Source of the DNA: Accumulibacter sp.
GTDB taxonomy: Bacteria; Pseudomonadota; Gammaproteobacteria; Burkholderiales; Rhodocyclaceae
Reading direction: 5' to 3'
Length of the DNA stretch: 64,000 bases
Assembly (NCBI GenBank): GCA_024235695.1
Contig: JACKLX010000001.1
Span: 434,001 to 498,000, forward strand
Shown: positions 1 to 64,000 of the stretch, one piece after another
Numbering within the stretch: position 1 is the stretch's first letter
Layout of the letters: the number at the start of each line of letters is the position of its first letter
Notes under the pieces: generated by a model
The model's database searches: none
What the model saw: the letters and a program-made list of their open reading frames with translations, nothing else
Told to the model about the DNA's origin: nothing
Position numbers and translations under genes: made by a program

Positions 1-785
1 TTCAGCAAACGTTCGATGGTGCCGACGTGCGCCGCCACCAACAGCGAGCGTTCCCAGTCCATTGCCGTGCCGAAGACGCTGGCGCCGCCACCGACGGTGC
101 CGAGGACCGCGTCGCTGGCGACCACGGCGTCCTCGAAAACCAGTTCGCCGACCGGTGACGTGCGCAGGCCCATCTTGGCGAACTTCTGGCCAGCCGAGAA
201 TCCGGCGAGGCCGCGGTCGACCAGGAAGGCCGTGACGCCGCCGTGAAAGCCCTTCGCGGGGTCGGTGACAGCAAACACGACCACCACGTCGGCGACCGGG
301 CCGTTGGAGATGAAGGTCTTGCTGCCGTTCAGACGCCAGCCGTCGCCGGCGCGCTCGGCGCGCAGCCGCATGGCGAAGGTATCCGACCCCGAATCGGGTT
401 CGGTGATGGCGTGCGCGCCAACCAGCGTGCCGTCGCACAGGCCGCGCAGGTAGCGCTGCTTCTGTGCCTCGCTGCCGTGTTGCCAGACCGGAACGACGCA
501 GGCCAGGACATGGGCGCAGATCGAAAAAACCAGGCCACCGTCGCGGCAGCCGTAGCCGAGGGCCTCGAGCGCGACGGCGCAGCTCAGCGGGTCAAGGCCG
601 ACGCCGCCGTACTCTTCCGGCGCCGGCAGGCCGAGCAGGCCGACGGCGGCGCAATGGCGCCACAGGTCGCGCCGGAAGCTCTGCGCGCGGTCGCGCTCGA
701 CCACCTCGTGATTGAGTTCGCCGCGGGCAAACCTGACGATGCTGTCGCGTAGCAGCTTCTGCTCGCTGCTCAGATCGAAGTCCAT
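1..785 (-). CDS. acyl-CoA-dehydrogenase-like flavoenzyme, partial (candidate prolyl-carrier dehydrogenase)
   Basis: The gene runs off the left edge, so only about 261 N-terminal residues are visible; the C-terminal helical domain with the catalytic base is missing. The start is ATG at 785, inside a TGATG junction with the ligase stop, so the two are translationally coupled. The visible part has the N-terminal helical domain and the FAD-contacting motif AITEPDSGSD, then the beta-domain and MDWER near the cut. The stretch around GCRDGGLVF and AHVLAC resembles, from memory, the PltE/RedW family that oxidises prolyl-S-carrier to pyrrolyl-2-carboxyl-S-carrier, rather than fatty-acid enzymes. The adjacent carrier protein and proline-type adenylation enzyme support that reading. 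Membership in the flavoprotein superfamily is secure. The substrate is inferred, and an ordinary acyl-CoA dehydrogenase remains possible. Confidence 0.85.
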   Translation of the reverse strand, partial: MDFDLSSEQKLLRDSIVRFARGELNHEVVERDRAQSFRRDLWRHCAAVGLLGLPAPEEYGGVGLDPLSCAVALEALGYGCRDGGLVFSICAHVLACVVPVWQHGSEAQKQRYLRGLCDGTLVGAHAITEPDSGSDTFAMRLRAERAGDGWRLNGSKTFISNGPVADVVVVFAVTDPAKGFHGGVTAFLVDRGLAGFSAGQKFAKMGLRTSPVGELVFEDAVVASDAVLGTVGGGASVFGTAMDWERSLLVAAHVGTIERLL

Positions 786-2356
786 CAGCCGATCTCCTTC
801 AGGCGCTGGTAATCGATCTTGTCGGTCGACGTCTTGGGCAGGCTGTCAAACCAGGAGAACTTGTCGGGAATCATGTACAGCGGCAGGTTCTCGGCGCAGA
901 AGCGCTTGATCTCGATCAGTGACGGCCGCTTGACCTCGTCGCTGCTCAGGAACGCCGTGATGCTGACGCCGGCCTGTTCGTCGGCGAAGGCCAGCACCGC
1001 GGCTTCCTTGACCTTGGCGTGGCGGTACAGGCCGGCCTCGATTTCGCCGAGCTCGACCCGGTAGCCGCGGCGCTTGACCATTCGGTCGCGCCGGCCAAGG
1101 TAGGTATAGCAGGCGTCGTCGGCTTCGTTGACGATGTCGCCGGTGCGATACCAGGCGGTGCCGTCGGCGTCGATGAAGAAGCCCCGGGCGGTCTGCTCCG
1201 GCAGTTCCCAGTAACCGCGCATCACCGCCGGCCCGGCGATGCACAATTCTCCCTCGCTGCCGCGGCCGACCGCCGCGCCGCCATCGTCGAGTACGCGGGC
1301 GCGCAGGTGCGAACAGACCTTGCCGATCGGGTAGGGCGTGTTGCGCTCGGCTGGCACCGGCAGCGGCACTTCGTACCAGGTGCAGACGTTGGTTTCGGTC
1401 GGACCGTAGAGATTGAAGTAGCGCGGCCTTGGCCAAAGTGTGCTGAGCGTGCGCAAGTGCTTGACGGCAAATACTTCGCCGGCGAACAGGACCTGCCGCA
1501 AGGCCCCGTAGTCGTGCCTGGCGAGGCCGCCGAACTGCGCCAGCAAGGCGAGGATCGACGGCGCCGAGTACCAGATCGAAATGCGCTCGTCGGCGATCAG
1601 CTGCGCCAGGCGCGGCGCGTCCTTGCCAATGTCCTCGCCGATCAGGATCAGCGTCGCGCCGTGCTTCAGGCAGACGTGGATGTCGAGGATCGACAGGTCG
1701 AAGTGGAAGGGTGCGTGCGACGAGAAGCGGTCGGCCGCGGTCGGCGAGAAACTCTCGGAGCACCAATCGACGAAGCTCAGGGCGTTCTCGTGCGACAGCA
1801 TCACCCCCTTCGGCTTGCCGGTCGACCCCGAGGTGTAGAGGATGTAGGCCAGGTCGTCGGGCTCGTTGCCGACCTTATCGGCGGCGACCGCAGCGGTTTG
1901 CCGGTCCGCCGCGTCGAGCGCGCTGTGCAAGCCGCTGCCGGCCGCCAGCGAAACGTCGACGGCGATCGACGCCGGCGTCGCGCCGAGCTCGCCGAGCGCG
2001 CTGCCGAGCTTGTCGGCCAGACTTGCCGCAACCACCACCACCTTGACCCGGCAGTTGTGCAGGATGTATGCGCCGCGCGCCGCCGGCGCGCCGGGATCGA
2101 CCGGCACGTAGGCCGCGCCGGCTTTCAGCGCGCCGAGCAGCGTCGCCACCGAGTCGATCGACTTGGGCAGGTAGATCCCGACGCGGTCGCCGCGCCCGAC
2201 ACCGAGCTTTGCCAGCCGGTCGCGCAGCCGATCGGACAGGGCGTCCAGTTCGCCGTAGCTGATCGAGCCCTGGCCGGGCTCGACGACAGCCACCGCCTGC
2301 GGGTTTTGTCGCGCGCTGGCGATGAACAGCTCATGCAGGCAGCTGGTCGCGCTCAT
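785..2356 (-). CDS. standalone amino-acid adenylation enzyme (prolyl-AMP ligase type, DltA/PltF-like)
   Basis: A 523-residue AMP-forming ligase that should activate an amino acid with ATP and load it on the adjacent carrier protein. It has the P-loop-like motif YTSGSTGKPKG (174-184), HAPFHFDLSILD (214-225), YGPTET (317-322), YRTGD (403-407) and the C-terminal lysine in TDKID (K513). The residues that line the pocket, aligned by eye to GrsA, are D220, L221, L224, Y263, L290, A292, L316, V324, C325 and K513. That string matches the proline code I remember for PltF/RedM-type enzymes. There is no condensation or thiolation domain, as in DltA. I chose ATG at 2356 because it forms TGATG with the carrier stop; a GTG at 2359 would add one residue. 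The adenylation family is certain and proline specificity is likely. Confidence 0.9.
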   Translation of the reverse strand: MSATSCLHELFIASARQNPQAVAVVEPGQGSISYGELDALSDRLRDRLAKLGVGRGDRVGIYLPKSIDSVATLLGALKAGAAYVPVDPGAPAARGAYILHNCRVKVVVVAASLADKLGSALGELGATPASIAVDVSLAAGSGLHSALDAADRQTAAVAADKVGNEPDDLAYILYTSGSTGKPKGVMLSHENALSFVDWCSESFSPTAADRFSSHAPFHFDLSILDIHVCLKHGATLILIGEDIGKDAPRLAQLIADERISIWYSAPSILALLAQFGGLARHDYGALRQVLFAGEVFAVKHLRTLSTLWPRPRYFNLYGPTETNVCTWYEVPLPVPAERNTPYPIGKVCSHLRARVLDDGGAAVGRGSEGELCIAGPAVMRGYWELPEQTARGFFIDADGTAWYRTGDIVNEADDACYTYLGRRDRMVKRRGYRVELGEIEAGLYRHAKVKEAAVLAFADEQAGVSITAFLSSDEVKRPSLIEIKRFCAENLPLYMIPDKFSWFDSLPKTSTDKIDYQRLKEIG

Positions 2357-2616
2357 CACGCTGCCGACGGGTTCTTGGCGCGGAGCAGGCGGACGATGCT
2401 GGCCAGATCGTCGAGGTTCTCCTTATCGACCTCGTGCGGCTCGAAGCTGACGCCGTACTGCTCTTCCATGAACATCACCAGCTTGAGCGTCGCGATCGAG
2501 TCGAGAATGCCACCACTGATCAAGGGCGTCGTTGCGGTAAGTTCATCGGGGTCTTCACCGGGGAGGAACTCCTCCATGATGAAGTTCTTGATTTTCTGCA
2601 TCAGCTCGTCGGACAT
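2356..2616 (-). CDS. acyl/peptidyl carrier protein (DltC/PltL-like)
   Basis: An 86-residue carrier protein. The phosphopantetheine attachment serine is S40 in GGILDSIATLKL, the usual start of helix 2. The charge pattern and length fit small dedicated carriers such as DltC or PltL. It should receive the aminoacyl group from the downstream ligase and present it to the flavoenzyme and the membrane acyltransferase. A clear ribosome-binding site (AGGAG about 8 bases before ATG) supports the start. It lies 58 bases after the MBOAT gene and its stop overlaps the ligase start. A phosphopantetheinyl transferase is not in the window and must be supplied elsewhere. Confidence 0.93.
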   Translation of the reverse strand: MSDELMQKIKNFIMEEFLPGEDPDELTATTPLISGGILDSIATLKLVMFMEEQYGVSFEPHEVDKENLDDLASIVRLLRAKNPSAA

Positions 2617-2674
2617 CGGTTGGCTCCTGAAGGATGGTGGAACGGTGGCGACGCGGCAACGGCGTCGCTGGTGC

Positions 2675-5224
2675 TCAATTGCCCGCGCCGCCGGCAGCGC
2701 GGCCGAAGAGGATCGCCGGATCGGCCTGCAGGCGACGGTAAAGGGCGTCGGCGACCAGGCGGTGACCGAGTTCGTTGGGATGGTCGTCCCACTCGGCGAG
2801 GCGCAGGGTGTCGACGTCGTGACCGGCGTAGACGTCCGCCAGGTTGATCACTTCCAGCCCCACTTCGCTGGCGATGCGCAGGGTTTCCGGCGTCTCTTCC
2901 TGCCAGCTGCCTTCGCGCACCTGTGGCAGGAACAGCAGGATCGCGCGGATACCCCGTTGGGCACTGGTGTTGGCGACGCGTCCGTAGACCTTGCGCAGGA
3001 TCTCCGGGCCATACGGCAGCAGCAGCTTGAGCGCTTCGGTCTCGTCCATACCGGCCACCGCGCCCGATTGCTTGACGATCGCCGCCAGCTCGGGGTAGGG
3101 AATCGGCAGGCTCTTGTGCACCACCTCGGCGAGGTACGACGCAGAGCGGCGAATTTCACGGCCGGTGGCGACAAAGATGATGGCGTTGGGCTGGAAGTCG
3201 AGGGCCTTGTCAAGACTGACCAGTTGCGTTGGCGGCTGGTAGCCGGGAACGCCGAAGTTCAGCAACTCGACGTGCTTGAACGCCTTGCTGACCGGTTCGC
3301 GGTTCAAGCGTTCTTCGAGCAGCGCCTCGAAGGTCATGCCGTCGCCGACCCCCCAGCCCATCACCGTTGATGGGCCCAACACCGCTGCCCGCAGAGTTTC
3401 GGCCGGGCGTTCCTGCGGGTAGTCCTGGTCGCGCATTCCCCAGCGGTTGATGGTCACCGTGCCGTACTTGGTGGTCGACACGAAAGAGGGAATCAGGTCG
3501 GTCTGGCCGAAGCCGCCGGTGAAACGCCGTATGCCGGCATTCTCGACATCGAGCCAGTTCGCCGGTTTCTTCGAATACACCTCCCACAGCTGCGAATTGA
3601 AGCGGTCGACCGACAGCAGCCCTTCGTAGTAGCCACGCTCGAGCTTGGCATTGTCAAGGCGGCTGAGATGCGCCGAGCGCATCGAGTGCATCAGTGTCGC
3701 GAATTCGGCGCTGACCGAGGTGTGCACGCCCTCGATCGAAATCAGCACCAGCCCGAGCGCCCAGGCGACCGTGATCGCGCGATCGCGGAGCCACGGGCGC
3801 AGCCCGTTGGCCGGCGCGGTGACCGCGCCGATGCCCGGCAGGTCGACCGTGCCGAGGACGATCACCAGCAGGCTGAGGAGCGGAAAGAACAGCGCTTCGC
3901 TGGTGTAGGGCCCTTTCAGGGCGGGCCACAGGGCCAGCCAGTCGGTGATCGACTCGCTGGTCCAGAACGACCAGAGGATGCAGATGAACCAGAACGTTGC
4001 GTACGTCTTGGCGATCGTCAGCGCGGTGCTCTGCCAGGTTTTTTTCGCCTTGCCAAGACTGCGGTTACGGCCGTGCTTTATTTCGTAGAGCGAGTTGGCG
4101 ACCACCAGCAGTCCGAGAACGGCCCAGAAGAGCATGTCGTGCCAGGCCAGCAGCCAGCTGCCGCGCAGCCAGAACCACTGGTACGAATGCAGCAGCCAGG
4201 TCAGCAGGAAGACGTAGAGCGTGGCGATGATGATCGCCTTGTTGGTTCCCAGCCGCTTCAGTGCGAACACCGCTGGAAAGTAGAAGATCTTCTGCATGAA
4301 GTCTTTCCAGTAGATGTTGATGCGGCGCCAGAAGTCGGTGAAGCTGGCCGCGAGGAGGTAGCGTTTGTGCGTTTCGGGGAGGTCGAAACCGAACAGATGC
4401 ACCATGCCGACAACCAGGTGAAACAGGCCCGAAACGCGCAGGTAGAGCAGGAAGTTCGATACCACGTATTGCAGGAACTCGGCCGGGCCGGTCACTTCCG
4501 AAGGCGCCAGCGTGCCGTAGTAGTAGATGTAGCGGTAGAGCAGCAGATGAACGATGCCGCGGACGATCCAGTCGACCCCTTTCTGGTAGGTGCGGTGGGC
4601 ATCGGTGCTGTAGTGGCTGCGCCGGTAGGTCTTGAAGTCGATGACCGGCAGCAGCGGAAAGCAGGCATTGGGCAACATGAAAAAGTAGCTGGTCGACTGC
4701 GCCAGTGTGACCGGCGCCTTGTCGTGGCGCAGATCGTAGAAATAGGCAATCAGCCGGAACATGAACATCGCGCCGAGGATCGGCCAGATCGCTTCCGACC
4801 AGGGCGTCGGCAGCAGGCTGGCACGCTGGCCGATCAGCAGTGCGCCGAGGCCGAGCAGGATCGCGCCACGGACGCGAAAGGAATACGGCAGGTGGCAGGC
4901 GGCAATCAGTACCAGGCCGATGCCGATCAGCCAGACGCCGTTGACCAGGCCCAGGGTCAGCGGGATGGAGATCAGGCTGAGGGCGCTGAAGAACGGCAGC
5001 CGCGCCGGCAGCGGCAGGAAAGCGTGTACCGCAAAACCGGCAAATGCCAGCATCGCGAGCAGCCTGAAGGCCGGGCTTTCGATCTGGAACTGGCGCAGCA
5101 GCAGCAGCACCAGGCCGAGCTGAAGGGCTATCGCGGCAAAATCCCGGAAGCGGATACGGCCGCGCGGTTCGTCTGCCACGGTGGCGCGTGCGGCAGCCTG
5201 AGCTGCAGTGAGTGTACTATCCAT
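2675..5224 (-). CDS. MBOAT O-acyltransferase fused to SGNH-hydrolase-like domain (DltB-DltD-like fusion)
   Basis: An 849-residue inner-membrane protein. Residues 28-500 contain about a dozen hydrophobic segments. FWRRINIYWKDF (298-309) matches the MBOAT signature, and H346 in LLHSYQW is the likely catalytic histidine. After the last membrane segment (about 480-500) comes a soluble, probably periplasmic domain of about 340 residues. It has SGNH hallmarks: nucleophile-type serine S619 in LGPSTVMGWG, block II NFGVPGY (656-662), and a C-terminal WDDHPNELGH (812-821) holding the Asp/His pair. The usual GxND block is replaced by a sequence around ATGRE (686-690). In the Dlt system MBOAT (DltB) and SGNH-like (DltD) proteins are separate; here they are one chain. 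It should move an acyl group from the carrier protein across the membrane onto an envelope acceptor, which is unknown. It is the first gene of the operon. Confidence 0.85.
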   Translation of the reverse strand: MDSTLTAAQAAARATVADEPRGRIRFRDFAAIALQLGLVLLLLRQFQIESPAFRLLAMLAFAGFAVHAFLPLPARLPFFSALSLISIPLTLGLVNGVWLIGIGLVLIAACHLPYSFRVRGAILLGLGALLIGQRASLLPTPWSEAIWPILGAMFMFRLIAYFYDLRHDKAPVTLAQSTSYFFMLPNACFPLLPVIDFKTYRRSHYSTDAHRTYQKGVDWIVRGIVHLLLYRYIYYYGTLAPSEVTGPAEFLQYVVSNFLLYLRVSGLFHLVVGMVHLFGFDLPETHKRYLLAASFTDFWRRINIYWKDFMQKIFYFPAVFALKRLGTNKAIIIATLYVFLLTWLLHSYQWFWLRGSWLLAWHDMLFWAVLGLLVVANSLYEIKHGRNRSLGKAKKTWQSTALTIAKTYATFWFICILWSFWTSESITDWLALWPALKGPYTSEALFFPLLSLLVIVLGTVDLPGIGAVTAPANGLRPWLRDRAITVAWALGLVLISIEGVHTSVSAEFATLMHSMRSAHLSRLDNAKLERGYYEGLLSVDRFNSQLWEVYSKKPANWLDVENAGIRRFTGGFGQTDLIPSFVSTTKYGTVTINRWGMRDQDYPQERPAETLRAAVLGPSTVMGWGVGDGMTFEALLEERLNREPVSKAFKHVELLNFGVPGYQPPTQLVSLDKALDFQPNAIIFVATGREIRRSASYLAEVVHKSLPIPYPELAAIVKQSGAVAGMDETEALKLLLPYGPEILRKVYGRVANTSAQRGIRAILLFLPQVREGSWQEETPETLRIASEVGLEVINLADVYAGHDVDTLRLAEWDDHPNELGHRLVADALYRRLQADPAILFGRAAGGAGN

Positions 5225-5538
5225 GAGCGAGTTGGCGAGGGCCTCGTCCTTCCGTGGTGGGTGAAGTGCCGGCGTGCAACGCGGGTCGTTTCACGCCAGG
5301 TCGCAGGGTGGCGGTTGATACCTCGCGCCGGTCTGCGACAGCTTGCGCAGCGACGGTGTCGGCACGGTTTCGGGGGCTTTCGACAGGCGAAGCCGGCGTC
5401 GTGCGCAAGCGTCTGGAGGCGAGTATCCAGAGATGGGGGTGGTATGGCAAGCCCACACCTGGGTCTACTGTGACAAAGTTGGCAGTTGGGCCGCCAAAGA
5501 TCCGGCGGCGGTGCCCTTCCCGACCGCCTGCGTTTGCC
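5225..5538. other. intergenic gap between cca and the MBOAT operon
   Basis: This is 314 bases without a convincing gene. Short open frames here lack ribosome-binding sites and recognisable sequence. Both flanking transcription units run leftward, so it should hold the end of the slt-NDUFA9-cca transcript and the promoter of the MBOAT operon. I see no hairpin followed by a T-run on the minus strand. Confidence 0.5.
5422..5450 (-). promoter_or_regulatory. candidate sigma70 promoter of the MBOAT operon
   Basis: Read on the minus strand, TTGCCA (5450-5445) and GATACT (5427-5422) are separated by exactly 17 bases. They would start transcription near 5415, about 190 bases before the MBOAT start. 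Each hexamer matches the sigma70 consensus at four of six positions. It is the best pair I found in this gap, but it is a by-eye match. Confidence 0.35.
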
Positions 5539-6768
5539 CTATGCAAGCGGCTTGTCGGGCGTTGCCAGCCGTTCGACGGCTGCCACCCGCGCTTGATGGA
5601 CGCGTCTGCCGATCTCTGCCGGGTCGGCGCAGGCGCGCGCTATCGCCGCCGCATCGACGCCCTGCGCCAGCGTCAGGGTCTGGCGCCACAGCGGTGCGGC
5701 GGGATAGGAGGCGTTCTGCCAACCGAGGCGGCCGTGAAAGTCGCAGGCGCAGGCCTCGAGCAGCTGTTCGAAGCGGCCCGGCCGACGCAGCGCATCGGTC
5801 TTCTCGAGCAGGCCGACGAGCGCTGCCGCGTCGAGCTGCGGCGCGCGATGAATCTCGCCGTGGTAACGCGCGGTCAGCACTGCCAGGTCCCGGCAGTCGG
5901 CCGGCACCCTGAGGCGCGCGCAGACGCCAGCGACCAGATCGACGCTGCGTGCTTCGTGTCCGGGATGGCGGGGCAGGTCGGCTTCCGGCGTCGTTCCCTT
6001 GCCGAGATCGTGCAGCAGCGCGGCAAAGCGTACAGGCAGCGCACAGCCTCGTTGCGCCGACTGGTCGACGACCATCGTCACATGCACGCCGGTATCGACC
6101 TCCGGGTGGCATTCCGCGCGTTGCGGCACGCCGTACAGGCGGTCGAGCTCCGGCAGCAGTCGCGCCAGGGCGCCGCATTCACGGAGCACGGCGAACATCC
6201 GCGACGGCCGGTCGGCCATCAATCCCCTGCTCAGTTCCTGCCAGACGCGCTCGGGGACCAGGTGATCGACCTCGCCGTCGGCGACCATGGCCCGCATCAG
6301 CGCGAGCGTTTCGGGCGCGACCGTGAAGTCGGCAAAACGCGCCGCAAGACGCGCCAGGCGAAGGACACGCACCGGATCCTCGACGAAGGCCGGGCCGACA
6401 TGACGCAGCACGCGGCCGGCGAGGTCGTCGACGCCGTGGTGGGGATCGATCAGCGAGCCGTCGCTGGCGCGTGCGATGGCGTTGATCGTCAGGTCGCGAC
6501 GCGCCAGGTCGTCGCCGAGGCTGACTTCGCGCGCGGCGCTGAAAACGAAGCCCTGGTAGCCCGGGCCGGTCTTGCGCTCGGTGCGCGCCAGCGCGTACTC
6601 CTCGTGCGTTTGCGGGTGCAGAAATACCGGGAAGTCCTTGCCGACCGGCCGGAAACCGCGAGCCAGCATTTCTTCGGGCGAAGCGCCGACGACGACGAAA
6701 TCGCGATCCTTGACCGGCAAACCCAGCAGTTCGTCGCGGACCGCGCCGCCGACGGCGTAAACCTCCAT
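5539..6768 (-). CDS. cca: multifunctional CCA tRNA nucleotidyltransferase
   Basis: A 409-residue enzyme that adds or repairs the 3' CCA end of tRNAs. The class II nucleotidyltransferase head starts at residue 1 with VGGAVRD (6-12) and the metal-binding pair D21/D23 in KDRDFVVVG, followed by RRDLTINA. The C-terminal half carries an HD domain with HDLGKG. That domain gives the phosphatase and phosphodiesterase activities of the long form, so this is the bifunctional version as in E. coli. It is the last gene of a leftward group, 24 bases after the NDUFA9-like gene. Confidence 0.96.
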   Translation of the reverse strand: MEVYAVGGAVRDELLGLPVKDRDFVVVGASPEEMLARGFRPVGKDFPVFLHPQTHEEYALARTERKTGPGYQGFVFSAAREVSLGDDLARRDLTINAIARASDGSLIDPHHGVDDLAGRVLRHVGPAFVEDPVRVLRLARLAARFADFTVAPETLALMRAMVADGEVDHLVPERVWQELSRGLMADRPSRMFAVLRECGALARLLPELDRLYGVPQRAECHPEVDTGVHVTMVVDQSAQRGCALPVRFAALLHDLGKGTTPEADLPRHPGHEARSVDLVAGVCARLRVPADCRDLAVLTARYHGEIHRAPQLDAAALVGLLEKTDALRRPGRFEQLLEACACDFHGRLGWQNASYPAAPLWRQTLTLAQGVDAAAIARACADPAEIGRRVHQARVAAVERLATPDKPLA

Positions 6769-6792
6769 CAGCGCTGTCGGCGGCTGGCGCGT

Positions 6793-7758
6793 TCAGCGGC
6801 CGGCACGGAAACGATAGCGGTCCAGTCGCAGTTGCTCGATCTCGTTTGGCGAGAGATAGGTCGGCGCCACCGCTTCGAGTGGCGTTGGCTGCCAGTCCGG
6901 ATAGTCGTGCGTGCCGTCGGTGACGCTGTCGACTTCCATCGAGCGCAGGTTGTCCGGCGACATCGGTGGTTTCGGCAACAGCCACAGCAGGCCGGCCTGC
7001 AGGTAAGCCCAGCCACCGTCGCCGAGATCGACGATCCGGCGGGACTTGCCGATCAGTTGCCCGGTGTATTCGACCAGCTCGCGCAGGGTGTAGACCTTCG
7101 GACCGCACAGATCGTAGGTCTGTCCGAAGGTCGCGCGAACGGACAGGCAGTCGACGAAGACTCTGGCGACGTCGCCGACGAAGACCGGCTGGAAGCGCGC
7201 CTTGCCGCCGCCAAGCGGCAGGATCGGGAACAGCTTGAGCAGCTTGGCGAACATGTTGAGGAAGCTGTCATCGGGACCGAAGATTACCGACGGCCGGAAA
7301 ATCGTCACCGCCAGTTCGTCGGCCGCCGCGCGGACGATCGCTTCGCCTTCGCCTTTCGAACAGAGGTATTCGGAGGGCGCGTTGAGCGCCGCGTTGAGCG
7401 CGCTCATGTGTACCAGGCGGCGGACCCCGCTGTCTTTCATCGCCGCGACGATCATCCTTGGCAGATCGACGTGCGCCGCCGCAAAGCCCTTGCCATAGGG
7501 CAGCCGCGAGTCATTGTCGTGAAGAACACCGACCAGATTGATCACCGCGTCGTGGCCCTTGACCAATTCGGCCAAGGCCTGCGGATCGTGCACGTTCGCC
7601 TCGACCATGCTGACCGTCGGCAGCGTGATCAGTCGCTTGGTGTTATCGCGCCGGCGGGTCGGGATCGTCACCCGCACGCCGCGCTGCGAAAGGCCGCTGG
7701 CAATCCAGCCGCCGACAAAGCCACTACCGCCGATCAACAACACGTTCTCGAGTTCCAT
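6793..7758 (-). CDS. NAD(P)-binding epimerase-like protein, complex I NDUFA9 subfamily
   Basis: A 321-residue short-chain dehydrogenase/epimerase fold. The N-terminal dinucleotide motif is GGSGFVGGWIASGL (10-23), with the NLVGVLHD strand typical of the NDUFA9-like group and PSVIFGPDDSF further on. The catalytic YxxxK appears altered: the segment SEYLCSKGEGE has Y and K spaced as YLCSK, so the pair may be kept. Related proteins are assembly or accessory factors of complex I or quinone metabolism; the substrate is not known. A purine-rich site (GGTAGGGCG) precedes ATG. It lies between slt and cca with short gaps (40 and 24 bases), which suggests one transcript. Confidence 0.85.
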   Translation of the reverse strand: MELENVLLIGGSGFVGGWIASGLSQRGVRVTIPTRRRDNTKRLITLPTVSMVEANVHDPQALAELVKGHDAVINLVGVLHDNDSRLPYGKGFAAAHVDLPRMIVAAMKDSGVRRLVHMSALNAALNAPSEYLCSKGEGEAIVRAAADELAVTIFRPSVIFGPDDSFLNMFAKLLKLFPILPLGGGKARFQPVFVGDVARVFVDCLSVRATFGQTYDLCGPKVYTLRELVEYTGQLIGKSRRIVDLGDGGWAYLQAGLLWLLPKPPMSPDNLRSMEVDSVTDGTHDYPDWQPTPLEAVAPTYLSPNEIEQLRLDRYRFRAGR

Positions 7759-7798
7759 GGCGCCCTACCGCTGAAATAAGTGTTCAAAGACCGACATT

Positions 7799-9742
7799 TT
7801 AGTTCAAATCTTCGCCCTTGCCCTCGCCGCCGGTACGTGGTGCGATGACACCAAGCCGGCTCTTGAGCGTTTGCGGCTTGCCATTGAACAGCGCCGAATA
7901 ATAGACCGAGTTGCTCATCACCTTCTTGACGTAGTCGCGGGTCTCGCTGAAGGGGATCGTTTCGGCGTAGATGGCACCTTCGAGTGGCGTGTCGGCGCGC
8001 CAGCGGCGCGCCCGACCCGGCCCGGCGTTGTATGCCGCCGAGGCGAGCACCGGATGATTGTCGAGGTCTTCGAGTACCAGTCGCATGTAGCTGGTGCCCA
8101 GCAGCAGGTTGGTTTCGGTGTCGTTCACCCGGCTCGGGTGGAAATCCTTGAGGCCGATCTTCTGGGCCACCCACTTGGCGGTAGCCGGCATCAGCTGCAT
8201 CAGTCCGGAAGCGCCAACTTGCGACTTTGCGCTGCTGACGAAGCGGCTCTCCTGACGCATCAGGCCATAAACCCAGGCGTCATCCAACGCCTGATCGCGC
8301 GCCGCCGGTCGCACCTGGTCGCCGTAGGGGGCGAGGTAACGCAAGGAGTAGTCGTGCTCCTCGCGGGTGCGATCGGCAGCGACGATCGCGCGGTCGTAGA
8401 TGTCGGCCCGCAGGGCGATTTCGGACGCCGTCAGCAGTTCGCGGTCGCTCATGTCGCGCAAGGCGAAGTTCCATTCCCTGACGCCCTCCGAACGCAGGCC
8501 AAGGCGAAAGAAAGCCAGCGCGCGCTGCACTCCCGGGTTGGCCTGAACCTGCGCCAGTTGCTCCCGGCTCGGTGGCGGCGCTTTCGGCGGCGTGGTGATC
8601 GCCCGCCCGAGATCATCACTCGCCAGATTGCCGTAGAAATCGGGCTGCCCGGCGATCCTGGCGAACAGCGCGTCGGCCTCGGCAAGTCTGCCGCCAGCAC
8701 GGTAGGCGCGACCCAACCAGTAGATCCAGGCAGCTTGTGCGGCGAGTGCCGGCGGCATTTTCTCGATCGTCGAGCGGACGGCGCCCCAGTCCTGCGCGCG
8801 CAGCGCAGCGCGTACCTTCCACTCGGCCGCGTCGTCGCTCAGGGGGGCGTCGCCAGCCTGCCGATACCACGCCACCGCCTCCGGCAGGTGTCGCTGTGCA
8901 GCCTGTCGGCCGATCTGCGTCCACGCCCAGCCTTTTTCGTTGGCCTGCAGCGAAGGCGAAATCCGCTCCAGTTGCTCGGCGGCCATGCGTGGGTCGTTGC
9001 GGGCAATGCGCTGGATCGCCAGCACCGCCAGTTCGCGCTGCATGCGGCTGGCCGAAAAATCGCCTGGCAGCTTGAGCAGCCACGGCAGTGGCTTGCCGGT
9101 GATCGTCTGCGCCAGTTTCTTGTCCGGGGTCTGGCTCGGCGGCAGGTAGTTCATGCTGTAGATCGCCGCTTCGATCTTGTTGGCCTCGAACTGTCTGCGA
9201 ATGCGTGCCCAGACCGCATCGGCGAGGACGCGCTTGTCGATGATCAGCGCTTCCAGGACCGGGTAGCAGGGTTCGGGCGGTTCGAGCAAGTTCAGCCACA
9301 AGGGCATCGCATCGTCGAGCGCGCTGCTATCGCCCCGCGCCCGCCGGCTCTGCAGCGCGTAGCAGGCGAGGCTCTGGTCAGGCTGGGCAAGCCGCGAATA
9401 CTCGACGTCGAACTGCTCCCACTGCTGTTGTTTGCCCGTTTGCCGGAGCCAGTCGATGCGCAACTTCTCGGCGACGTAGGTGTTCTGGTTGCGCTCGAGA
9501 AACAAGCCAACGCTTGCCGGGTCGACATCCTTCAGGTCGAGCAGAATCCGCCAGTAATCGACGTAGGGGGCAAGTTCGTAAGCCTGCAGCGTCGGCGCCA
9601 GACGTTCCAGCTTGGCCTTGTCGCCGGCTCGAGCGGCGTCGCGAGCGGCCAGGAACTGTTCGTCGGCGGTCTGGGCGACGGCGCCGAGGGGCGTCAGAAG
9701 CCAGGCAAAGAGGGCGAGGAGGAGGCTCGGGCGACACTTCAT
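7799..9742 (-). CDS. slt: soluble lytic murein transglycosylase (Slt70 family)
   Basis: A 647-residue periplasmic enzyme that cleaves the MurNAc-GlcNAc bond with formation of 1,6-anhydroMurNAc. A Sec signal peptide covers residues 1-23 (hydrophobic core LLLALFAWLL, cut after AVAQ or just before). The middle 400 residues are alpha-helical repeats that form the ring of Slt70. The C-terminal SLT domain has the catalytic glutamate E498 in LMRQESRF, GASGLMQLMPATA and AYNAGPGR. Length and domain order match E. coli Slt. It is first in the leftward slt/NDUFA9-like/cca group and divergent from fau. Confidence 0.95.
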   Translation of the reverse strand: MKCRPSLLLALFAWLLTPLGAVAQTADEQFLAARDAARAGDKAKLERLAPTLQAYELAPYVDYWRILLDLKDVDPASVGLFLERNQNTYVAEKLRIDWLRQTGKQQQWEQFDVEYSRLAQPDQSLACYALQSRRARGDSSALDDAMPLWLNLLEPPEPCYPVLEALIIDKRVLADAVWARIRRQFEANKIEAAIYSMNYLPPSQTPDKKLAQTITGKPLPWLLKLPGDFSASRMQRELAVLAIQRIARNDPRMAAEQLERISPSLQANEKGWAWTQIGRQAAQRHLPEAVAWYRQAGDAPLSDDAAEWKVRAALRAQDWGAVRSTIEKMPPALAAQAAWIYWLGRAYRAGGRLAEADALFARIAGQPDFYGNLASDDLGRAITTPPKAPPPSREQLAQVQANPGVQRALAFFRLGLRSEGVREWNFALRDMSDRELLTASEIALRADIYDRAIVAADRTREEHDYSLRYLAPYGDQVRPAARDQALDDAWVYGLMRQESRFVSSAKSQVGASGLMQLMPATAKWVAQKIGLKDFHPSRVNDTETNLLLGTSYMRLVLEDLDNHPVLASAAYNAGPGRARRWRADTPLEGAIYAETIPFSETRDYVKKVMSNSVYYSALFNGKPQTLKSRLGVIAPRTGGEGKGEDLN

Positions 9743-9880
9743 GATAAGCTGGACTTCCGCAGAAAACTTGTCCTGAGCATATCACATGGCTGCCAGCATG
9801 ATCCTGCAAACCGCTGCTCCGGAGCCGCGCCGGGTCGATCTCAGCGCACGACGACGGCGTCCACCGGGGCGGGGGAACAG

Positions 9881-9957
9881 GCCGCCGATCGGCGCGACAG
9901 CGATCGGCCGCGTCGGCGCCCGGGCGGCTTGCCGAGCGCCCCTTGCCGATCGGCGGC
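9881..9957 (+). repeat. 13-bp perfect inverted repeat in the fau leader
   Basis: GCCGCCGATCGGC at 9881-9893 is the exact reverse complement of GCCGATCGGCGGC at 9945-9957, with a 51-base loop. The right arm is followed by GGTTTTCGCG and then the fau ATG at 9968. A third related copy, GCGATCGGCCGC, sits in the loop at 9900. If it folds in RNA, the stem buries the only purine-rich region before the start codon. Confidence 0.6.
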
Positions 9958-9967
9958 GGTTTTCGCG

Positions 9968-10579
9968 ATGACCCCAGGTAGCACCCCAGATGGTTTTCCC
10001 GGCGGCCGCCTTGCCGCTCGTGGCGAACTGCGCAAGGCGCTGGTCGAGCGCCGGCTGGCGATGCCGATGGAGCAGTGGCAGCGCCATTGCGAGGCGATCT
10101 GCGCACACCTGCACGCCGGCTTTCGGCAGCTCGCGGCAATGCCTGTGGCGTTCTGCTGGCCGCTGCGCAGGGAACCGGACCTGCGGCCCGCGATCGATCG
10201 CTGGCGCGCCGAGGGCCACCCGGGTTTTGCCGCACTGCTGCCGGTAGTGATCGACGAGGACAGCGCCCTCGGTTTTCGTGCCTGGTCGTCAACGACGGCG
10301 ATGTTCGCCGACCGCTATGGCATCCCGACGCCGGCCGACGGCGATTTCCTGAGACCGCAGGCACTGCTGCTGCCGGTCAACGCTTTCGACGCCGCCGGTT
10401 ATCGGCTCGGTTACGGCGGCGGCTACTTCGACCGCACGCTGGCCGGGCTGGCGCCGCGGCCATTGGTCATCGGCGTCGGCTTCGAGCTGGCGCGAGTGGA
10501 CTCGATCCGCCCCGAGGCGCACGATCAGCCGCTCGACGTGATGGTCACCGAAGCGGGTATCTTCCGGCCCGTTCGCTAG
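9968..10579 (+). CDS. fau: 5-formyltetrahydrofolate cyclo-ligase
   Basis: A 203-residue enzyme that converts 5-formyl-THF to 5,10-methenyl-THF with ATP. The family signature is YGGGYFDRTL, preceded by LLLPVNAFDAAGYRLG. The N-terminal basic helix (RGELRKALVERR) is also typical. A much longer open frame extends upstream, but it is a shadow of slt. The start at 9968 gives the normal family length and an N-terminus that aligns. Its 3' end overlaps the convergent GGDEF/EAL gene by 4 bases. In many proteobacteria 6S RNA lies just upstream; here I only see the inverted repeat described separately. Confidence 0.93.
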   Translation: MTPGSTPDGFPGGRLAARGELRKALVERRLAMPMEQWQRHCEAICAHLHAGFRQLAAMPVAFCWPLRREPDLRPAIDRWRAEGHPGFAALLPVVIDEDSALGFRAWSSTTAMFADRYGIPTPADGDFLRPQALLLPVNAFDAAGYRLGYGGGYFDRTLAGLAPRPLVIGVGFELARVDSIRPEAHDQPLDVMVTEAGIFRPVR

Positions 10580-13500
10580 GGTTGCAACGGCTGGTGGCCG
10601 ACAATGAAGGCGGCCAACTCGTCCGCCGGCATCGGGCGGGCCAGCCAGTAACCCTGCATTTCGTCGCAGTCGTACAGCCGCAACTGCGCCACGACCTCGG
10701 CGTCCTCGACGCCCTCGGCGACCGTCCGCAACTTGAGTCCGTGCGCCATCTGGATGATCGCGCGAACGATCGCCGCATCGCCCGGGTCGCTGACCAGATC
10801 GCGGACGAAGGGCCGGGCGATCTTCAGCTTGTCTACCGCGAAGCGCTTGAGGTATGCCAGGTTGGAGTAGCCGGTGCCGAAATCGTCGACCGATAGTCGG
10901 ACGCCGATGGCCTTCAGGCGGCGGGCCGTTTCGAGCGCCGTTTCGGCGTCCTGGATCATGATCGACTCGGTCAGTTCGAGTTCCAGCCACTCCGAGTCGA
11001 GGTCGGCGAGCACCAGCGAATTGATCACCGTTTCCACCAGGTCGCTGCGGCGAAACTGCAGCGCCGACAGGTTGACCGCCACGGCAATCGGCGGCAGTCC
11101 GGCATCCTGCCAGGCGCGCGCCTGGCGGCAGGCCTCGCCCATCACCCACTTGCCGAGCGGCACGATCAGACCCGTTTCTTCGGCGATCGGGATGAAGGTG
11201 GCCGGCGCGACCAGCCCGTCATCTGGCGTTTGCCAGCGCACCAGCGCTTCGACGCCGGTAATCCGCCCCGATTTCAGGTCGGCCTGCGGCTGGTAATGCA
11301 AGACAAACTCGTGACGCTGCAGGGCGTGTCGCAAGCGGGTTTCGAGATGCATGTGTTCGACCGCCTGCACGTTCATCTGCTCGGTGAAGAAGCGGTGCGC
11401 GTTGCGGCCGGCGTGCTTGGCGTGATACATCGCGGTGTCGGCCTTCTGCGTCAGGCTGTCGAAATCGTCGCCGTCGTCGGGAAAGAGGGCAATGCCGATG
11501 GAAAACGAGGTCGACAGGGCATGGTTGTCGATCAGGAACGGTTCGGCCATCCGTTGCTGGACCTTGTCGGCGAGCCGCGAAACGGCCTCGCTGTCACGCG
11601 CGTCGCGGAGAACGATGACGAACTCGTCGCCGCCCTGGCGGCTGATCGTGTCTGATTCACGAACACAGCTTTGCAGCCTTCCGACCACTGCCTTGAGCAG
11701 TTTGTCGCCGACCGGGTGGCCGAGCGAGTCGTTGATCGTCTTGAAGCGGTCGAGGTCGAGGAACATCAGCGCGACGCGGCCGTGCGACCGCCTGGCCAGG
11801 GCCAGCGCCTGCTCCAGCCGGTCGCGCAGAAGCAGGCGGTTGGGCAGGCCGGTCAGCGGGTCGTGATGGGCCAGGAACTCGGCGTGCTGTTGCGCCGCCT
11901 TGCGCTCGGTGATGTCGGTAAACGTCGCCACCGCGGCGTTCGGTCGGGTGGCATCGCCAGCGTACAGGGGCGAGGCGTTGATCAGGATCCAGCGCAGGCT
12001 GCCGTCAGCAGAGCGCAAGCCCATGACCACCTCGCGCACCTCGCAGGCATCGCGGATGGCGACCACCCACGGCCAGTCCGTGGGCAGAAACGGCTGCCCG
12101 TCCTCGCCCAGCCGCTCGCTGCCGCCATCGCCTGACGCGTCAGCCGGGAAGCCGGCCGGCGAGCTGGCAAAGATCTCGTCCGCCGCCGGGTTGGCGAACA
12201 ACAGGCTGCCGCCTTCGGACCACAACATCAGTCCTTCGGCCATCGCCGACACGACGCCACGGAAACGGCTTTCGCTTTCGTGCAGGCGGTCGAGCATCTG
12301 CCGCAGCTCGCTGATGTCCTCCTTGATCGCCACATAATTGGTCGTCCGGCCATCACCGTCCTGGACCGGTGCGATCAGCGCGCGTTCCTGATACAGCGTA
12401 CCGTCACGGCGCCGGTTCTCGAACTCGCCGTGCCAGCTGTGGCCGGCCTTGATCGTCGCCCACAGCTCGGCGTAGGTCGCCGCGGTGGTCCGCCCGGACT
12501 TGAGGAGGCTCGGCTTCTCGCCGATGACCTCGTCTTTCGGGTAGCCGGTGGTTTCGACGAACTTGTCGTTGACATATTCGATCCGTCCCTCGGTGTCGGT
12601 GATGACGATCGTCGCCGGGTTCTGTTCGACGACCAGCGACAGCTTGCGTGCCCAGGACTCGGCCCGGTGGCGCTCGGTGATCTCGTGGAAGATGGCCAAT
12701 GCCGTTTCGCCACCGGCCTGCGCTGCCGCTTCGGCGACCACCACACCGTCGAAGAAGCGCGGCCCTTGCGGTGTCGGAAAGCCGAACTCGACGTGCTGCG
12801 AACGGCCACTGGCATGGACCGCATCGAGGGCCGCCTGCCATTGATCGATCAGGGTCGGGTCGACCCCCGGGTAAGCCTCGAAGACCTCGCGCACGGTCTT
12901 GCCGAGAACGCTGCCCGGTGGCAGCGCCAATGCTTGCTCGAAGGCGCGGTTGGTGAACAGGTGGTGATGGTGTTCGTCGTAACGACCGATGATCGCCGGC
13001 AGGTTATCGACCAGTGTTTCGTAGGACTGCTGCCGCTGGCAGAGGTCGGCGGTCCGCTGCCGAACCAGTTCTTCGGCCATTGCCCGACGGCTCAACAGGC
13101 TGTGCAGATAGATCAGCAGCAGCAGCGTGACCAGTGCGCCGAGCACCGGAACGTAGGCGAGCGACGGCGAACCATTGGCGGCCAGCCACGCCGGCGTCGC
13201 CTCGACCTGGATCGACCACAGGCGCCGGCCGATCTCGAGGTCCGCACGCTGGCGGGCGATTGCCGTCTCCTCCGGCAAAGTGGTCAGTGACGAGCCCGGC
13301 GTCCAGGCACGAATCAGCTGTTTTTCCTCAGGTTGCGTCTGGTCGAGCAAAAAGACGTGCAGACCCGTTTCGCTGTCACCGGCATTGGCCGCGTCGAACA
13401 TCTGCGCCATGCTCAGGACCGCAAGAACGATGCCGCGAATGGCCGCGCGCCGTTGATCGCGCGTCGGCGGCACCTGGTCACCGTGATAGACCGGCGCGAC

Positions 13501-14127
13501 GATCACCACGGTATCGGTCTGGCGGCGGTCGATGAGCAGCGGCCCGACATCGCTGCCGACCTGCAGGCCGGTGTCGATGGCCTGGTCGATCAGCGGACCG
13601 CGGCTGGCCGCCGCATGCAGGTTGAGGCCGATGGCGCTTCGATTGGGATCGAGCGGAACGGCATAGAGCACCGGGAAATACCGCTGTCGACGTTGCATCG
13701 GCAACTCGGAACCCGCCGCGTCGCGCTCGCGGATCGCGAAATCATCACCCCACAGCTGCCGCGCGCGGCGTTCGAAATCGGCCAGATCGGCGGCTTCGAC
13801 CGCCGGCAACCAGCCAAAGCCGCGGATCCCGTGGTCACCGATCATCGGCTCGGCAAAGCTCCGGAAAGCCGGCCAGCTGACGTTGTCGACACTGCTGAAA
13901 AGGCGTTGCAGTGTCGTCAGATTGTCCAGCTGCTCAAGAATGCGCTGCCTGACGAGGTTGCTGCGGGTGGTCGCCACCTGCTGAAAGCGTTGCTCAAGCC
14001 GTTCCTGGGCTGCGTCGGACAACGACTTGCTGACCCAACCGGTGATCAGGGAGGCGGCAAGGCCGACGCCGATCAGGATGGTCCAACGACCGGACCACAG
14101 TGTACGAAAGGGTGGAAACAACGCCAT
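10576..14127 (-). CDS. CHASE-PAS-PAS-PAS-GGDEF-EAL cyclic-di-GMP signalling protein
   Basis: A 1183-residue inner-membrane sensor that can make and break cyclic di-GMP. A transmembrane helix at about 15-33 is followed by a periplasmic CHASE-type sensor (about 75-300) and a second helix at about 323-343. Three PAS domains start near 366, 492 and 615. The GGDEF domain has an intact GGDEF at 832-836 and the inhibitory RxxD site (R823-D826) exactly five residues before it. The EAL domain (from about 928) keeps EALVRW (960-965), ELTES, DDFGTGYSNL (1081-1090) and VAEGVED. One oddity is LKIARPF (1101-1107), where most active enzymes have LKID; the lysine stays but Asp is Ala. Both activities look possible. 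It follows patB by 84 bases on the same strand. Confidence 0.95.
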   Translation of the reverse strand: MALFPPFRTLWSGRWTILIGVGLAASLITGWVSKSLSDAAQERLEQRFQQVATTRSNLVRQRILEQLDNLTTLQRLFSSVDNVSWPAFRSFAEPMIGDHGIRGFGWLPAVEAADLADFERRARQLWGDDFAIRERDAAGSELPMQRRQRYFPVLYAVPLDPNRSAIGLNLHAAASRGPLIDQAIDTGLQVGSDVGPLLIDRRQTDTVVIVAPVYHGDQVPPTRDQRRAAIRGIVLAVLSMAQMFDAANAGDSETGLHVFLLDQTQPEEKQLIRAWTPGSSLTTLPEETAIARQRADLEIGRRLWSIQVEATPAWLAANGSPSLAYVPVLGALVTLLLLIYLHSLLSRRAMAEELVRQRTADLCQRQQSYETLVDNLPAIIGRYDEHHHHLFTNRAFEQALALPPGSVLGKTVREVFEAYPGVDPTLIDQWQAALDAVHASGRSQHVEFGFPTPQGPRFFDGVVVAEAAAQAGGETALAIFHEITERHRAESWARKLSLVVEQNPATIVITDTEGRIEYVNDKFVETTGYPKDEVIGEKPSLLKSGRTTAATYAELWATIKAGHSWHGEFENRRRDGTLYQERALIAPVQDGDGRTTNYVAIKEDISELRQMLDRLHESESRFRGVVSAMAEGLMLWSEGGSLLFANPAADEIFASSPAGFPADASGDGGSERLGEDGQPFLPTDWPWVVAIRDACEVREVVMGLRSADGSLRWILINASPLYAGDATRPNAAVATFTDITERKAAQQHAEFLAHHDPLTGLPNRLLLRDRLEQALALARRSHGRVALMFLDLDRFKTINDSLGHPVGDKLLKAVVGRLQSCVRESDTISRQGGDEFVIVLRDARDSEAVSRLADKVQQRMAEPFLIDNHALSTSFSIGIALFPDDGDDFDSLTQKADTAMYHAKHAGRNAHRFFTEQMNVQAVEHMHLETRLRHALQRHEFVLHYQPQADLKSGRITGVEALVRWQTPDDGLVAPATFIPIAEETGLIVPLGKWVMGEACRQARAWQDAGLPPIAVAVNLSALQFRRSDLVETVINSLVLADLDSEWLELELTESIMIQDAETALETARRLKAIGVRLSVDDFGTGYSNLAYLKRFAVDKLKIARPFVRDLVSDPGDAAIVRAIIQMAHGLKLRTVAEGVEDAEVVAQLRLYDCDEMQGYWLARPMPADELAAFIVGHQPLQP

Positions 14128-14211
14128 TTATCGGGCCTGACCGTAGCGGCACACCGCGGCTGGCATGCATCCGGCCATGCTATGCGCGCCGTTGCGCGAA
14201 AGCAATCCGCG

Positions 14212-15369
14212 TCAAGTTGGCGGGGCCGTCTCGGCTGACCCGGCAGCGGCCGCCCGCAGACGTTCGATGGCCGTGTCGAGCGTTGTGCGTGGGCAACCGA
14301 AATTCAGTCGCAGCCAGCCGGGGAGGCCAAAATCTGCACCGTTGGAGAGACCGACGCCGGCCGCCTCGAAAAAAGCCGCCGGATCGTCAACGCCCAGGCC
14401 GCGCGCGTCGATCCATGCCAGGTAGGTCGCCTCGACGTGCGTCTGGCGCAATCCGGGGATGCCGCTCAATGCCGCTGCCAGCCGGTCCCGGTTGCTGCGC
14501 AGGACCGCCAGCAGCGCCCGGCGCCAGTCGTCGCCGTGGCGATAAGCGGCCTCCGTCGCGACCAGTCCAAGGACGTTGACGTGCGGCACGATGCCGCGCA
14601 TGGCGTCGATGAAGCGCCGGCGAAGCGCGGCCTCGGAAATGACCGCGAAGGCACAGCCGAGACCGGGGATATTCCAGGTTTTCGAGGGTGCCATCAGGGT
14701 GATGCTGTGCCGTGCAAGGTCGCCATCGATGGTCGCCAGTGGCAGGTGCTGGCGATGTTCGTCAAGCAGCAGGTCGCAGTGGATTTCGTCCGAGCAAACG
14801 GTCAGCTCGTGGCGTTTGCAGAATGCGGCGATCTCGGCAAGCTCGTGCTCGTGCCAGGCGCGGCCGACCGGATTGTGCGGGTGACAGAGCAGCAGCAGGC
14901 GGCTGCTCGGCTGCAGCGCCGCCGTCAGCGCGGCGAAGTCCCAGCCCCATCGGCCGCCAGACAGGCTCAGCTCGGCAGTGGTCAGCCGTCGGTCGGCGAG
15001 GCGTGGTGCCGACAGGAAAGGCGGGTAGATCGGAGTCGCCGTGACGACGTCGCCAGCGACCGCCCGGCAGGCAATGTTGAGGCCGCTGACCATGCCCGGT
15101 AACCAGACCAGCCAGTCGGCCTCGACCCGCCAGCCATAAGCGCGCCGCAGATGCCCGAGGACGGCGTCGTAGAGTGCTGGCGTTGGTGCCGCGTAGCCGA
15201 AACAGCCGTGCGCGATACGCTTTTCGAGTGCCTCGATGATCGCCGGCGGCGCCGCAAAGTCCATGTCGGCCACCCACATCGGCAGTACGTCGCGGCCGGC
15301 GTACTTGTTCCACTTGACCGAGTCACCGCCGCGACGGTCGATGACGCGCTCGAAATCGAAGCCATCCAT
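14212..15369 (-). CDS. patB: PLP-dependent C-S beta-lyase (PatB/MalY family)
   Basis: A 385-residue fold type I PLP enzyme. It opens with the family sequence around DSVKWNKY and DVLPMWVADMDF, and the PLP lysine lies in APSKTWNIPGL. CHPHNPVGRAW and SDEIHCDLL are also typical. Members split cystathionine or cysteine conjugates to thiol, pyruvate and ammonia. I placed the start at ATG 15369 because earlier methionines precede the conserved N-terminus and overlap cysK. It lies 13 bases after cysK, so a synthase and a lyase of sulfur amino acids share a transcript. Confidence 0.92.
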   Translation of the reverse strand: MDGFDFERVIDRRGGDSVKWNKYAGRDVLPMWVADMDFAAPPAIIEALEKRIAHGCFGYAAPTPALYDAVLGHLRRAYGWRVEADWLVWLPGMVSGLNIACRAVAGDVVTATPIYPPFLSAPRLADRRLTTAELSLSGGRWGWDFAALTAALQPSSRLLLLCHPHNPVGRAWHEHELAEIAAFCKRHELTVCSDEIHCDLLLDEHRQHLPLATIDGDLARHSITLMAPSKTWNIPGLGCAFAVISEAALRRRFIDAMRGIVPHVNVLGLVATEAAYRHGDDWRRALLAVLRSNRDRLAAALSGIPGLRQTHVEATYLAWIDARGLGVDDPAAFFEAAGVGLSNGADFGLPGWLRLNFGCPRTTLDTAIERLRAAAAGSAETAPPT

Positions 15370-15382
15370 CGCCTGGCCCCGG

Positions 15383-16321
15383 TCACACCTCGAGATGCGC
15401 GAACAGCTGGGTCGACAGGTAGCGTTCACCGAACGACGGGATGACCACCACCGTCAGCTTGCCGGCATTCTGCGGTCGACGTGCCACTTCCATCGCTGCC
15501 CACACCGCTGCGCCGGAAGAGATGCCGACCAGCAGGCCTTCCTCGGTGGCCATTCGGCGCGCGATGGCGAAGGCGTCGTCGGCGGTGACGCGGATCACCT
15601 CGTCGTAAATACCGGTGTTCAGCACCTGCGGCACGAAGCCGGCGCCGATTCCCTGGATCGGATGGGGTCCCTTCGCTCCGCCCGAGAGCACCGGCGACGC
15701 GTCGGGCTCGACGGCGATTACCTGCACGCCCGGCTTCTTCTCCTTGAGGACTTCGCCAACGCCGGTGATGGTGCCGCCGGTGCCGACTCCCGAGACGAAA
15801 ATGTCGACCTGGCCGTGGGTGTCGCGCCACACCTCCTCGGCGGTCGTCGCGCGGTGGATGGCCGGGTTCGCCGGGTTGTCGAACTGTTGTGGAATGAAGT
15901 AGCAGGCATCGGCGGCAGCCATTTCCTCGGCGCGGCGGATGGCGCCGGCCATGCCGTCCGCTCCTGGCGTGAGCACCAGTTCGGCGCCGTAGGCCTTGAG
16001 CAGCAGGCGGCGTTCGCGGCTCATGGTCTCGGGCATCACGAAGCAGCACTTGATGCCTCGCGCCGCGCAGACCATCGCCAGGCCGATGCCGGTATTGCCC
16101 GAGGTCGGTTCGAGGACGATCGTTTGCGGGCCGATCTTGCCGGCCGCCTGTGCGGCATCGATCATCGCCAGAGCGATGCGGTCCTTGACGCTATGCGCCG
16201 GATTGCAGAACTCCAGCTTGACGACGACCGTGCCGTCTATGCCTGCCGTCAGCCGGTTGAGCCTGACCAGCGGGGTATTGCCGATCAGTGCAGTGACGTT
16301 GCTGGCGATGTTCATGGGCAT
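15383..16321 (-). CDS. cysK: cysteine synthase A (O-acetylserine sulfhydrylase)
   Basis: A 312-residue PLP enzyme that makes cysteine from O-acetylserine and sulfide. The PLP lysine is in [10 protein letters not shown], the substrate loop in [12 protein letters not shown], and the phosphate-binding loop in [10 protein letters not shown]. The sequence is of CysK rather than CysM type, based on the asparagine loop and the C-terminal SFGERYLST. An AGGAG site 9 bases before ATG supports the first methionine. About 200 bases separate it from ilvA upstream. Confidence 0.94.
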
Positions 16322-16521
16322 CTTTGAGGTCTCCTCTGAAGCAGTCCGGGTGGACTGGTTTGGTCAACAAGGCCGGCCGATGTCACACACCGGCCAGCAG
16401 CGGTGCGCGCAGGCGGTCCTCGCGCGAGTCGTTCTTGCCGATCGGCTTGCCGGCGGTCGACCGATAGCCGGTGCGCCCGACCGGCGCGGCAATTGCCAGG
16501 GCGCCTCGGAAGCCGCAGCGG

Positions 16522-18033
16522 CTAGCCGAGGAAGAGTCGGTAAGCCTGATTATTGGTTTCGTTCCAGTGCGCGTAGCCGAGCTTCTTGAGGAAATCCTCG
16601 AAGGCGTCCATGTCGCTCGGCGGTACCTGCATGCCGACCAGGACGCGGCCATAGTCGGCGCCATGGTTGCGGTAATGAAACAGGCTGATGTTCCAGCCGG
16701 CGCTCATCCTGTTGAGGAAGTTCATCAGCGCGCCGGGGCGCTCGGGAAACTCGAAGCGGTAAAGGATTTCGTTATCTATCCTTGGCGAGTGTCCGCCGAC
16801 CAGATGGCGGATGTGGCCCTTGGCCATTTCGTCGTCGGTCAGGTCCAGCGTCGCGTAATCGTGCTTGTGGAGATGCTCGAGCAGCCGCACCGACTCGGCG
16901 CGTGAGGCGACCTGAATGCCGACGAAAACGTGCGCTTCGTGCGGGTCGTTGTAGCGATAGTTGAACTCGGTGATGTTGCGCGACCCGATCAGTGCGACGA
17001 ACTTCTTGTAGGCGCCGGGATGTTCGGGCAGGGTGACGGCAAAAACAGCTTCACGCTGTTCGCCGAGTTCGGCGCGCTCGGAGACGAAGCGCAGACGGTC
17101 GAAATTGAGGTTGGCGCCGGAGGCGGTGACCACCAGCGTCTTGTCCTTCAGCCGGTGTGCCCTGGCGTATTCCTTGGCACCGGCGACGGCCAGTGCGCCG
17201 GCCGGTTCGAGGACCGCCCGAGTGTCCTCGAAGACATCCTTGATCGCCGCACAAATGGCGTCGGTATTGACCAGCACCATTTCATCGACGTACATCTGAC
17301 AGAGCCGGAAGGTTTCCTCGCCAACGTACTTGACCGCTGCGCCATCGGCGAACAGACCGACGTGATCGAGCCGGACGCGCTGACCCGCCTTCAGCGAACG
17401 TGCCATGGCGTCGGCGTCGTTGGCCTCGACGCCGATGATCCGGGTTTCCGGTCTGACCCGCTTGATGTAGGCGGCGACACCCGAAATCAGCCCGCCGCCG
17501 CCGACGCAGCAGAACACCGCATGAATCGGCTTGGCATGCTGGCGGAGAATCTCCATGCCGATCGTCCCCTGTCCGGCGATCACGTCCGGATCGTCGAAAG
17601 GGTGCACAAACGAGAGCTTTTCCTTACGTTCCAGCTCGAGGGCGAGGGCGTAGGCGTCGTCGTACGACTCGCCGGCGAGGACCACTTCGCCACCGCGCTC
17701 GCGTACCGCCTGGATCTTGATCTGCGGCGTCGTCGTCGGCATCACGATCACTGCCCGGCAGCCGACCCTGGCCGCCGCCAGCGCCACGCCCTGGGCGTGG
17801 TTGCCGGCCGAAGCGCAGATCACGCCGCGTTTGAGTCTCTCGGCGGACAGATGGACGATCTTGTTGTAGGCACCGCGCAACTTGAACGAGAACACCGGTT
17901 GCAGGTCCTCACGCTTGAGCAGCACGCGGTTGCCGGTTCGTGCCGACAGGCCTGGGGCGAAGTCGAGCGGTGTTTCGATCGCGACGTCGTAGACCTGCGC
18001 GTTGAGTATTCTTTCGAGGTAGTCCGTGGGCAT
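16522..18033 (-). CDS. ilvA: biosynthetic threonine ammonia-lyase
   Basis: A 503-residue enzyme that deaminates threonine to 2-oxobutyrate, the first step to isoleucine. The catalytic domain has the PLP lysine in FSFKLRGAYN and CASAGNHAQG and CVGGGGLISG. The C-terminal third carries two ACT-like regulatory domains (about 325-410 and 420-503), which make the enzyme isoleucine-sensitive in the family. The start at 18033 fits the family N-terminus MPTDYLERIL; a longer frame upstream is arginine-rich and not conserved-looking. A TAGAAT hexamer lies 38 bases upstream. Confidence 0.96.
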   Translation of the reverse strand: MPTDYLERILNAQVYDVAIETPLDFAPGLSARTGNRVLLKREDLQPVFSFKLRGAYNKIVHLSAERLKRGVICASAGNHAQGVALAAARVGCRAVIVMPTTTPQIKIQAVRERGGEVVLAGESYDDAYALALELERKEKLSFVHPFDDPDVIAGQGTIGMEILRQHAKPIHAVFCCVGGGGLISGVAAYIKRVRPETRIIGVEANDADAMARSLKAGQRVRLDHVGLFADGAAVKYVGEETFRLCQMYVDEMVLVNTDAICAAIKDVFEDTRAVLEPAGALAVAGAKEYARAHRLKDKTLVVTASGANLNFDRLRFVSERAELGEQREAVFAVTLPEHPGAYKKFVALIGSRNITEFNYRYNDPHEAHVFVGIQVASRAESVRLLEHLHKHDYATLDLTDDEMAKGHIRHLVGGHSPRIDNEILYRFEFPERPGALMNFLNRMSAGWNISLFHYRNHGADYGRVLVGMQVPPSDMDAFEDFLKKLGYAHWNETNNQAYRLFLG

Positions 18034-18071
18034 GGCAGCAGGGAGAAAGCGTTGGCTTCGGGAAACCGGCG

Positions 18072-18077
18072 ATTCTA
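18072..18077 (-). promoter_or_regulatory. candidate -10 element of ilvA
   Basis: TAGAAT on the minus strand, 38 bases before the ilvA start. The same hexamer recurs before other genes in this window. No good -35 hexamer is seen. Confidence 0.3.
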
Positions 18078-18292
18078 GCAGCAGAAGCGCTGGGCGGTGG
18101 CCGAAGGTCGACCGCCGGCGGCGGCGAACGACCGCCTGTCGCTCGCCAGCCGTCCTGGCAGGGGTCGCAGCGGCCGGCATTCCGGGCCGGCAGCGCCGAT
18201 CCGCACGACCTTGCTCGCCGGTCACTCGCAACGCGTCTCGTGCGGCTTGCGCCGTATCCCGAAGGTCGCCAGGGGTGTCACGGCCGTCCGGA

Positions 18293-19423
18293 TCACTTCT
18301 TTCGCCCCAGGCGGAAGAGCGTCACCGCGGCATCGACCATTCCCTGAACGCTGCCCGCCTCGCGAAACTGCTGGCGCAGAAAACTGGCGTGGTTGCCCTC
18401 GCAAGCGACTTCTCGATGCAGCCTTTCGAGCGCACTCTCGCTGCCGAGCGCGGCGGCGTGTGGTGTCAGCTGGCGCAAGGTGGTGAGGATGTCGTCGCGC
18501 AGCAGCAGGCTCTGATTGCTCTTGGGGTGGACCAGTACGCCGTCGAGCCCGAAACGGCACGCCTGAAAGCGGTTGTAGTTGTAGACCAGGTAATCGTCCT
18601 CCACCGGCGCGATGTCGTCGCGCTGCAGCAGCATCCGGCACAGCGCCTGCAGGTAGGCGGTCAGTGCGGCAGCGCGTTCGACGGTCAGCGGCGTGTCGCA
18701 AACGCGCAACTCGATGGTGCCGTACTCGGGCTTGGGACGAATATCCCAGTAGAAATCCTTCATGCTTTCGACCACCCCGGTCTTCTCCATCTTGGCAAAG
18801 TAGTCGTGCTCGAATTCCTGCCAGTCGAAGATCAGGGGCGCGCGGCCGCTCAGGGGAAAGGCGAAAACCGAGTTCAGGCGTGCCGAGTCGAAGCGCGTGT
18901 CAACCCCCTGATAGAACGGCGACGAGGCGGACAAGGCGATGAAATGGGGCAGATAGCGATTCAGAGCGTGCAGCAGGTAGAGGCTTTCGTCGGCACTGGC
19001 GCAGCCGATGTGGATGTGCTGACCGAAAACCGTGAATTGCTTGGCCAGGTAGCCGTACAGGCTCGAGAGCTGGATGAAGCGCGGCCGGGCGGAGATCCGC
19101 TGTTCCGACCAGCGTTGAAACGGGTGGGTGCCGCCGCCGCACACCGCGACGTTGAGACGGTCGCCGGCGGTGACCAGCGCGTCACGGATGCTCTGCAGCT
19201 GCTGCAGGAGCTGGTCGTGTCGATGATGCACGTGCGTCGCGATTTCGATCATGCTCTCGGTGATCTCGGGCTTGATGTCACCGGGAAACTGCTTGCCCTC
19301 TAGCAGGTGAAGGATGTCGCCGGCCGACCCCGCGAGGTCGAAATTGGTCCAGTTCACCAGTTGCAACTCGAGCTCGATGCCGATCGTCAGGGCTTCGCTG
19401 GCTTTGAAGGTCGCGAGTGGCAT
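18293..19423 (-). CDS. ybdK: carboxylate-amine ligase, YbdK / GCS2 family
   Basis: A 376-residue ATP-dependent ligase of the glutamate-cysteine ligase type 2 family. It begins with the conserved acidic strand [11 protein letters not shown], followed by [19 protein letters not shown] and a C-terminal basic end. YbdK of E. coli has weak gamma-glutamylcysteine ligase activity; the physiological product is unsettled. Its ATG lies two bases after the stop of the cation antiporter gene, so they are surely cotranscribed. This pairing could link a thiol to antiporter gating, but that is inference. Confidence 0.88.
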
Positions 19424-19425
19424 GC

Positions 19426-20616
19426 TCAGCGGTTCTCGAGCTGACGCGCTTCGCCGGCCCAGATCAAGGCCCGCTGGGTGATCAGTGGCCCGATCACCTC
19501 AAGCAACAGGACGATCATGGCGAGGCCGGCAACCTGGTCAAGTGCATAGAGCTTGAGGTAGCGCGTTTGCTCGAGGAGCACGATGACCAGTACCGACATC
19601 GGCGTCATCGCCAGCCCGGTCAGTGCGCCCTTGCGCCAGCTGACGCCGCTGAGATGGGCGAATGCGGTCGCTGCCAGGGTCTTGACCGCCAGGCGAACGA
19701 CCACCACGGCCAGTGCCAGGCCGATGCTGGTCGGTGCCGGTCGCCAGTCGAGCGAGGCGGCGACGAAAACGAACAGCAGCACCGTCAACAGGTCGCCGAG
19801 GGTGCCGAAGTTGCTCTGCGCCTGCGACAGGATCACTCGCCGGTGCCGGGCGACCAGCCCGAAGGCCAGCGCCGCCAGCAGCGGCGAAAACGTCAAGGCG
19901 TGCGTCAGCGCCGTGAGCAGCAGGGCAGCGACCGCGAAGGCAATGGTCGCGTTGCGCTCGACGTCGCCGATCTGGCGCAGCAGCCAGGGTACTGCGAGGC
20001 CGAAGACACCACCGATTCCCGCCGATACGGCGACCACCACCAGGCTTTCCCAGACCGCTTCGAAGGCGCTGCCAGCGCTGGCCAGCACCCAGTAGCCGAC
20101 AACCGCCTTGAAGGTCAGGACCGACAGGACGCAATTGAACGCTGTCAGGTGCAACAGGCGCTCGGTGACCTGACCCGAACTGCGCACCTCGTTGGCCACC
20201 CGCAGCACCGCTGCCGGTGAAGTCGACATCGCCAGTGCCGACAGCAACAGCGCCGGCACCAGCGCTACGCCAAAGGCCACCGCCAGCATCAACACGGCGG
20301 CAAAGCTGCTCGCCGCCTCGACGACGCTGGTTGCGCCCAGCCACGGATTGACGCGTAGCCAGCGCAGGTTGACCCGGTAGCCGAGTTCGAAGAGGATCAG
20401 CGCGAAGGCAAAGTGTGCCAGCAGCGTCACCGGCCCTCCCGACGGGTTGGCAAGAAAGCCGCCCTGGTTGGCGGCCATGACGACGCCGGCGACGCCGTAG
20501 CTGCTGATTCGTGGCAGCGACAGCAGGCGGTAAGCGACTTCGCCGGCCGTCCATGCCAGGGCGATGGCCACCGGCCAGGCGATGCTGGTCAGTACCGTCA
20601 GCAAGGTTTCGGGCAT
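19426..20616 (-). CDS. CPA2-family cation:proton antiporter (Kef-like membrane part)
   Basis: A 396-residue membrane protein with about 11-12 hydrophobic segments covering nearly its whole length, matching the Na+/H+ exchanger domain of the CPA2 group. There is no RCK/TrkA-N nucleotide-binding tail, so it is the membrane part only. ATG at 20616 was chosen because GGAAGAGG lies just before it; an earlier methionine precedes a polar stretch. It is followed by ybdK two bases later and is divergent from the DUF3683 gene. Whether K+ or Na+ is moved cannot be read from the sequence. Confidence 0.87.
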
Positions 20617-20852
20617 TACCTCTTCCTTCCACACGCTGGCACGAGCGGTTTCTGGACCAGAGCGTCGGGCCATCTGGCCGTCGCTGCTAATTTCTTCCGC
20701 CGCGTCTCACGGCCAGAGAATAACCGACGCGGCGGGGGCGGACCAGCGCAATCGCGATCGCCGCCGCCGCGTGTTGCCGCGCGTGCCCGGAAGCCGATCA
20801 CCCGGAGCGCCCGCGGCTCCGGTCGGTGCTGTGATGCTGCACTGCAGTAAGC

Positions 20853-20858
20853 TAGAAT
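20853..20858 (+). promoter_or_regulatory. candidate -10 element of the DUF3683 oxidoreductase gene
   Basis: TAGAAT lies 29 bases before the ATG at 20888, inside the divergent gap with the antiporter. The -35 region is poor. Confidence 0.3.
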
Positions 20859-20887
20859 CTGGGCTTTGACGGCAGCCGAGGCCATCG

Positions 20888-23800
20888 ATGAACGCACGTC
20901 TGCGCGAAATCCCCTACAACTACACGTCGTTTTCGGACCGCGAGATCGTCATTCGACTGCTCGGGCCCGAGAACTGGACATTGCTCGACCAGTTGCGTGC
21001 CGAACGAGTCACCGGTCGCTCGGCGCGGATGCTCTATGAGGTCCTGGGCGATATCTGGGTGGTCCAGCGCAATCCGTATCTCGAGGACGATCTGCTTGCC
21101 AATGGCGAACGGCGACTGGCGCTGGTCGAAGCGCTTCGCCATCGCTTGCGGGAAATCGAAAAGCGTCGACAAGGCAACAAGCGGGTAGCGCAACTGATCG
21201 TCGCCGCCGGGGCGGCCGTCGACGCCTTCGAGCGCCATTTCGACCACACCACCCGCTTGCGCGCCAGGGTGACCAGGGAGTTGCTCAGGCACACCCGCCG
21301 CGACAACATCGCTTTCGACGGTCTGGCGCGCGTCTCGCATGTCACCGACGCGACCGACTGGCGCGTCGAGTACCCCTTCGTCGTCGTGCACCCGGACAAG
21401 GAAGGCGAGATCGCGCCGCTGGTGCGGGCCTGCATCAAGCTCGGGCTGACGATCATTCCGCGCGGCGGCGGCACCGGTTACACCGGCGGCGCGATTCCCC
21501 TGACAGCGCTATCGGCGGTGATCAATACCGAAAAACTGGTCGCCATCGGCGGCGTCGAGGAACTGCTGCTGCCGGGCTGCGACCGTCCGTACGCGACGAT
21601 CCGCACTGGCGCCGGAGTGGTCACCGCCAGCGTCGCGGCCGCGGCGGCGGCGGCCGGGCGCGTCTTCGCCGTCGATCCAACCTCGGCCGAGGCCTCGTGC
21701 ATCGGCGGCAACATCGCCATGAACGCCGGTGGCAAGAAGGCAGTGTTGTGGGGAACCGCAGTCGACAACCTGGCGTCGTGGAGGATGGTCGATGCCAGCG
21801 GCCACGAGATGGAAGTGACGAGGATTGGGCACAACTTCGGCAAGATTCACGAGCAGGAGCGAGTGTCATTCGAGATCAGGCGCTTTCGCAAGGACGGCAA
21901 GACGCTCTACGGGCAGCCGGAAATTCTCGAAATTCCGGGGTGCCGGTTCCGCAAGGCAGGCCTCGGCAAGGACGTTACCGACAAGTTCCTGGCCGGCTTG
22001 CCGGGCGTCCAGAAAGAGGGGACCGATGGCCTGATCGTCGCCGCGCGCTGGATCCTGCACCAGATGCCGCGGCACACGCGGACGATCTGTCTGGAGTTTT
22101 TCGGCCAGGTGCGCGAGGCGGTGCCGGCGATTGTCGAGATCACCGCGTGCTTTCAGCCCGGCGGTGCTGGCCGGCAGGCGGAGGTGCGGCTCGCCGGCCT
22201 CGAACATCTCGACGAACGCTACCTGCGCGCCGTCGGCTACGCGACTAAGGCCAAGCGCCGGGCGGAAACCGCCGGGCGGCCAAAGATGGTGCTCATCGGC
22301 GACCTTGTCGGCGACGACGAAAACGCCGTGATGAGCGTCGCATCGGCAGTCGTTCGGCTATGCAACCGGCGCGGCGCCGAGGGCTTCATTGCCGTGGACG
22401 CCGAGACGCGCCGAAAATTCTGGCTCGACCGGTCGCGCACCGCCGCCATCTCGCGTCACACCAACGCCTTCAAGCTGAACGAGGACGTGGTCATTCCGCT
22501 GCCGCGGATGGGCGAGTACTGCGACGGCATCGAACGGATCAACATCGAACTGTCGATCCGCAACAAGCTGACGCTGTGCGACGCGCTCGGCGAGTTCCTG
22601 CGGGGCGACCTGCCGCTGCACCGTGGCGATGCCGACCTCGACAAGGAGTTGTTGATCGGCGAGCGACGGCCGGCGGCGCTCGCAGCGGTGGCCAGCGTGC
22701 GCCGGCGCTGGCAGTGGCTGCTCGACAGTCTTGACCTGCCGTTGGCGGACGCCGAGGAGCGCTTCGCAGCGCTCGGCGTGTGCGCCGGCGACCTGAAGAA
22801 CCAGGCGCCCAGCCCGATGCTGTTCCACCGGCTGCAGGACCATTCGGTACGCGTGTCGTGGAAGGGCGAACTCGAACCCCTGCTTGCCGACATCTTTGAC
22901 GGCGTCGTCTATCGGCCGGTGGTCGAGCGCTTCGCCGCCATTCACCGCCAAACGCTGCGTAGCCGGCTGTTCGTCGCCCTGCACATGCACGCCGGCGACG
23001 GCAATGTCCATACCAACATCCCGGTCAACTCCGACAACTACGACATGCTGCAGAACGCCTACGCGGTGGTCGAGCGGATCATGGCGCTGGCCCGGCAACT
23101 CGACGGCGTCGTTTCCGGCGAGCACGGCATCGGCATCACCAAGCTCGAGTTCCTGAGCGAAGACGAAATCGCGCCGTTCCGCGACTACAAGGCCAGGGTC
23201 GACCCCGAAGGGCGTTTCAACAAGGGCAAGCTGCTGCCCGGCGGCGACCTGAACAAGGCCTACACGCCGTCGTTCTCCTTGCTGGGGACCGAATCGCTGA
23301 TCATGGAGCAGTCCGAAATCGGCCACATCTCGGCCATGGTCAAGGACTGCCTGCGTTGCGGCAAATGCAAGCCGGTCTGTTCGACACATGTGCCGCGCGC
23401 CAATCTGCTGTACTCGCCGCGCAACAAGATTCTCGCCACCTCGCTGTTGATCGAAGCATTCCTTTACGAGGAGCAGACCCGTCGAGGCGTCTCGTTGAAG
23501 CATTTCGACGAGTTCAACGACGTCGCCGATCACTGCACGATCTGCCACAAGTGCGTGACGCCGTGCCCGGTCGACATCGACTTCGGCGACGTCTCGATCC
23601 GGATGCGCAATCTGCTGCGCGAACAGGGCAAGAGGAGATTCGTGCCAGCGAAGGCGGCGGCGATGGCCTTTCTGACGATCAAGGATCCAGCGACGATCAA
23701 GCTGGTGCGCAAGCTGATGATCGACTGGGGCTATCGGGCGCAGCGACTGGCCTATCGCGCCGCCCGGTCACTCGGCCTGATTCAGGGGCAGACCGGGCAA

Positions 23801-24763
23801 CCGCCGGCGACGCTCGGTTCGCCGACGCTCAGGTCACAGATCATCCACTTCATCAACAAGCCGATGCCCGGTGGTTTGCCGAAGCGCACGGCGCGCGCCC
23901 TGCTCGACGTCGAGGATGACAGGATCGTGCCGGTGATCCGCGACCCGCACAAGGTCGCCGCACCCGATTACGACGGCGAAGCGGTGTTCTACTTTCCCGG
24001 CTGCGGCTCCGAGCGGCTGTTCTCGCAGGTGGCCCTGGCGACCCAGGCCATCCTCTACGAGATCGGCGCGCAGACGGTGCTGCCTCCCGGCTACCTGTGT
24101 TGCGGCTATCCACAGACCGCCGCCGGCGACGCCGATCGCGGGCTGACGATCACCACCGACAATCGGGTTCTCTTCCACCGCGTTGCCAACACGCTGAATT
24201 ACCTCGACATCAAGACGGTGATCGTCTCCTGTGGCACCTGCATGGACCAGCTTGAGAAGTACCACTTCGAGCAGATCTTTCCCGGCTGCCGGCTGCTCGA
24301 TATTCACGAGTACCTTCTGGAGAAGGGCGTCAGGCTCGACGGCGTCAGCGGCACGCGTTTCCTCTACCACGACCCCTGTCACGCGCCGATGCGGACGATG
24401 CCGGGGATCCGGGTGGTCAACGCGCTGATCGCGCAGCCGGTCGATCTCTCCGATCGTTGCTGCGGCGAATCCGGAACGCTGGCGGTCACGCGCCCCGACG
24501 TGTCGACGCAGGTGCGCTTTCGCAAGCAGCAGGAGATCGAAAAGGGTGTCGACAGCTTGCGGGCGGATGGCTTCGCTGGCGAGATCAAGCTGCTGACCTC
24601 GTGCCCGTCGTGCCTGCAAGGACTGTCCCGATATCGCGACGACGCCGGCGCCGAGGCCGACTACATCGTCGTCGAGATGGTCAAACGGCTGCTCGGCGAC
24701 GACTGGCTGGTGCGGTACGTCAGCCGAGCGAACAACGGCGGTATCGAGCGCGTGCTGTTGTAG
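20888..24763 (+). CDS. giant FAD-linked oxidase / Fe-S / CCG-domain oxidoreductase (DUF3683 family)
   Basis: A 1291-residue protein joining modules that are usually separate subunits. An N-terminal DUF3683-type region (about 1-150) comes first. A PCMH-type FAD-binding domain follows, with [14 protein letters not shown] near 195-210, then an FAD-oxidase C-terminal domain ending with VSGEHGIG. Two 4Fe-4S motifs follow, [11 protein letters not shown] (about 820) and [12 protein letters not shown] (about 883). Two cysteine-rich CCG modules end it, with CCGYP (about 1070) and CCGESG (about 1191). The layout combines GlcD-, GlcF- and LldE-like parts, so oxidation of a 2-hydroxy acid such as lactate or glycolate is likely, with electrons passed through Fe-S centres to a quinone or other acceptor. 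The exact substrate is unknown. No transmembrane segment is seen. Confidence 0.88.
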
Positions 24764-24840
24764 GCCTGCCGCTCGCTTCCGGGCCACCGATGGACGTCGC
24801 CGGACGCTCGATTCGCGGCGCTGTCGAGAAGCATTCGGGT

Positions 24841-24846
24841 TAGAAT
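24841..24846 (+). promoter_or_regulatory. candidate -10 element upstream of trkH
   Basis: TAGAAT about 145 bases before the trkH GTG start. If it is used, the mRNA has a long leader. A weak by-eye call. Confidence 0.22.
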
Positions 24847-24990
24847 GCGCGCCTCAGTGCGACTGCCAGGATAGCGAATGCACCCGGACTTGCCGCTCGA
24901 CTCTTGCGCCCCTGACCTTTTCGGACCTGTCCGTGCCTGGCCGATCCCGGCCTTTCCTTCGGCTCGTCGAGAAAGCGGCTGGCCAGCACC

Positions 24991-26499
24991 GTGAAGCTGC
25001 CCGCTTCGTCGGCGTCCCGTGGCTCGCTACGATTTCTCGCCGAGAGCCGTTTTGCACCGGCCTTGTTCGTCCTTGGCGTGCTGATCACCGGCTTCGGTTT
25101 CCTGATGCTGATCCCGCTGGCGATTTCCTGGTTGATGGCCGATGGTGCCCATGGCGCCTATGACGAAGCCGTGTTGATTACCATTTTCACCGGTTCGCTG
25201 CTGGCTTTGTCGGTTGGCCGGCAGCATCGCGAGATGCGCGTCCGCGAGAGTTTCCTGCTGGTTGCCCTGATCTGGTCGCTGCTGCCGGCCTTCGGCGCAC
25301 TGCCGCTCTATCTGCACATCGAAGGCCTGTCGTGGACCGACGCCTATTTCGAGGCCGTCTCGGGGTTGACGGCGACCGGCGCGACGGTGCTGTCGGGGCT
25401 CGACAAGTTGCCGTTGTCGATCAACTTCTGGCGCACCTTCATGCATTGGGTCGGCGGCCTTGGGGTGGTCGTCCTCGCCGTCGCCATCCTGCCTTTGCTC
25501 GGCTTCGGCGGTCGTGGCATGCTGCGCGCCGAAACGCCGGGTCCGATGAAGGACTCCAAGATCACGCCGCGGATCACCGAGACCGCCAAAGGCCTGTGGG
25601 TGGTCTACGTGATTCTCACCGTCGCCTGCGGCACCAGCCTCTACCAGATGGGGATGGACGGCTGGGATGCGATGATGCACGCTTTCTCGGTCATGGGTCT
25701 CGGCGGCTTTTCGAGCAAGGATGCCAGTCTCGGCCACTTTGACAGCCTCGACATCGAGCTGGTGGTGATTTTCTTCGCGCTGCTCGCCGGGATCAACTTC
25801 AGCACCCATTTCCTGGCCTTCTCGCAGCGCTCGCTGCGCGCCTATCGCGTCGACACCGAGGCGCACTACTTCCTCGGTATCCTGGCGCTCAGCATCTTGG
25901 CGCTCTCGCTGTACCTGTGGCCGGAGGGCATCTATCCGGATTTCCCGACGACCCTGCGCTACGTCGCTTTCCACTCGGTTTCACTGGCCACGTCGCTCGG
26001 CTTCGCGACTACCGACTACGTGCTTTGGCCGCTGTTCGGGCAATTGTGGATCCTCTTTCTCGGCAGTTTCGTCGCCTGCTCGGGTTCGGCTGGCGGCGGC
26101 ATCAAGATGATGCGCGCCGTCGTCCTCTACAAGCAGGTGTCGCGTGAACTGATGCGCGCCATGCATCCGCGTGGACTGCAGAACGTCCGTTTCGGCAACA
26201 CGGTGATTCCCGACCCGGTATTGCACGCGATCCTCGGCTTCATGTTCATCTACGTCGTCAGCATCGTCGCGATGACGCTGCTGATGGTCGCCTCGCACCT
26301 CGATATCATCACCGCTTTCTCCGCCGTCGTCGCCTGTCTGAACAACACCGGCCCCGGACTCAACCTGGTCGGCCCGTCGACGACCTACGCCGTCCTGACC
26401 GATTTCCAGACCTGGGTGTGCACCTGGGCGATGCTGCTCGGGCGCCTCGAGATCTTCACCCTGCTGGTCCTCCTGATGCCCGCTTTCTGGCGACGTTAG
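24991..26499 (+). CDS. trkH: Trk-type potassium uptake membrane protein TrkH
   Basis: A 502-residue potassium channel-like transporter with about ten hydrophobic segments in four pore repeats. Selectivity-filter stretches are visible as SGLTATGATV, MGLGGFSS, LATSLGFATTD and NNTGPGLNLVG. GTG at 24991 is the first start in the frame; the ribosome-binding site is weak, so a slightly later start is possible. TrkA, the cytoplasmic NAD-binding partner, is not in the window. The gene stands alone between the DUF3683 gene and the symporter pair. Confidence 0.94.
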   Translation: MKLPASSASRGSLRFLAESRFAPALFVLGVLITGFGFLMLIPLAISWLMADGAHGAYDEAVLITIFTGSLLALSVGRQHREMRVRESFLLVALIWSLLPAFGALPLYLHIEGLSWTDAYFEAVSGLTATGATVLSGLDKLPLSINFWRTFMHWVGGLGVVVLAVAILPLLGFGGRGMLRAETPGPMKDSKITPRITETAKGLWVVYVILTVACGTSLYQMGMDGWDAMMHAFSVMGLGGFSSKDASLGHFDSLDIELVVIFFALLAGINFSTHFLAFSQRSLRAYRVDTEAHYFLGILALSILALSLYLWPEGIYPDFPTTLRYVAFHSVSLATSLGFATTDYVLWPLFGQLWILFLGSFVACSGSAGGGIKMMRAVVLYKQVSRELMRAMHPRGLQNVRFGNTVIPDPVLHAILGFMFIYVVSIVAMTLLMVASHLDIITAFSAVVACLNNTGPGLNLVGPSTTYAVLTDFQTWVCTWAMLLGRLEIFTLLVLLMPAFWRR

Positions 26500-26805
26500 C
26501 ACGGAGCATGGCAAGCCGCTGCGCTTGCTGCGGCGGCGATGCTCGCGGACCCGCGGACCCTCCCCGGATCCTGCCGGCGGTGGTCGGGAATCGTTCGCGA
26601 GTACGGCTGTTCCTTGCACCGATTCACGCCGGACAAGCGCGAGCGCGCGCGACCACGGCATCGCGAGATAGTTCGACGATGCTGTTGACTTTCCCCGGCG
26701 GTGTCAGTTTCCCGTAAGAATCGCCATCAATAATCGCCCCCGTGGTTCCCTTGGTCTTTCTGGGAGCCGCTAAATCGATCGAAGAAAAAATTGGAGGAGG
26801 TAATC
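26500..26805 (+). other. leader region of the symporter pair with a hairpin
   Basis: About 300 bases without a gene. It contains an inverted repeat, GGTTCCC (26744-26750) with GGGAGCC (26762-26768) and an 11-base loop, one G-U pair. After it comes AT-rich sequence and a very strong ribosome-binding site (GGAGGAGGT) before ATG 26806. TTGACT at 26685-26690 could be a -35 hexamer, but no good -10 sits 16-18 bases downstream. Confidence 0.45.
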
Positions 26806-27060
26806 ATGGACGACAGCGGAAAGGCTTATTGGTCGGCAACCCTGAGGTTGCTAACCAAGATCCTGGTGATTTGGTTCCTGGTTTCGTTCGGTGCGGGAAT
26901 TCTCTTCGCGCCGGCACTTAATAGCATCCATCTCGGCGGCTATCCCCTGGGCTTCTGGTTTGCCCAGCAGGGAGCGATGTACGTCTTCATCGTGCTGATC
27001 TTCTATTACAAGAAGAAGATGGGTGAAATCGACCGTCAGTTCGACGTTCACGAAGAATAA
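26806..27060 (+). CDS. DUF4212 small subunit of sodium:solute symporter
   Basis: An 84-residue membrane protein with two hydrophobic helices (about 16-38 and 46-69). The motif FGAGILFAP and the end FYYKKKMGEIDRQF are typical of DUF4212 proteins, which almost always precede an ActP-like symporter of the VC_2705 group, as here. The start at 26806 follows GGAGGAGGT at ideal spacing; a methionine five codons earlier lies inside that site and is rejected. Ten bases separate it from the symporter gene. Confidence 0.92.
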   Translation: MDDSGKAYWSATLRLLTKILVIWFLVSFGAGILFAPALNSIHLGGYPLGFWFAQQGAMYVFIVLIFYYKKKMGEIDRQFDVHEE

Positions 27061-27070
27061 GGGGCCAACC

Positions 27071-28879
27071 ATGGATCTGCAAACAACGATTTACCTGGTC
27101 GTCGGCGCGACTTTCGCGCTGTACATCGGCATTGCCCTCTGGGCGCGTGCCGGCAGTACCAGCGAGTTCTACGCCGCGGGCGGCCAGGTCGGGCCGGTGA
27201 TGAACGGTATGGCGATCGGCGCCGACTGGATGTCTGCTGCCTCGTTCATTTCGATGGCCGGCCTGATCTCCAACATGGGCTACGGCGGCGGCCTCTTCCT
27301 GATGGGATGGACCGGCGGTTACGTGCTGCTGGCGATGCTGCTCGCGCCGTATCTGCGGAAGTTCGGCAAATTCACCGTGCCGCAGTTCATCGGCGACCGC
27401 TACTACTCGAAGTCCGCCAGCACGGTTGCGGTGCTCTGCCTGCTGGTCGCTTCGCTGACCTACATCATCGGTCAGATGACCGGTGTTGGCGTGGCGTTTT
27501 CTCGCTTCCTCGGCGTATCGAGCGAAACCGGTATCTACGTCGGTATGGGCATCGTCTTCGTGTACGCCGTGTTCGGTGGCATGAAGGGCATCACCTACAC
27601 GCAGGTGGCGCAGTACTGCGTGCTGATCTCGGCCTATATCATCCCGGCGATCTTCATCTCGATCCAGCTCACCGGCAACCCGATCCCGCAACTCGGTCTC
27701 GGCTCAAGCCTCACTGGTCACGACGTTTCGCTGCTCGCCACGCTAGATAAGGTGGTAGCCGATCTGGGCTTCGCCAACTACACCACTTCGGACGCGGGTG
27801 GCATGCTCAACATGTTCGTGTACACGATGTCGCTGATGATCGGTACGGCCGGTCTGCCGCACGTCATCATGCGCTTCTTTACGGTGCCGACGGTTGCTGC
27901 CGCACGTAGTTCTGCCGGTTGGGCGCTGGTCTTCATCGGCCTGCTGTATACCACGGCGCCTGCCGTAGCGGCGATGGCCAAGACCAATCTGCTGCGCACG
28001 ATTACCCCGGGCGTCGTGATGCAAGGCACGGATCCGTACGCTGCCGACGCGCAACTGGTGTACGCTGATCGTCCGGACTGGATGAAACGCTGGGAGAAGA
28101 CCGGTCTGCTGAAGTGGGAAGACAAGAACGGCGATGGCCGCATCCAGTACTACAACGACAAGTCGAAGAGCGACGCCTTCAAGGCCAAGGCCGAAGCCGC
28201 TGGCTGGAAGGGCAACGAGCTGACGGTCAATGCCGACATCATCGTTCTCGCCAACCCGGAAATCGCGCTGCTGCCGAACTGGGTGATCGCGCTGGTTGCT
28301 GCCGGTGGCCTGGCCGCTGCCCTGTCGACCGCCGCCGGCCTGCTGATGGCCATTTCGGCCGCCGTCTCGCACGACCTGATCAAGAACGTCTTCGTTCCGG
28401 ATATCAGCGAGAAGGGCGAACTGCTGGCCGGCAAGATCTCGATGGCCGTGGCGATCGTGATCGCTGGCTATCTGGGATTGAACCCGCCTGGCTTCGCCGC
28501 CGGTACCGTGGCCCTGGCCTTCGGTATCGCAGCGAGTTCGCTGTTCCCGGCGATCATGATGGGCATCTTCTCGAAGAAAATGAACAGGGAAGGCGCCATA
28601 TGCGGCATGCTCGCTGGCCTTTTCGTCACCCTGTTCTACGTCTTTGCCGCCAAGGGTATCTTCTTCATCAAGGGCACCGAGTACCTCGACCTGATCGGTG
28701 GGCCGAACAGCTTCTTCGGCATCACACCGGAGGCCTTCGGTGCGATCGGCGCGCTGGTCAACTTCGGCGTTGCCTTCCTGGTCGACAAGATGACCCCGGA
28801 ACCGCCTGAACACATCCAGGCGATGGTCGAGTCCGTGCGCATTCCGCGCGGCTCGGGCGCGGTCACGGGTGCCCACTAA
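27071..28879 (+). CDS. sodium:solute symporter, VC_2705 / ActP-like subfamily
   Basis: A 602-residue SSS-family transporter with about 13 membrane helices. It has AIGADWMSAASFISMAG near residue 50, typical of this family, and FFTVPT followed by a second half with GLAAALSTAAGLLMAIS. A hydrophilic insertion around 330-390 (DKNGDGRIQYYND, EF-hand-like) is seen in the VC_2705 group. Members are annotated as acetate or small-monocarboxylate uptake systems driven by sodium or protons. Acetate is the likely substrate by family, not proven here. ATG 27071 was chosen over an earlier one inside the DUF4212 gene. Confidence 0.93.
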   Translation: MDLQTTIYLVVGATFALYIGIALWARAGSTSEFYAAGGQVGPVMNGMAIGADWMSAASFISMAGLISNMGYGGGLFLMGWTGGYVLLAMLLAPYLRKFGKFTVPQFIGDRYYSKSASTVAVLCLLVASLTYIIGQMTGVGVAFSRFLGVSSETGIYVGMGIVFVYAVFGGMKGITYTQVAQYCVLISAYIIPAIFISIQLTGNPIPQLGLGSSLTGHDVSLLATLDKVVADLGFANYTTSDAGGMLNMFVYTMSLMIGTAGLPHVIMRFFTVPTVAAARSSAGWALVFIGLLYTTAPAVAAMAKTNLLRTITPGVVMQGTDPYAADAQLVYADRPDWMKRWEKTGLLKWEDKNGDGRIQYYNDKSKSDAFKAKAEAAGWKGNELTVNADIIVLANPEIALLPNWVIALVAAGGLAAALSTAAGLLMAISAAVSHDLIKNVFVPDISEKGELLAGKISMAVAIVIAGYLGLNPPGFAAGTVALAFGIAASSLFPAIMMGIFSKKMNREGAICGMLAGLFVTLFYVFAAKGIFFIKGTEYLDLIGGPNSFFGITPEAFGAIGALVNFGVAFLVDKMTPEPPEHIQAMVESVRIPRGSGAVTGAH

Positions 28880-28941
28880 GCGCAGTTAGCTTATGATCAA
28901 TGCTGTCGTCGGCTTCGCGCCGGCGGCAGCGGGCAAGGAAG

Positions 28942-28974
28942 AACCCCGCTGGTCGCCTTGGCGGGGTTTTTCTT
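28942..28974 (+). terminator. rho-independent terminator after the symporter gene
   Basis: The arms AACCCCGC (28942-28949) and GCGGGGTT (28961-28968) form an 8-bp stem with an 11-base loop, followed directly by a T-rich tract. It ends the DUF4212/symporter transcript 60-90 bases after the stop. Confidence 0.85.
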
Positions 28975-29036
28975 TGCCCGCTTGCCGACGTCTTTCTTCC
29001 TGCCGGCACGGCGGCACGGAACAAAAGGAGTACTGG

Positions 29037-29405
29037 ATGACTATCAGCGTTGCGCTGACATGGATACTTTTTCTCGGGCTCTTTCCGATCGTCTTCTTCT
29101 GGCTGAGGCGGGCGTGGCGCATCCTCTTCAAGAGGGATTTTTCCGAGGTGGCGCTCAAGCGCGGCCAGCCGCCTGCGGACCCCGCCAAGTTTGCTCCCTA
29201 CGCGGCGGCCATCAATCTGGTGGCCGGTGGCGTCATTGTGGCGGTGATTCTGATGGTGGTCATCGGTGGGGCCGCCTACGACACCTGGACCGCGATTGCC
29301 GGCTCGACGATCTGGATAAAGTTCCTCGCGGACTTCATCCTCAGCCGTCACGCGCACCCGGTGTGGGGCAAGAAGCAGCCGGCAGCACCAAAGGACCGGC
29401 CCTGA
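29037..29405 (+). CDS. small membrane protein of unknown function
   Basis: A 122-residue protein that I do not recognise. It has two hydrophobic helices (about 4-24 and 55-78) separated by a basic loop (RRAWRILFKRDF) and a basic tail with HPVWGKKQ. AGGAG eight bases before ATG 29037 supports the start. It follows the symporter gene after a clear terminator, so it needs its own promoter or readthrough. Its position suggests a link with acetate uptake but nothing in the sequence proves it. Confidence 0.7.
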   Translation: MTISVALTWILFLGLFPIVFFWLRRAWRILFKRDFSEVALKRGQPPADPAKFAPYAAAINLVAGGVIVAVILMVVIGGAAYDTWTAIAGSTIWIKFLADFILSRHAHPVWGKKQPAAPKDRP

Positions 29406-29537
29406 CCAGCCAACCGCCCGGTTGCCGATCGCGGAAAAGCAGCCCGAAGCGCTGAATCGCGAGCGACTGGCCGCCCGCGCGACGGTATGATGCGCCGCTT
29501 GCTGCCCCGGTCCTTGCTGCGGTCGGTTGGCTGGCGC

Positions 29538-31308
<1,771 letters not shown>

Positions 31309-31309
31309 C

Positions 31310-32149
31310 ATGACGGAAGAATTCCCCGCATTATATGTAGTTCCGACGCCGCTCGGCCATCTTGGCGACATCAGCCAGCGTGCGATTGACGTCCTGCGGC
31401 AGGTGCCGTGGGTGGCCGCCGAGGATACCCGCCACAGCGCGCCGCTGTTGCGCCATTACGGCAGCAACGCGCGCCTGCTGGCGGCACACCAGCACAATGA
31501 GGAGAGCGCCGCGCAACAGGTCATTGCGCGGCTCGCCGCCGGCGACTCGGTGGCGCTGGTGGTCGACGCCGGCACGCCGGCGGTGTCCGACCCGGGGGCA
31601 CGCCTGGTCGCCAGGGTGCGCGCCGCAGGCTACCGCGTGACCCCCCTGCCGGGACCGTGCGCGGCGGTCGTCGCGCTGTCGGCTGCCGGTCTCAGCGAAG
31701 CGCACTTCCTGTTCTACGGCTTCCTGCCGGCCAAGCCCGGGCAGCGCGCCGAGGCCTTGCGGGAATTGGTCGATTTGCCCTACGCGCTGGTCTTCTACGA
31801 GGCCCCGCATCGAATCGTCGATACTGTCGCCGCTCTGGCGGCGACCTTCCAGCCGACGCGAACGCTGGTGCTGGCGCGCGAACTGACCAAGCTGTTCGAG
31901 AGCATGCACGCCTGTCCGCTGGCCGAGGCGAGCGACTGGCTGCTGGCCGACGTCAATCGCCAACGCGGCGAGTTCGTGCTGCTGCTCTCGGCGGCGCCAC
32001 CCGCGGCCAACGACGGCGAAGGCGAGCGGGTATTGCGCTTGCTGCTCGCCGACGGCCTGCCGGTGAGCCAGGCGAGCAGGCTGGCGCACGCGATTACCGG
32101 TTCGCGAAAGCAGGCCCTGTATCAGCTGGCCTTGCGCTTGCAGCGCTAA
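31310..32149 (+). CDS. rsmI: 16S rRNA (cytidine(1402)-2'-O)-methyltransferase
   Basis: A 279-residue tetrapyrrole-methylase-fold enzyme that methylates C1402 of 16S rRNA with S-adenosylmethionine. The N-terminal VVPTPLGHLGDISQRA, AEDTRHSAPLL, VVDAGTPAVSDPG and YEAPHRI are clear family motifs. A longer frame upstream lacks conservation and covers the divergent yraN, so ATG 31310 was chosen. Its partner RsmH is also in this window, in the dcw cluster; both modify the same nucleotide. Confidence 0.95.
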   Translation: MTEEFPALYVVPTPLGHLGDISQRAIDVLRQVPWVAAEDTRHSAPLLRHYGSNARLLAAHQHNEESAAQQVIARLAAGDSVALVVDAGTPAVSDPGARLVARVRAAGYRVTPLPGPCAAVVALSAAGLSEAHFLFYGFLPAKPGQRAEALRELVDLPYALVFYEAPHRIVDTVAALAATFQPTRTLVLARELTKLFESMHACPLAEASDWLLADVNRQRGEFVLLLSAAPPAANDGEGERVLRLLLADGLPVSQASRLAHAITGSRKQALYQLALRLQR

Positions 32150-32292
32150 CGGTCATCGACCATCGCGACGCCTCCAACCCGGTTGCCGCGCCCGGGAGGA
32201 GGTTCCGCCAGTCGCCACCGCGACTTTCACGGTAAGCCTTGCGCGACGAGCGGCCAGACGAGGCGTGTCCAGCCAGTTGCCGTGAAATCATC

Positions 32293-32298
32293 TAGAAT
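32293..32298 (+). promoter_or_regulatory. candidate -10 element of pyrC
   Basis: TAGAAT 28 bases before the pyrC ATG; no convincing -35. Confidence 0.3.
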
Positions 32299-32326
32299 CC
32301 CGCCATCAGCTTCGCCAGGTTCGACC

Positions 32327-33361
32327 ATGCAGATCAGCCTTACCCGCCCCGACGACTGGCACCTCCACCTGCGTGACGGTGCCGCGCTGGCAACCGTCCT
32401 GCCGCATACGGCGCGCCAGTTCGCGCGGGCCATCGTCATGCCCAATCTGCGCCCGCCGGTAAGCACCGTTGCCGCTGCCGGCGAATATCGACAGCGCATC
32501 ATCGCCGCCTTGCCGCCGGCGATGGCGTTCGAACCCCTGATGACCTTGTATCTGACCGACCGCACCAGCGTGGACGACATCCGTCGCGCCGCCGACAGCG
32601 ACTTCGTGCACGCCGTCAAGCTCTATCCGGCCGGGGCGACCACCAACTCCGACGCCGGCGTCAGCAATCTCCGGCAGTGCGACCGGGCGCTTGCCGAGAT
32701 GCAAAGGTGCGGGCTGCCGCTGCTGGTGCATGGCGAGGTGACCGATCCGACGATCGATGTCTTCGACCGCGAAAAGGCGTTCATCGATGCGGTGTTGCAG
32801 CCATTGCTGCGGCGCTACCCGGCTCTGAAGGTGGTTTTCGAACATATCACTACCAGCGACGCTGCCGACTTCGTCGTCGCCGGCGGGCCGCTGCTTGGCG
32901 CGACGATCACCGCCCACCACCTGCTGTACAACCGCAACGCGATTTTCGCCGGTGGCATTCGCCCGCACCACTATTGTTTGCCGGTTCTCAAACGCGAGAG
33001 CCACCGCCAGGCGCTGCTGCGCGCGGCAACTTCGGGTAGTCGGCGTTTCTTTCTCGGCACCGACTCGGCGCCGCACGCGCGGACGACCAAGGAAGTCGCC
33101 TGTGGCTGCGCCGGCTGCTACACCGCGCACGCGGCGCTCGAGCTCTACGCCGAGGCTTTCGAGTCGGTCGGGGCGCTGGATCGACTCGAGGCTTTCGCCA
33201 GTTTCAACGGCGCCGATTTCTACGGCTTGCCGCGGAATTCCGGCAAGGTAAGCCTGGCGAGAGACGATTGGCGGACGCCGACCGAGTTCGCCTACCTCGG
33301 TGGCGACACCCTGGTACCGCTGCGCGCCGGCGAACTGCTACGATGGCGGATGCTCGACTGA
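32327..33361 (+). CDS. pyrC: dihydroorotase, class II
   Basis: A 344-residue zinc amidohydrolase of pyrimidine synthesis that interconverts carbamoyl-aspartate and dihydroorotate. The N-terminal metal site is [10 protein letters not shown], the carboxylated lysine is in [14 protein letters not shown], then LLVHGEVTD and the catalytic aspartate in FLGTDSAPH. Length and motifs match the short E. coli-type enzyme. The start at 32327 is the family N-terminus ([12 protein letters not shown]); an upstream extension is a chance open frame. Confidence 0.97.
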
Positions 33362-33417
33362 CGTCGTCGCGTCGCTGGACGTGCTGTTGCTGGCCTGGCT
33401 TGTTGAGGAGATTTGCC

Positions 33418-33852
33418 GTGTCGCGGAAGATGTTTCTGCCCCTGTTCCTGCTGCCGCTGCTGGCTGCCTGTTCCGATCAGCGGGCGGCCTTCGAGATCGA
33501 CGGCTCGAGCCAGCATTCGCTGACCCTGATTCGCGTCCAGAATTTCTTCTGGCAGAAGACCGCCGACTACTCGCTGGTCGCTGCCAGGATGCCGGACTGC
33601 ATGCGGCGCCACGACATCGGGCCAGGCAACGCCGACACCAGGATCGAGGTCTACGCGCCCGGCAACGATGCCTGGATTCTCAAGCAGGGTCAGCGGATGT
33701 TCGTCGTCGAAACGCGGACCTGTCAGGGATTCGCTCGCCTCGACCAGGTACCCGATGGCGGTACCGGGCCGCTGCAGGGGGTCTTCCAGATGCGCGCTGG
33801 CAACCTGAGCTTTGTCGCTGCGCCGCAAGGCGATGCGCCGGCGACGAATTGA
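33418..33852 (+). CDS. small putative lipoprotein of unknown function
   Basis: A 144-residue protein starting with GTG at 33418, eight bases after GAGGAG. A signal peptide (MFLPLFLLPLLAAC) ends in a lipobox with Cys at about residue 18, so it should be a lipid-anchored envelope protein. The rest is mixed and has four further cysteines (33-150 region), which could form disulfides. I recognise no domain. It overlaps the start of the DUF3025 gene, and the two are probably translated together. Confidence 0.78.
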   Translation: MSRKMFLPLFLLPLLAACSDQRAAFEIDGSSQHSLTLIRVQNFFWQKTADYSLVAARMPDCMRRHDIGPGNADTRIEVYAPGNDAWILKQGQRMFVVETRTCQGFARLDQVPDGGTGPLQGVFQMRAGNLSFVAAPQGDAPATN

Positions 33853-34637
33853 ATCGGCCCGGCTTCCCGTCGCCGGGCGGCCTGCTGACACCACTGTCGC
33901 CGCTGCTTGAACAAGTCCCTTTCGCGCCGGACACCGCGTCGCTGGACCTGCTGCTTGTCGGTCGCGAAGTGCGTACCGCCAGTGGCCAGAGGCTGTCCTT
34001 CGTGCCGCCGACGCGCGATGGCCTGGCCTATGAACAGCGCATCTGGGCGCGCGGCGAGGTGGCGACGCGTCGGGACAACTGGCACGATTTCTTCAATGCA
34101 CTGGTCTGGTTGACTTTTCCGCAGAGCAAGGCGGCGCTCAATGCGCGCCATGCTTCGGCGCCTGCCGGTGCTGCGTCGGAGCAAGCTCGTGGTCGCGAGC
34201 GCGACGCGCTGACCCATTTCGATGAATGCGGGGTGGTCGTGGTCGCGTCCGACGCGTCGCTGCTCGACCTGGTGCGGCGTTTCGAGTGGAAAGCGCTGTT
34301 CTGGGAGCGGCGCGTCGACCTGCGCCGCGCGCTGCGCTGCTTCGTCTTTGGCCACGCCACCTACGAACAGCTGTTGCGGCCGTTCCGCGGCCTGACCGCC
34401 AAGGCCTTGCTGTACGAGGTCAGCGACCGCTGGCTGCAGGCGTCGTTGCGCCAACAATTGGCCGACATCGACCAACGTCTGGCAGACGAGCTGGCCGGCG
34501 GCAAAATGCTGCTGCCGCAGGCCTTCCATCCGCTGCCCCTGATGGGCCTGCCGGGCGTCACCCCGGCCAGTGAACACGCCACCTACTACGACGACCGCTG
34601 GCAATTCCGGCCGGGCCGCGGTACGCGAGGCGTATAA
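33849..34637 (+). CDS. DUF3025 family protein
   Basis: A 262-residue soluble protein with the DUF3025 features: WHDFFNALVWLTFPQSKAAL, FDECGVVVV and FGHATYEQLLRPF, and a final PASEHATYYDDRWQF. The function is unknown; members occur in beta- and gammaproteobacteria. No start ATG is available near the conserved N-terminus. TTG at 33849 overlaps the stop of the lipoprotein gene (TTGA) and is my choice. Its last codon and stop overlap the -10 box of rnpB. Confidence 0.83.
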   Translation: MNRPGFPSPGGLLTPLSPLLEQVPFAPDTASLDLLLVGREVRTASGQRLSFVPPTRDGLAYEQRIWARGEVATRRDNWHDFFNALVWLTFPQSKAALNARHASAPAGAASEQARGRERDALTHFDECGVVVVASDASLLDLVRRFEWKALFWERRVDLRRALRCFVFGHATYEQLLRPFRGLTAKALLYEVSDRWLQASLRQQLADIDQRLADELAGGKMLLPQAFHPLPLMGLPGVTPASEHATYYDDRWQFRPGRGTRGV

Positions 34638-34638
34638 T
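34633..34638 (+). promoter_or_regulatory. -10 box of the rnpB promoter
   Basis: A perfect TATAAT overlapping the DUF3025 stop codon (TAA at 34635-34637), about seven bases before the mature 5' end of RNase P RNA. The -35 region is GC-rich and weak. Confidence 0.6.
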
Positions 34639-34644
34639 CACAGC

Positions 34645-35016
34645 GGGAAGTCGGTCAGGCAGCCGCTGGGCAAAAGGTGAAAGCCTGGCGCCGAGAGGAA
34701 AGTCCGGGCTCCAAAGAGCAGGATGCCGGTTAACGACCGGGCACCGTGAGGTGACGGAAAGTGCAACAGAAAGCAGACCGCCGATGTCCTCGCGCAGGCG
34801 ACTGCCAGGGCAGGCAAGGGTGAAACGGCGAGGTAAGAGCTCACCGCGGACGTGGTAACACGGACGGCACGGCAAACCCCATCCGGAGCAAGGCCAAATA
34901 GGGAAGCATCGGCGTGGCTCGCGCTGCTTCCGGGTAGGCCGCTTGAGCGTGCTGGCAACAGCACGTCTAGAGGAATGGCTGTCCACGACAGAACCCGGCT
35001 TATCGACCGGCTTCCC
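34645..35016 (+). ncRNA. rnpB: RNase P RNA, type A
   Basis: The catalytic RNA of RNase P, which matures the 5' ends of tRNAs. Conserved blocks appear in order: GAGGAAAGTCCGGGCTCC near 34694, CAGGGCAGGCAAGGGTGAAA, GGTAAGAGCTCACCGC, ACGGCAAACCCC, GGAGCAAGGCCAAATAGGG, and the 3' segment GGAATGGCTGTCCACGACAG followed by AACCCGGCTTA. The ends pair as helix P1: GGAAGTCGGTC at the 5' side with GACCGGCTTCC at the 3' side. Boundaries are set from this pairing and could shift a few bases. Confidence 0.97.
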
Positions 35017-35372
35017 CCCTTCTCGCTCGCCCCGTAAGCATTCGCGCCACCATCTCGGCGCTTCGCAAGCCCCCGAATCGATTCTGATTGTTCGCGGCCA
35101 GCGGTTTCGCAGCCGTTCGCGGCGCCGTTGACGCGCGTTCAGGGCCGCTTTATAAGAAAGTACTTTAACTCAGGGAATTGTAGCCTTGTTTTATATAAAC
35201 AATGTTCTTCAAACCCTGTCTCAGGATGCGTTCATAAGTCCTTGTCGGCATTGGGAAAAGCCGCGCAATACCCCTTGCTTTAGCGCAATCTTTGTCTTAA
35301 AGTGGGGGCAAGTAGTAAAAAGTGGGATGCTTGGGGTGGTATCGGAAAGAAAACAAGGGGTGGTTCGGATCG
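35017..35372 (+). other. AT-rich leader upstream of the dcw cluster
   Basis: About 350 bases with no convincing gene between rnpB and mraZ. It is markedly richer in A and T than its surroundings (e.g. TTTTATATAAAC near 35191) and should contain the promoter or promoters of the dcw cluster. Candidate -10 sequences are several, so I do not pick one. The last part holds the phased TGGG repeats. Confidence 0.6.
35301..35340 (+). promoter_or_regulatory. phased TGGG repeats, probable MraZ operator
   Basis: Read in tens, the sequence runs AGTGGGGGCA, AGTAGTAAAA, AGTGGGATGC, TTGGGGTGGT. TGGG falls at 35303, 35323 and 35332, with a degenerate copy between. MraZ of other bacteria binds TGGG-type direct repeats about 10 bases apart upstream of its own gene. 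Here they lie 30-70 bases before the mraZ ATG. Binding is inferred from pattern and place. Confidence 0.6.
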
Positions 35373-35819
35373 ATGTTTCAGGGTGCGGCGGCGTTAAGTC
35401 TCGATGTCAAAGGCAGGCTGGCAATTCCGGTGCGCCATCGGGAGGTGTTGGCGTCGGCTGCCGAAGGTCGTCTGATACTTACCGCGCACCCGCATCGTTG
35501 TCTGCTGCTGTACCCCGAAGCGGCCTGGGAGCCTATTCGCGACAAGCTGCTGACGTTTTCCAGCTTCAATCAGCAAGCGGCGGCGATTAAACGTCTGCTG
35601 ATAGGTAACGCCCGCGAAGAACGGATGGATGCTGCCGGCCGTTTGCTGATCGCGCCCGAACTGCGGCAGTTCGCATTGCTCGAGAAGCAGGTTTGGCTGG
35701 TTGGCCAGGGCAGTCACTTCGAAATCTGGTCGGATGGCGGTTGGCAGCAGCAGCAGGAAGCCGTCTTTGCTCTGGGTGATCAGTTCTTGCCGCCGGGTCT
35801 CGAGGACCTGGCGCTGTGA
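35373..35819 (+). CDS. mraZ: transcriptional regulator and division/cell-wall cluster repressor MraZ
   Basis: A 148-residue protein with two SpoVT/AbrB-like swapped-hairpin repeats, marked by [10 protein letters not shown] (about 11-20) and [11 protein letters not shown] (about 85-95). MraZ forms a ring and binds the repeats upstream of its gene to control the dcw operon. ATG 35373 ([11 protein letters not shown]) fits the family; an earlier frame start covers the operator. It is the first gene of the cluster and its stop overlaps the rsmH start by four bases. Confidence 0.95.
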
Positions 35820-36766
35820 GTTTGCCGTCACCGCATCAGACCGTCCTGCTGCGCGAGGCCGTTGATGCACTGGCGATCAAGCCCGCCGGTACCTACGTCG
35901 ACGGTACCTTCGGTCGCGGTGGGCACAGCCGGGCGATTCTCGAAAGGCTCGGCGCCGATGGCCGCCTGGTGGCACTTGATCGCGATCCGGAGGCGGTAGC
36001 GCTGGCGTGCGAAACGAGGGATCCGAGGCTGCTGGTCATCCATCGTTGCTTCGGGGAGTTGCTGGAGGCCTTGCAGTTTGCGGGTGTCGAGATCGGCGAA
36101 GGCGTCGACGGCGTGCTTCTCGATATCGGCGTTTCATCGCCGCAGCTTGACGACGGGCGGCGAGGCTTCAGCTTTCGCCATGACGCCCCGCTCGACATGC
36201 GGATGGACACGAGTCAGGGGGAGACCGCGGCGCAGTGGCTGCAGCGGGCGGGCGTGCACGAGCTTACGGAGGTGATCAGGAACTATGGGGAAGAACGGTT
36301 TGCTGTCCAGATTGCAAAGAAGATTGTGGCTGCTCGGCGAGAGCGGCCGCTTGCAACCACGGGTGAGCTCGCCGCCCTTGTACGCGCGACCGTGCGGACC
36401 CGCGAGCCCGGTCAGGACGCGGCGACGCGTACCTTTCAAGCTCTACGGATTCATATCAATCAAGAGCTCGAACAGCTCGCGCTAGCGCTGCCGCAGGCAA
36501 TGGCGGTCCTGCGGCAGGGAGGACGGCTGGTGGTGATCAGTTTTCATTCACTCGAAGACCGCATCGTCAAGCGCTTCATGCGCGCCGAGGCTGCCGTCGA
36601 CGGCTTGCCGAAAGGCCTGCCCCTGCGCGCCGATGAGCTGCCGGCAGCCGCGCTGCGGCTGGTCGGCAAGCCGGTCAGGGCGAGTGCCGCAGAAGTCGCC
36701 GCCAATCCGCGCGCCCGCAGCGCGCTGATGCGGGTGGCCGAAAAACTCGCCAGAAGGGCGGCCTGA
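35816..36766 (+). CDS. rsmH: 16S rRNA (cytosine(1402)-N4)-methyltransferase
   Basis: A 316-residue methyltransferase (old name MraW). It has [13 protein letters not shown], the SAM motif [12 protein letters not shown] and the family signature [15 protein letters not shown] near the C-terminus. It starts with GTG at 35816, overlapping the mraZ stop (GTGA). It modifies the N4 of C1402, the same base whose ribose is methylated by RsmI encoded at 31310. Confidence 0.97.
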
Positions 36767-36767
36767 G

Positions 36768-37049
36768 ATGCTGCGCCTGAACGTCATCCTGTTGCTGGTG
36801 GTGGTCATCTGCAGCCTCGGGGTGGTGACTTCGCAGCACAAGGCACGACAGCTCTTTCAGGCGCTCGAGGTGCAGCAGGAGCGGAAGCGCCAGCTCGACG
36901 TCGAGTTCGGGCAACTGCAACTGGAGCTTTCGACCTGGGGTACGGCGCCGAGAATCGAAAAGATCGCCGTCGAGAAACTCGGCATGCGGACGCCCGAAGC
37001 CGACCTGCTGGTCCCCGCCAGCAAGCCCGCGCGAGGGTCGCCGCGATGA
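36768..37049 (+). CDS. ftsL: cell division protein FtsL
   Basis: A 93-residue bitopic membrane protein. One helix covers residues 4-20 (NVILLLVVVICSLGVV), followed by a periplasmic coiled coil (about 24-60) rich in Q, E and R. It forms the FtsQ-FtsB-FtsL complex that activates septal peptidoglycan synthesis. Position between rsmH and ftsI is diagnostic. Its stop overlaps the ftsI start. Confidence 0.93.
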   Translation: MLRLNVILLLVVVICSLGVVTSQHKARQLFQALEVQQERKRQLDVEFGQLQLELSTWGTAPRIEKIAVEKLGMRTPEADLLVPASKPARGSPR

Positions 37050-38797
37050 TGCGCTTCAAGGGCCAGGTGGCACACAAGTTCGCCGAAAGTCCATTGCTGG
37101 AGCTGCGCATGCCGCCCTGGCGTTCGCGCTTGATGGCTTTGCTGATTCTCGGCTCGTTCGTCGTACTGATCGGCCGCGCCTTCTACCTGCAAATCGTCAA
37201 CACCGACTTCCTGCAGGAAAAGGGCGAATCACGCTATCGGCGGGATATCGAAATCACCGCATCGCGTGGACGCATCGCCGATCGTCATGGTGATGTGCTC
37301 GCCATCTCGACGCCGATGAAGTCGATCTGGGCGGTTCCGCAGGCTGCGTCGCTGACGCCCGAACAGACGCGCCAGCTGGCTCAGCTGCTGGAAGCCGACG
37401 TCCAACAGCTGAGCCGCAAGCTGGAGAGCGAAAAGACCTTCGTCTTCCTGCGTCGGCAGATCCCGCCAGCGGTGGCTGACCGGGTGGCGGCGCTGAAGCT
37501 GCCGGGAATCGGTCAGGACAAGGAGTACCGCCGCTTCTATCCGACCGGTGAGATGACGGCGCACATGGTCGGTTTCACCGGCGTGGACGACAAGGGTCTG
37601 GAGGGAGTCGAACTGGCGTTCCATGGCCAGCTGCTCGGACAACCGGGCAGTCGCAGCGTGATCAAGGACCGGCGTGGTCAGATCGTCGAGGACGTCGGCT
37701 CGATCAAGCCGCCACAGGATGGCAAGGACATTCGTCTGGCGCTCGATTCGAAGATTCAGTACCTGGCCTACAGTCACCTCAAGCAGGCGATCGCCGATAA
37801 CAAGGCGAAGGCTGGCGGTGTTGTCGTGCTCGATGCCCGGAGTGGTGAAATCCTGGCGCTGGCCAACTGGCCAACCTACAACCCGAACAACCGCGAGAGT
37901 CTGACCGGCAGCCAGCTGCGCAATCGTGCGGTAACCGATACCTTCGAGCCCGGGTCGACGCTCAAGCCGTTCACCATCGCGCTGGCGATCGACAGCGGCA
38001 AACTCCGTTTCGATACCATCATCAACTGCGCACCGGGCCGCCTGACGATCGGCCGGGCGACCATTTCGGACACCCATCCGCACGGCGCGCTGACTGTCGC
38101 GCAAGTCATCCAGAAATCGTCCAACGTCGGCGCGGCCAAGATCGCCGCCATGCTGCCGGCGCAGAAAATGTGGCAGATGTTCGATGACGTCGGCTTCGGT
38201 CAGGTGCCGCAGCTCGGTTTCCCGGGCGAGGTGACCGGCCGGCTTCGCCCGTGGAAGACCTGGCGGCCGATCGAGCAGGCGACCATGTCCTATGGTCACG
38301 GCATTTCGGTATCGTTGATCCAGCTGGCGCGTGCCTACTCGGTCTTCGCGCGCGACGGCGATCTGGTGCCGCTGTCCTTGACCCGGGTCGACTCGCCGGC
38401 CCGGCGTGGTGCGCAGGTGTTCAGCCCGCAGACCGCACGCGAAGTTCGGGCGATGCTCGAGATGGCCGTGCAACCGGGCGGGACAGCGCCCAAGGCACAG
38501 ATTCCCGGCTATCGCGTCGCCGGCAAGACCGGCACCGCGCGCAAGCTTGCCGGTGGCCACTACACCACCAAGTACGTCTCATCCTTCGTCGGCTTTGCTC
38601 CGGCCTCGGATCCAAGGCTGATCGTCGCCGTGATGATCGACGAAGCAGGTGGTACGAAATACTATGGTGGCGAGGTTGCCGCACCGGTCTTCGCCGGGGT
38701 GATGAGCAGCGCGCTGCGGACCCTTGGCGTTGCGCCGGACGCGCCGCTGGAAGTCGCGCAGAGTCCAAAAAACCCGCTTGCGAAGGCCAGGCTTTGA
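37046..38797 (+). CDS. ftsI: peptidoglycan D,D-transpeptidase FtsI (PBP3)
   Basis: A 583-residue class B penicillin-binding protein of the divisome. One membrane helix at about 28-48 is followed by the pedestal domain with RGRIADRHGDVLA (74-86). The transpeptidase domain has S304 in EPGSTLKPF, SSN (358-360) and KTG (494-496). It crosslinks septal peptidoglycan together with FtsW. It overlaps ftsL by four bases and is two bases before murE. Confidence 0.97.
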   Translation: MMRFKGQVAHKFAESPLLELRMPPWRSRLMALLILGSFVVLIGRAFYLQIVNTDFLQEKGESRYRRDIEITASRGRIADRHGDVLAISTPMKSIWAVPQAASLTPEQTRQLAQLLEADVQQLSRKLESEKTFVFLRRQIPPAVADRVAALKLPGIGQDKEYRRFYPTGEMTAHMVGFTGVDDKGLEGVELAFHGQLLGQPGSRSVIKDRRGQIVEDVGSIKPPQDGKDIRLALDSKIQYLAYSHLKQAIADNKAKAGGVVVLDARSGEILALANWPTYNPNNRESLTGSQLRNRAVTDTFEPGSTLKPFTIALAIDSGKLRFDTIINCAPGRLTIGRATISDTHPHGALTVAQVIQKSSNVGAAKIAAMLPAQKMWQMFDDVGFGQVPQLGFPGEVTGRLRPWKTWRPIEQATMSYGHGISVSLIQLARAYSVFARDGDLVPLSLTRVDSPARRGAQVFSPQTAREVRAMLEMAVQPGGTAPKAQIPGYRVAGKTGTARKLAGGHYTTKYVSSFVGFAPASDPRLIVAVMIDEAGGTKYYGGEVAAPVFAGVMSSALRTLGVAPDAPLEVAQSPKNPLAKARL

Positions 38798-38799
38798 GC

Positions 38800-40296
38800 A
38801 TGTCGGCGACCGCCACCCGCCCCGACGCCGTCAGCCAAGTGCTGCAGCGGCTGGCTGCACTCGGTGTGCTGCCGAGCGGTGTCAGCGATGACAGCCGCCA
38901 GGTGCAGTCCGGTGACCTCTTCCTCGCCTATCCGGGTGAGCGGGCCGACGGCCGCCGGCACATCGCCGCGGCGATCGCTGGTGGCGCCGCCGCCGTGCTC
39001 TGGGAGGCCGCTGCTGGCGATGGCTTCGCCTGGAGCAGCGCCTGGCCGATTGTCAATCTGCCGGTGGCGGGCTTGCGGCAGCTGCGCGGACATCTCGCGA
39101 ATGCTATCTACGGACACCCGAGCGAGCGCTTGTCGCTGGTGGCGGTGACCGGTACCAATGGCAAGACCAGTGTCACGCAGTGGATTGCCGCCAGCCATCC
39201 GCGCCGCTGCCCGCTGATCGGCACGCTGGGTGCCGGGATGCCCGGCGAACTCGTGGAAACCGGCTTCACGACTCCCGAAGCGACGACGTTGATGCGCTAC
39301 CTGGCGGCTTTTGCCGACGACGAGGCGCAGGCCTGCGCACTCGAGGCCAGTTCGATCGGCATTGTCGAGGGGCGCCTCGATGGCGCACGGGTAGACGTTG
39401 CGGTATTCACCAACCTGACGCACGACCACCTCGATTACCACGGCACGATGGACGCCTACGCCGAGGCCAAGGCGAGGCTGTTCACCTGGCCACGCCTGCG
39501 CCTGGCGGTGTGCAATCTGGACGACCCCTTCGGCCGCCAACTGGCCGCGCTGAGCAGCGCTACCAAGGTGGTCGGCTACACGCAGCAGGATCATCGCGAC
39601 GCTCGTCAGGGGACGATTCGCGCCGAGAACGTCGAGCAAACCATTGCCGGCCTGCGTTTTCGCCTGTGCGCCCCGAATGGCCGCGCGCAGGTCGAAAGCG
39701 GCCTGCTTGGCAGCTACAACGTCGCCAATCTGTTGGCCGTTGCCGCCGTGCTGATCGACGCCGGACTGACGCCAAAGGCCGTCGCCGAGCGTTTCTCTCG
39801 GCTGTCGTCGCCGGCTGGTCGCCTGGAGAGGATTGGCGGTCACAACCAGCCGCTGGTCGTGGTCGACTACGCGCACACCCCGGATGCGCTGGCCGCAGCG
39901 CTGTCTGCCCTGCGCGCTGTTGCCAGTGCGCGCGGTGCTGGCCTGGTCGTGGTCTTCGGCTGCGGTGGCGATCGCGATCGCGGCAAGCGGCCGCTGATGG
40001 GCGCCGTCGCGGAACGGCTCGCCGATCGCGTCGTGCTGACCAGCGACAACCCCCGCAGCGAGGACCCGCAGGCAATCGTCGACGACATCCGGGTCGGCGC
40101 CCCGGCTGCCGAGATTGTCGCCGATCGCGCCGATGCCATCCGGCGGACGATCCTTGCGGCGCATCCGGCCGACGTGGTGTTGATCGCCGGCAAAGGGCAC
40201 GAGGCCTACCAGGAGGCCGGTGGCGTGCGGCGGCCGTTTTCGGACGCCGCGCAGGCGCGTGCCGCACTCGCCGCCCGCCAGGAGAGCTCGTCTTGA
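38800..40296 (+). CDS. murE: UDP-MurNAc-L-Ala-D-Glu:meso-diaminopimelate ligase
   Basis: A 498-residue Mur ligase that adds the third residue of the stem peptide. The ATP motif is TGTNGKTSVTQW, and DNPRSEDP carries the DNPR signature that selects meso-diaminopimelate rather than lysine. TNLTHDHLDYHGTM is also present. The start at ATG 38800, two bases after the ftsI stop, gives the usual length; an in-frame extension back into ftsI is spurious. Confidence 0.96.
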   Translation: MSATATRPDAVSQVLQRLAALGVLPSGVSDDSRQVQSGDLFLAYPGERADGRRHIAAAIAGGAAAVLWEAAAGDGFAWSSAWPIVNLPVAGLRQLRGHLANAIYGHPSERLSLVAVTGTNGKTSVTQWIAASHPRRCPLIGTLGAGMPGELVETGFTTPEATTLMRYLAAFADDEAQACALEASSIGIVEGRLDGARVDVAVFTNLTHDHLDYHGTMDAYAEAKARLFTWPRLRLAVCNLDDPFGRQLAALSSATKVVGYTQQDHRDARQGTIRAENVEQTIAGLRFRLCAPNGRAQVESGLLGSYNVANLLAVAAVLIDAGLTPKAVAERFSRLSSPAGRLERIGGHNQPLVVVDYAHTPDALAAALSALRAVASARGAGLVVVFGCGGDRDRGKRPLMGAVAERLADRVVLTSDNPRSEDPQAIVDDIRVGAPAAEIVADRADAIRRTILAAHPADVVLIAGKGHEAYQEAGGVRRPFSDAAQARAALAARQESSS

Positions 40297-41675
40297 CCGT
40301 GATGATGGATCTCCTCGCCGCGGCGCACGCCACCGCCGGCCGGCTGGTCGGCGACAATGTCAGCTTCAGCGGCGTGTCGACCGACAGTCGGAGTATCGCT
40401 GCCGGCGAGCTGTTCGTCGCGCTGCGCGGCGAGAATTTCGACGGTCATGAATTCGTCGTCGCGGCCAGGGAGCGTGGGGCGGTGGCGGCGGTGGTTGCTG
40501 CCGACCGCGCCGATGACCTGCAGGACAGCGGCCTGCCACTGATTGGCGTCGCCGAGACGCGTTTGTCGCTCGGTGCCCTGGCGGCCGACTGGCGGAGTCG
40601 CTTCAGCCTGCCGCTGATCGCCGTCACCGGCAGCAACGGCAAGACGACAACCAAGGAAATGATCGCCAGCATCCTGCAGGCCGCTCTTGGCGACACCGTG
40701 CTGGCATCACGCGGCAACTACAACAACGACATCGGTCTGCCGCTGACCCTGCTCAGGCTCAACGCGACGCACCGCGCGGCGATCGTCGAAATGGGCATGA
40801 ATCATCCCGGCGAAATCGCCTATCTGGCGGGAATTGCCCGCCCCGGCGTCGCTGTGGTGACCAACGCACAGCGCGCGCACCTCGAAGGAATGGGCTCGCT
40901 GGAAGCGATTGCGGCCGAGAAGGGCAGCATCTACACGGGTCTAGCCGAAAGCGGCGTGGCGGTGTTCAACGCCGATGACCAGTGGGCTGGATTGTGGCGA
41001 AAGCAGAGCAGCGGACTGCACGCCATCACCTTCGGCCTGGAAAGGGACGCGGACGTCACTGGCCGCCTGCATCTGCACGGGCTCGAGAGCCGCTTGACGA
41101 TCCTTACCGCCGACGGCGAGGCCGATGTCGCCCTCGCCCTGCCGGGGCAGCACAATGCCCGCAACGCGCTGGCCGCCGCTGCCGCCGCCCTGGCGGCCGG
41201 CCTCCCGCTGGCCATCGTCGCGACCGGGCTGAGTGCCTTTCGCGGCCTGAAGGGCCGTCTTCAGCGTCGGCCGGCGCTGCACCAGGCGGCGCTCCTCGAC
41301 GACACTTACAACGCCAACCCCGATTCGGTGCGCGCCGGCATCGAGGTGCTCGCCGCGACCGTCGGCAAGACCATCCTGGTGCTCGGCGACATGGGCGAGA
41401 TTGGCGAAATGAGCGGCCAGTTTCACGACGAGATCGGCGGCTATGCCAAGAGCCAGGGCATCGACCGTCTGTTGACCCTGGGCGAGGCGAGCGCCCTCGC
41501 CGCTCACAACTTCGGCAGCGGCGGCGAGCACTTCAGCTCGCTCGAGCGGCTGATCAAGACGCTGATCAGCGAATTGACGCCGGAGACCACGGTCCTCGTC
41601 AAGGGTTCGCGCTTCATGCGCATGGAGCGGGTGGCGGACGCCATTGCCGTTTCACCAGCCGCCGGAGGTCACTGA
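40293..41675 (+). CDS. murF: UDP-MurNAc-tripeptide:D-Ala-D-Ala ligase
   Basis: A Mur ligase of about 460 residues that adds D-Ala-D-Ala. It has [37 protein letters not shown] and [10 protein letters not shown]. The start is unusual: TTG at 40293 overlaps the murE stop (TTGA) and sits six bases after GGAGAG. GTG 40299 and ATG 40302 are in frame but further from that site. Stop and mraY start overlap as TGATG. Confidence 0.95.
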
Positions 41676-42763
41676 TGTTGCTCCTCCTCGCGCAATGGCT
41701 GGCACAGGACATACGTGCCTTCAACGTCTTTTCCTACATCACCCTGCGCACCGTGCTCGCCGTGATGACCGCGCTGATCATTTCCTTCGTCGCCGGCCCG
41801 TCGCTGATTCGCTGGCTGGCCGCCAAGAAGATCGGCCAGGCAGTCCGCCAGGACGGACCGGAGACGCACCTCGTCAAGTCCGGCACCCCGACCATGGGCG
41901 GCGCGCTGATCCTGATCGCGATCAGCATCACGACCCTGCTGTGGGGCGATCTCGGCAATCGCTACGTGTGGGTCGTGCTGATCGTCACCATCGGCTTTGG
42001 CGGCATTGGCTGGTACGACGACTGGCAGAAAGTCGTCAAGCGTGATCCGCGCGGGCTGGCCTCGCGCTGGAAGTATTTCTGGCAGTCGGCGCTCGGCCTG
42101 CTGGTAGCCCTCTATCTTGCCCTCAGCGCCAGCGGCCCGGCGCAACTGCAATTGATCGTGCCCTTCTTCAAGACTGTCTCCTATCCGCTGGGGATCATCG
42201 GTTTCATCGTTCTCAGCTATCTGGTCGTCGTCGGTACCAGCAACGCGGTGAACCTGACCGACGGTCTCGACGGCCTGGCGATCATGCCGGCGGTGATGAT
42301 TGCCGCTGCCCTGGCGATCTTTGCCTACGTCGCCGGCAATTCGGTCTATGCCCGCTATCTTTTCCTGCCGTACGTTCCTGGCGCCGGCGAGCTGGCCATC
42401 TTCCTCGGTGCGATGGCGGGTGCCGGCCTCGGCTTCCTGTGGTTCAACGCCTATCCGGCCGAGGTGTTCATGGGCGACGTCGGTGCCCTGGCGCTTGGCG
42501 CGGCGCTCGGCACGGTGGCGATCATCGTTCGACAGGAGATCGTGCTGGCGATCATGGGCGGCGTATTCGTCGCCGAGACGCTGTCGGTGGCCGCACAGGT
42601 GGTCTACTACAAGGTCACCGGCGGTCGCCGGATCTTCCGGATGGCGCCGCTGCACCACCATTTCGAACTCGGCGGCTGGAAGGAGACCCAGGTCGTCGTC
42701 CGTTTCTGGATCATCACGATCATGCTGGTGATGGTCGGTCTGTCCAGCCTGAAACTGCGCTGA
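41675..42763 (+). CDS. mraY: phospho-MurNAc-pentapeptide transferase
   Basis: A 362-residue membrane enzyme that makes lipid I from UDP-MurNAc-pentapeptide and undecaprenyl phosphate. About ten helices; the motifs [21 protein letters not shown] and [11 protein letters not shown] hold the metal-binding aspartates, and [11 protein letters not shown] is the family signature near the end. ATG overlaps the murF stop by one base. Confidence 0.97.
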
Positions 42764-42764
42764 G

Positions 42765-44132
42765 ATGGAACTGCGCGGACAACAGACGCTCGTCATCGGC
42801 CTCGGCGAAAGCGGCCTGGCGATGGCCCGTTGGCTGGCAAGGCAGGGTGCGCGGGTGCGCGTCGCCGATAGCCGCGAGGCGCCGCCGCAGGCCGCCGCGC
42901 TGCGTGCCGCGGTCGCCGACGCGGTGCTGTTCGCCGGTCCATTCACCGCCGAGGCTTTTGTCGGCGTCGACCTGATCGCCATTTCTCCAGGCGTGCCCGT
43001 GCAGGAAGCTTTCGTCCAGGCGGCCGTTGCCCGTGGCGTGCCACTGGTTTCCGAGATCGAGCTGTTCGCCTCGGCAGTACGCCGCCTGACGCCAGCGGCG
43101 GTGGTGATCGCCATCACCGGCAGCAATGGCAAGACCACCACCACCGCGCTCACCGGTGCGCTATGCCGAGCGGCCGGTCGGCAGACGGCGATCGCCGGCA
43201 ACATCGGCCCGGCGGCGCTGGACGCCTTGATGGCCGCGATTGATGGCGGCGAGTTGCCGTCCGTCTGGGTGCTCGAGCTGTCGAGCTTCCAGCTCGAAAC
43301 GACCCATTCGCTGGCCGCCGACGCGGCAACCTTGCTCAATGTCAGCGAGGACCATCTCGATCGCTATGGCGACCTCGACGCCTATGCTGCCGCCAAGGCA
43401 CGGGTCTTCCAGGGTCGCGGCGTGATGATCGTCAATCGCGATGACCCGCGCAGTCTGGCAGCGGCGCGCTGCGACCGGCGGGTAATCAGTTTCGGTCTCG
43501 ATGCCGCACCACAGGCGGGCGACTATGGGCTGGTCGACGGCTGGCTGGCACGCGGCAGCGAAAAACTCATTGCCTGCAGCGCGCTGCAGCTGGTCGGTCG
43601 CCACAACGCCGCCAACGCGCTTGCCGCGTTGGCCCTGTGCGAGGCGATCGGTATCCGGCCGCAGGCGGTGTTGCCGGCGCTGGCGGCCTTCAGAGGCCTC
43701 GAACACCGCGTCGAATGGATTGCCGAAATCAATGGCGTCAGTTACTTCGACGACTCCAAGGGAACCAACGTCGGTGCCACCCTGGCCGCCATCGAGGGTC
43801 TCGGCCGCAAGGTCGCGATCATCCTCGGCGGTGACGGCAAGGGGCAGGACTTTTCGCCGCTGCGGCGCGGTGTCGAACGGCACGCGCGTGCGGTGGCGCT
43901 GATTGGCCGCGACGCGCCGCTGATCGCCACTGTCCTGGCCGGTGGCCAGGTACCGGTGCGTTGCTGCGCCGACATGGCCGAAGCGGTCAGCTGGTGCGCC
44001 GCGCAGGCGCAAGGCGGTGACGCGGTGCTGCTCTCGCCAGCCTGTGCCAGCATGGACATGTACCGCAACTACGCCCATCGCGCCGCGGTCTTCGTCGAGG
44101 CCGTTCGCCGCATCGAAAGGGAGGCTGCCTGA
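42765..44132 (+). CDS. murD: UDP-MurNAc-L-alanine:D-glutamate ligase
   Basis: A 455-residue Mur ligase. It has an N-terminal Rossmann-like domain (VIGLGESGLAMARWLA), the ATP motif [22 protein letters not shown] and SVSEDHLDRY-type substrate loop (NVSEDHLDRYGDL), and DDSKGTNVGAT near the C-terminal domain. One base separates it from mraY, and its stop overlaps the ftsW start. Confidence 0.97.
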   Translation: MELRGQQTLVIGLGESGLAMARWLARQGARVRVADSREAPPQAAALRAAVADAVLFAGPFTAEAFVGVDLIAISPGVPVQEAFVQAAVARGVPLVSEIELFASAVRRLTPAAVVIAITGSNGKTTTTALTGALCRAAGRQTAIAGNIGPAALDALMAAIDGGELPSVWVLELSSFQLETTHSLAADAATLLNVSEDHLDRYGDLDAYAAAKARVFQGRGVMIVNRDDPRSLAAARCDRRVISFGLDAAPQAGDYGLVDGWLARGSEKLIACSALQLVGRHNAANALAALALCEAIGIRPQAVLPALAAFRGLEHRVEWIAEINGVSYFDDSKGTNVGATLAAIEGLGRKVAIILGGDGKGQDFSPLRRGVERHARAVALIGRDAPLIATVLAGGQVPVRCCADMAEAVSWCAAQAQGGDAVLLSPACASMDMYRNYAHRAAVFVEAVRRIEREAA

Positions 44133-45292
44133 TGCTGCGAGCTCTCGACGCACCGCGTCGGCTACCTTCGGAAGTCGATCTGGCGCTCCTCTGGAGCAGC
44201 CTGATCCTGCTGCTGATCGGTATGGTGATGGTGTACTCGGCATCGATGGCGACCGCCGAGGCGGCACGCGGCACCGGCAATCAGGCCGCCTATTACCTGG
44301 TTCGCCATGCCGTTTTTCTGGTCATCGGCCTGCTCGCCGCCGCCGTCGCCTTCCAGGTGCCCCTGTCTACCTGGCAGCAGTGGTCGCCGTGGTTGTTCGT
44401 CGCCGGCTTCGTGCTGTTGGCGGTGGTGCTGATTCCCGGCGTTGGCCGCGAGGTCAACGGCGCGCAGCGCTGGCTGCCACTGGGGATCGTCAACCTGCAG
44501 CCGTCGGAGTTGATGAAATTGTTCGCCGTCCTCTACGCCGCCGACTACACGGCGCGCAAGATGCCGCACATGCACGACCTGAAGAAGGCCTTCCTGCCGA
44601 TGGCCGGCGCGATGGTCGCGGTTGGCGTCCTGCTGCTCAAGGAACCCGACTTCGGCGCTTTCGTGGTGATCATCGCCGTCGCCTTCAGCATCCTCTTTCT
44701 CGGCGGCATGCGGGCGCGCCTGTTCGTCGTGCTGATCGTCGTGCTGGTCGCCGCCTTTGCCGCGCTGATCATTCTCTCACCCTATCGCCGTGATCGCATC
44801 TTCGGTTTCATGGACCCCTGGGCGGATGCCTTCGGCCGCGGTTACCAGCTGTCGCACGCCCTGATCGCCTTCGGCCGCGGCGAGTTGTTCGGTGTCGGCC
44901 TGGGCGCCAGTGTCGAGAAGCTGTTCTACCTGCCGGAAGCGCATACCGACTTCCTGCTGGCGGTGATCGCCGAAGAGCTCGGTTTTGTCGGCGTGCTGGT
45001 GGTGATCGTGATGTTCGGCCTGCTCGTTCAGCGCGCCTTCGCGATCGGTCGTCAGGCGGTCGCTCTCGATCGCCTCTATTCGGCGCTCGTGGCGCAAGGT
45101 CTGGGGGTCTGGCTCGGCGTCCAGAGTTTCATCAACATGGGCGTCAACACCGGCCTGCTGCCGACCAAGGGCCTGACCCTGCCGCTGATGAGTTTCGGTG
45201 GCTCGGGGATCCTGGCCAACTGCGTGGCGGTGGCGGTGCTGCTCAGGATCGACTGGGAAAACCGCCAGTTGATGCGCGGAGCGAAGATTTGA
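44132..45292 (+). CDS. ftsW: SEDS peptidoglycan glycosyltransferase FtsW
   Basis: A 386-residue protein with about ten helices that polymerises lipid II at the septum, paired with FtsI. Family motifs are [21 protein letters not shown], the EAHTDFL loop ([18 protein letters not shown]) and [13 protein letters not shown] near the end. The start overlaps the murD stop as TGATG. Confidence 0.97.
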
Positions 45293-45332
45293 GCGCGCCC
45301 CGCCTGTCCGCCAGGCCGTGGGGGCTGGCCTG

Positions 45333-46391
45333 ATGAGCCGCACCCTGATGGTGATGGCCGGTGGTACCGGTGGCCACGTTTTTCCGGGGCTGGCGGTCGC
45401 CGACCTGCTGCGCAGCCGCAACTGGAAGGTCGTCTGGATGGGGGCGCCGGAGAGCATGGAAGCGCGGCTGGTGCCGGCTCGTGGCTACGAAATGGCCTGG
45501 GTGCGCTTTGCCGCGCTGCGCGGCAAGGGCCTGCTGCGCAAGCTGCTGCTACCTTTTCATCTGCTTTCGGCGTGCTGGCAGGCGCGTCGCGAGCTGCGTC
45601 GTGTCCGACCCGACGTGGTGCTCGGAATGGGTGGCTACATCAGCTTTCCCGGCGGTGTCATGGCGGCCCTGTTGCGTTACCCGCTGGTCATTCATGAACA
45701 GAATTCGGTCGCCGGCCTGGCCAACCGGGTGCTCGCCAGGTTCGCCGACCGGGTCGCCTGCGGTTTTCCGGACGTCCTGCCCAGGGGCGTCTGGGTTGGC
45801 AATCCCCTGCGTCCCGAGATCAACGGCGTGGCGCCGCCGGCCGAACGTCTGGCTGGCCGGCAGCCGCCGCTGCACCTGCTGGTGCTCGGTGGCAGCCTCG
45901 GTGCCGCGGCGCTCAATGACGTGGTACCGAAGGGTCTGGCACTGATCGACCCGCAGCAGAGGCCGCAGGTCGTCCATCAGGCCGGCGAGAAACACCTCGC
46001 GCAACTGCGCGACAACTACCAGGCGGCCGGTGTGCAGGCGCACTGCGCAGCCTTCATCGACGACATGGCCGGCGCCTATCAATGGGCCGACCTGGTGCTC
46101 TGCCGCGCCGGCGCCCTGACCGTCGCCGAACTCGCCGCGACCGGTGTGGCGAGCATCCTGGTGCCCTTCCCGCACGCCGTCGACGACCATCAGACGAGCA
46201 ACGCGAAGTTCCTTTCGCTGGCTGGCGGCGCGATTCTGCTGCCGCAGGATCAGTTGACGCCGGAGTCGATCAGCCTGCTGCGCAACTATCCGCTCGGCCA
46301 GCTCGGGGAAATGGCCGAGCGTGCGCGCACACTGGCCAAACCGGAAGCGACCGCCGACGTCGCCCGGATGTGCGAGGAACTGGTCACGTGA
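45333..46391 (+). CDS. murG: UDP-GlcNAc:lipid I N-acetylglucosaminyltransferase
   Basis: A 352-residue GT-B enzyme on the inner face of the membrane that makes lipid II. It starts [20 protein letters not shown] with the glycine-rich loop, then [30 protein letters not shown] and [13 protein letters not shown] chose ATG 45333 over a GTG five codons earlier because the family begins close to the GGTGGH motif. Confidence 0.96.
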
Positions 46392-47782
46392 AACACAAGG
46401 TCAAGCACATCCACTTCGTCGGCATCGGCGGTGCCGGCATGAGCGGCATCGCCGAGGTGCTGGCCAATCTCGGCTTCGCGGTCAGTGGTTCGGACCTCGC
46501 CGACAGCTCGACCACCCGGCGCCTGGCCCGAATCGGCGTGCGCACGGTGCTCGGCCACGCCGCCGAAAACGTCACCGGTGCCGACGCGGTGGTCGTGTCG
46601 ACCGCCGTCAAGGCCGACAACCCCGAAGTCGTCGCCGCCCGCGAGCGCAAGGTGCCGGTGGTGCCGCGGGCGCAGATGCTGGCCGAACTGATGCGTCTCA
46701 AGCAGGGCATCGCCGTCGCCGGTACGCACGGCAAGACGACCACTACCAGCCTGGCGGCGTCGATCCTTGCCGAGGGCGGCATGGACCCGACCTTCGTCAT
46801 TGGTGGCCGGCTCAATGCTGCCGGTGCCAACGCCCGCCTCGGCTCCGGCGAGTTCCTGGTGGCCGAGGCCGACGAATCGGACGCTTCCTTCCTGTTCCTC
46901 TCGCCGGTGATCTCGATCGTTACCAACATCGACGCCGACCACATGGAGACCTACGGGCACGACTTCAACCGCCTGAAGCAGGCTTTCGTCGACTTCCTGC
47001 AGCGCCTGCCGTTCTACGGCGTCGCCGTGCTCTGCGCCGACGACGCCAACGTCCGGGAAATCATTCCCCAGGTCAGCAAGCAGATCGTTACCTACGGGCT
47101 CGATGCTTCGGCCAACGTCTACGCCGAGAACGTCAGCGCCGTCGCCGGCCTGATGCATTTCGATTGCGTGCGAGTCAATGGCAGCACCAGTCGCCTGCCG
47201 GTGACCCTCAATCTTCCCGGTCGGCACAATGTGCTCAACGCGCTGGCGGCGATTGCCGTGGCCAGCGAGCTGGGCGTTGCCGACGATGCCATCGTCAAGG
47301 CGCTGACCGACTTCAAGGGTGTCGGACGGCGCTTCCAGCGCTACCCGGACGTCAACCTGCCCGACGGTGGCAGCTTCAGCGTCGTCGACGACTACGGTCA
47401 TCATCCGGTCGAAATGCGGGCGACCATCGCTGCCGCCCGCGGTGCTTTTCCCGGCCGGCGTCTGCTGCTCGCTTTCCAGCCGCATCGCTACAGCCGCACC
47501 CGCGACTGTTTCGAAGACTTCGTCAGCGTCCTCAGCGGCGTCGACGCGCTGGTCCTGGCGGAAGTCTACGCCGCCGGCGAACAGCCGATCGTCGCTGCCG
47601 ACGGGCGGGCGCTGGCGCGTGCCCTGCGCGTCGCCGGCAAGGTCGAACCGCTGTTCGTCGAGGGCGTCGGCGAGCTGCCGCAAGCGATTCTCGACGTCGT
47701 CCGCGATGGCGACGTGGTGGTGACCATGGGTGCCGGTTCGATCGGCGCTGTCGCCGGCCAACTGCGGGGCAGGTTAGGATGA
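46388..47782 (+). CDS. murC: UDP-N-acetylmuramate:L-alanine ligase
   Basis: A 464-residue Mur ligase adding the first stem residue. It has [17 protein letters not shown] at the N-terminus, [22 protein letters not shown] and [13 protein letters not shown] at 46388 overlaps the murG stop (GTGA). Stop overlaps the ddlB start (ATGA). Confidence 0.97.
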
Positions 47783-48723
47783 ACGGCCTCGACGTCCGCG
47801 ATTTCGGCAAGGTGGCGGTGCTTTTCGGCGGCCGCTCGGCCGAGCGCGAGGTCTCGCTGAACAGCGGCTCGCGGGTACTTGCGGCCCTGCTCCGTCGCGG
47901 CGTCGACGCGCATGCCTTTGACCCGGCACAGCGCCAGCTCGACGAGCTGGCCGCCTTCGATCGTGCTTTCATCGCTCTGCACGGGCGCTACGGTGAAGAC
48001 GGCACGATTCAGGGTGTCCTCGAACTGATGGGCATTCCCTACACCGGCAGCGGCGTCATGGCTTCGGCGATTGGCATGGACAAGTGGCGCAGCAAGATGC
48101 TCTGGCAAGCCGCGGGCGTGCCGATCCCGCCCTACGCGCTGCTGGCCGAGGGCTGTGATGGCGCTGCCTACGCGCGCGTCGAAGCCGAGCTCGGCCTGCC
48201 GCTGTTCGTCAAGCCGGCCTGCGAAGGGTCGTCGATCGGCATCAGCAAGGTCAGCTGCGCAGGCGGCCTGGTCGCGGCGCACGCCGCCGCTGCCAGACAT
48301 GATCAGCTGGTGATCGCCGAACGCGCCATTCTTGGCGGCGAGTATACGGTGGCCATTCTCGGCGACCAGTCGCTGCCGATCGTCAAGATCGAGCCCGGCG
48401 TCGAGTTCTACGACTACGACGCCAAGTACCTGCGTGACGACACCATCTACCGTTGTCCCTGCGGTCTTGGCGAGCGGCGGGAGAACGAACTCCGCGGCCA
48501 GGCGCTGGCGGCGTTTCGTGTTCTCGGTGGCCGTGGCTGGGGCAGGGTCGATTTCCTGATGGACGGCGGCGTCGACGATGCTGGCGCGCAGGCGTATTTC
48601 CTCGAGGTCAACACCTCGCCAGGCATGACCGATCACTCGTTGGTGCCGATGGCTGCGCGAGCTGCCGGCATTTCGTACGACGAGCTGGTCGTCCGCATCC
48701 TTGCACTAGCCGCCCTGGGATGA
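47779..48723 (+). CDS. ddlB: D-alanine:D-alanine ligase
   Basis: A 314-residue ATP-grasp enzyme. N-terminal [65 protein letters not shown] and the metal site [13 protein letters not shown] are all present. Its product feeds MurF in the same operon. Overlaps murC by four bases; ftsQ follows after three. Confidence 0.97.
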
Positions 48724-48726
48724 GCG

Positions 48727-49473
48727 ATGTGGCACAAACCGCACTTGATGACGGCCGTTTCCGACCTGCTTTTTCTCGCCGCAGGCGCCGCCTTGCTGGC
48801 CGCAGCGGTGATCTGGGGAATGCCGCGCCTGCAGCTCTTGCCCTTGCGCGAGGTGCGGGTGACCACCGCCTTGCAGGAAGTTCAGCGCGCCGAGCTCGAG
48901 CAATCGCTGGACGAACTGCTGCGCGGCAGCTTTCTGACCGTCAACCTGGAGGCCCTGCGTCTGGCCCTCGAGCAATTGCCCTGGGTGCGGCGTGCCGAGG
49001 TCTGGCGCAAGTGGCCGCCGCGGATCGACGTCGAACTCGAGGAACAGCGGGCGGTGGCGCATTGGGGCGACGGCGAGCTGGTGAATACCTTCGGCGAGGT
49101 GTTTGCCGCTGTACTGCCCGACGATCGGCAGCTGCCGCGGCTCAGTGGGCCGCCAGGCACGGCGGCCGACGTGCTGCGCCATCACGAGGAGTTTGCGCAG
49201 CTGCTGAGACCGATCGACCAGCGGCTGGCACAGGTGGCGTTGTCGCCGCGGCTGGCGTGGGCGCTCGAACTGGAGGACGGAATGGTGGTTGAACTCGGCC
49301 GCGAGCAGGCAAAGGCACCGATCCGGATGCGCCTGCAACGCTTCGTCGACTACTACCCGACGCTGTCGGACACGCGCCACGGGCGGCCGCTGGCGGTGGA
49401 CATGCGGTATCCCAATGGTTTCGCGCTGCGTTTCGCGGCGAGCACGGGTCAAGAAGGCAAAGGAAAGAAATGA
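48727..49473 (+). CDS. ftsQ: cell division protein FtsQ
   Basis: A 248-residue bitopic protein: short cytoplasmic N-terminus, one helix (about 14-30), then a POTRA domain (LREVRVTTALQEVQ, about 39-108) and the FtsQ beta domain. It scaffolds FtsB/FtsL at the septum. WVRRAEVWRKWPPRIDVELEE is the typical POTRA end. The C-terminus is very basic. It overlaps ftsA by four bases. Confidence 0.95.
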   Translation: MWHKPHLMTAVSDLLFLAAGAALLAAAVIWGMPRLQLLPLREVRVTTALQEVQRAELEQSLDELLRGSFLTVNLEALRLALEQLPWVRRAEVWRKWPPRIDVELEEQRAVAHWGDGELVNTFGEVFAAVLPDDRQLPRLSGPPGTAADVLRHHEEFAQLLRPIDQRLAQVALSPRLAWALELEDGMVVELGREQAKAPIRMRLQRFVDYYPTLSDTRHGRPLAVDMRYPNGFALRFAASTGQEGKGKK

Positions 49474-50699
49474 GCAGGGATAGCAAGGATCTGATCGTCG
49501 GACTCGACATCGGCACGTCGAAGATTGTCGCGCTGGTCGCGGAGCTCACGCCGGAAGGCCGGGTGAATGTGATCGGCATGGGTTCGCAGGAATCGCGAGG
49601 GCTCAAGAAGGGCGTGGTGGTCAACATCGAGGAAACCGTCGCCACCATTTCGCGGGTTCTGCAGGAAGTCGAACTGATGGCCGACTGCAAGGTTCGCGAC
49701 GTCTACACCGGTATCGCCGGCAGCCACATCAGGAGTTTCAACTCGAACGGAATGGTCGCCATCAAGGACCGCGAGGTCACCCCGATGGACGTCGAGCGGG
49801 TGATCGAGACGGCGCGCGCGATGCCGATTCCCGCCGATCAGGAAATCCTGCACATCCTGACCCAGGAATTCATCATCGACGATCAGGACGGCATTCGCGA
49901 GCCGATCGGCATGAGCGGCTTCCGCCTCGAAGTCAAGGTGCACATCGTCACCGGCGCGGTTTCGGCGGCACAGAACATTGTCAAGTGCGTTCGCCGCTGC
50001 GGTCTGGAAGTCAACGACCTCGTGCTGCAGCCGCTGGCCTCGAGCTGCGCGGTGCTCTCCGAGGACGAAAAGGACCTCGGTATCTGCCTGATCGACATCG
50101 GCGGCGGTACCACCGACCTGGCGGTCTGGACGCAGGGCGCGATTCGCCACACCTCGGTGATCCCGATCGCCGGCGATCAGGTGACCAACGACATCGCCAT
50201 GGCCTTGCGCACGCCGACCCGTGAGGCCGAAGACATCAAGCGCCGCTTTGGCTGCGCCCTGGCCGATCTCGCCGACCCGGAAGACGCGCTCGATGTCGTC
50301 GGCGTCGATGACCGGCCATCGCGCAAGCTGTCGCGACGCGCGCTGGCCGACGTCATCCAGCCGCGCGTCGAGGAACTGTTCGAATTGATCCAGGCGGAGT
50401 TGCGCCGGTCCGGCTTCGAGGACGTGCTGTCTTCGGGCATCGTCCTCACCGGCGGCGCCTCGGTGATGCCGGGGATGATCGAACTCGGCGAGGAGATCTT
50501 CCACATGCCGGTCCGCCTGGGAATACCGAAATATCAGGGGGCGCTCGCCGACGTCGTCCAGAGCCCCCGTTTCGCCACCGCCTGCGGTCTGCTGCTCGAG
50601 GCGCAGACGCAACGGAAGCGCGGTTTGAAGGTGCGGGAAACAAGAGACGTCAAACAGGTTTTCGGGCGCATGAAGTCCTGGTTCGAGAAGAACTTCTGA
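49470..50699 (+). CDS. ftsA: cell division protein FtsA
   Basis: A 409-residue actin-fold protein that tethers FtsZ filaments to the membrane. ATP-site motifs are GLDIGTSKIVALV, CLIDIGGGTTDLAVW and LTGGASVMPGM. The C-terminal end MKSWFEKNF is the amphipathic membrane-targeting helix. Directly followed by ftsZ after 64 bases. Confidence 0.97.
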   Translation: MSRDSKDLIVGLDIGTSKIVALVAELTPEGRVNVIGMGSQESRGLKKGVVVNIEETVATISRVLQEVELMADCKVRDVYTGIAGSHIRSFNSNGMVAIKDREVTPMDVERVIETARAMPIPADQEILHILTQEFIIDDQDGIREPIGMSGFRLEVKVHIVTGAVSAAQNIVKCVRRCGLEVNDLVLQPLASSCAVLSEDEKDLGICLIDIGGGTTDLAVWTQGAIRHTSVIPIAGDQVTNDIAMALRTPTREAEDIKRRFGCALADLADPEDALDVVGVDDRPSRKLSRRALADVIQPRVEELFELIQAELRRSGFEDVLSSGIVLTGGASVMPGMIELGEEIFHMPVRLGIPKYQGALADVVQSPRFATACGLLLEAQTQRKRGLKVRETRDVKQVFGRMKSWFEKNF

Positions 50700-50763
50700 A
50701 CCCATGACGGGTGGCAATCCACAGCTTTTTTACGGCAGCAAGTCTTTTGCAGAGGAGACGACT

Positions 50764-51930
50764 ATGTTTGAAATCATCGACAGGGAAGAAAAAAATAGCG
50801 AGCGGGATACCGTGATCAAGGTCATCGGCATCGGCGGGGCTGGCGGCAACGCCGTCGACCACATGATCCGCGAGGGCGTCAATGGCGTCGATTTCATCAC
50901 CGCCAACACCGATTCGCAGGCGCTCAGCCGCAGCGTCGCCCTCGAGCGACTGCAGCTTGGCAAGACCGGCCTCGGCGCCGGCGCCAAACCGGAGGCCGGA
51001 CGTAGTGCGGCAATCGAGGAGCGCGACGCCATTGCCGCATCGCTGGCCGGCGCGCACATGGTCTTCATCACGGCCGGCATGGGCGGCGGTACCGGCACCG
51101 GCGCCGCGCCGATCGTCGCCGAGGTGGCGCGCGAGCTCGGTGTTCTCACCGTCGCCGTGGTCACCAAGCCGTTTGGCTTCGAGGGCAAGCGGCTGAAGAT
51201 CGCCGAGGCGGGTATCGCCGATCTGCAGAAACACGTCGACTCCCTGATCGTCATCCTCAACGACCGCCTTATGGACGTGCTCGGCGACGACGTGTCGATG
51301 GACGACGCCTTCAAGGCGGCCGACAACGTCCTGCGCAACGCAGTGGGAGGAATTGCCGAGATCATCAACTTCCCGGGCCTGGTCAACGTCGACTTCGAAG
51401 ACGTGCGCACGGTGATGGGCGAGATGGGCATGGCGATGATGGGCTCGGCCAACGCCTCCGGCGTCGACCGGGCGAGGATTGCCGCCGAGCGGGCGGTGGC
51501 GTCGCCGCTGCTCGAAGGCGTCAACCTTTCGGGCGCCAAGGGCGTGCTGGTCAATATCACCGCCACGCGTTCGCTGAAGATGAAGGAAGTGAACGAGGTG
51601 ATGAACACCGTCCGCGCCTTTGCCGCGGATGATGCGCACATCATCTTCGGTGCGGTCTATGACGAGAGTATCGGCGAGGAGATTCGCGTGACGGTGGTGG
51701 CGACCGGCCTTGGCCAGGCGCAGGCCAAGCGGCAGAGTTTCGAGGTGATCAATACGGCCCAGGCGACCGGTACGCACGGCCCGCTGGCGAACCAGGGAAT
51801 CGATTACTCCACCCTCGACCAGACTCCGGCGGTGTTCCGCAAGGGACGCAGTGCCACCGTCGAAGCGTTGGCCAACAGCGGTGTCGATCGCTGGGATATT
51901 CCGGCGTTTCTCAGGAAACAGGCCGACTGA
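50764..51930 (+). CDS. ftsZ: cell division protein FtsZ
   Basis: A 388-residue tubulin-like GTPase. IGIGGAGGNAVDHM, the G-box GGGTGTG (107-113) and the synergy loop NVDFEDVRTVM are intact. After a linker of about 50 residues the conserved C-terminal peptide WDIPAFLRKQAD recruits FtsA and other partners. ATG 50764 follows AGAGGAGA; an earlier methionine in the ftsA-ftsZ gap is not conserved. Confidence 0.98.
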   Translation: MFEIIDREEKNSERDTVIKVIGIGGAGGNAVDHMIREGVNGVDFITANTDSQALSRSVALERLQLGKTGLGAGAKPEAGRSAAIEERDAIAASLAGAHMVFITAGMGGGTGTGAAPIVAEVARELGVLTVAVVTKPFGFEGKRLKIAEAGIADLQKHVDSLIVILNDRLMDVLGDDVSMDDAFKAADNVLRNAVGGIAEIINFPGLVNVDFEDVRTVMGEMGMAMMGSANASGVDRARIAAERAVASPLLEGVNLSGAKGVLVNITATRSLKMKEVNEVMNTVRAFAADDAHIIFGAVYDESIGEEIRVTVVATGLGQAQAKRQSFEVINTAQATGTHGPLANQGIDYSTLDQTPAVFRKGRSATVEALANSGVDRWDIPAFLRKQAD

Positions 51931-51965
51931 GCCTGGCTGGCGTCTTCTCTGCAGGAACAGGCGAG

Positions 51966-51994
51966 TTCCGGCGCGGCTCCGGCCGTGCTAGAAT
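51966..51994 (+). promoter_or_regulatory. candidate lpxC promoter
   Basis: TTCCGG (51966-51971) and TAGAAT (51989-51994) are 17 bases apart, with the -10 box 27 bases before the lpxC ATG. The -10 is good, the -35 moderate. Confidence 0.4.
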
Positions 51995-52021
51995 TCGTCG
52001 GTTCCACCGTTTACAAAGCTC

Positions 52022-52951
52022 ATGTTAAAGCAACGAACACTCAAGTCGGTGATCCGCGCCGCCGGCGTCGGCCTCCATTCGGGCATCAAGGTGAACATCA
52101 GCCTGCGCCCGGCCGCCCCCGCCACCGGCATCGTCTTTCGACGCACCGATCTCGAGCCGGTGGTCGACCTGCCGGCATCGGCCTTGCTCATCGGCGATAC
52201 CCGGATGTGCTCCTGCCTCGAGCGCGACGGTGTCAAGGTCGGCACCATCGAGCACCTGATGTCGGCGTTTGCCGGCCTTGGAATCGACAACGCCTTTGTC
52301 GACCTCGATGCCGCCGAGCTGCCGATCCTCGACGGTTCGGCAGCGCCTTTCGTGTTCCTGATCCAGTCGGCCGGAATCGAGGAACAACCGGTGGCCAAGA
52401 AGTTCATCCGCCTCAAGCGGCCGGTCGAGGTTCGCGAGAGCGACCAGGGCGGCGACAAATGGGCGCGTTTCGAGCCTTACGACGGCTATCGCCTGAGCTT
52501 CTCGATCGGCTTCAACCATCCGGCGATCGACCGCACCGGTCAGTCGGTGACGATCGATTTTGCCGAGAACTCATACGTTCGCGAAGTGGCGCGGGCGCGT
52601 ACCTTCGGCTTCATGCAGGAAGTCGAATGGTTGCGCGAGAACGGTCTTGCCCAGGGTGGCGGTCTGGAGAACGCCGTGGTGCTCGACGAATACCGGGTAC
52701 TCAATGCCGAGGGTCTGCGCTACAGCGACGAGTTCGTCAAGCACAAGGTGCTCGACGCCATCGGTGACCTGTATCTGCTCGGCCACCCGCTGCTGGCATC
52801 CTTCGCCGCCCACAAGTCCGGGCACGCACTGAACAATGCCCTGGCCCGCAAACTGCTGGCCAGCCCCGACGCCTGGGAATACGTCAGTTTCGAAGACCGG
52901 GAACTGGCGCCACAGTCGCTTTCTCGCTGGTTGACCCTGCCGGCGGTCTGA
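52022..52951 (+). CDS. lpxC: UDP-3-O-acyl-GlcNAc deacetylase
   Basis: A 309-residue zinc enzyme, the committed step of lipid A synthesis. Zinc ligands are H78 in GTIEHLMSA and the pair in [10 protein letters not shown]; the catalytic histidine lies in AHKSGHALN. LpxC at the end of the dcw cluster is usual in Gram-negative bacteria, so the cell has lipopolysaccharide. Confidence 0.97.
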
Positions 52952-52955
52952 GCGG

Positions 52956-53144
52956 ATGTGGTTGCTGCGCCTGCTGGCGGTACTGACGGTGATTACCGTC
53001 GCCGTCGGCGTCGTGGTTTTCCTGTTCACCAAGGACCCGCGCTACCTGCATTTTTCCTGGCGCGTCTTCCGCTATGCGCTGGTCGTCGCGCTGCTGGTCT
53101 TCGCGCTGCTGATCCTCGAGCGGGTCGCCGTCATTCCCGTCTAG
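52956..53144 (+). CDS. small two-helix membrane protein of unknown function
   Basis: A 62-residue protein starting four bases after the lpxC stop. Two hydrophobic helices (about 2-23 and 38-58) flank a short polar turn (TKDPRYLHFSWR). No domain is recognised. Its 3' end overlaps the convergent dciA gene by 14 bases. The close spacing suggests it is translated with lpxC. Confidence 0.65.
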   Translation: MWLLRLLAVLTVITVAVGVVVFLFTKDPRYLHFSWRVFRYALVVALLVFALLILERVAVIPV

Positions 53145-53565
53145 CCGCGCGTGCCAGCAAGTTCTCGAGGGCGTCACGCAAGGGCGACGCCGGCAGCGAG
53201 TCACGCAGCGCCGTCAGCCGCTCGCCGGTCGCGACGCTGAGCGGCTTCGGCGCCGGTTTCGGCGCCGCTGGGCGACGGTCGCGCGCTTGCACTTTGACCT
53301 GAACGCCCCTACACTCTACTCCCCGTTTCAAGAACTCGTCGATCAGCGTCGGCGCCAGCTGGCGTAGCTTGGTCGCGACCGCGCCGCTACTGGCGTGGAT
53401 AAGTATCATCCCCGACTTGTAATTGGCCAAGGCACTCGCCTGGCCGAGATGTGGCGGTGCGATCTGCTGGTAGAGAGCGGCCAGCTTGCCGAGCAGTTTC
53501 GCGTGCGCCAGGACCTTGCCGGTGCCTTCGGCTGCTTCAAGCAAGTTCTGCAGTGAGTCGGCCAT
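53131..53565 (-). CDS. DciA-like DUF721 protein
   Basis: A 144-residue protein with a DUF721 domain at about residues 10-95 (LHLGQ-like PPHLGQASALANYKSG and LIHASSGAVATKLRQLAP) and a basic tail. DciA proteins help load the replicative helicase in bacteria without DnaC; whether this copy does so is inferred. The tail after residue 95 is proline- and lysine-rich and probably disordered. Its ATG lies 25 bases from that of the divergent M23 gene. Confidence 0.82.
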   Translation of the reverse strand: MADSLQNLLEAAEGTGKVLAHAKLLGKLAALYQQIAPPHLGQASALANYKSGMILIHASSGAVATKLRQLAPTLIDEFLKRGVECRGVQVKVQARDRRPAAPKPAPKPLSVATGERLTALRDSLPASPLRDALENLLARAARRE

Positions 53566-53590
53566 CGCGGGTTTCAGGGAGAGGCAATCG

Positions 53591-54541
53591 ATGCATCTTA
53601 TTCTCGTCTCGAATCGTCTGGCAACCGCCAAGACGCTGACCGTCACGCCACGTCTGGTGAGTTTCGTGGTGCTCGGCTTTCTGATTCTGGTGGTTTCGAC
53701 CTCATGGTTCTTTTCTTCGCTGCTTGGCTCGCGCCTGCGGCCTGCGGAGCCCGAAAGCGCTGCCGCGGCATTGACCATGCCGCATGCACAAGCCTCGGGT
53801 GCGCAGGACTTTGCGCGCGGCAGCCTGAACGCCATGGCAGCGAAACTCGGCGAGCTGCAGGCGCAGATCATGCGCCTTGATTCGCTCGGTGAGCGCCTGA
53901 CGGGTCTGGTCGGCATCCCCGCGCCGGACAAGGCGAACGGCAAGCCCGGCAGCAAGGGCGGTCAGGGCGGGCCGCTGATTCTCGACCTGACCTCCTCGTC
54001 GCTGTCGGAGCACGAGCTGCAACGTGCGCTTGAGCAGCTGGAAGGCGTCCTTGAACAAAAGAGCGACAGCCTGACCGCGCTCGAGTCGCAACTGCTCGAG
54101 AAGCGCATCCAGAGCAGCTTGTTGCCGACCCTGTCGCCAATCGACGGACGCATCGGCTCGGGTTTTGGCAGTCGCTCCGATCCGATTGCCGGCGTCCGGG
54201 CGCGGCACGAGGGGATCGACTTCGTCGCCGACCCCGGCACGCCGGTCGTCGCTTCGGCCGGCGGCGTCGTGGTCAGCGCTGAATTCCACGCCGAGTACGG
54301 CAGACTGATCGAGATCGACCACGGCAACGAGTTCTCGTCACGCTATGCCCATCTGACACGCATGGATGTCGAGCCGGGCCAGATCGTCAGGCGCGGCGAG
54401 CAGATAGGTACCAGCGGCAACAGCGGCCGCTCGACCGGGCCACATCTGCACTTCGAGGTGCGCTTCAAGGGCGTCGCGCAGAACCCCGGGCGTTTCCTGC
54501 GTCAGGACACCTTGCTGGCGGCCAGGCAAAAGGGCTCCTGA
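53591..54541 (+). CDS. M23-family (LytM) peptidoglycan endopeptidase, membrane-anchored
   Basis: A 316-residue protein. One membrane helix at about 22-42, then a coiled-coil region (about 75-175) and a C-terminal M23 domain with the zinc motifs HEGIDFVAD and HLHFEVRF, plus SRYAHLTRM. All metal-binding residues are kept, so it may be an active DD-endopeptidase rather than an EnvC-type activator. Next to dciA and the dcw cluster it may act at division. ATG follows AGGGAGAGG. Confidence 0.9.
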   Translation: MHLILVSNRLATAKTLTVTPRLVSFVVLGFLILVVSTSWFFSSLLGSRLRPAEPESAAAALTMPHAQASGAQDFARGSLNAMAAKLGELQAQIMRLDSLGERLTGLVGIPAPDKANGKPGSKGGQGGPLILDLTSSSLSEHELQRALEQLEGVLEQKSDSLTALESQLLEKRIQSSLLPTLSPIDGRIGSGFGSRSDPIAGVRARHEGIDFVADPGTPVVASAGGVVVSAEFHAEYGRLIEIDHGNEFSSRYAHLTRMDVEPGQIVRRGEQIGTSGNSGRSTGPHLHFEVRFKGVAQNPGRFLRQDTLLAARQKGS

Positions 54542-54604
54542 CCGGGCCTTGCGCCGCCCGGCCAGCCGAGCGACGCCGCGAGCGCGTGCCTGGCAGGACG
54601 GCGT

Positions 54605-55120
54605 CTACCGCCGACAGCGCTCGTAGACCACGAAATCGAAGGCCGGAAGATGGCCATCAGCCCTGCCGCCGGCAGGTCGGGAATCGCCGGCGCGGCGCGA
54701 CACCTCGCGCCATTCGCCAGGCGCCAGCGCGGGAAAGAAGCTGTCGCCGGGGCAGTCGTCGGCGACTTCGGTCAGATAGAGCCGCTGCGCCAGCGGCAGT
54801 GTCTGCCGATAGAGATCGGCGCCACCGATGACAAAGACCTCGCTGCCCTCGCCGGCGAGGGTGATCGCCTCGTCAATTGAACTGGCCAGCGTTGCGCCGT
54901 TCGGCCGGTAGGCCGGGTCACGGCTGACGACGATGTTTCGGCGCCCGGGCAAGGGTCGAAACGCGGTCGGCAGCGACTCCCAGGTCTTCCTGCCCATGAT
55001 CACTGTCTTGCCGCGAGTCGTTTCGCGGAAGTGCCGCATGTCGTCCGGCAGCTGCCAGAGCAGCTGTTGGCCTTTGCCGATGGCTCGATTCCTGGCCAGC
55101 GCCGCGATCAGCGAAATCAT
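54605..55120 (-). CDS. folA: dihydrofolate reductase
   Basis: A 171-residue enzyme reducing dihydrofolate to tetrahydrofolate with NADPH. The catalytic acid is D27 in LWQLPDDMRHF, and VIMGRKTWESLP, PGRRNIVVSRD and VFVIGGADLY are clear. It lies 96 bases downstream of thyA on the same strand, the usual functional pair. Confidence 0.96.
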   Translation of the reverse strand: MISLIAALARNRAIGKGQQLLWQLPDDMRHFRETTRGKTVIMGRKTWESLPTAFRPLPGRRNIVVSRDPAYRPNGATLASSIDEAITLAGEGSEVFVIGGADLYRQTLPLAQRLYLTEVADDCPGDSFFPALAPGEWREVSRRAGDSRPAGGRADGHLPAFDFVVYERCRR

Positions 55121-55216
55121 TCCGCGATCGGCCAGGCTTGGCTGGCTCGGGTTGGCGATGCTGCCAGTCGGTCGCTGCCTGCCTGCGCCAGCGGTCTGCT
55201 CTCGCGGATCTTTGGC

Positions 55217-56038
55217 CTAGACGGCGATCGGCGCGACGATGTGCGGGTGCGGATCATAGCCTTCGAGGCTGAAGTCGTGAAAGCGGAACGCGAACAGATC
55301 GTCGACCGCCGCGGTGAGGCGCATGCGTGGCAAGGGGCGGGGTTCGCGGGTCAGCTGCAGACGTGCCTGGTCAAAGTGATTGCTGTAGAGGTGCGCATCA
55401 CCGAGGGTGTGCACGAAGTCGCCCGGCTGGAAGTCGCAAACCTGTGCCAGCATCAGGGTCAGCAAGGCGTACGACGCGATGTTGAAGGGGATGCCGAGAA
55501 AGATGTCGGCGCTGCGCTGGTAGAGCTGGCACGATAGCCGTCGGCGGCGGTCGGCCGCGCCCGGCTCCGGCGCGGCGACGTAGAACTGGAACAGGGCGTG
55601 GCAGGGCGGCAAGGCCATGCGGTCCACGTCGGCGGGATTCCAGGCGCTTACCAGATGGCGGCGTGAGTCCGGGTTGTTCTTCAAACCGTGCACCAGCTGC
55701 GCGATCTGGTCGATCTCTCGCCCGTCCGCCGTTTGCCAGTGCCGCCACTGGTGCCCGTAGACCGGGCCCAGGTCGCCGTTCGCGTCGGCCCACTCGTCCC
55801 AGATGCGAACGCCGTTTTCGCGCAGGTAACCGATGTTGGTGTCGCCCTGCAGGAACCACAGCAGCTCGTGGATGATCGACCGCAGGTGCATCTTCTTGGT
55901 GGTCAGCAGCGGGAAGCCGGCGCCGAGGTCGAAACGCATCTGCCAGCCGAAAACCGAGCGGGTGCCAGTGCCCGTGCGGTCGGCCTTGGCGTTGCCGTGT
56001 TCGAGGACATGGCGCATCAAGTGGAGATACTGCTGCAT
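55217..56038 (-). CDS. thyA: thymidylate synthase
   Basis: A 273-residue enzyme that methylates dUMP with methylene-THF. Catalytic cysteine C146 in [27 protein letters not shown] and HLYSNHFDQ. Relative to E. coli ThyA there is an insertion of about ten residues ([11 protein letters not shown]) in the loop after QFYVA. A longer upstream frame is not conserved; ATG 56038 matches the family N-terminus. Confidence 0.96.
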
Positions 56039-56208
56039 GCTTTTGGCCTGTCGATCAGTCAGGGCGAATTGTAGAGTCAAACCGGCGTGACCGGTCGCCG
56101 ATCCTCGCCGCCTTGCCAGGCTCGGCGTCATTCGGTCGAAAGTCGACCGCGCAGTGGTTTACAATCGCTAGTCTGTACCCGCCGCTTCCTGACGAGGTTT
56201 GGCTTCCC

Positions 56209-57744
56209 ATGATCCTGAATCTGTTCGCGCAACGCCCCGATCATCCGCTCGCCGACGCAAAGGAGTTGAAGCGGATTCTTGCCGATCTGCACGTCGACAA
56301 GGCGGCCAAGGCGGTGGACGAGCTGCGTGGCTGGTTCGAGACGCTGCGGCACGCCGAGCACTTCCGGCTTGACCATTTCTTTGACGTGCTCCGCCAGCTC
56401 GACGAGGCGGCGCAACCGCATTTGCGGAATCTCGTGCGCGACTACCTGCAGTCACCGCGTCTCTCGAAGCTCGAAGAGGAACGCCAGTGGGCGCGAAGTT
56501 ACGGCTATTGGGACGACGTCGCGGCGCTCTACGACAGCTGCGTAGAGCGCGCACGCCTCGACCCCAAGAGCAAGGGCAGCGACGCCTTCAAGGCGTCGCT
56601 GCCGCTCGCCGTCGTCCGTTCGCAGGCGGCGCGCTGCATACAGCTCAAGTGGCTGGCGTACCGCTACGCGACCGCTGCCGAAGACCTCTGGAAGTTCCTG
56701 GGGAGCGGCTACATGGCCGCCGAGGCGGCGGCCAGCGCCCAGAAACCGGTGCCGCTCTATCCGGCCCAGCGGGGGCTGGCCAGTGTCGCGCAGCAATACC
56801 TGCACGCGGTGGTCTTCGCCACCTCGTCGATGGACAGCCTGACGCCGCTGCAGATCGAGTTGGCCGACCGCCTGATCGCCCATTTCCTGCCCTATTTCGT
56901 GATCTCGCCGGATTGCCGTCCCGATAGCGTGTACTGGGTCGACGCGGTCACTGGCTCGCTGCCACTGCGCCTGGCCCGTCACCCTGGCCCGGCGCGGCCC
57001 GGCCTGCGCTTTTTTTCACCGGGGACGGCGCCGCAGGCGCTCGACGACCTGATCCATCTGGTCGAGCGCGGCGAGACGCCAGCCGACCTCAATCTTGGTG
57101 GCGGCTATCCGCCGAAGGTGTTGCTGCCGGTGTTGCGGCATCTGCGCGTCTATTGGGCCTGGCAGCCGCCGCAGCGGCAGCATCGAAGGCATCCGGTCAA
57201 GACGCGCATGCTCGTCCTGCGTGGTTTTGACGAGAGCTATACGGTCTTCTCGGGTGCTCGGCAGTCGCCGGCGCAGGCGCCGGGGAGCGAAAGCTGGCTG
57301 GTCGAGAACATCAGCCTCGGTGGCTTTCATGCCGTTCTCGATGACGCGCCGGGCGAGCGCGTCAAGCTCGGCGCCTTGCTCTGCGCGCAGCCAGAGGGCG
57401 GCGATAACTGGCTGTTGGGCGTGGCCAGGCGTTTCAACAGGCTCGGCGGTCAACGCGCCAGCCTCGGTGTCCAGGTGCTGTCGCGCAACGCGCTGAGCAT
57501 CGAGCTGCGCCCGCGTCGAAGCGGCTTCTCGGCGGCGATCGCCATCCCGGCGATCTGGTTGCGTGACGGTGGCGACGCCGGCGTCGAGCGCATCCTGCTG
57601 CCGATCGGTGGTTTCAATGTCCGCGAAGCGGTCGAGTTCCAGCACCAGAACCGGCTGCTTTCGCTGACTCCGGTCGAGCTGGTGGAGACCGGCAGCGACT
57701 ACGAGATTGGCCGCTTTCACAGCCAGTCGCCGCTTACCGTGTAA
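56209..57744 (+). CDS. PilZ-like cyclic-di-GMP-binding protein with long N-terminal domain
   Basis: A 511-residue soluble protein. The first 330 residues are mostly helical and unfamiliar. The C-terminal part has RRHPVKTR (about 325) and ENISLGGFHAV (about 365), which fit the RxxxR and (D/N)xSxxG motifs of PilZ domains. The region from about 420 on may be a second beta domain. It could thus be a receptor for the second messenger made by the GGDEF/EAL protein at 10576. The PilZ call is by eye and moderately sure; the rest is unknown. Confidence 0.68.
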   Translation: MILNLFAQRPDHPLADAKELKRILADLHVDKAAKAVDELRGWFETLRHAEHFRLDHFFDVLRQLDEAAQPHLRNLVRDYLQSPRLSKLEEERQWARSYGYWDDVAALYDSCVERARLDPKSKGSDAFKASLPLAVVRSQAARCIQLKWLAYRYATAAEDLWKFLGSGYMAAEAAASAQKPVPLYPAQRGLASVAQQYLHAVVFATSSMDSLTPLQIELADRLIAHFLPYFVISPDCRPDSVYWVDAVTGSLPLRLARHPGPARPGLRFFSPGTAPQALDDLIHLVERGETPADLNLGGGYPPKVLLPVLRHLRVYWAWQPPQRQHRRHPVKTRMLVLRGFDESYTVFSGARQSPAQAPGSESWLVENISLGGFHAVLDDAPGERVKLGALLCAQPEGGDNWLLGVARRFNRLGGQRASLGVQVLSRNALSIELRPRRSGFSAAIAIPAIWLRDGGDAGVERILLPIGGFNVREAVEFQHQNRLLSLTPVELVETGSDYEIGRFHSQSPLTV

Positions 57745-57873
57745 GGCGCGTCTCCGAGTCGCGAATCGCCCCGTTCCCCGGCGCGCGCGGTCCTGGAATG
57801 AGCGAGGCGTTCATGACCTGCATGAGCGGGGGCTGGTCTCGACGGTTGCTGACCGTTTGACGACAACCGCCAG

Positions 57874-58470
57874 TCAGGCCGAGGCCGCAGGCCGGCGTGC
57901 CGATTTCGGTCGGAAGGCGTCGACCACCTGCTCGACGGTTTCGACGTAGGGCCCGCCGAGGAGGTCCAGGCAGTACGGGACGGCCGCGAAAATACCGTTG
58001 ACCCGCAGCGAGCCGTCGGCGTCCCTGACACCTTCCAGCGTCTCTCTGATCGACTTCGGTTGTCCTGGCAGATTGAGGATCAGGGCCTTGCCACGAATCA
58101 CGCCGACTTGCCGGGAGAGGATCGCCGTCGGCACGAAGTTCAGGCTGATCCGGCGCATTTCCTCGCCGAAACCGGGCATCAGCCGGTCAGCGATGGCCAG
58201 CGTCGCTTCCGGCGTGACGTCGCGCGGTGCCGGGCCGGTGCCGCCGGTGGTCAGGACCAGGTTGCAGCCGAGCTCGTCTACCAGTTCGATCAGCGTTCGT
58301 TCGATCGACGCCTGGTCGTCGGCGATCAGGCGAGTCACGGTTCGCCACGGGCTGCTCAGCGCCCTGCCAAACCACTCCTCGAGAGCCGGGATGCCCAGGT
58401 CTTCGTAGACCCCGTGCGAGGCGCGGTCGCTGATCGACAGCAGTCCGACCAGCAGCTGGTTATCGTTCAT
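57874..58470 (-). CDS. mog: molybdopterin adenylyltransferase
   Basis: A 198-residue MogA-type enzyme that adenylates molybdopterin before molybdenum insertion. Signature motifs are SISDRASHGVYED and LTTGGTGPAPRDVTPEAT. It overlaps the darP end by 11 bases and starts at ATG 58470 or, less likely, 58479. No other Moa/Moe gene is in the window. Confidence 0.94.
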   Translation of the reverse strand: MNDNQLLVGLLSISDRASHGVYEDLGIPALEEWFGRALSSPWRTVTRLIADDQASIERTLIELVDELGCNLVLTTGGTGPAPRDVTPEATLAIADRLMPGFGEEMRRISLNFVPTAILSRQVGVIRGKALILNLPGQPKSIRETLEGVRDADGSLRVNGIFAAVPYCLDLLGGPYVETVEQVVDAFRPKSARRPAASA

Positions 58471-58999
58471 CGCGGTCATCGTCCTTGCCGGTGATTTTCT
58501 CGCCAGGCTCCAGTTCCTTGAGTAGCTGAAAGATCGCGCGGTAGCTGCGCGGCGGCTTGCCCTGCGCCTGTTCGAGCAGAGCCGCACGGCGCAGCGAGCG
58601 CAGCTGCTGCAGATCAACCGACGGGCAGCTCTCGGCGATCCCGTAAAGCATTGTTTCGTCCGCCAGCAGGTCGGCACGCAGGCGTTCGAGGCGATGCAGA
58701 CGTGCCGTTTCCTCCAGCGAGTCGCCACGAAGCATCGCCAGCGAGCGGCGTATCGGCTCCGCGTCCACGTCGCGCATCAGCCGGCCGATGTACTGCATCT
58801 GTCGCCGCCGGGCCTCGTCGAGCCGGTTCATCCGTTGCGCCTCGTCGACCGCTGTCCGCAAGTCCTCCGGAAGGTCTATCTTCCGGCTGCGATCGGGCGG
58901 CAGCGCCACCAGTTCCTCGCCGAGCGCCTGCAGGGCCTCCATCGCCCTTTTGCGTTGCGTCTTCGACAGCGGGACGGATTCTTCTTGGCGGGGATTCAT
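58460..58999 (-). CDS. darP: ribosome-associated protein DarP (YjgA, DUF615)
   Basis: A 179-residue, highly charged helical protein with SKTQRKRAMEALQALGEELV and RQMQYIGRLMRD, the DUF615 signatures. In E. coli it helps assemble the large ribosomal subunit. The usual pmbA neighbour lies divergently upstream, as in many proteobacteria. Confidence 0.93.
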   Translation of the reverse strand: MNPRQEESVPLSKTQRKRAMEALQALGEELVALPPDRSRKIDLPEDLRTAVDEAQRMNRLDEARRRQMQYIGRLMRDVDAEPIRRSLAMLRGDSLEETARLHRLERLRADLLADETMLYGIAESCPSVDLQQLRSLRRAALLEQAQGKPPRSYRAIFQLLKELEPGEKITGKDDDRDER

Positions 59000-59082
59000 G
59001 GGCTCGTGGTGCGCCTTGCGCAGTGGCAGACAGGTAAGCTGCGGCTCGTCGACGCCGGGGCGGACGCCTCCGGGGAACTGCT

Positions 59083-60489
59083 ATGATAACGACTTTCGCT
59101 TCCGGCCACCGCCCGATGTCCCATCAAGCCGCCTCAGCCATCAGCAACTCGCGTTTCAGCCACCGTCGCGATACCCTGCAGCAGCTCGCGCGAGACGTTC
59201 TTGCGCACGCTGGCAAGTGCGGCGCGAGCGCCTGCGAGGTCGACGTCTCGGACGGCTTTGGCCAGTCGGTGACGGTTCGCCGCGGCGAGGTCGAAACGAT
59301 CGAATACAATCGCGACAAGTCGATCGCCGTCGCGGTCTACCTCGGGCAGCGAAAAGGCCAGGCGAGTACCTCCGATTTCTCGTCGACGGCGCTGCGCGAG
59401 ACCGTCGAAGCGGCACTGAACATCGCCCGATTTACCGCCGCCGATCCCTGTGCCGGTTTACCCGACGCCGAGTTGCTGGCGATTGACTGCGATCAGCTGC
59501 CCGACCTCGATCTCTACCACCCCTGGCTGTTGTCGGTGGATGGCGCCGTCGATCTAGCCCGACGTTGCGAAAACGCAGCCTTCGCGGTCAGCCCGCAGCT
59601 GAGCAATTCGGAAGGCGCGACGGTATCAACCCAGGAAGGGCATTTCATTTCGGCCAACAGCCTCGGTTTCATTGGCGGCTACCCGACCTCGCGCCATTAT
59701 CTGTCGTGCTCGATGATTGCCGGGGCCAACGAGCACATGCAGCGCGACGACTGGTACGAAACCGCCCGCGATCCGCTGAGTCTCGGCTCGCCGGAGCTGA
59801 TTGGCGAGCACGCCGCCCGGCGCGCCCTGGCGCGGCTCGGCGCGCGCAAGATCAAGACCTGCAAGGTGCCGGTGCTGTTCGAGGCGCCACTGGCGGCCTC
59901 GCTGATCGGCCACTTCGTGCACGCCGTCAGCGGTGGCAGCCTGTACCGCAAGACCTCGTTCCTGGTCGACAGCCTCGGCAAGCGCGTTTTCTCCCGCAAG
60001 GTGCGCATCGGCGAGCGACCGCATCTGCCGCGTGCGCTGGCCAGCGGCTATTTCGATAGCGACGGCGTCGCCACCCATGATCGCGAGCTGATCGTCGATG
60101 GGCGGCTGCAAGGCTACTTCCTCAGTGCCTATACCGCGCGCAAGCTGGGAATGCAGACCACCGGCAATGCCGGTGGCAGCCACAATCTCATCGTCGAGCC
60201 CGGCAAACGCGATCTCGCCGGCCTGTTGCGCAAGATGGGGCGCGGCCTGCTGGTCACCGAGCTGCTCGGCCATGGCGTCAACTACGTCACCGGGGACTAT
60301 TCGCGCGGCGCCGCTGGCTACTGGATCGAGAACGGCGAGATCGCCCACCCGGTCGAAGAGATCACCATTGCCGGCAATCTCCGCGACATGTTCAGGAATG
60401 TCGCGGCGGTCGGCAACGATGTCCTCGTGCGCGGCTCGAAGCAGGTCGGTTCGCTGCTCATCGAACAGATGAAGGTCGCCGGGCACTAG
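59083..60489 (+). CDS. pmbA: metalloprotease-family protein PmbA (TldE)
   Basis: A 468-residue protein with the TldD/PmbA fold. EVDVSDGFGQSVTVRRGEVE, the central region with SGGSLYRKTSFLVDS and the C-terminal GNAGGSHNL are typical. PmbA lacks the HExxH of its partner TldD, and the pair degrades unfolded peptides; tldD is not in this window. GGGGA seven bases before ATG 59083 supports the start. Confidence 0.95.
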   Translation: MITTFASGHRPMSHQAASAISNSRFSHRRDTLQQLARDVLAHAGKCGASACEVDVSDGFGQSVTVRRGEVETIEYNRDKSIAVAVYLGQRKGQASTSDFSSTALRETVEAALNIARFTAADPCAGLPDAELLAIDCDQLPDLDLYHPWLLSVDGAVDLARRCENAAFAVSPQLSNSEGATVSTQEGHFISANSLGFIGGYPTSRHYLSCSMIAGANEHMQRDDWYETARDPLSLGSPELIGEHAARRALARLGARKIKTCKVPVLFEAPLAASLIGHFVHAVSGGSLYRKTSFLVDSLGKRVFSRKVRIGERPHLPRALASGYFDSDGVATHDRELIVDGRLQGYFLSAYTARKLGMQTTGNAGGSHNLIVEPGKRDLAGLLRKMGRGLLVTELLGHGVNYVTGDYSRGAAGYWIENGEIAHPVEEITIAGNLRDMFRNVAAVGNDVLVRGSKQVGSLLIEQMKVAGH

Positions 60490-60578
60490 ATTCTGCGGAA
60501 CCCGCATCGGTCGCAGCGCTGGTCGGATTCTGGCAAGAGCCAGCGGCAAGTCGTACCTCAATGATCGATCGCTTTCGT

Positions 60579-60584
60579 TATAAT
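60579..60584 (+). promoter_or_regulatory. -10 box upstream of the TRAP binding-protein gene
   Basis: A perfect TATAAT, 43 bases before the GTG start of dctP. No good -35 hexamer at the expected place. Confidence 0.4.
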
Positions 60585-60627
60585 CGCCGGGCAACATCCT
60601 TACAAGAACTCACATAGGAGACGAATT

Positions 60628-61707
60628 GTGGAACGACGTTCATTCCTGAAGAATGCCGGGGTCGGCCTGGCTGCCGGTACGGTCGCGATGCCGGCAATTG
60701 CACAGAGCGCGCCAACCATCAAGTGGCGTCTGGCCTCGAGCTTCCCGAAGAGCCTCGACACCATCTATGGCGGTGCCGAAGTGATGGCTGCACGGGTCGC
60801 CGAAGCGACCGGCGGCAAGTTTCAGATCCAGGTCTTTGCCGGCGGCGAAATCGTCCCCGGCCCGGCGGTATTCGATGCCGTCAAGGACAACACCGTCGAA
60901 ATGGCCCACACCGCGTCGTATTATTTCTTCGGCAAGGATCCGACCTACGCTTTCGACTGCACCATTCCATTCGGGATGAACAACCGCCAGACCGACGCCT
61001 GGATGCGTTACGGCAACGGCGGCAAATTGTTGGGAGCGTTCTATGGCAAGTCCAACATCGTGCCGATTCCCTGCGGCAACACCGGCACCCAGATGGGTGG
61101 CTGGTTCCGCAAGGAAATCAAGACCGTTGCCGACATCCACGGTCTCAAGATTCGAATCGGCGGTTTTGCTGGCGAAGTGCTCACCAAGCTTGGCGCGGTA
61201 CCGCAGCAGATTCCGGGCGGCGACATCTATCCGTCACTCGAAAAGGGCACAATCGACGCCGCCGAGTGGGTCGGCCCCTACGACGACCAGAAACTCGGTT
61301 TCAACAAGGTAGCCAAGTACTACTACTATCCGGGCTGGTGGGAAGGTGGTCCGCAGCTGTCGGTCTATGTCAACAGCGCCAAATACGCCGAGCTGCCGAA
61401 AGAGTACAAGGCGATCCTGCACATGGCCTGTGCTGACGCGCATGTCGATATGATGGCCAAGTACGATGCCAAGAACCCGATTGCGCTCAAGCAGCTGGTC
61501 GGTTCCGGCACGCAGTTGCGGCAGTTCCCGAAAGCGGTGATGGACGCATCGTACAAGGCGGCAATGGAAGTCTACGCCGAGACCTCCGCGAAGAATGCGG
61601 AGTTCAAGAAGATCTACGACGACTACAAGAAGTTCATGGCCGACGAAGTCCTGTGGTTCCGCATTGCCGAAGGCTCGTACTCGAACTACCTGGCAACATT
61701 GAAATAG
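60628..61707 (+). CDS. dctP: TRAP transporter solute-binding protein, DctP family, Tat-exported
   Basis: A 359-residue periplasmic binding protein. The N-terminus has a twin-arginine signal (ERRSFLKNAG) ending near AIAQS. The mature part has the DctP pattern, with GGNTGTQMGGWF-type region (CGNTGTQMGGWF) and the conserved arginine in GLKIRIGGF that holds a carboxylate. It resembles the TakP-like group for 2-oxo acids or similar monocarboxylates, but this is a loose call. Start is GTG 60628 with GGAGA before it. Its membrane partners lie convergently at 61844-63948. Confidence 0.93.
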   Translation: MERRSFLKNAGVGLAAGTVAMPAIAQSAPTIKWRLASSFPKSLDTIYGGAEVMAARVAEATGGKFQIQVFAGGEIVPGPAVFDAVKDNTVEMAHTASYYFFGKDPTYAFDCTIPFGMNNRQTDAWMRYGNGGKLLGAFYGKSNIVPIPCGNTGTQMGGWFRKEIKTVADIHGLKIRIGGFAGEVLTKLGAVPQQIPGGDIYPSLEKGTIDAAEWVGPYDDQKLGFNKVAKYYYYPGWWEGGPQLSVYVNSAKYAELPKEYKAILHMACADAHVDMMAKYDAKNPIALKQLVGSGTQLRQFPKAVMDASYKAAMEVYAETSAKNAEFKKIYDDYKKFMADEVLWFRIAEGSYSNYLATLK

Positions 61708-61758
61708 CCGGCGCAGCGAGGGGCCCCGCGACAGGCCACTCGCGTGCGGAAGCAAGAA

Positions 61759-61787
61759 AAAACGGAGGCCTTGCTGGCCTCCGTTTT
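61759..61787. terminator. bidirectional rho-independent terminator between dctP and dctM
   Basis: A perfect 12-bp stem, AAAACGGAGGCC with GGCCTCCGTTTT, and a TTGCT loop. The T-run on the right serves dctP; the A-run on the left is a T-run for the convergent dctM transcript. Confidence 0.9.
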
Positions 61788-61843
61788 GCCGATCGTGGCG
61801 CGACCCGGGGGTCGGGCCGACGCTGCGATTGCCAGGGTAAGGA

Positions 61844-63361
61844 CTACTTGTTCTTTTCCTGCTCCTTGAGCATATCGAGAATGGCGTCGGTCGCGGCGGC
61901 GCCTGGCCTGGGTCTTTCCTGTTGCGGCGCATCCGGCGCCGAGGGCGCTCCGTAGCCGCCGCCATAGCCGCCGCCGTAGTCCGAGGTCGGGATGTCGATC
62001 TCGACCTTGTCGAGATCGACCTTGACCTTCTTGTCGAGGCCGAAGGTGACCAGTTGCGGGAAGGCGATCAGCAGCCCGACCATGATCACCTGGATGCAAA
62101 CGAAGGGGATCGCTCCCCAGTAGATATCGGTGGTCTTGACCGAAGCCGGTGCTACCGAGCGCAAAAAGAACAGCGCGAAACCGAAAGGCGGGTGCATGAA
62201 TGAGGTCTGCATGTTCACCGCCAGCAGGATGCCGAACCAGATCAGGTCAATGCCCAGTGCCTGCGCCACCGGCCCGAGCAGCGGTACGACGATGAACGAC
62301 AGTTCGAAGAAGTCGAGGAAGAACGCCAGCAGGAACACCAGCACGTTCACCACGATCAGGAAGCCGACCTCGCCACCTGGCAGTCCGGTCAGCAGATGCT
62401 CGACCCAGCGGTGTCCGTCGACACCGTAGAAGGTCAGCGAAAAGACCCGCGCGCCGACCAGGATGAAGATCACGAAAGTGGTCAGCTTGGCGGTCGATTC
62501 CATCGCCTGCTTGAGCAGGGTCAGCGACAGGCGGCGACGTGCCAGGGCCATGATCAGCGCGCCGCTGGCGCCCATCGCGCCGCCCTCGGTCGGCGTCGCG
62601 ATGCCCATGAAGATCGTGCCGAGTACCAGGAAGATCAGGAACAGCGGCGGGACCATGGTCGTCAGCGCGCGCATCAGCAGCCTGCTGCCGTGCAATACGC
62701 GCGCTTCGGCCGGCAGCGCCGGCGCCCATTTCGGCTTGAAGATCGCCACCAGAGCGACGTAACCGACGTACAGCGTGGTCAGCGCGATCGCTGGCACGAA
62801 GGCGCCCTGATACATTTCGCCGACCGACTTGCCCAGCTGGTCGGCCATGATGATCAGCACCAGCGAAGGCGGCATGATCTGCGCCAGCGTTCCGGATGCG
62901 GCGATGATGCCGGTCGCCAGCTTGGTGTTGTAGCCGTAACGCAGCATGATCGGCAGCGAGATCAAGCCCATCGAGATCACCGATGCGGCGACCACACCGG
63001 TCGTCGCGGCGAGCAGCGCGCCGACGAAGATCACCGCGAAGGCGAGGCCGCCACGTAGCGGCCCGAAGAGCTGGCCGATGGTGTCGAGCAGGTCCTCGGC
63101 CATTCCCGAGCGTTCGAGGATCAGACCCATGAAGGTGAAGAAGGGAATCGCCAGCAAGGTGTCGTTGTTCATGATGCCGAAGATGCGATCCGGCAGGGCC
63201 TGGAACAGCTGCGGGCCGAGCAGACCCAGTTCGATGCCGATCAGGCCGAAAAAGATGCCGTTGGCGGCCAGCGCGAAAGAGACGGGGAAGCCGACCAGCA
63301 GGAAGACGACCATCGACGCGAAGATGATCGGCGCCATGTTGTTGATCAGGAATTCGGTCAT
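61844..63361 (-). CDS. dctM: TRAP transporter large permease DctM
   Basis: A 505-residue membrane protein with about 12-13 helices, the ion-coupled transport subunit. Family sequence includes IPFFTFMGLILERSGMAEDL, GTLAQIMPPSLVLI and the IATPTEGGAMG region. After the last helix there is an extra hydrophilic tail of about 80 residues rich in lysine, aspartate and then Gly-Tyr and proline (GGGYGGGYG), which standard DctM proteins lack. The start overlaps the dctQ stop as TGATG. Confidence 0.95.
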   Translation of the reverse strand: MTEFLINNMAPIIFASMVVFLLVGFPVSFALAANGIFFGLIGIELGLLGPQLFQALPDRIFGIMNNDTLLAIPFFTFMGLILERSGMAEDLLDTIGQLFGPLRGGLAFAVIFVGALLAATTGVVAASVISMGLISLPIMLRYGYNTKLATGIIAASGTLAQIMPPSLVLIIMADQLGKSVGEMYQGAFVPAIALTTLYVGYVALVAIFKPKWAPALPAEARVLHGSRLLMRALTTMVPPLFLIFLVLGTIFMGIATPTEGGAMGASGALIMALARRRLSLTLLKQAMESTAKLTTFVIFILVGARVFSLTFYGVDGHRWVEHLLTGLPGGEVGFLIVVNVLVFLLAFFLDFFELSFIVVPLLGPVAQALGIDLIWFGILLAVNMQTSFMHPPFGFALFFLRSVAPASVKTTDIYWGAIPFVCIQVIMVGLLIAFPQLVTFGLDKKVKVDLDKVEIDIPTSDYGGGYGGGYGAPSAPDAPQQERPRPGAAATDAILDMLKEQEKNK

Positions 63362-63948
63362 CAGAGTTCTCCCTTGCGGGCCTTGATCGCCAGCGCCAGT
63401 TCTTCCTCGGCGGTCGGCTTGTCCGGCTTGGCGGTCGGATCGGGGCACAGACCGCGCAGGAAACCGATTCGCTTGATCAGTTCCGAGATGCCCTGGATCA
63501 CCAGCAGGAAGAAGCCGATCGGCACCAGCAGGCGCACCGGCCAGACAGTCAGCCCGCCGGCGTTGCTCGACTGCTCGTTGGTCTCATAGGCAAGAACGAA
63601 GATCGGCCACGACATGTACATCACGGCGACGGCCATCGGCATCAGGAAGAAGATGATGCCGAAGACGTCGATCCAGGCCTGTCCGCGTCGAGAGAGGCGG
63701 CCGGCGATCAGATCGATGCGGACGTGCTCGTTGCGCATCAGCGTGTAGCCCGCGCCAAGCAGGAAGATCGCCGAGAACAGGTACCACTGGATCTCGAGAA
63801 AGGCATTCGAGCTGTAGTCGAAGGTGTAGCGCATGACCGCGTTGCCGGCACCGATCAGCGTAACGATCAGAACCAGCCAGATGATGCTCTTGCCGACGCG
63901 CTCGGTGAGACCGTCGATCAATCTCGAGAGTTTGAGTAAACCATTCAC
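63361..63948 (-). CDS. dctQ: TRAP transporter small permease DctQ
   Basis: A 195-residue protein with four helices (about 20-40, 55-75, 92-112, 135-155), with RNEHVRIDLIAGRLS, typical of DctQ. GTG 63948 follows GGAGGG at six bases. It is the first gene of the dctQ-dctM unit; its promoter would lie in the last 50 bases of the window or beyond. Confidence 0.94.
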   Translation of the reverse strand: MNGLLKLSRLIDGLTERVGKSIIWLVLIVTLIGAGNAVMRYTFDYSSNAFLEIQWYLFSAIFLLGAGYTLMRNEHVRIDLIAGRLSRRGQAWIDVFGIIFFLMPMAVAVMYMSWPIFVLAYETNEQSSNAGGLTVWPVRLLVPIGFFLLVIQGISELIKRIGFLRGLCPDPTAKPDKPTAEEELALAIKARKGEL

Positions 63949-64000
63949 GGGGAACCCTCCATAGATGCCCTGAAACTCGCTCCTCCCAGACGTGATCGCT

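What the first reader, a model, noticed from the sequence alone, without database searches (positions are those of the whole stretch)
1..5224. Candidate envelope pyrroloylation (or prolylation) operon: Dlt-like transfer joined to a PltF/PltE/PltL-like trio
Seen: one minus-strand operon encodes an MBOAT-SGNH fusion, a carrier protein, a lone adenylation enzyme and an acyl-CoA-dehydrogenase-like enzyme, with TGATG junctions at the last two boundaries. Known: DltA/DltC/DltB/DltD load D-Ala on a carrier and O-acylate a cell-envelope polymer; PltF/PltL/PltE (RedM/RedO/RedW) load proline and oxidise it to a pyrrole on the carrier. Inference: here the pyrrole starter unit is not used for a small secondary metabolite but handed by a membrane acyltransferase to a surface glycan or lipid. 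I know of no described system of this kind.
Basis: partly seen in the sequence, partly recalled or inferred. Interest (0 to 1): 0.88.

Follow-up and report, generated by a model that had tools for sequence, protein, structure and literature searches.

The report
Pyrrole-tagging operon for bacterial surface glycans
A four-gene set found across many bacterial phyla looks built to turn the amino acid proline into a pyrrole ring and attach it outside the cell, probably to surface sugars, a chemical tag that we could not find described.

Summary
One minus-strand operon encodes an MBOAT-SGNH fusion, a carrier protein, a lone adenylation enzyme and an acyl-CoA-dehydrogenase-like flavoenzyme (complete just outside the window). 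Nine of nine readable pocket residues of the ligase equal PltF, the L-proline ligase. The flavoenzyme scores best against prolyl-carrier dehydrogenases and keeps their catalytic Glu. The membrane protein models as DltB plus an SGNH esterase (pLDDT 87). The set is a conserved cassette: of 79 named loci fetched by the membrane protein alone, 47 carry all three partners (39 of 46 with long flanks), in varied gene orders and eight phyla. In 428 sampled genomes all 7 with the membrane protein have the flavoenzyme; 2 others do. Some cassettes add a flavin halogenase, which argues for pyrrole rather than prolyl; several sit in polysaccharide loci. Best reading: pyrrole-2-carboxyl (sometimes halogenated) is built on a carrier and passed by an MBOAT-Tyr-SGNH relay to an extracytoplasmic hydroxyl, probably glycan. 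Acyl identity and acceptor are inferred; no chemistry was done. Seven keyword searches of open-access papers listed no described system of this kind.

The parts
2675..5224 (-). MBOAT-SGNH fusion acyltransferase, 849 aa: DltB-like membrane domain (about residues 50-431), Tyr linker, SGNH domain (about 551-838)
4187..4189 (-). MBOAT catalytic His (H346)
   Evidence: 91 of 91 rows; aligned with the conserved WHG His of PF03062-positive MBOATs
3626..3631 (-). Y532-Y533 in a G-Y-Y-E motif between MBOAT and SGNH: candidate acyl-shuttle tyrosine
   Evidence: frequency 1.00 in 91 rows, invariant in 69 of 69; role inferred from PatA/DltX (passages of PMC12148441)
3368..3370 (-). SGNH nucleophile Ser (S619)
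   Evidence: 90 of 91 rows
3257..3259 (-). SGNH Asn (N656)
   Evidence: 89 of 91 rows
2780..2782 (-). SGNH His (H815)
   Evidence: 89 of 91 rows
2356..2616 (-). stand-alone carrier protein, 86 aa, GILDS motif
   Evidence: PP-binding over cut-off; best PDB chains 6cxt_A (44.6 bits) and PltL (40.3)
2497..2499 (-). phosphopantetheine Ser (S40) of the carrier
   Evidence: 75 of 75 rows
785..2359 (-). stand-alone adenylation enzyme, PltF-like, 524 aa (alternative start ATG at 2356)
1382..1699 (-). amino-acid pocket of the ligase; code read as DLLYLALVCK (last K outside this stretch)
1..785 (-). prolyl-carrier dehydrogenase-like flavoenzyme; first 261 of 382 codons lie in the window
51..53 (-). catalytic Glu (E245) of the flavoenzyme
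   Evidence: 55 of 57 rows; aligned with the residue that differs (E/A) between PDB sequences 5zw0 and 6af6

Best explanation
A transmembrane pyrroloylation system. The ligase activates L-proline and loads it on Ser40-phosphopantetheine of the carrier; the flavoenzyme oxidises prolyl-S-carrier by four electrons to pyrrole-2-carboxyl-S-carrier (in some relatives a flavin halogenase then halogenates the ring); the DltB-like MBOAT domain takes the acyl group from the carrier, passes it to a tyrosine in the GYYE linker, and the fused SGNH domain moves it through Ser619 to a hydroxyl of an extracytoplasmic acceptor, most likely a surface or exported polysaccharide. Shown by sequence and model: the four-gene set, its conservation, active-site residues, folds. 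Inferred: proline as substrate, four-electron oxidation, Tyr relay, glycan acceptor.
Against: PigA and RedW curated cut-offs (500, 650) are not reached. In the window's genome the operon stands among unrelated genes, not in a glycan locus, and a Trp_halogenase search of that genome found nothing, so the pyrrole and glycan arguments come from relatives. The L019 halogenase is nearly tied between PltA and other flavin halogenases (160.3, 159.8, 158.3, 154.1 bits) and its best NCBIfam model is CmlS, far below cut-off (183 of 900); halogenases of other loci are only 26-45% identical to it. Three related flavoenzymes in NRPS clusters pair with ligases whose codes differ from PltF's, so the enzyme clade may not be limited to proline. 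7 of 46 long-flank loci lack a complete set and 10 of 27 genomes searched have no cassette-type oxidase. Neighbours for one search were picked by hand (127 of 530). No enzyme was assayed.
Confidence: 0.64

Rival explanations
1. Prolylation: the same relay transfers L-prolyl (or a partly oxidised prolyl) and the flavoenzyme is auxiliary or makes a dehydroproline only.
For: Ligase code fits proline; L072 and some other stretches have carrier, ligase and transferase without the oxidase in reach, and the L072 genome gave no oxidase match.
Against: Oxidase in 39 of 46 long-flank loci with the full set and in 17 of 27 further genomes; halogenases beside cassettes, L072 included, suggest an aromatic ring; catalytic Glu conserved.
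Confidence: 0.12
2. The acyl group is pyrrole-2-carboxyl but the acceptor is a lipid, a protein or a small secreted molecule rather than a polysaccharide.
For: In the window's genome and its nearest relatives the operon is not beside glycan genes, as judged by eye; pyrrole esters on small sugars are known from coumermycin and clorobiocin (recalled).
Against: MBOAT-SGNH pairs with known roles act on envelope polymers (passages of PMC12148441); the SGNH domain resembles carbohydrate esterases among others; several cassettes lie in or beside EPS loci.
Confidence: 0.17
3. An ordinary D-alanylation or fatty-acylation operon whose fourth gene is a bystander.
For: DltA and DltC models match below cut-off (299.9 of 559.85 bits; 24.5 of 68); the carrier scores 106 of 130 bits on an ornithine-lipid carrier model.
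Against: Ligase code and PltF match; fourth gene conserved with varied gene orders and correlated divergence; none of the four proteins is of the GH3 or alpha/beta-hydrolase kind told of in the ornithine-lipid operon.
Confidence: 0.03
4. The set feeds a diffusible pyrrole antibiotic or pigment and the membrane protein is a tailoring enzyme.
For: Related flavoenzymes in G377, G153 and G214 lie beside further ligases, two of them in NRPS-sized frames.
Against: By eye no NRPS or PKS gene lies beside the operon in the window's locus; the membrane protein is the constant partner.
Confidence: 0.04

Closest known systems
Dlt system (DltA, DltC, DltB, DltX, DltD) of Gram-positive bacteria
   Same: Stand-alone ligase and carrier, DltB-fold MBOAT taking the acyl group from a carrier, SGNH protein as final transferase (fold; Dlt logic: passages of PMC12148441).
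   Different: PltF-type ligase code, an added carrier-acting oxidase and sometimes a halogenase, MBOAT and SGNH fused in one chain, no separate DltX listed in the operon (reading frames of 60 aa or more only).
PltF/PltL/PltE(/PltA), PigI/PigG/PigA, RedM/RedO/RedW
   Same: Ligase, carrier and prolyl-carrier dehydrogenase; a flavin halogenase near PltA in some clusters.
   Different: No polyketide or peptide synthase seen; the partner is a membrane acyltransferase.
PatA/PatB and other MBOAT-SGNH O-acetylation systems
   Same: MBOAT plus SGNH with an invariant Tyr between the two active sites (here GYYE).
   Different: Those use acetyl-CoA and separate proteins with a C-terminal FXYXXF motif; here a carrier and a fused linker with a different motif.
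AlmEFG glycylation of lipid A, and pyrrole transfer in coumermycin/clorobiocin (both recalled, not tested)
   Same: Gram-negative ligase-carrier-transferase aminoacylation; pyrrole ester on a sugar.
   Different: Different transferase families, and coumermycin is a small molecule (recalled).

Membership tests
Prolyl-to-pyrrolyl carrier trio (PltF/PltL/PltE type) | ligase with the PltF amino-acid pocket | tested here: met
   nine of nine readable pocket residues equal PltF in the alignment; 58 of 63 rows DL[LF]Y[LF]ALVCK. Pocket positions placed from recalled GrsA numbering.
Prolyl-to-pyrrolyl carrier trio (PltF/PltL/PltE type) | flavoenzyme over the curated cut-off of a prolyl-carrier dehydrogenase model | tested here: not met
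   PigA model 431.7 of 500 and RedW 412.5 of 650 bits; they are nevertheless the two best models by over 100 bits
Prolyl-to-pyrrolyl carrier trio (PltF/PltL/PltE type) | catalytic Glu and grouping apart from generic acyl-CoA dehydrogenases | tested here: met
   Glu 55 of 57; tree: cassette and NRPS-cluster enzymes on one side of a 100/100 branch, 6 of 7 generic ACADs on the other; the seventh (L142, very long branch) falls inside and L077's enzyme outside
Prolyl-to-pyrrolyl carrier trio (PltF/PltL/PltE type) | L-proline loading and four-electron oxidation | not testable with these tools
   needs assay
Dlt system | DltA over its curated cut-off | tested here: not met
   299.9 of 559.85 bits
Dlt system | DltC over its curated cut-off | tested here: not met
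   24.5 of 68 bits
Dlt system | DltB-fold MBOAT with catalytic His | tested here: met
   [not shown]
Dlt system | separate DltX microprotein and separate DltD | tested here: inconclusive
   SGNH domain is fused to the MBOAT, so no separate DltD in the operon; a microprotein under 60 aa would not have been listed
MBOAT-SGNH envelope acyltransferases | Pfam MBOAT PF03062 over cut-off | tested here: not met
   no hit in P0003 nor in the genome
MBOAT-SGNH envelope acyltransferases | profile and fold similarity to MBOATs plus SGNH catalytic residues | tested here: met
   hhalign 96.9%, E 1.6e-10; Ser619, Asn656, His815
MBOAT-SGNH envelope acyltransferases | acyl-shuttle Tyr motif FXYXXF | tested here: inconclusive
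   a GYYE motif with both Tyr constant stands between the domains but is not FXYXXF
MBOAT-SGNH envelope acyltransferases | acyl transfer to an envelope polymer | not testable with these tools
   needs chemistry
Ornithine-lipid carrier NF052616 | carrier over the curated cut-off | tested here: not met
   106 of 130 bits

The most novel reading that the evidence does not exclude
A widespread, probably horizontally moved surface-modification cassette in at least eight bacterial phyla decorates extracytoplasmic polysaccharides with pyrrole-2-carboxyl esters, and in some lineages with halogenated pyrroles, giving bacterial matrices an aromatic, oxidisable substituent that may allow cross-linking, hydrophobic aggregation or masking of phage receptors.
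Probability: 0.55. Interest if true: 0.87.

Novelty: new variant of a known kind. Interest (0 to 1): 0.8.

Why it matters
If true, it adds an aromatic heterocycle, sometimes halogenated, to the acyl groups that bacteria place on envelope polymers, and shows antibiotic starter-unit chemistry recruited for surface modification. The cassette occurs in Candidatus Accumulibacter and Thauera (recalled as floc and granule formers of wastewater), in Mesorhizobium and Microvirga (recalled to include legume symbionts) and in many uncultured lineages, so it may bear on matrix properties, symbiosis and phage adsorption. It also warns genome miners: ligase-carrier-oxidase sets of this kind could be read as small-molecule clusters.

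Tried and rejected
D-alanylation and fatty-acylation were set aside on profile scores and the ligase pocket. The ornithine-lipid carrier match was followed to its paper (listing, passages of PMC12493201): that operon has a GH3-family ligase and an alpha/beta-hydrolase-superfamily protein, kinds not found among the four proteins here. Pfam's MBOAT model found nothing and PDB sequence searches with the profile gave no MBOAT, only chance hits or weak GDSL esterase matches; profile comparison and structure were used instead. A viral-contig scan gave no relatives. The first AlphaFold model was poor (67.8; its Foldseek list still begins with DltB entries); the second, with 69 sequences, was used (87.2); a plain Foldseek search with it could not be started. 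L077's flavoenzyme was counted as a partner, but the tree shows a generic enzyme; L077 is in none of the complete-set counts. Literature: nine searches. Seven of them looked for pyrrole or prolyl chemistry joined to envelope acylation; I saw 20 of 53, 20 of 78, 25 of 304, 15 of 297, 20 of 38, 10 of 29 and 10 of 343 papers as title and start of abstract, and none of those describes such a system. The library is open-access papers only, without a preprint server, so absence from print is not shown.
Full report
OBSERVATION. The flavoenzyme runs off the window; in the assembly it is complete (382 aa) and is followed by a convergent gene, and the next gene upstream of the transferase on the same strand begins 315 bp away (by eye a CCA-adding enzyme). 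By strand and spacing the operon is four genes, with TGATG overlaps at the last two boundaries. The genus can be named indirectly: same-genus genomes G379 and G377 have contigs of the same length as the named records Candidatus Accumulibacter sp. ACC003 and Ca. Accumulibacter appositus that carry the same hits.

THE THREE SOLUBLE PROTEINS. The ligase matches the amino-acid adenylation model over its cut-off (370.8 of 317.4) and DltA below its cut-off (299.9 of 559.85). Among single-domain PDB chains PltF is best (367 bits; DltA entries 235 or less). With the pocket fragment PltF again leads (182 bits; the second proline ligase 7thn 125; DltA entries 103 or less), and the nine pocket residues readable in the alignment are identical to PltF; I placed the positions from recalled GrsA numbering. 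Over 63 ligase rows (the query twice, three second copies of genomes) the code is DLLYLALVCK in 42, DLFYLALVCK in 9, DLLYFALVCK in 7; four other codes make up five rows. Later fetched relatives include DLFYLALVVK (L100) and DLLYNALVCK (L128). As contrast, exosortase-A ligases in L018, L036 and the own genome read DASTATMR(A/S)K. The flavoenzyme's best PDB matches are 4irn (360 bits) and 5zw0, 6af6 (307, 304), named prolyl-ACP or prolyl-PCP dehydrogenase, then 6cxt_B (299; recalled to be the Bmp3 pyrrole oxidase); an isovaleryl-CoA dehydrogenase follows at 286. NCBIfam ranks PigA (432) and RedW (413) first and the next at 300, though neither curated cut-off is met. Entries 5zw0 and 6af6 differ in the printed alignments at the residue aligned with E245, Glu against Ala, which fits a deliberate active-site change; E245 is kept in 55 of 57 rows. 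The carrier's closest PDB chains are 6cxt_A and PltL; its Ser is kept in 75 of 75 rows.

CONSERVATION. A scan of named genomes with the membrane-protein alignment found 238 relatives and returned the best 80, as 79 loci. Its patterns came only from the membrane protein, so the partners are an independent test. Carrier, ligase and flavoenzyme are all present in 47 of 79; where at least 5 kb is held on both sides, in 39 of 46. The seven misses are L035 (ligase and flavoenzyme in pieces), L072, L073, L076, L077, L095 and L099. Gene order varies (transferase first, last or divergent), which speaks for functional linkage. I handed 29 loci (27 genomes) without a complete set in the stretch held to a search for the flavoenzyme; three of them (L053, L077, L084) already showed a partial or generic one. 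17 of 27 genomes have a cassette-type enzyme (347 bits or more; all other hits 285 or less), 10 do not. Some of the 17 lie on the next contig piece or farther along the same contig, one is the partial gene already seen in L084, and G256's lies 9 kb from its transferase in the same locus. Of 13 such places fetched, 10 have a ligase match beside the flavoenzyme, two of these only fragments. Reverse sampling: among 428 distinct genomes (369 of the class, 61 relatives, 2 shared) 7 have the transferase (E 1e-20 and 1e-10) and 9 the flavoenzyme at E 1e-95; the 7 are among the 9 (Fisher 7e-14). In one search at most five candidates a genome were scored. In the genus, 4 of 28 genomes have both and 24 neither, at these thresholds. 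The two extra genomes (G153, G214) and a second copy in G377 have the flavoenzyme beside ligases outside any such cassette, in G377 and G214 among NRPS-sized frames; those ligase codes are not PltF's. Pairwise divergences of the four proteins in 50 loci correlate (Spearman 0.39 to 0.75, none of 999 permutations as high). In the flavoenzyme tree one 100/100 branch parts cassette, dispersed and NRPS-cluster enzymes from 6 of 7 generic enzymes; L142 with a very long branch falls inside, and L077's enzyme falls with the generics. Cassette rows in that tree come from Pseudomonadota, Acidobacteriota, Gemmatimonadota, Rhodothermota, Hydrogenedentota, Planctomycetota, Myxococcota and Verrucomicrobiota.

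HALOGENASE. L019 carries, between flavoenzyme and transferase, a flavin halogenase whose best PDB matches are 5buk (160.3 bits), PltA 5dbj (159.8), ChlB4 7fco (158.3) and 3e1t (154.1), a near tie; its best NCBIfam model, CmlS, is far below cut-off (183 of 900). The genome G256 of the same genus has carrier, ligase, flavoenzyme, halogenase and transferase spread over about 14 kb. Halogenase relatives occur in 9 of 86 loci, outside L019 only 26-45% identical to it; 11 of 12 such frames have a WxWxI motif, the twelfth being cut by the contig end. PltA acts on pyrrolyl-carrier (recalled), so these clusters support an aromatic pyrrole. A Trp_halogenase search of the own genome found nothing, so its predicted group is plain pyrrole-2-carboxyl.

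ACCEPTOR. From 530 neighbouring reading frames I picked 140 by hand for spread of phyla and scanned 127 of them: glycosyltransferase group 1 in 11 and family 2 in 8 lead the list. As a rough yardstick the whole own genome (3.8 Mb) has 10 group-1 matches. L047 (Mesorhizobium) has an EPS polyprenyl glycosylphosphotransferase over its subfamily cut-off beside the cassette (379 of 296 bits). L018 and L036 have the exosortase-A ligase over cut-off; L026 has the exosortase-A O-glycosylation ligase over cut-off and a pyruvyl-transferase relative below cut-off. Of the other neighbours scanned several had no family or an unrelated one. The own genome has the exosortase-A ligase too, on another contig (788 bits). 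This favours polysaccharide but does not prove it, and the window's operon itself is not in such a locus.

VERDICT. It works like Dlt plus PltFLE; by curated cut-offs it is a member of neither. Shown: genes, linkage, active-site residues, folds. Inferred: substrate, depth of oxidation, Tyr relay, acceptor. In the listings of seven keyword searches no such system appeared; only part of each hit list was seen, and subscription papers and preprints were out of reach.

Noticed in passing
L017:10588-12130 (G378, same genus): The ligase gene of this cassette is interrupted by an insert of about 1.5 kb that overlaps a 452-aa antisense reading frame resembling a transposase (by eye).
   Followed up: no
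L018:11035-12178 (G404): The flavoenzyme matches in two frames that meet near residue 63; a frameshift or an assembly error.
   Followed up: no
L045, L046, L064, L066, L067, L072: Two or three MBOAT-SGNH genes stand on one stretch, in L067 with two carriers; possibly several acceptor positions.
   Followed up: partly
L122 (G377:C75:1-18000), L123, L124: Related flavoenzymes lie beside ligases with codes DLLYIGMGVK, DMLYLGVQCK and DIFFLGVGCK, unlike PltF's; possible peptides with an oxidised ring from unknown amino acids.
   Followed up: partly
L131 (G430:C238): A flavoenzyme, a ligase with code DLFYLALVCK and two halogenase relatives lie together without the membrane protein on the piece held.
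   Followed up: no
L019:10563-18999 and L100: The halogenase-bearing cassettes lie among genes that by eye resemble sulfotransferases, glycosyltransferases and an ABC glycan exporter; only one neighbour (L019:2071-3150, glycosyltransferase 2) was shown by a family scan.
   Followed up: partly
[not shown]
   Followed up: no
L086 (Microvirga sp. VF16 plasmid pMVF16-2): The complete set lies on a 1.39-Mb plasmid, a possible route of spread.
   Followed up: no
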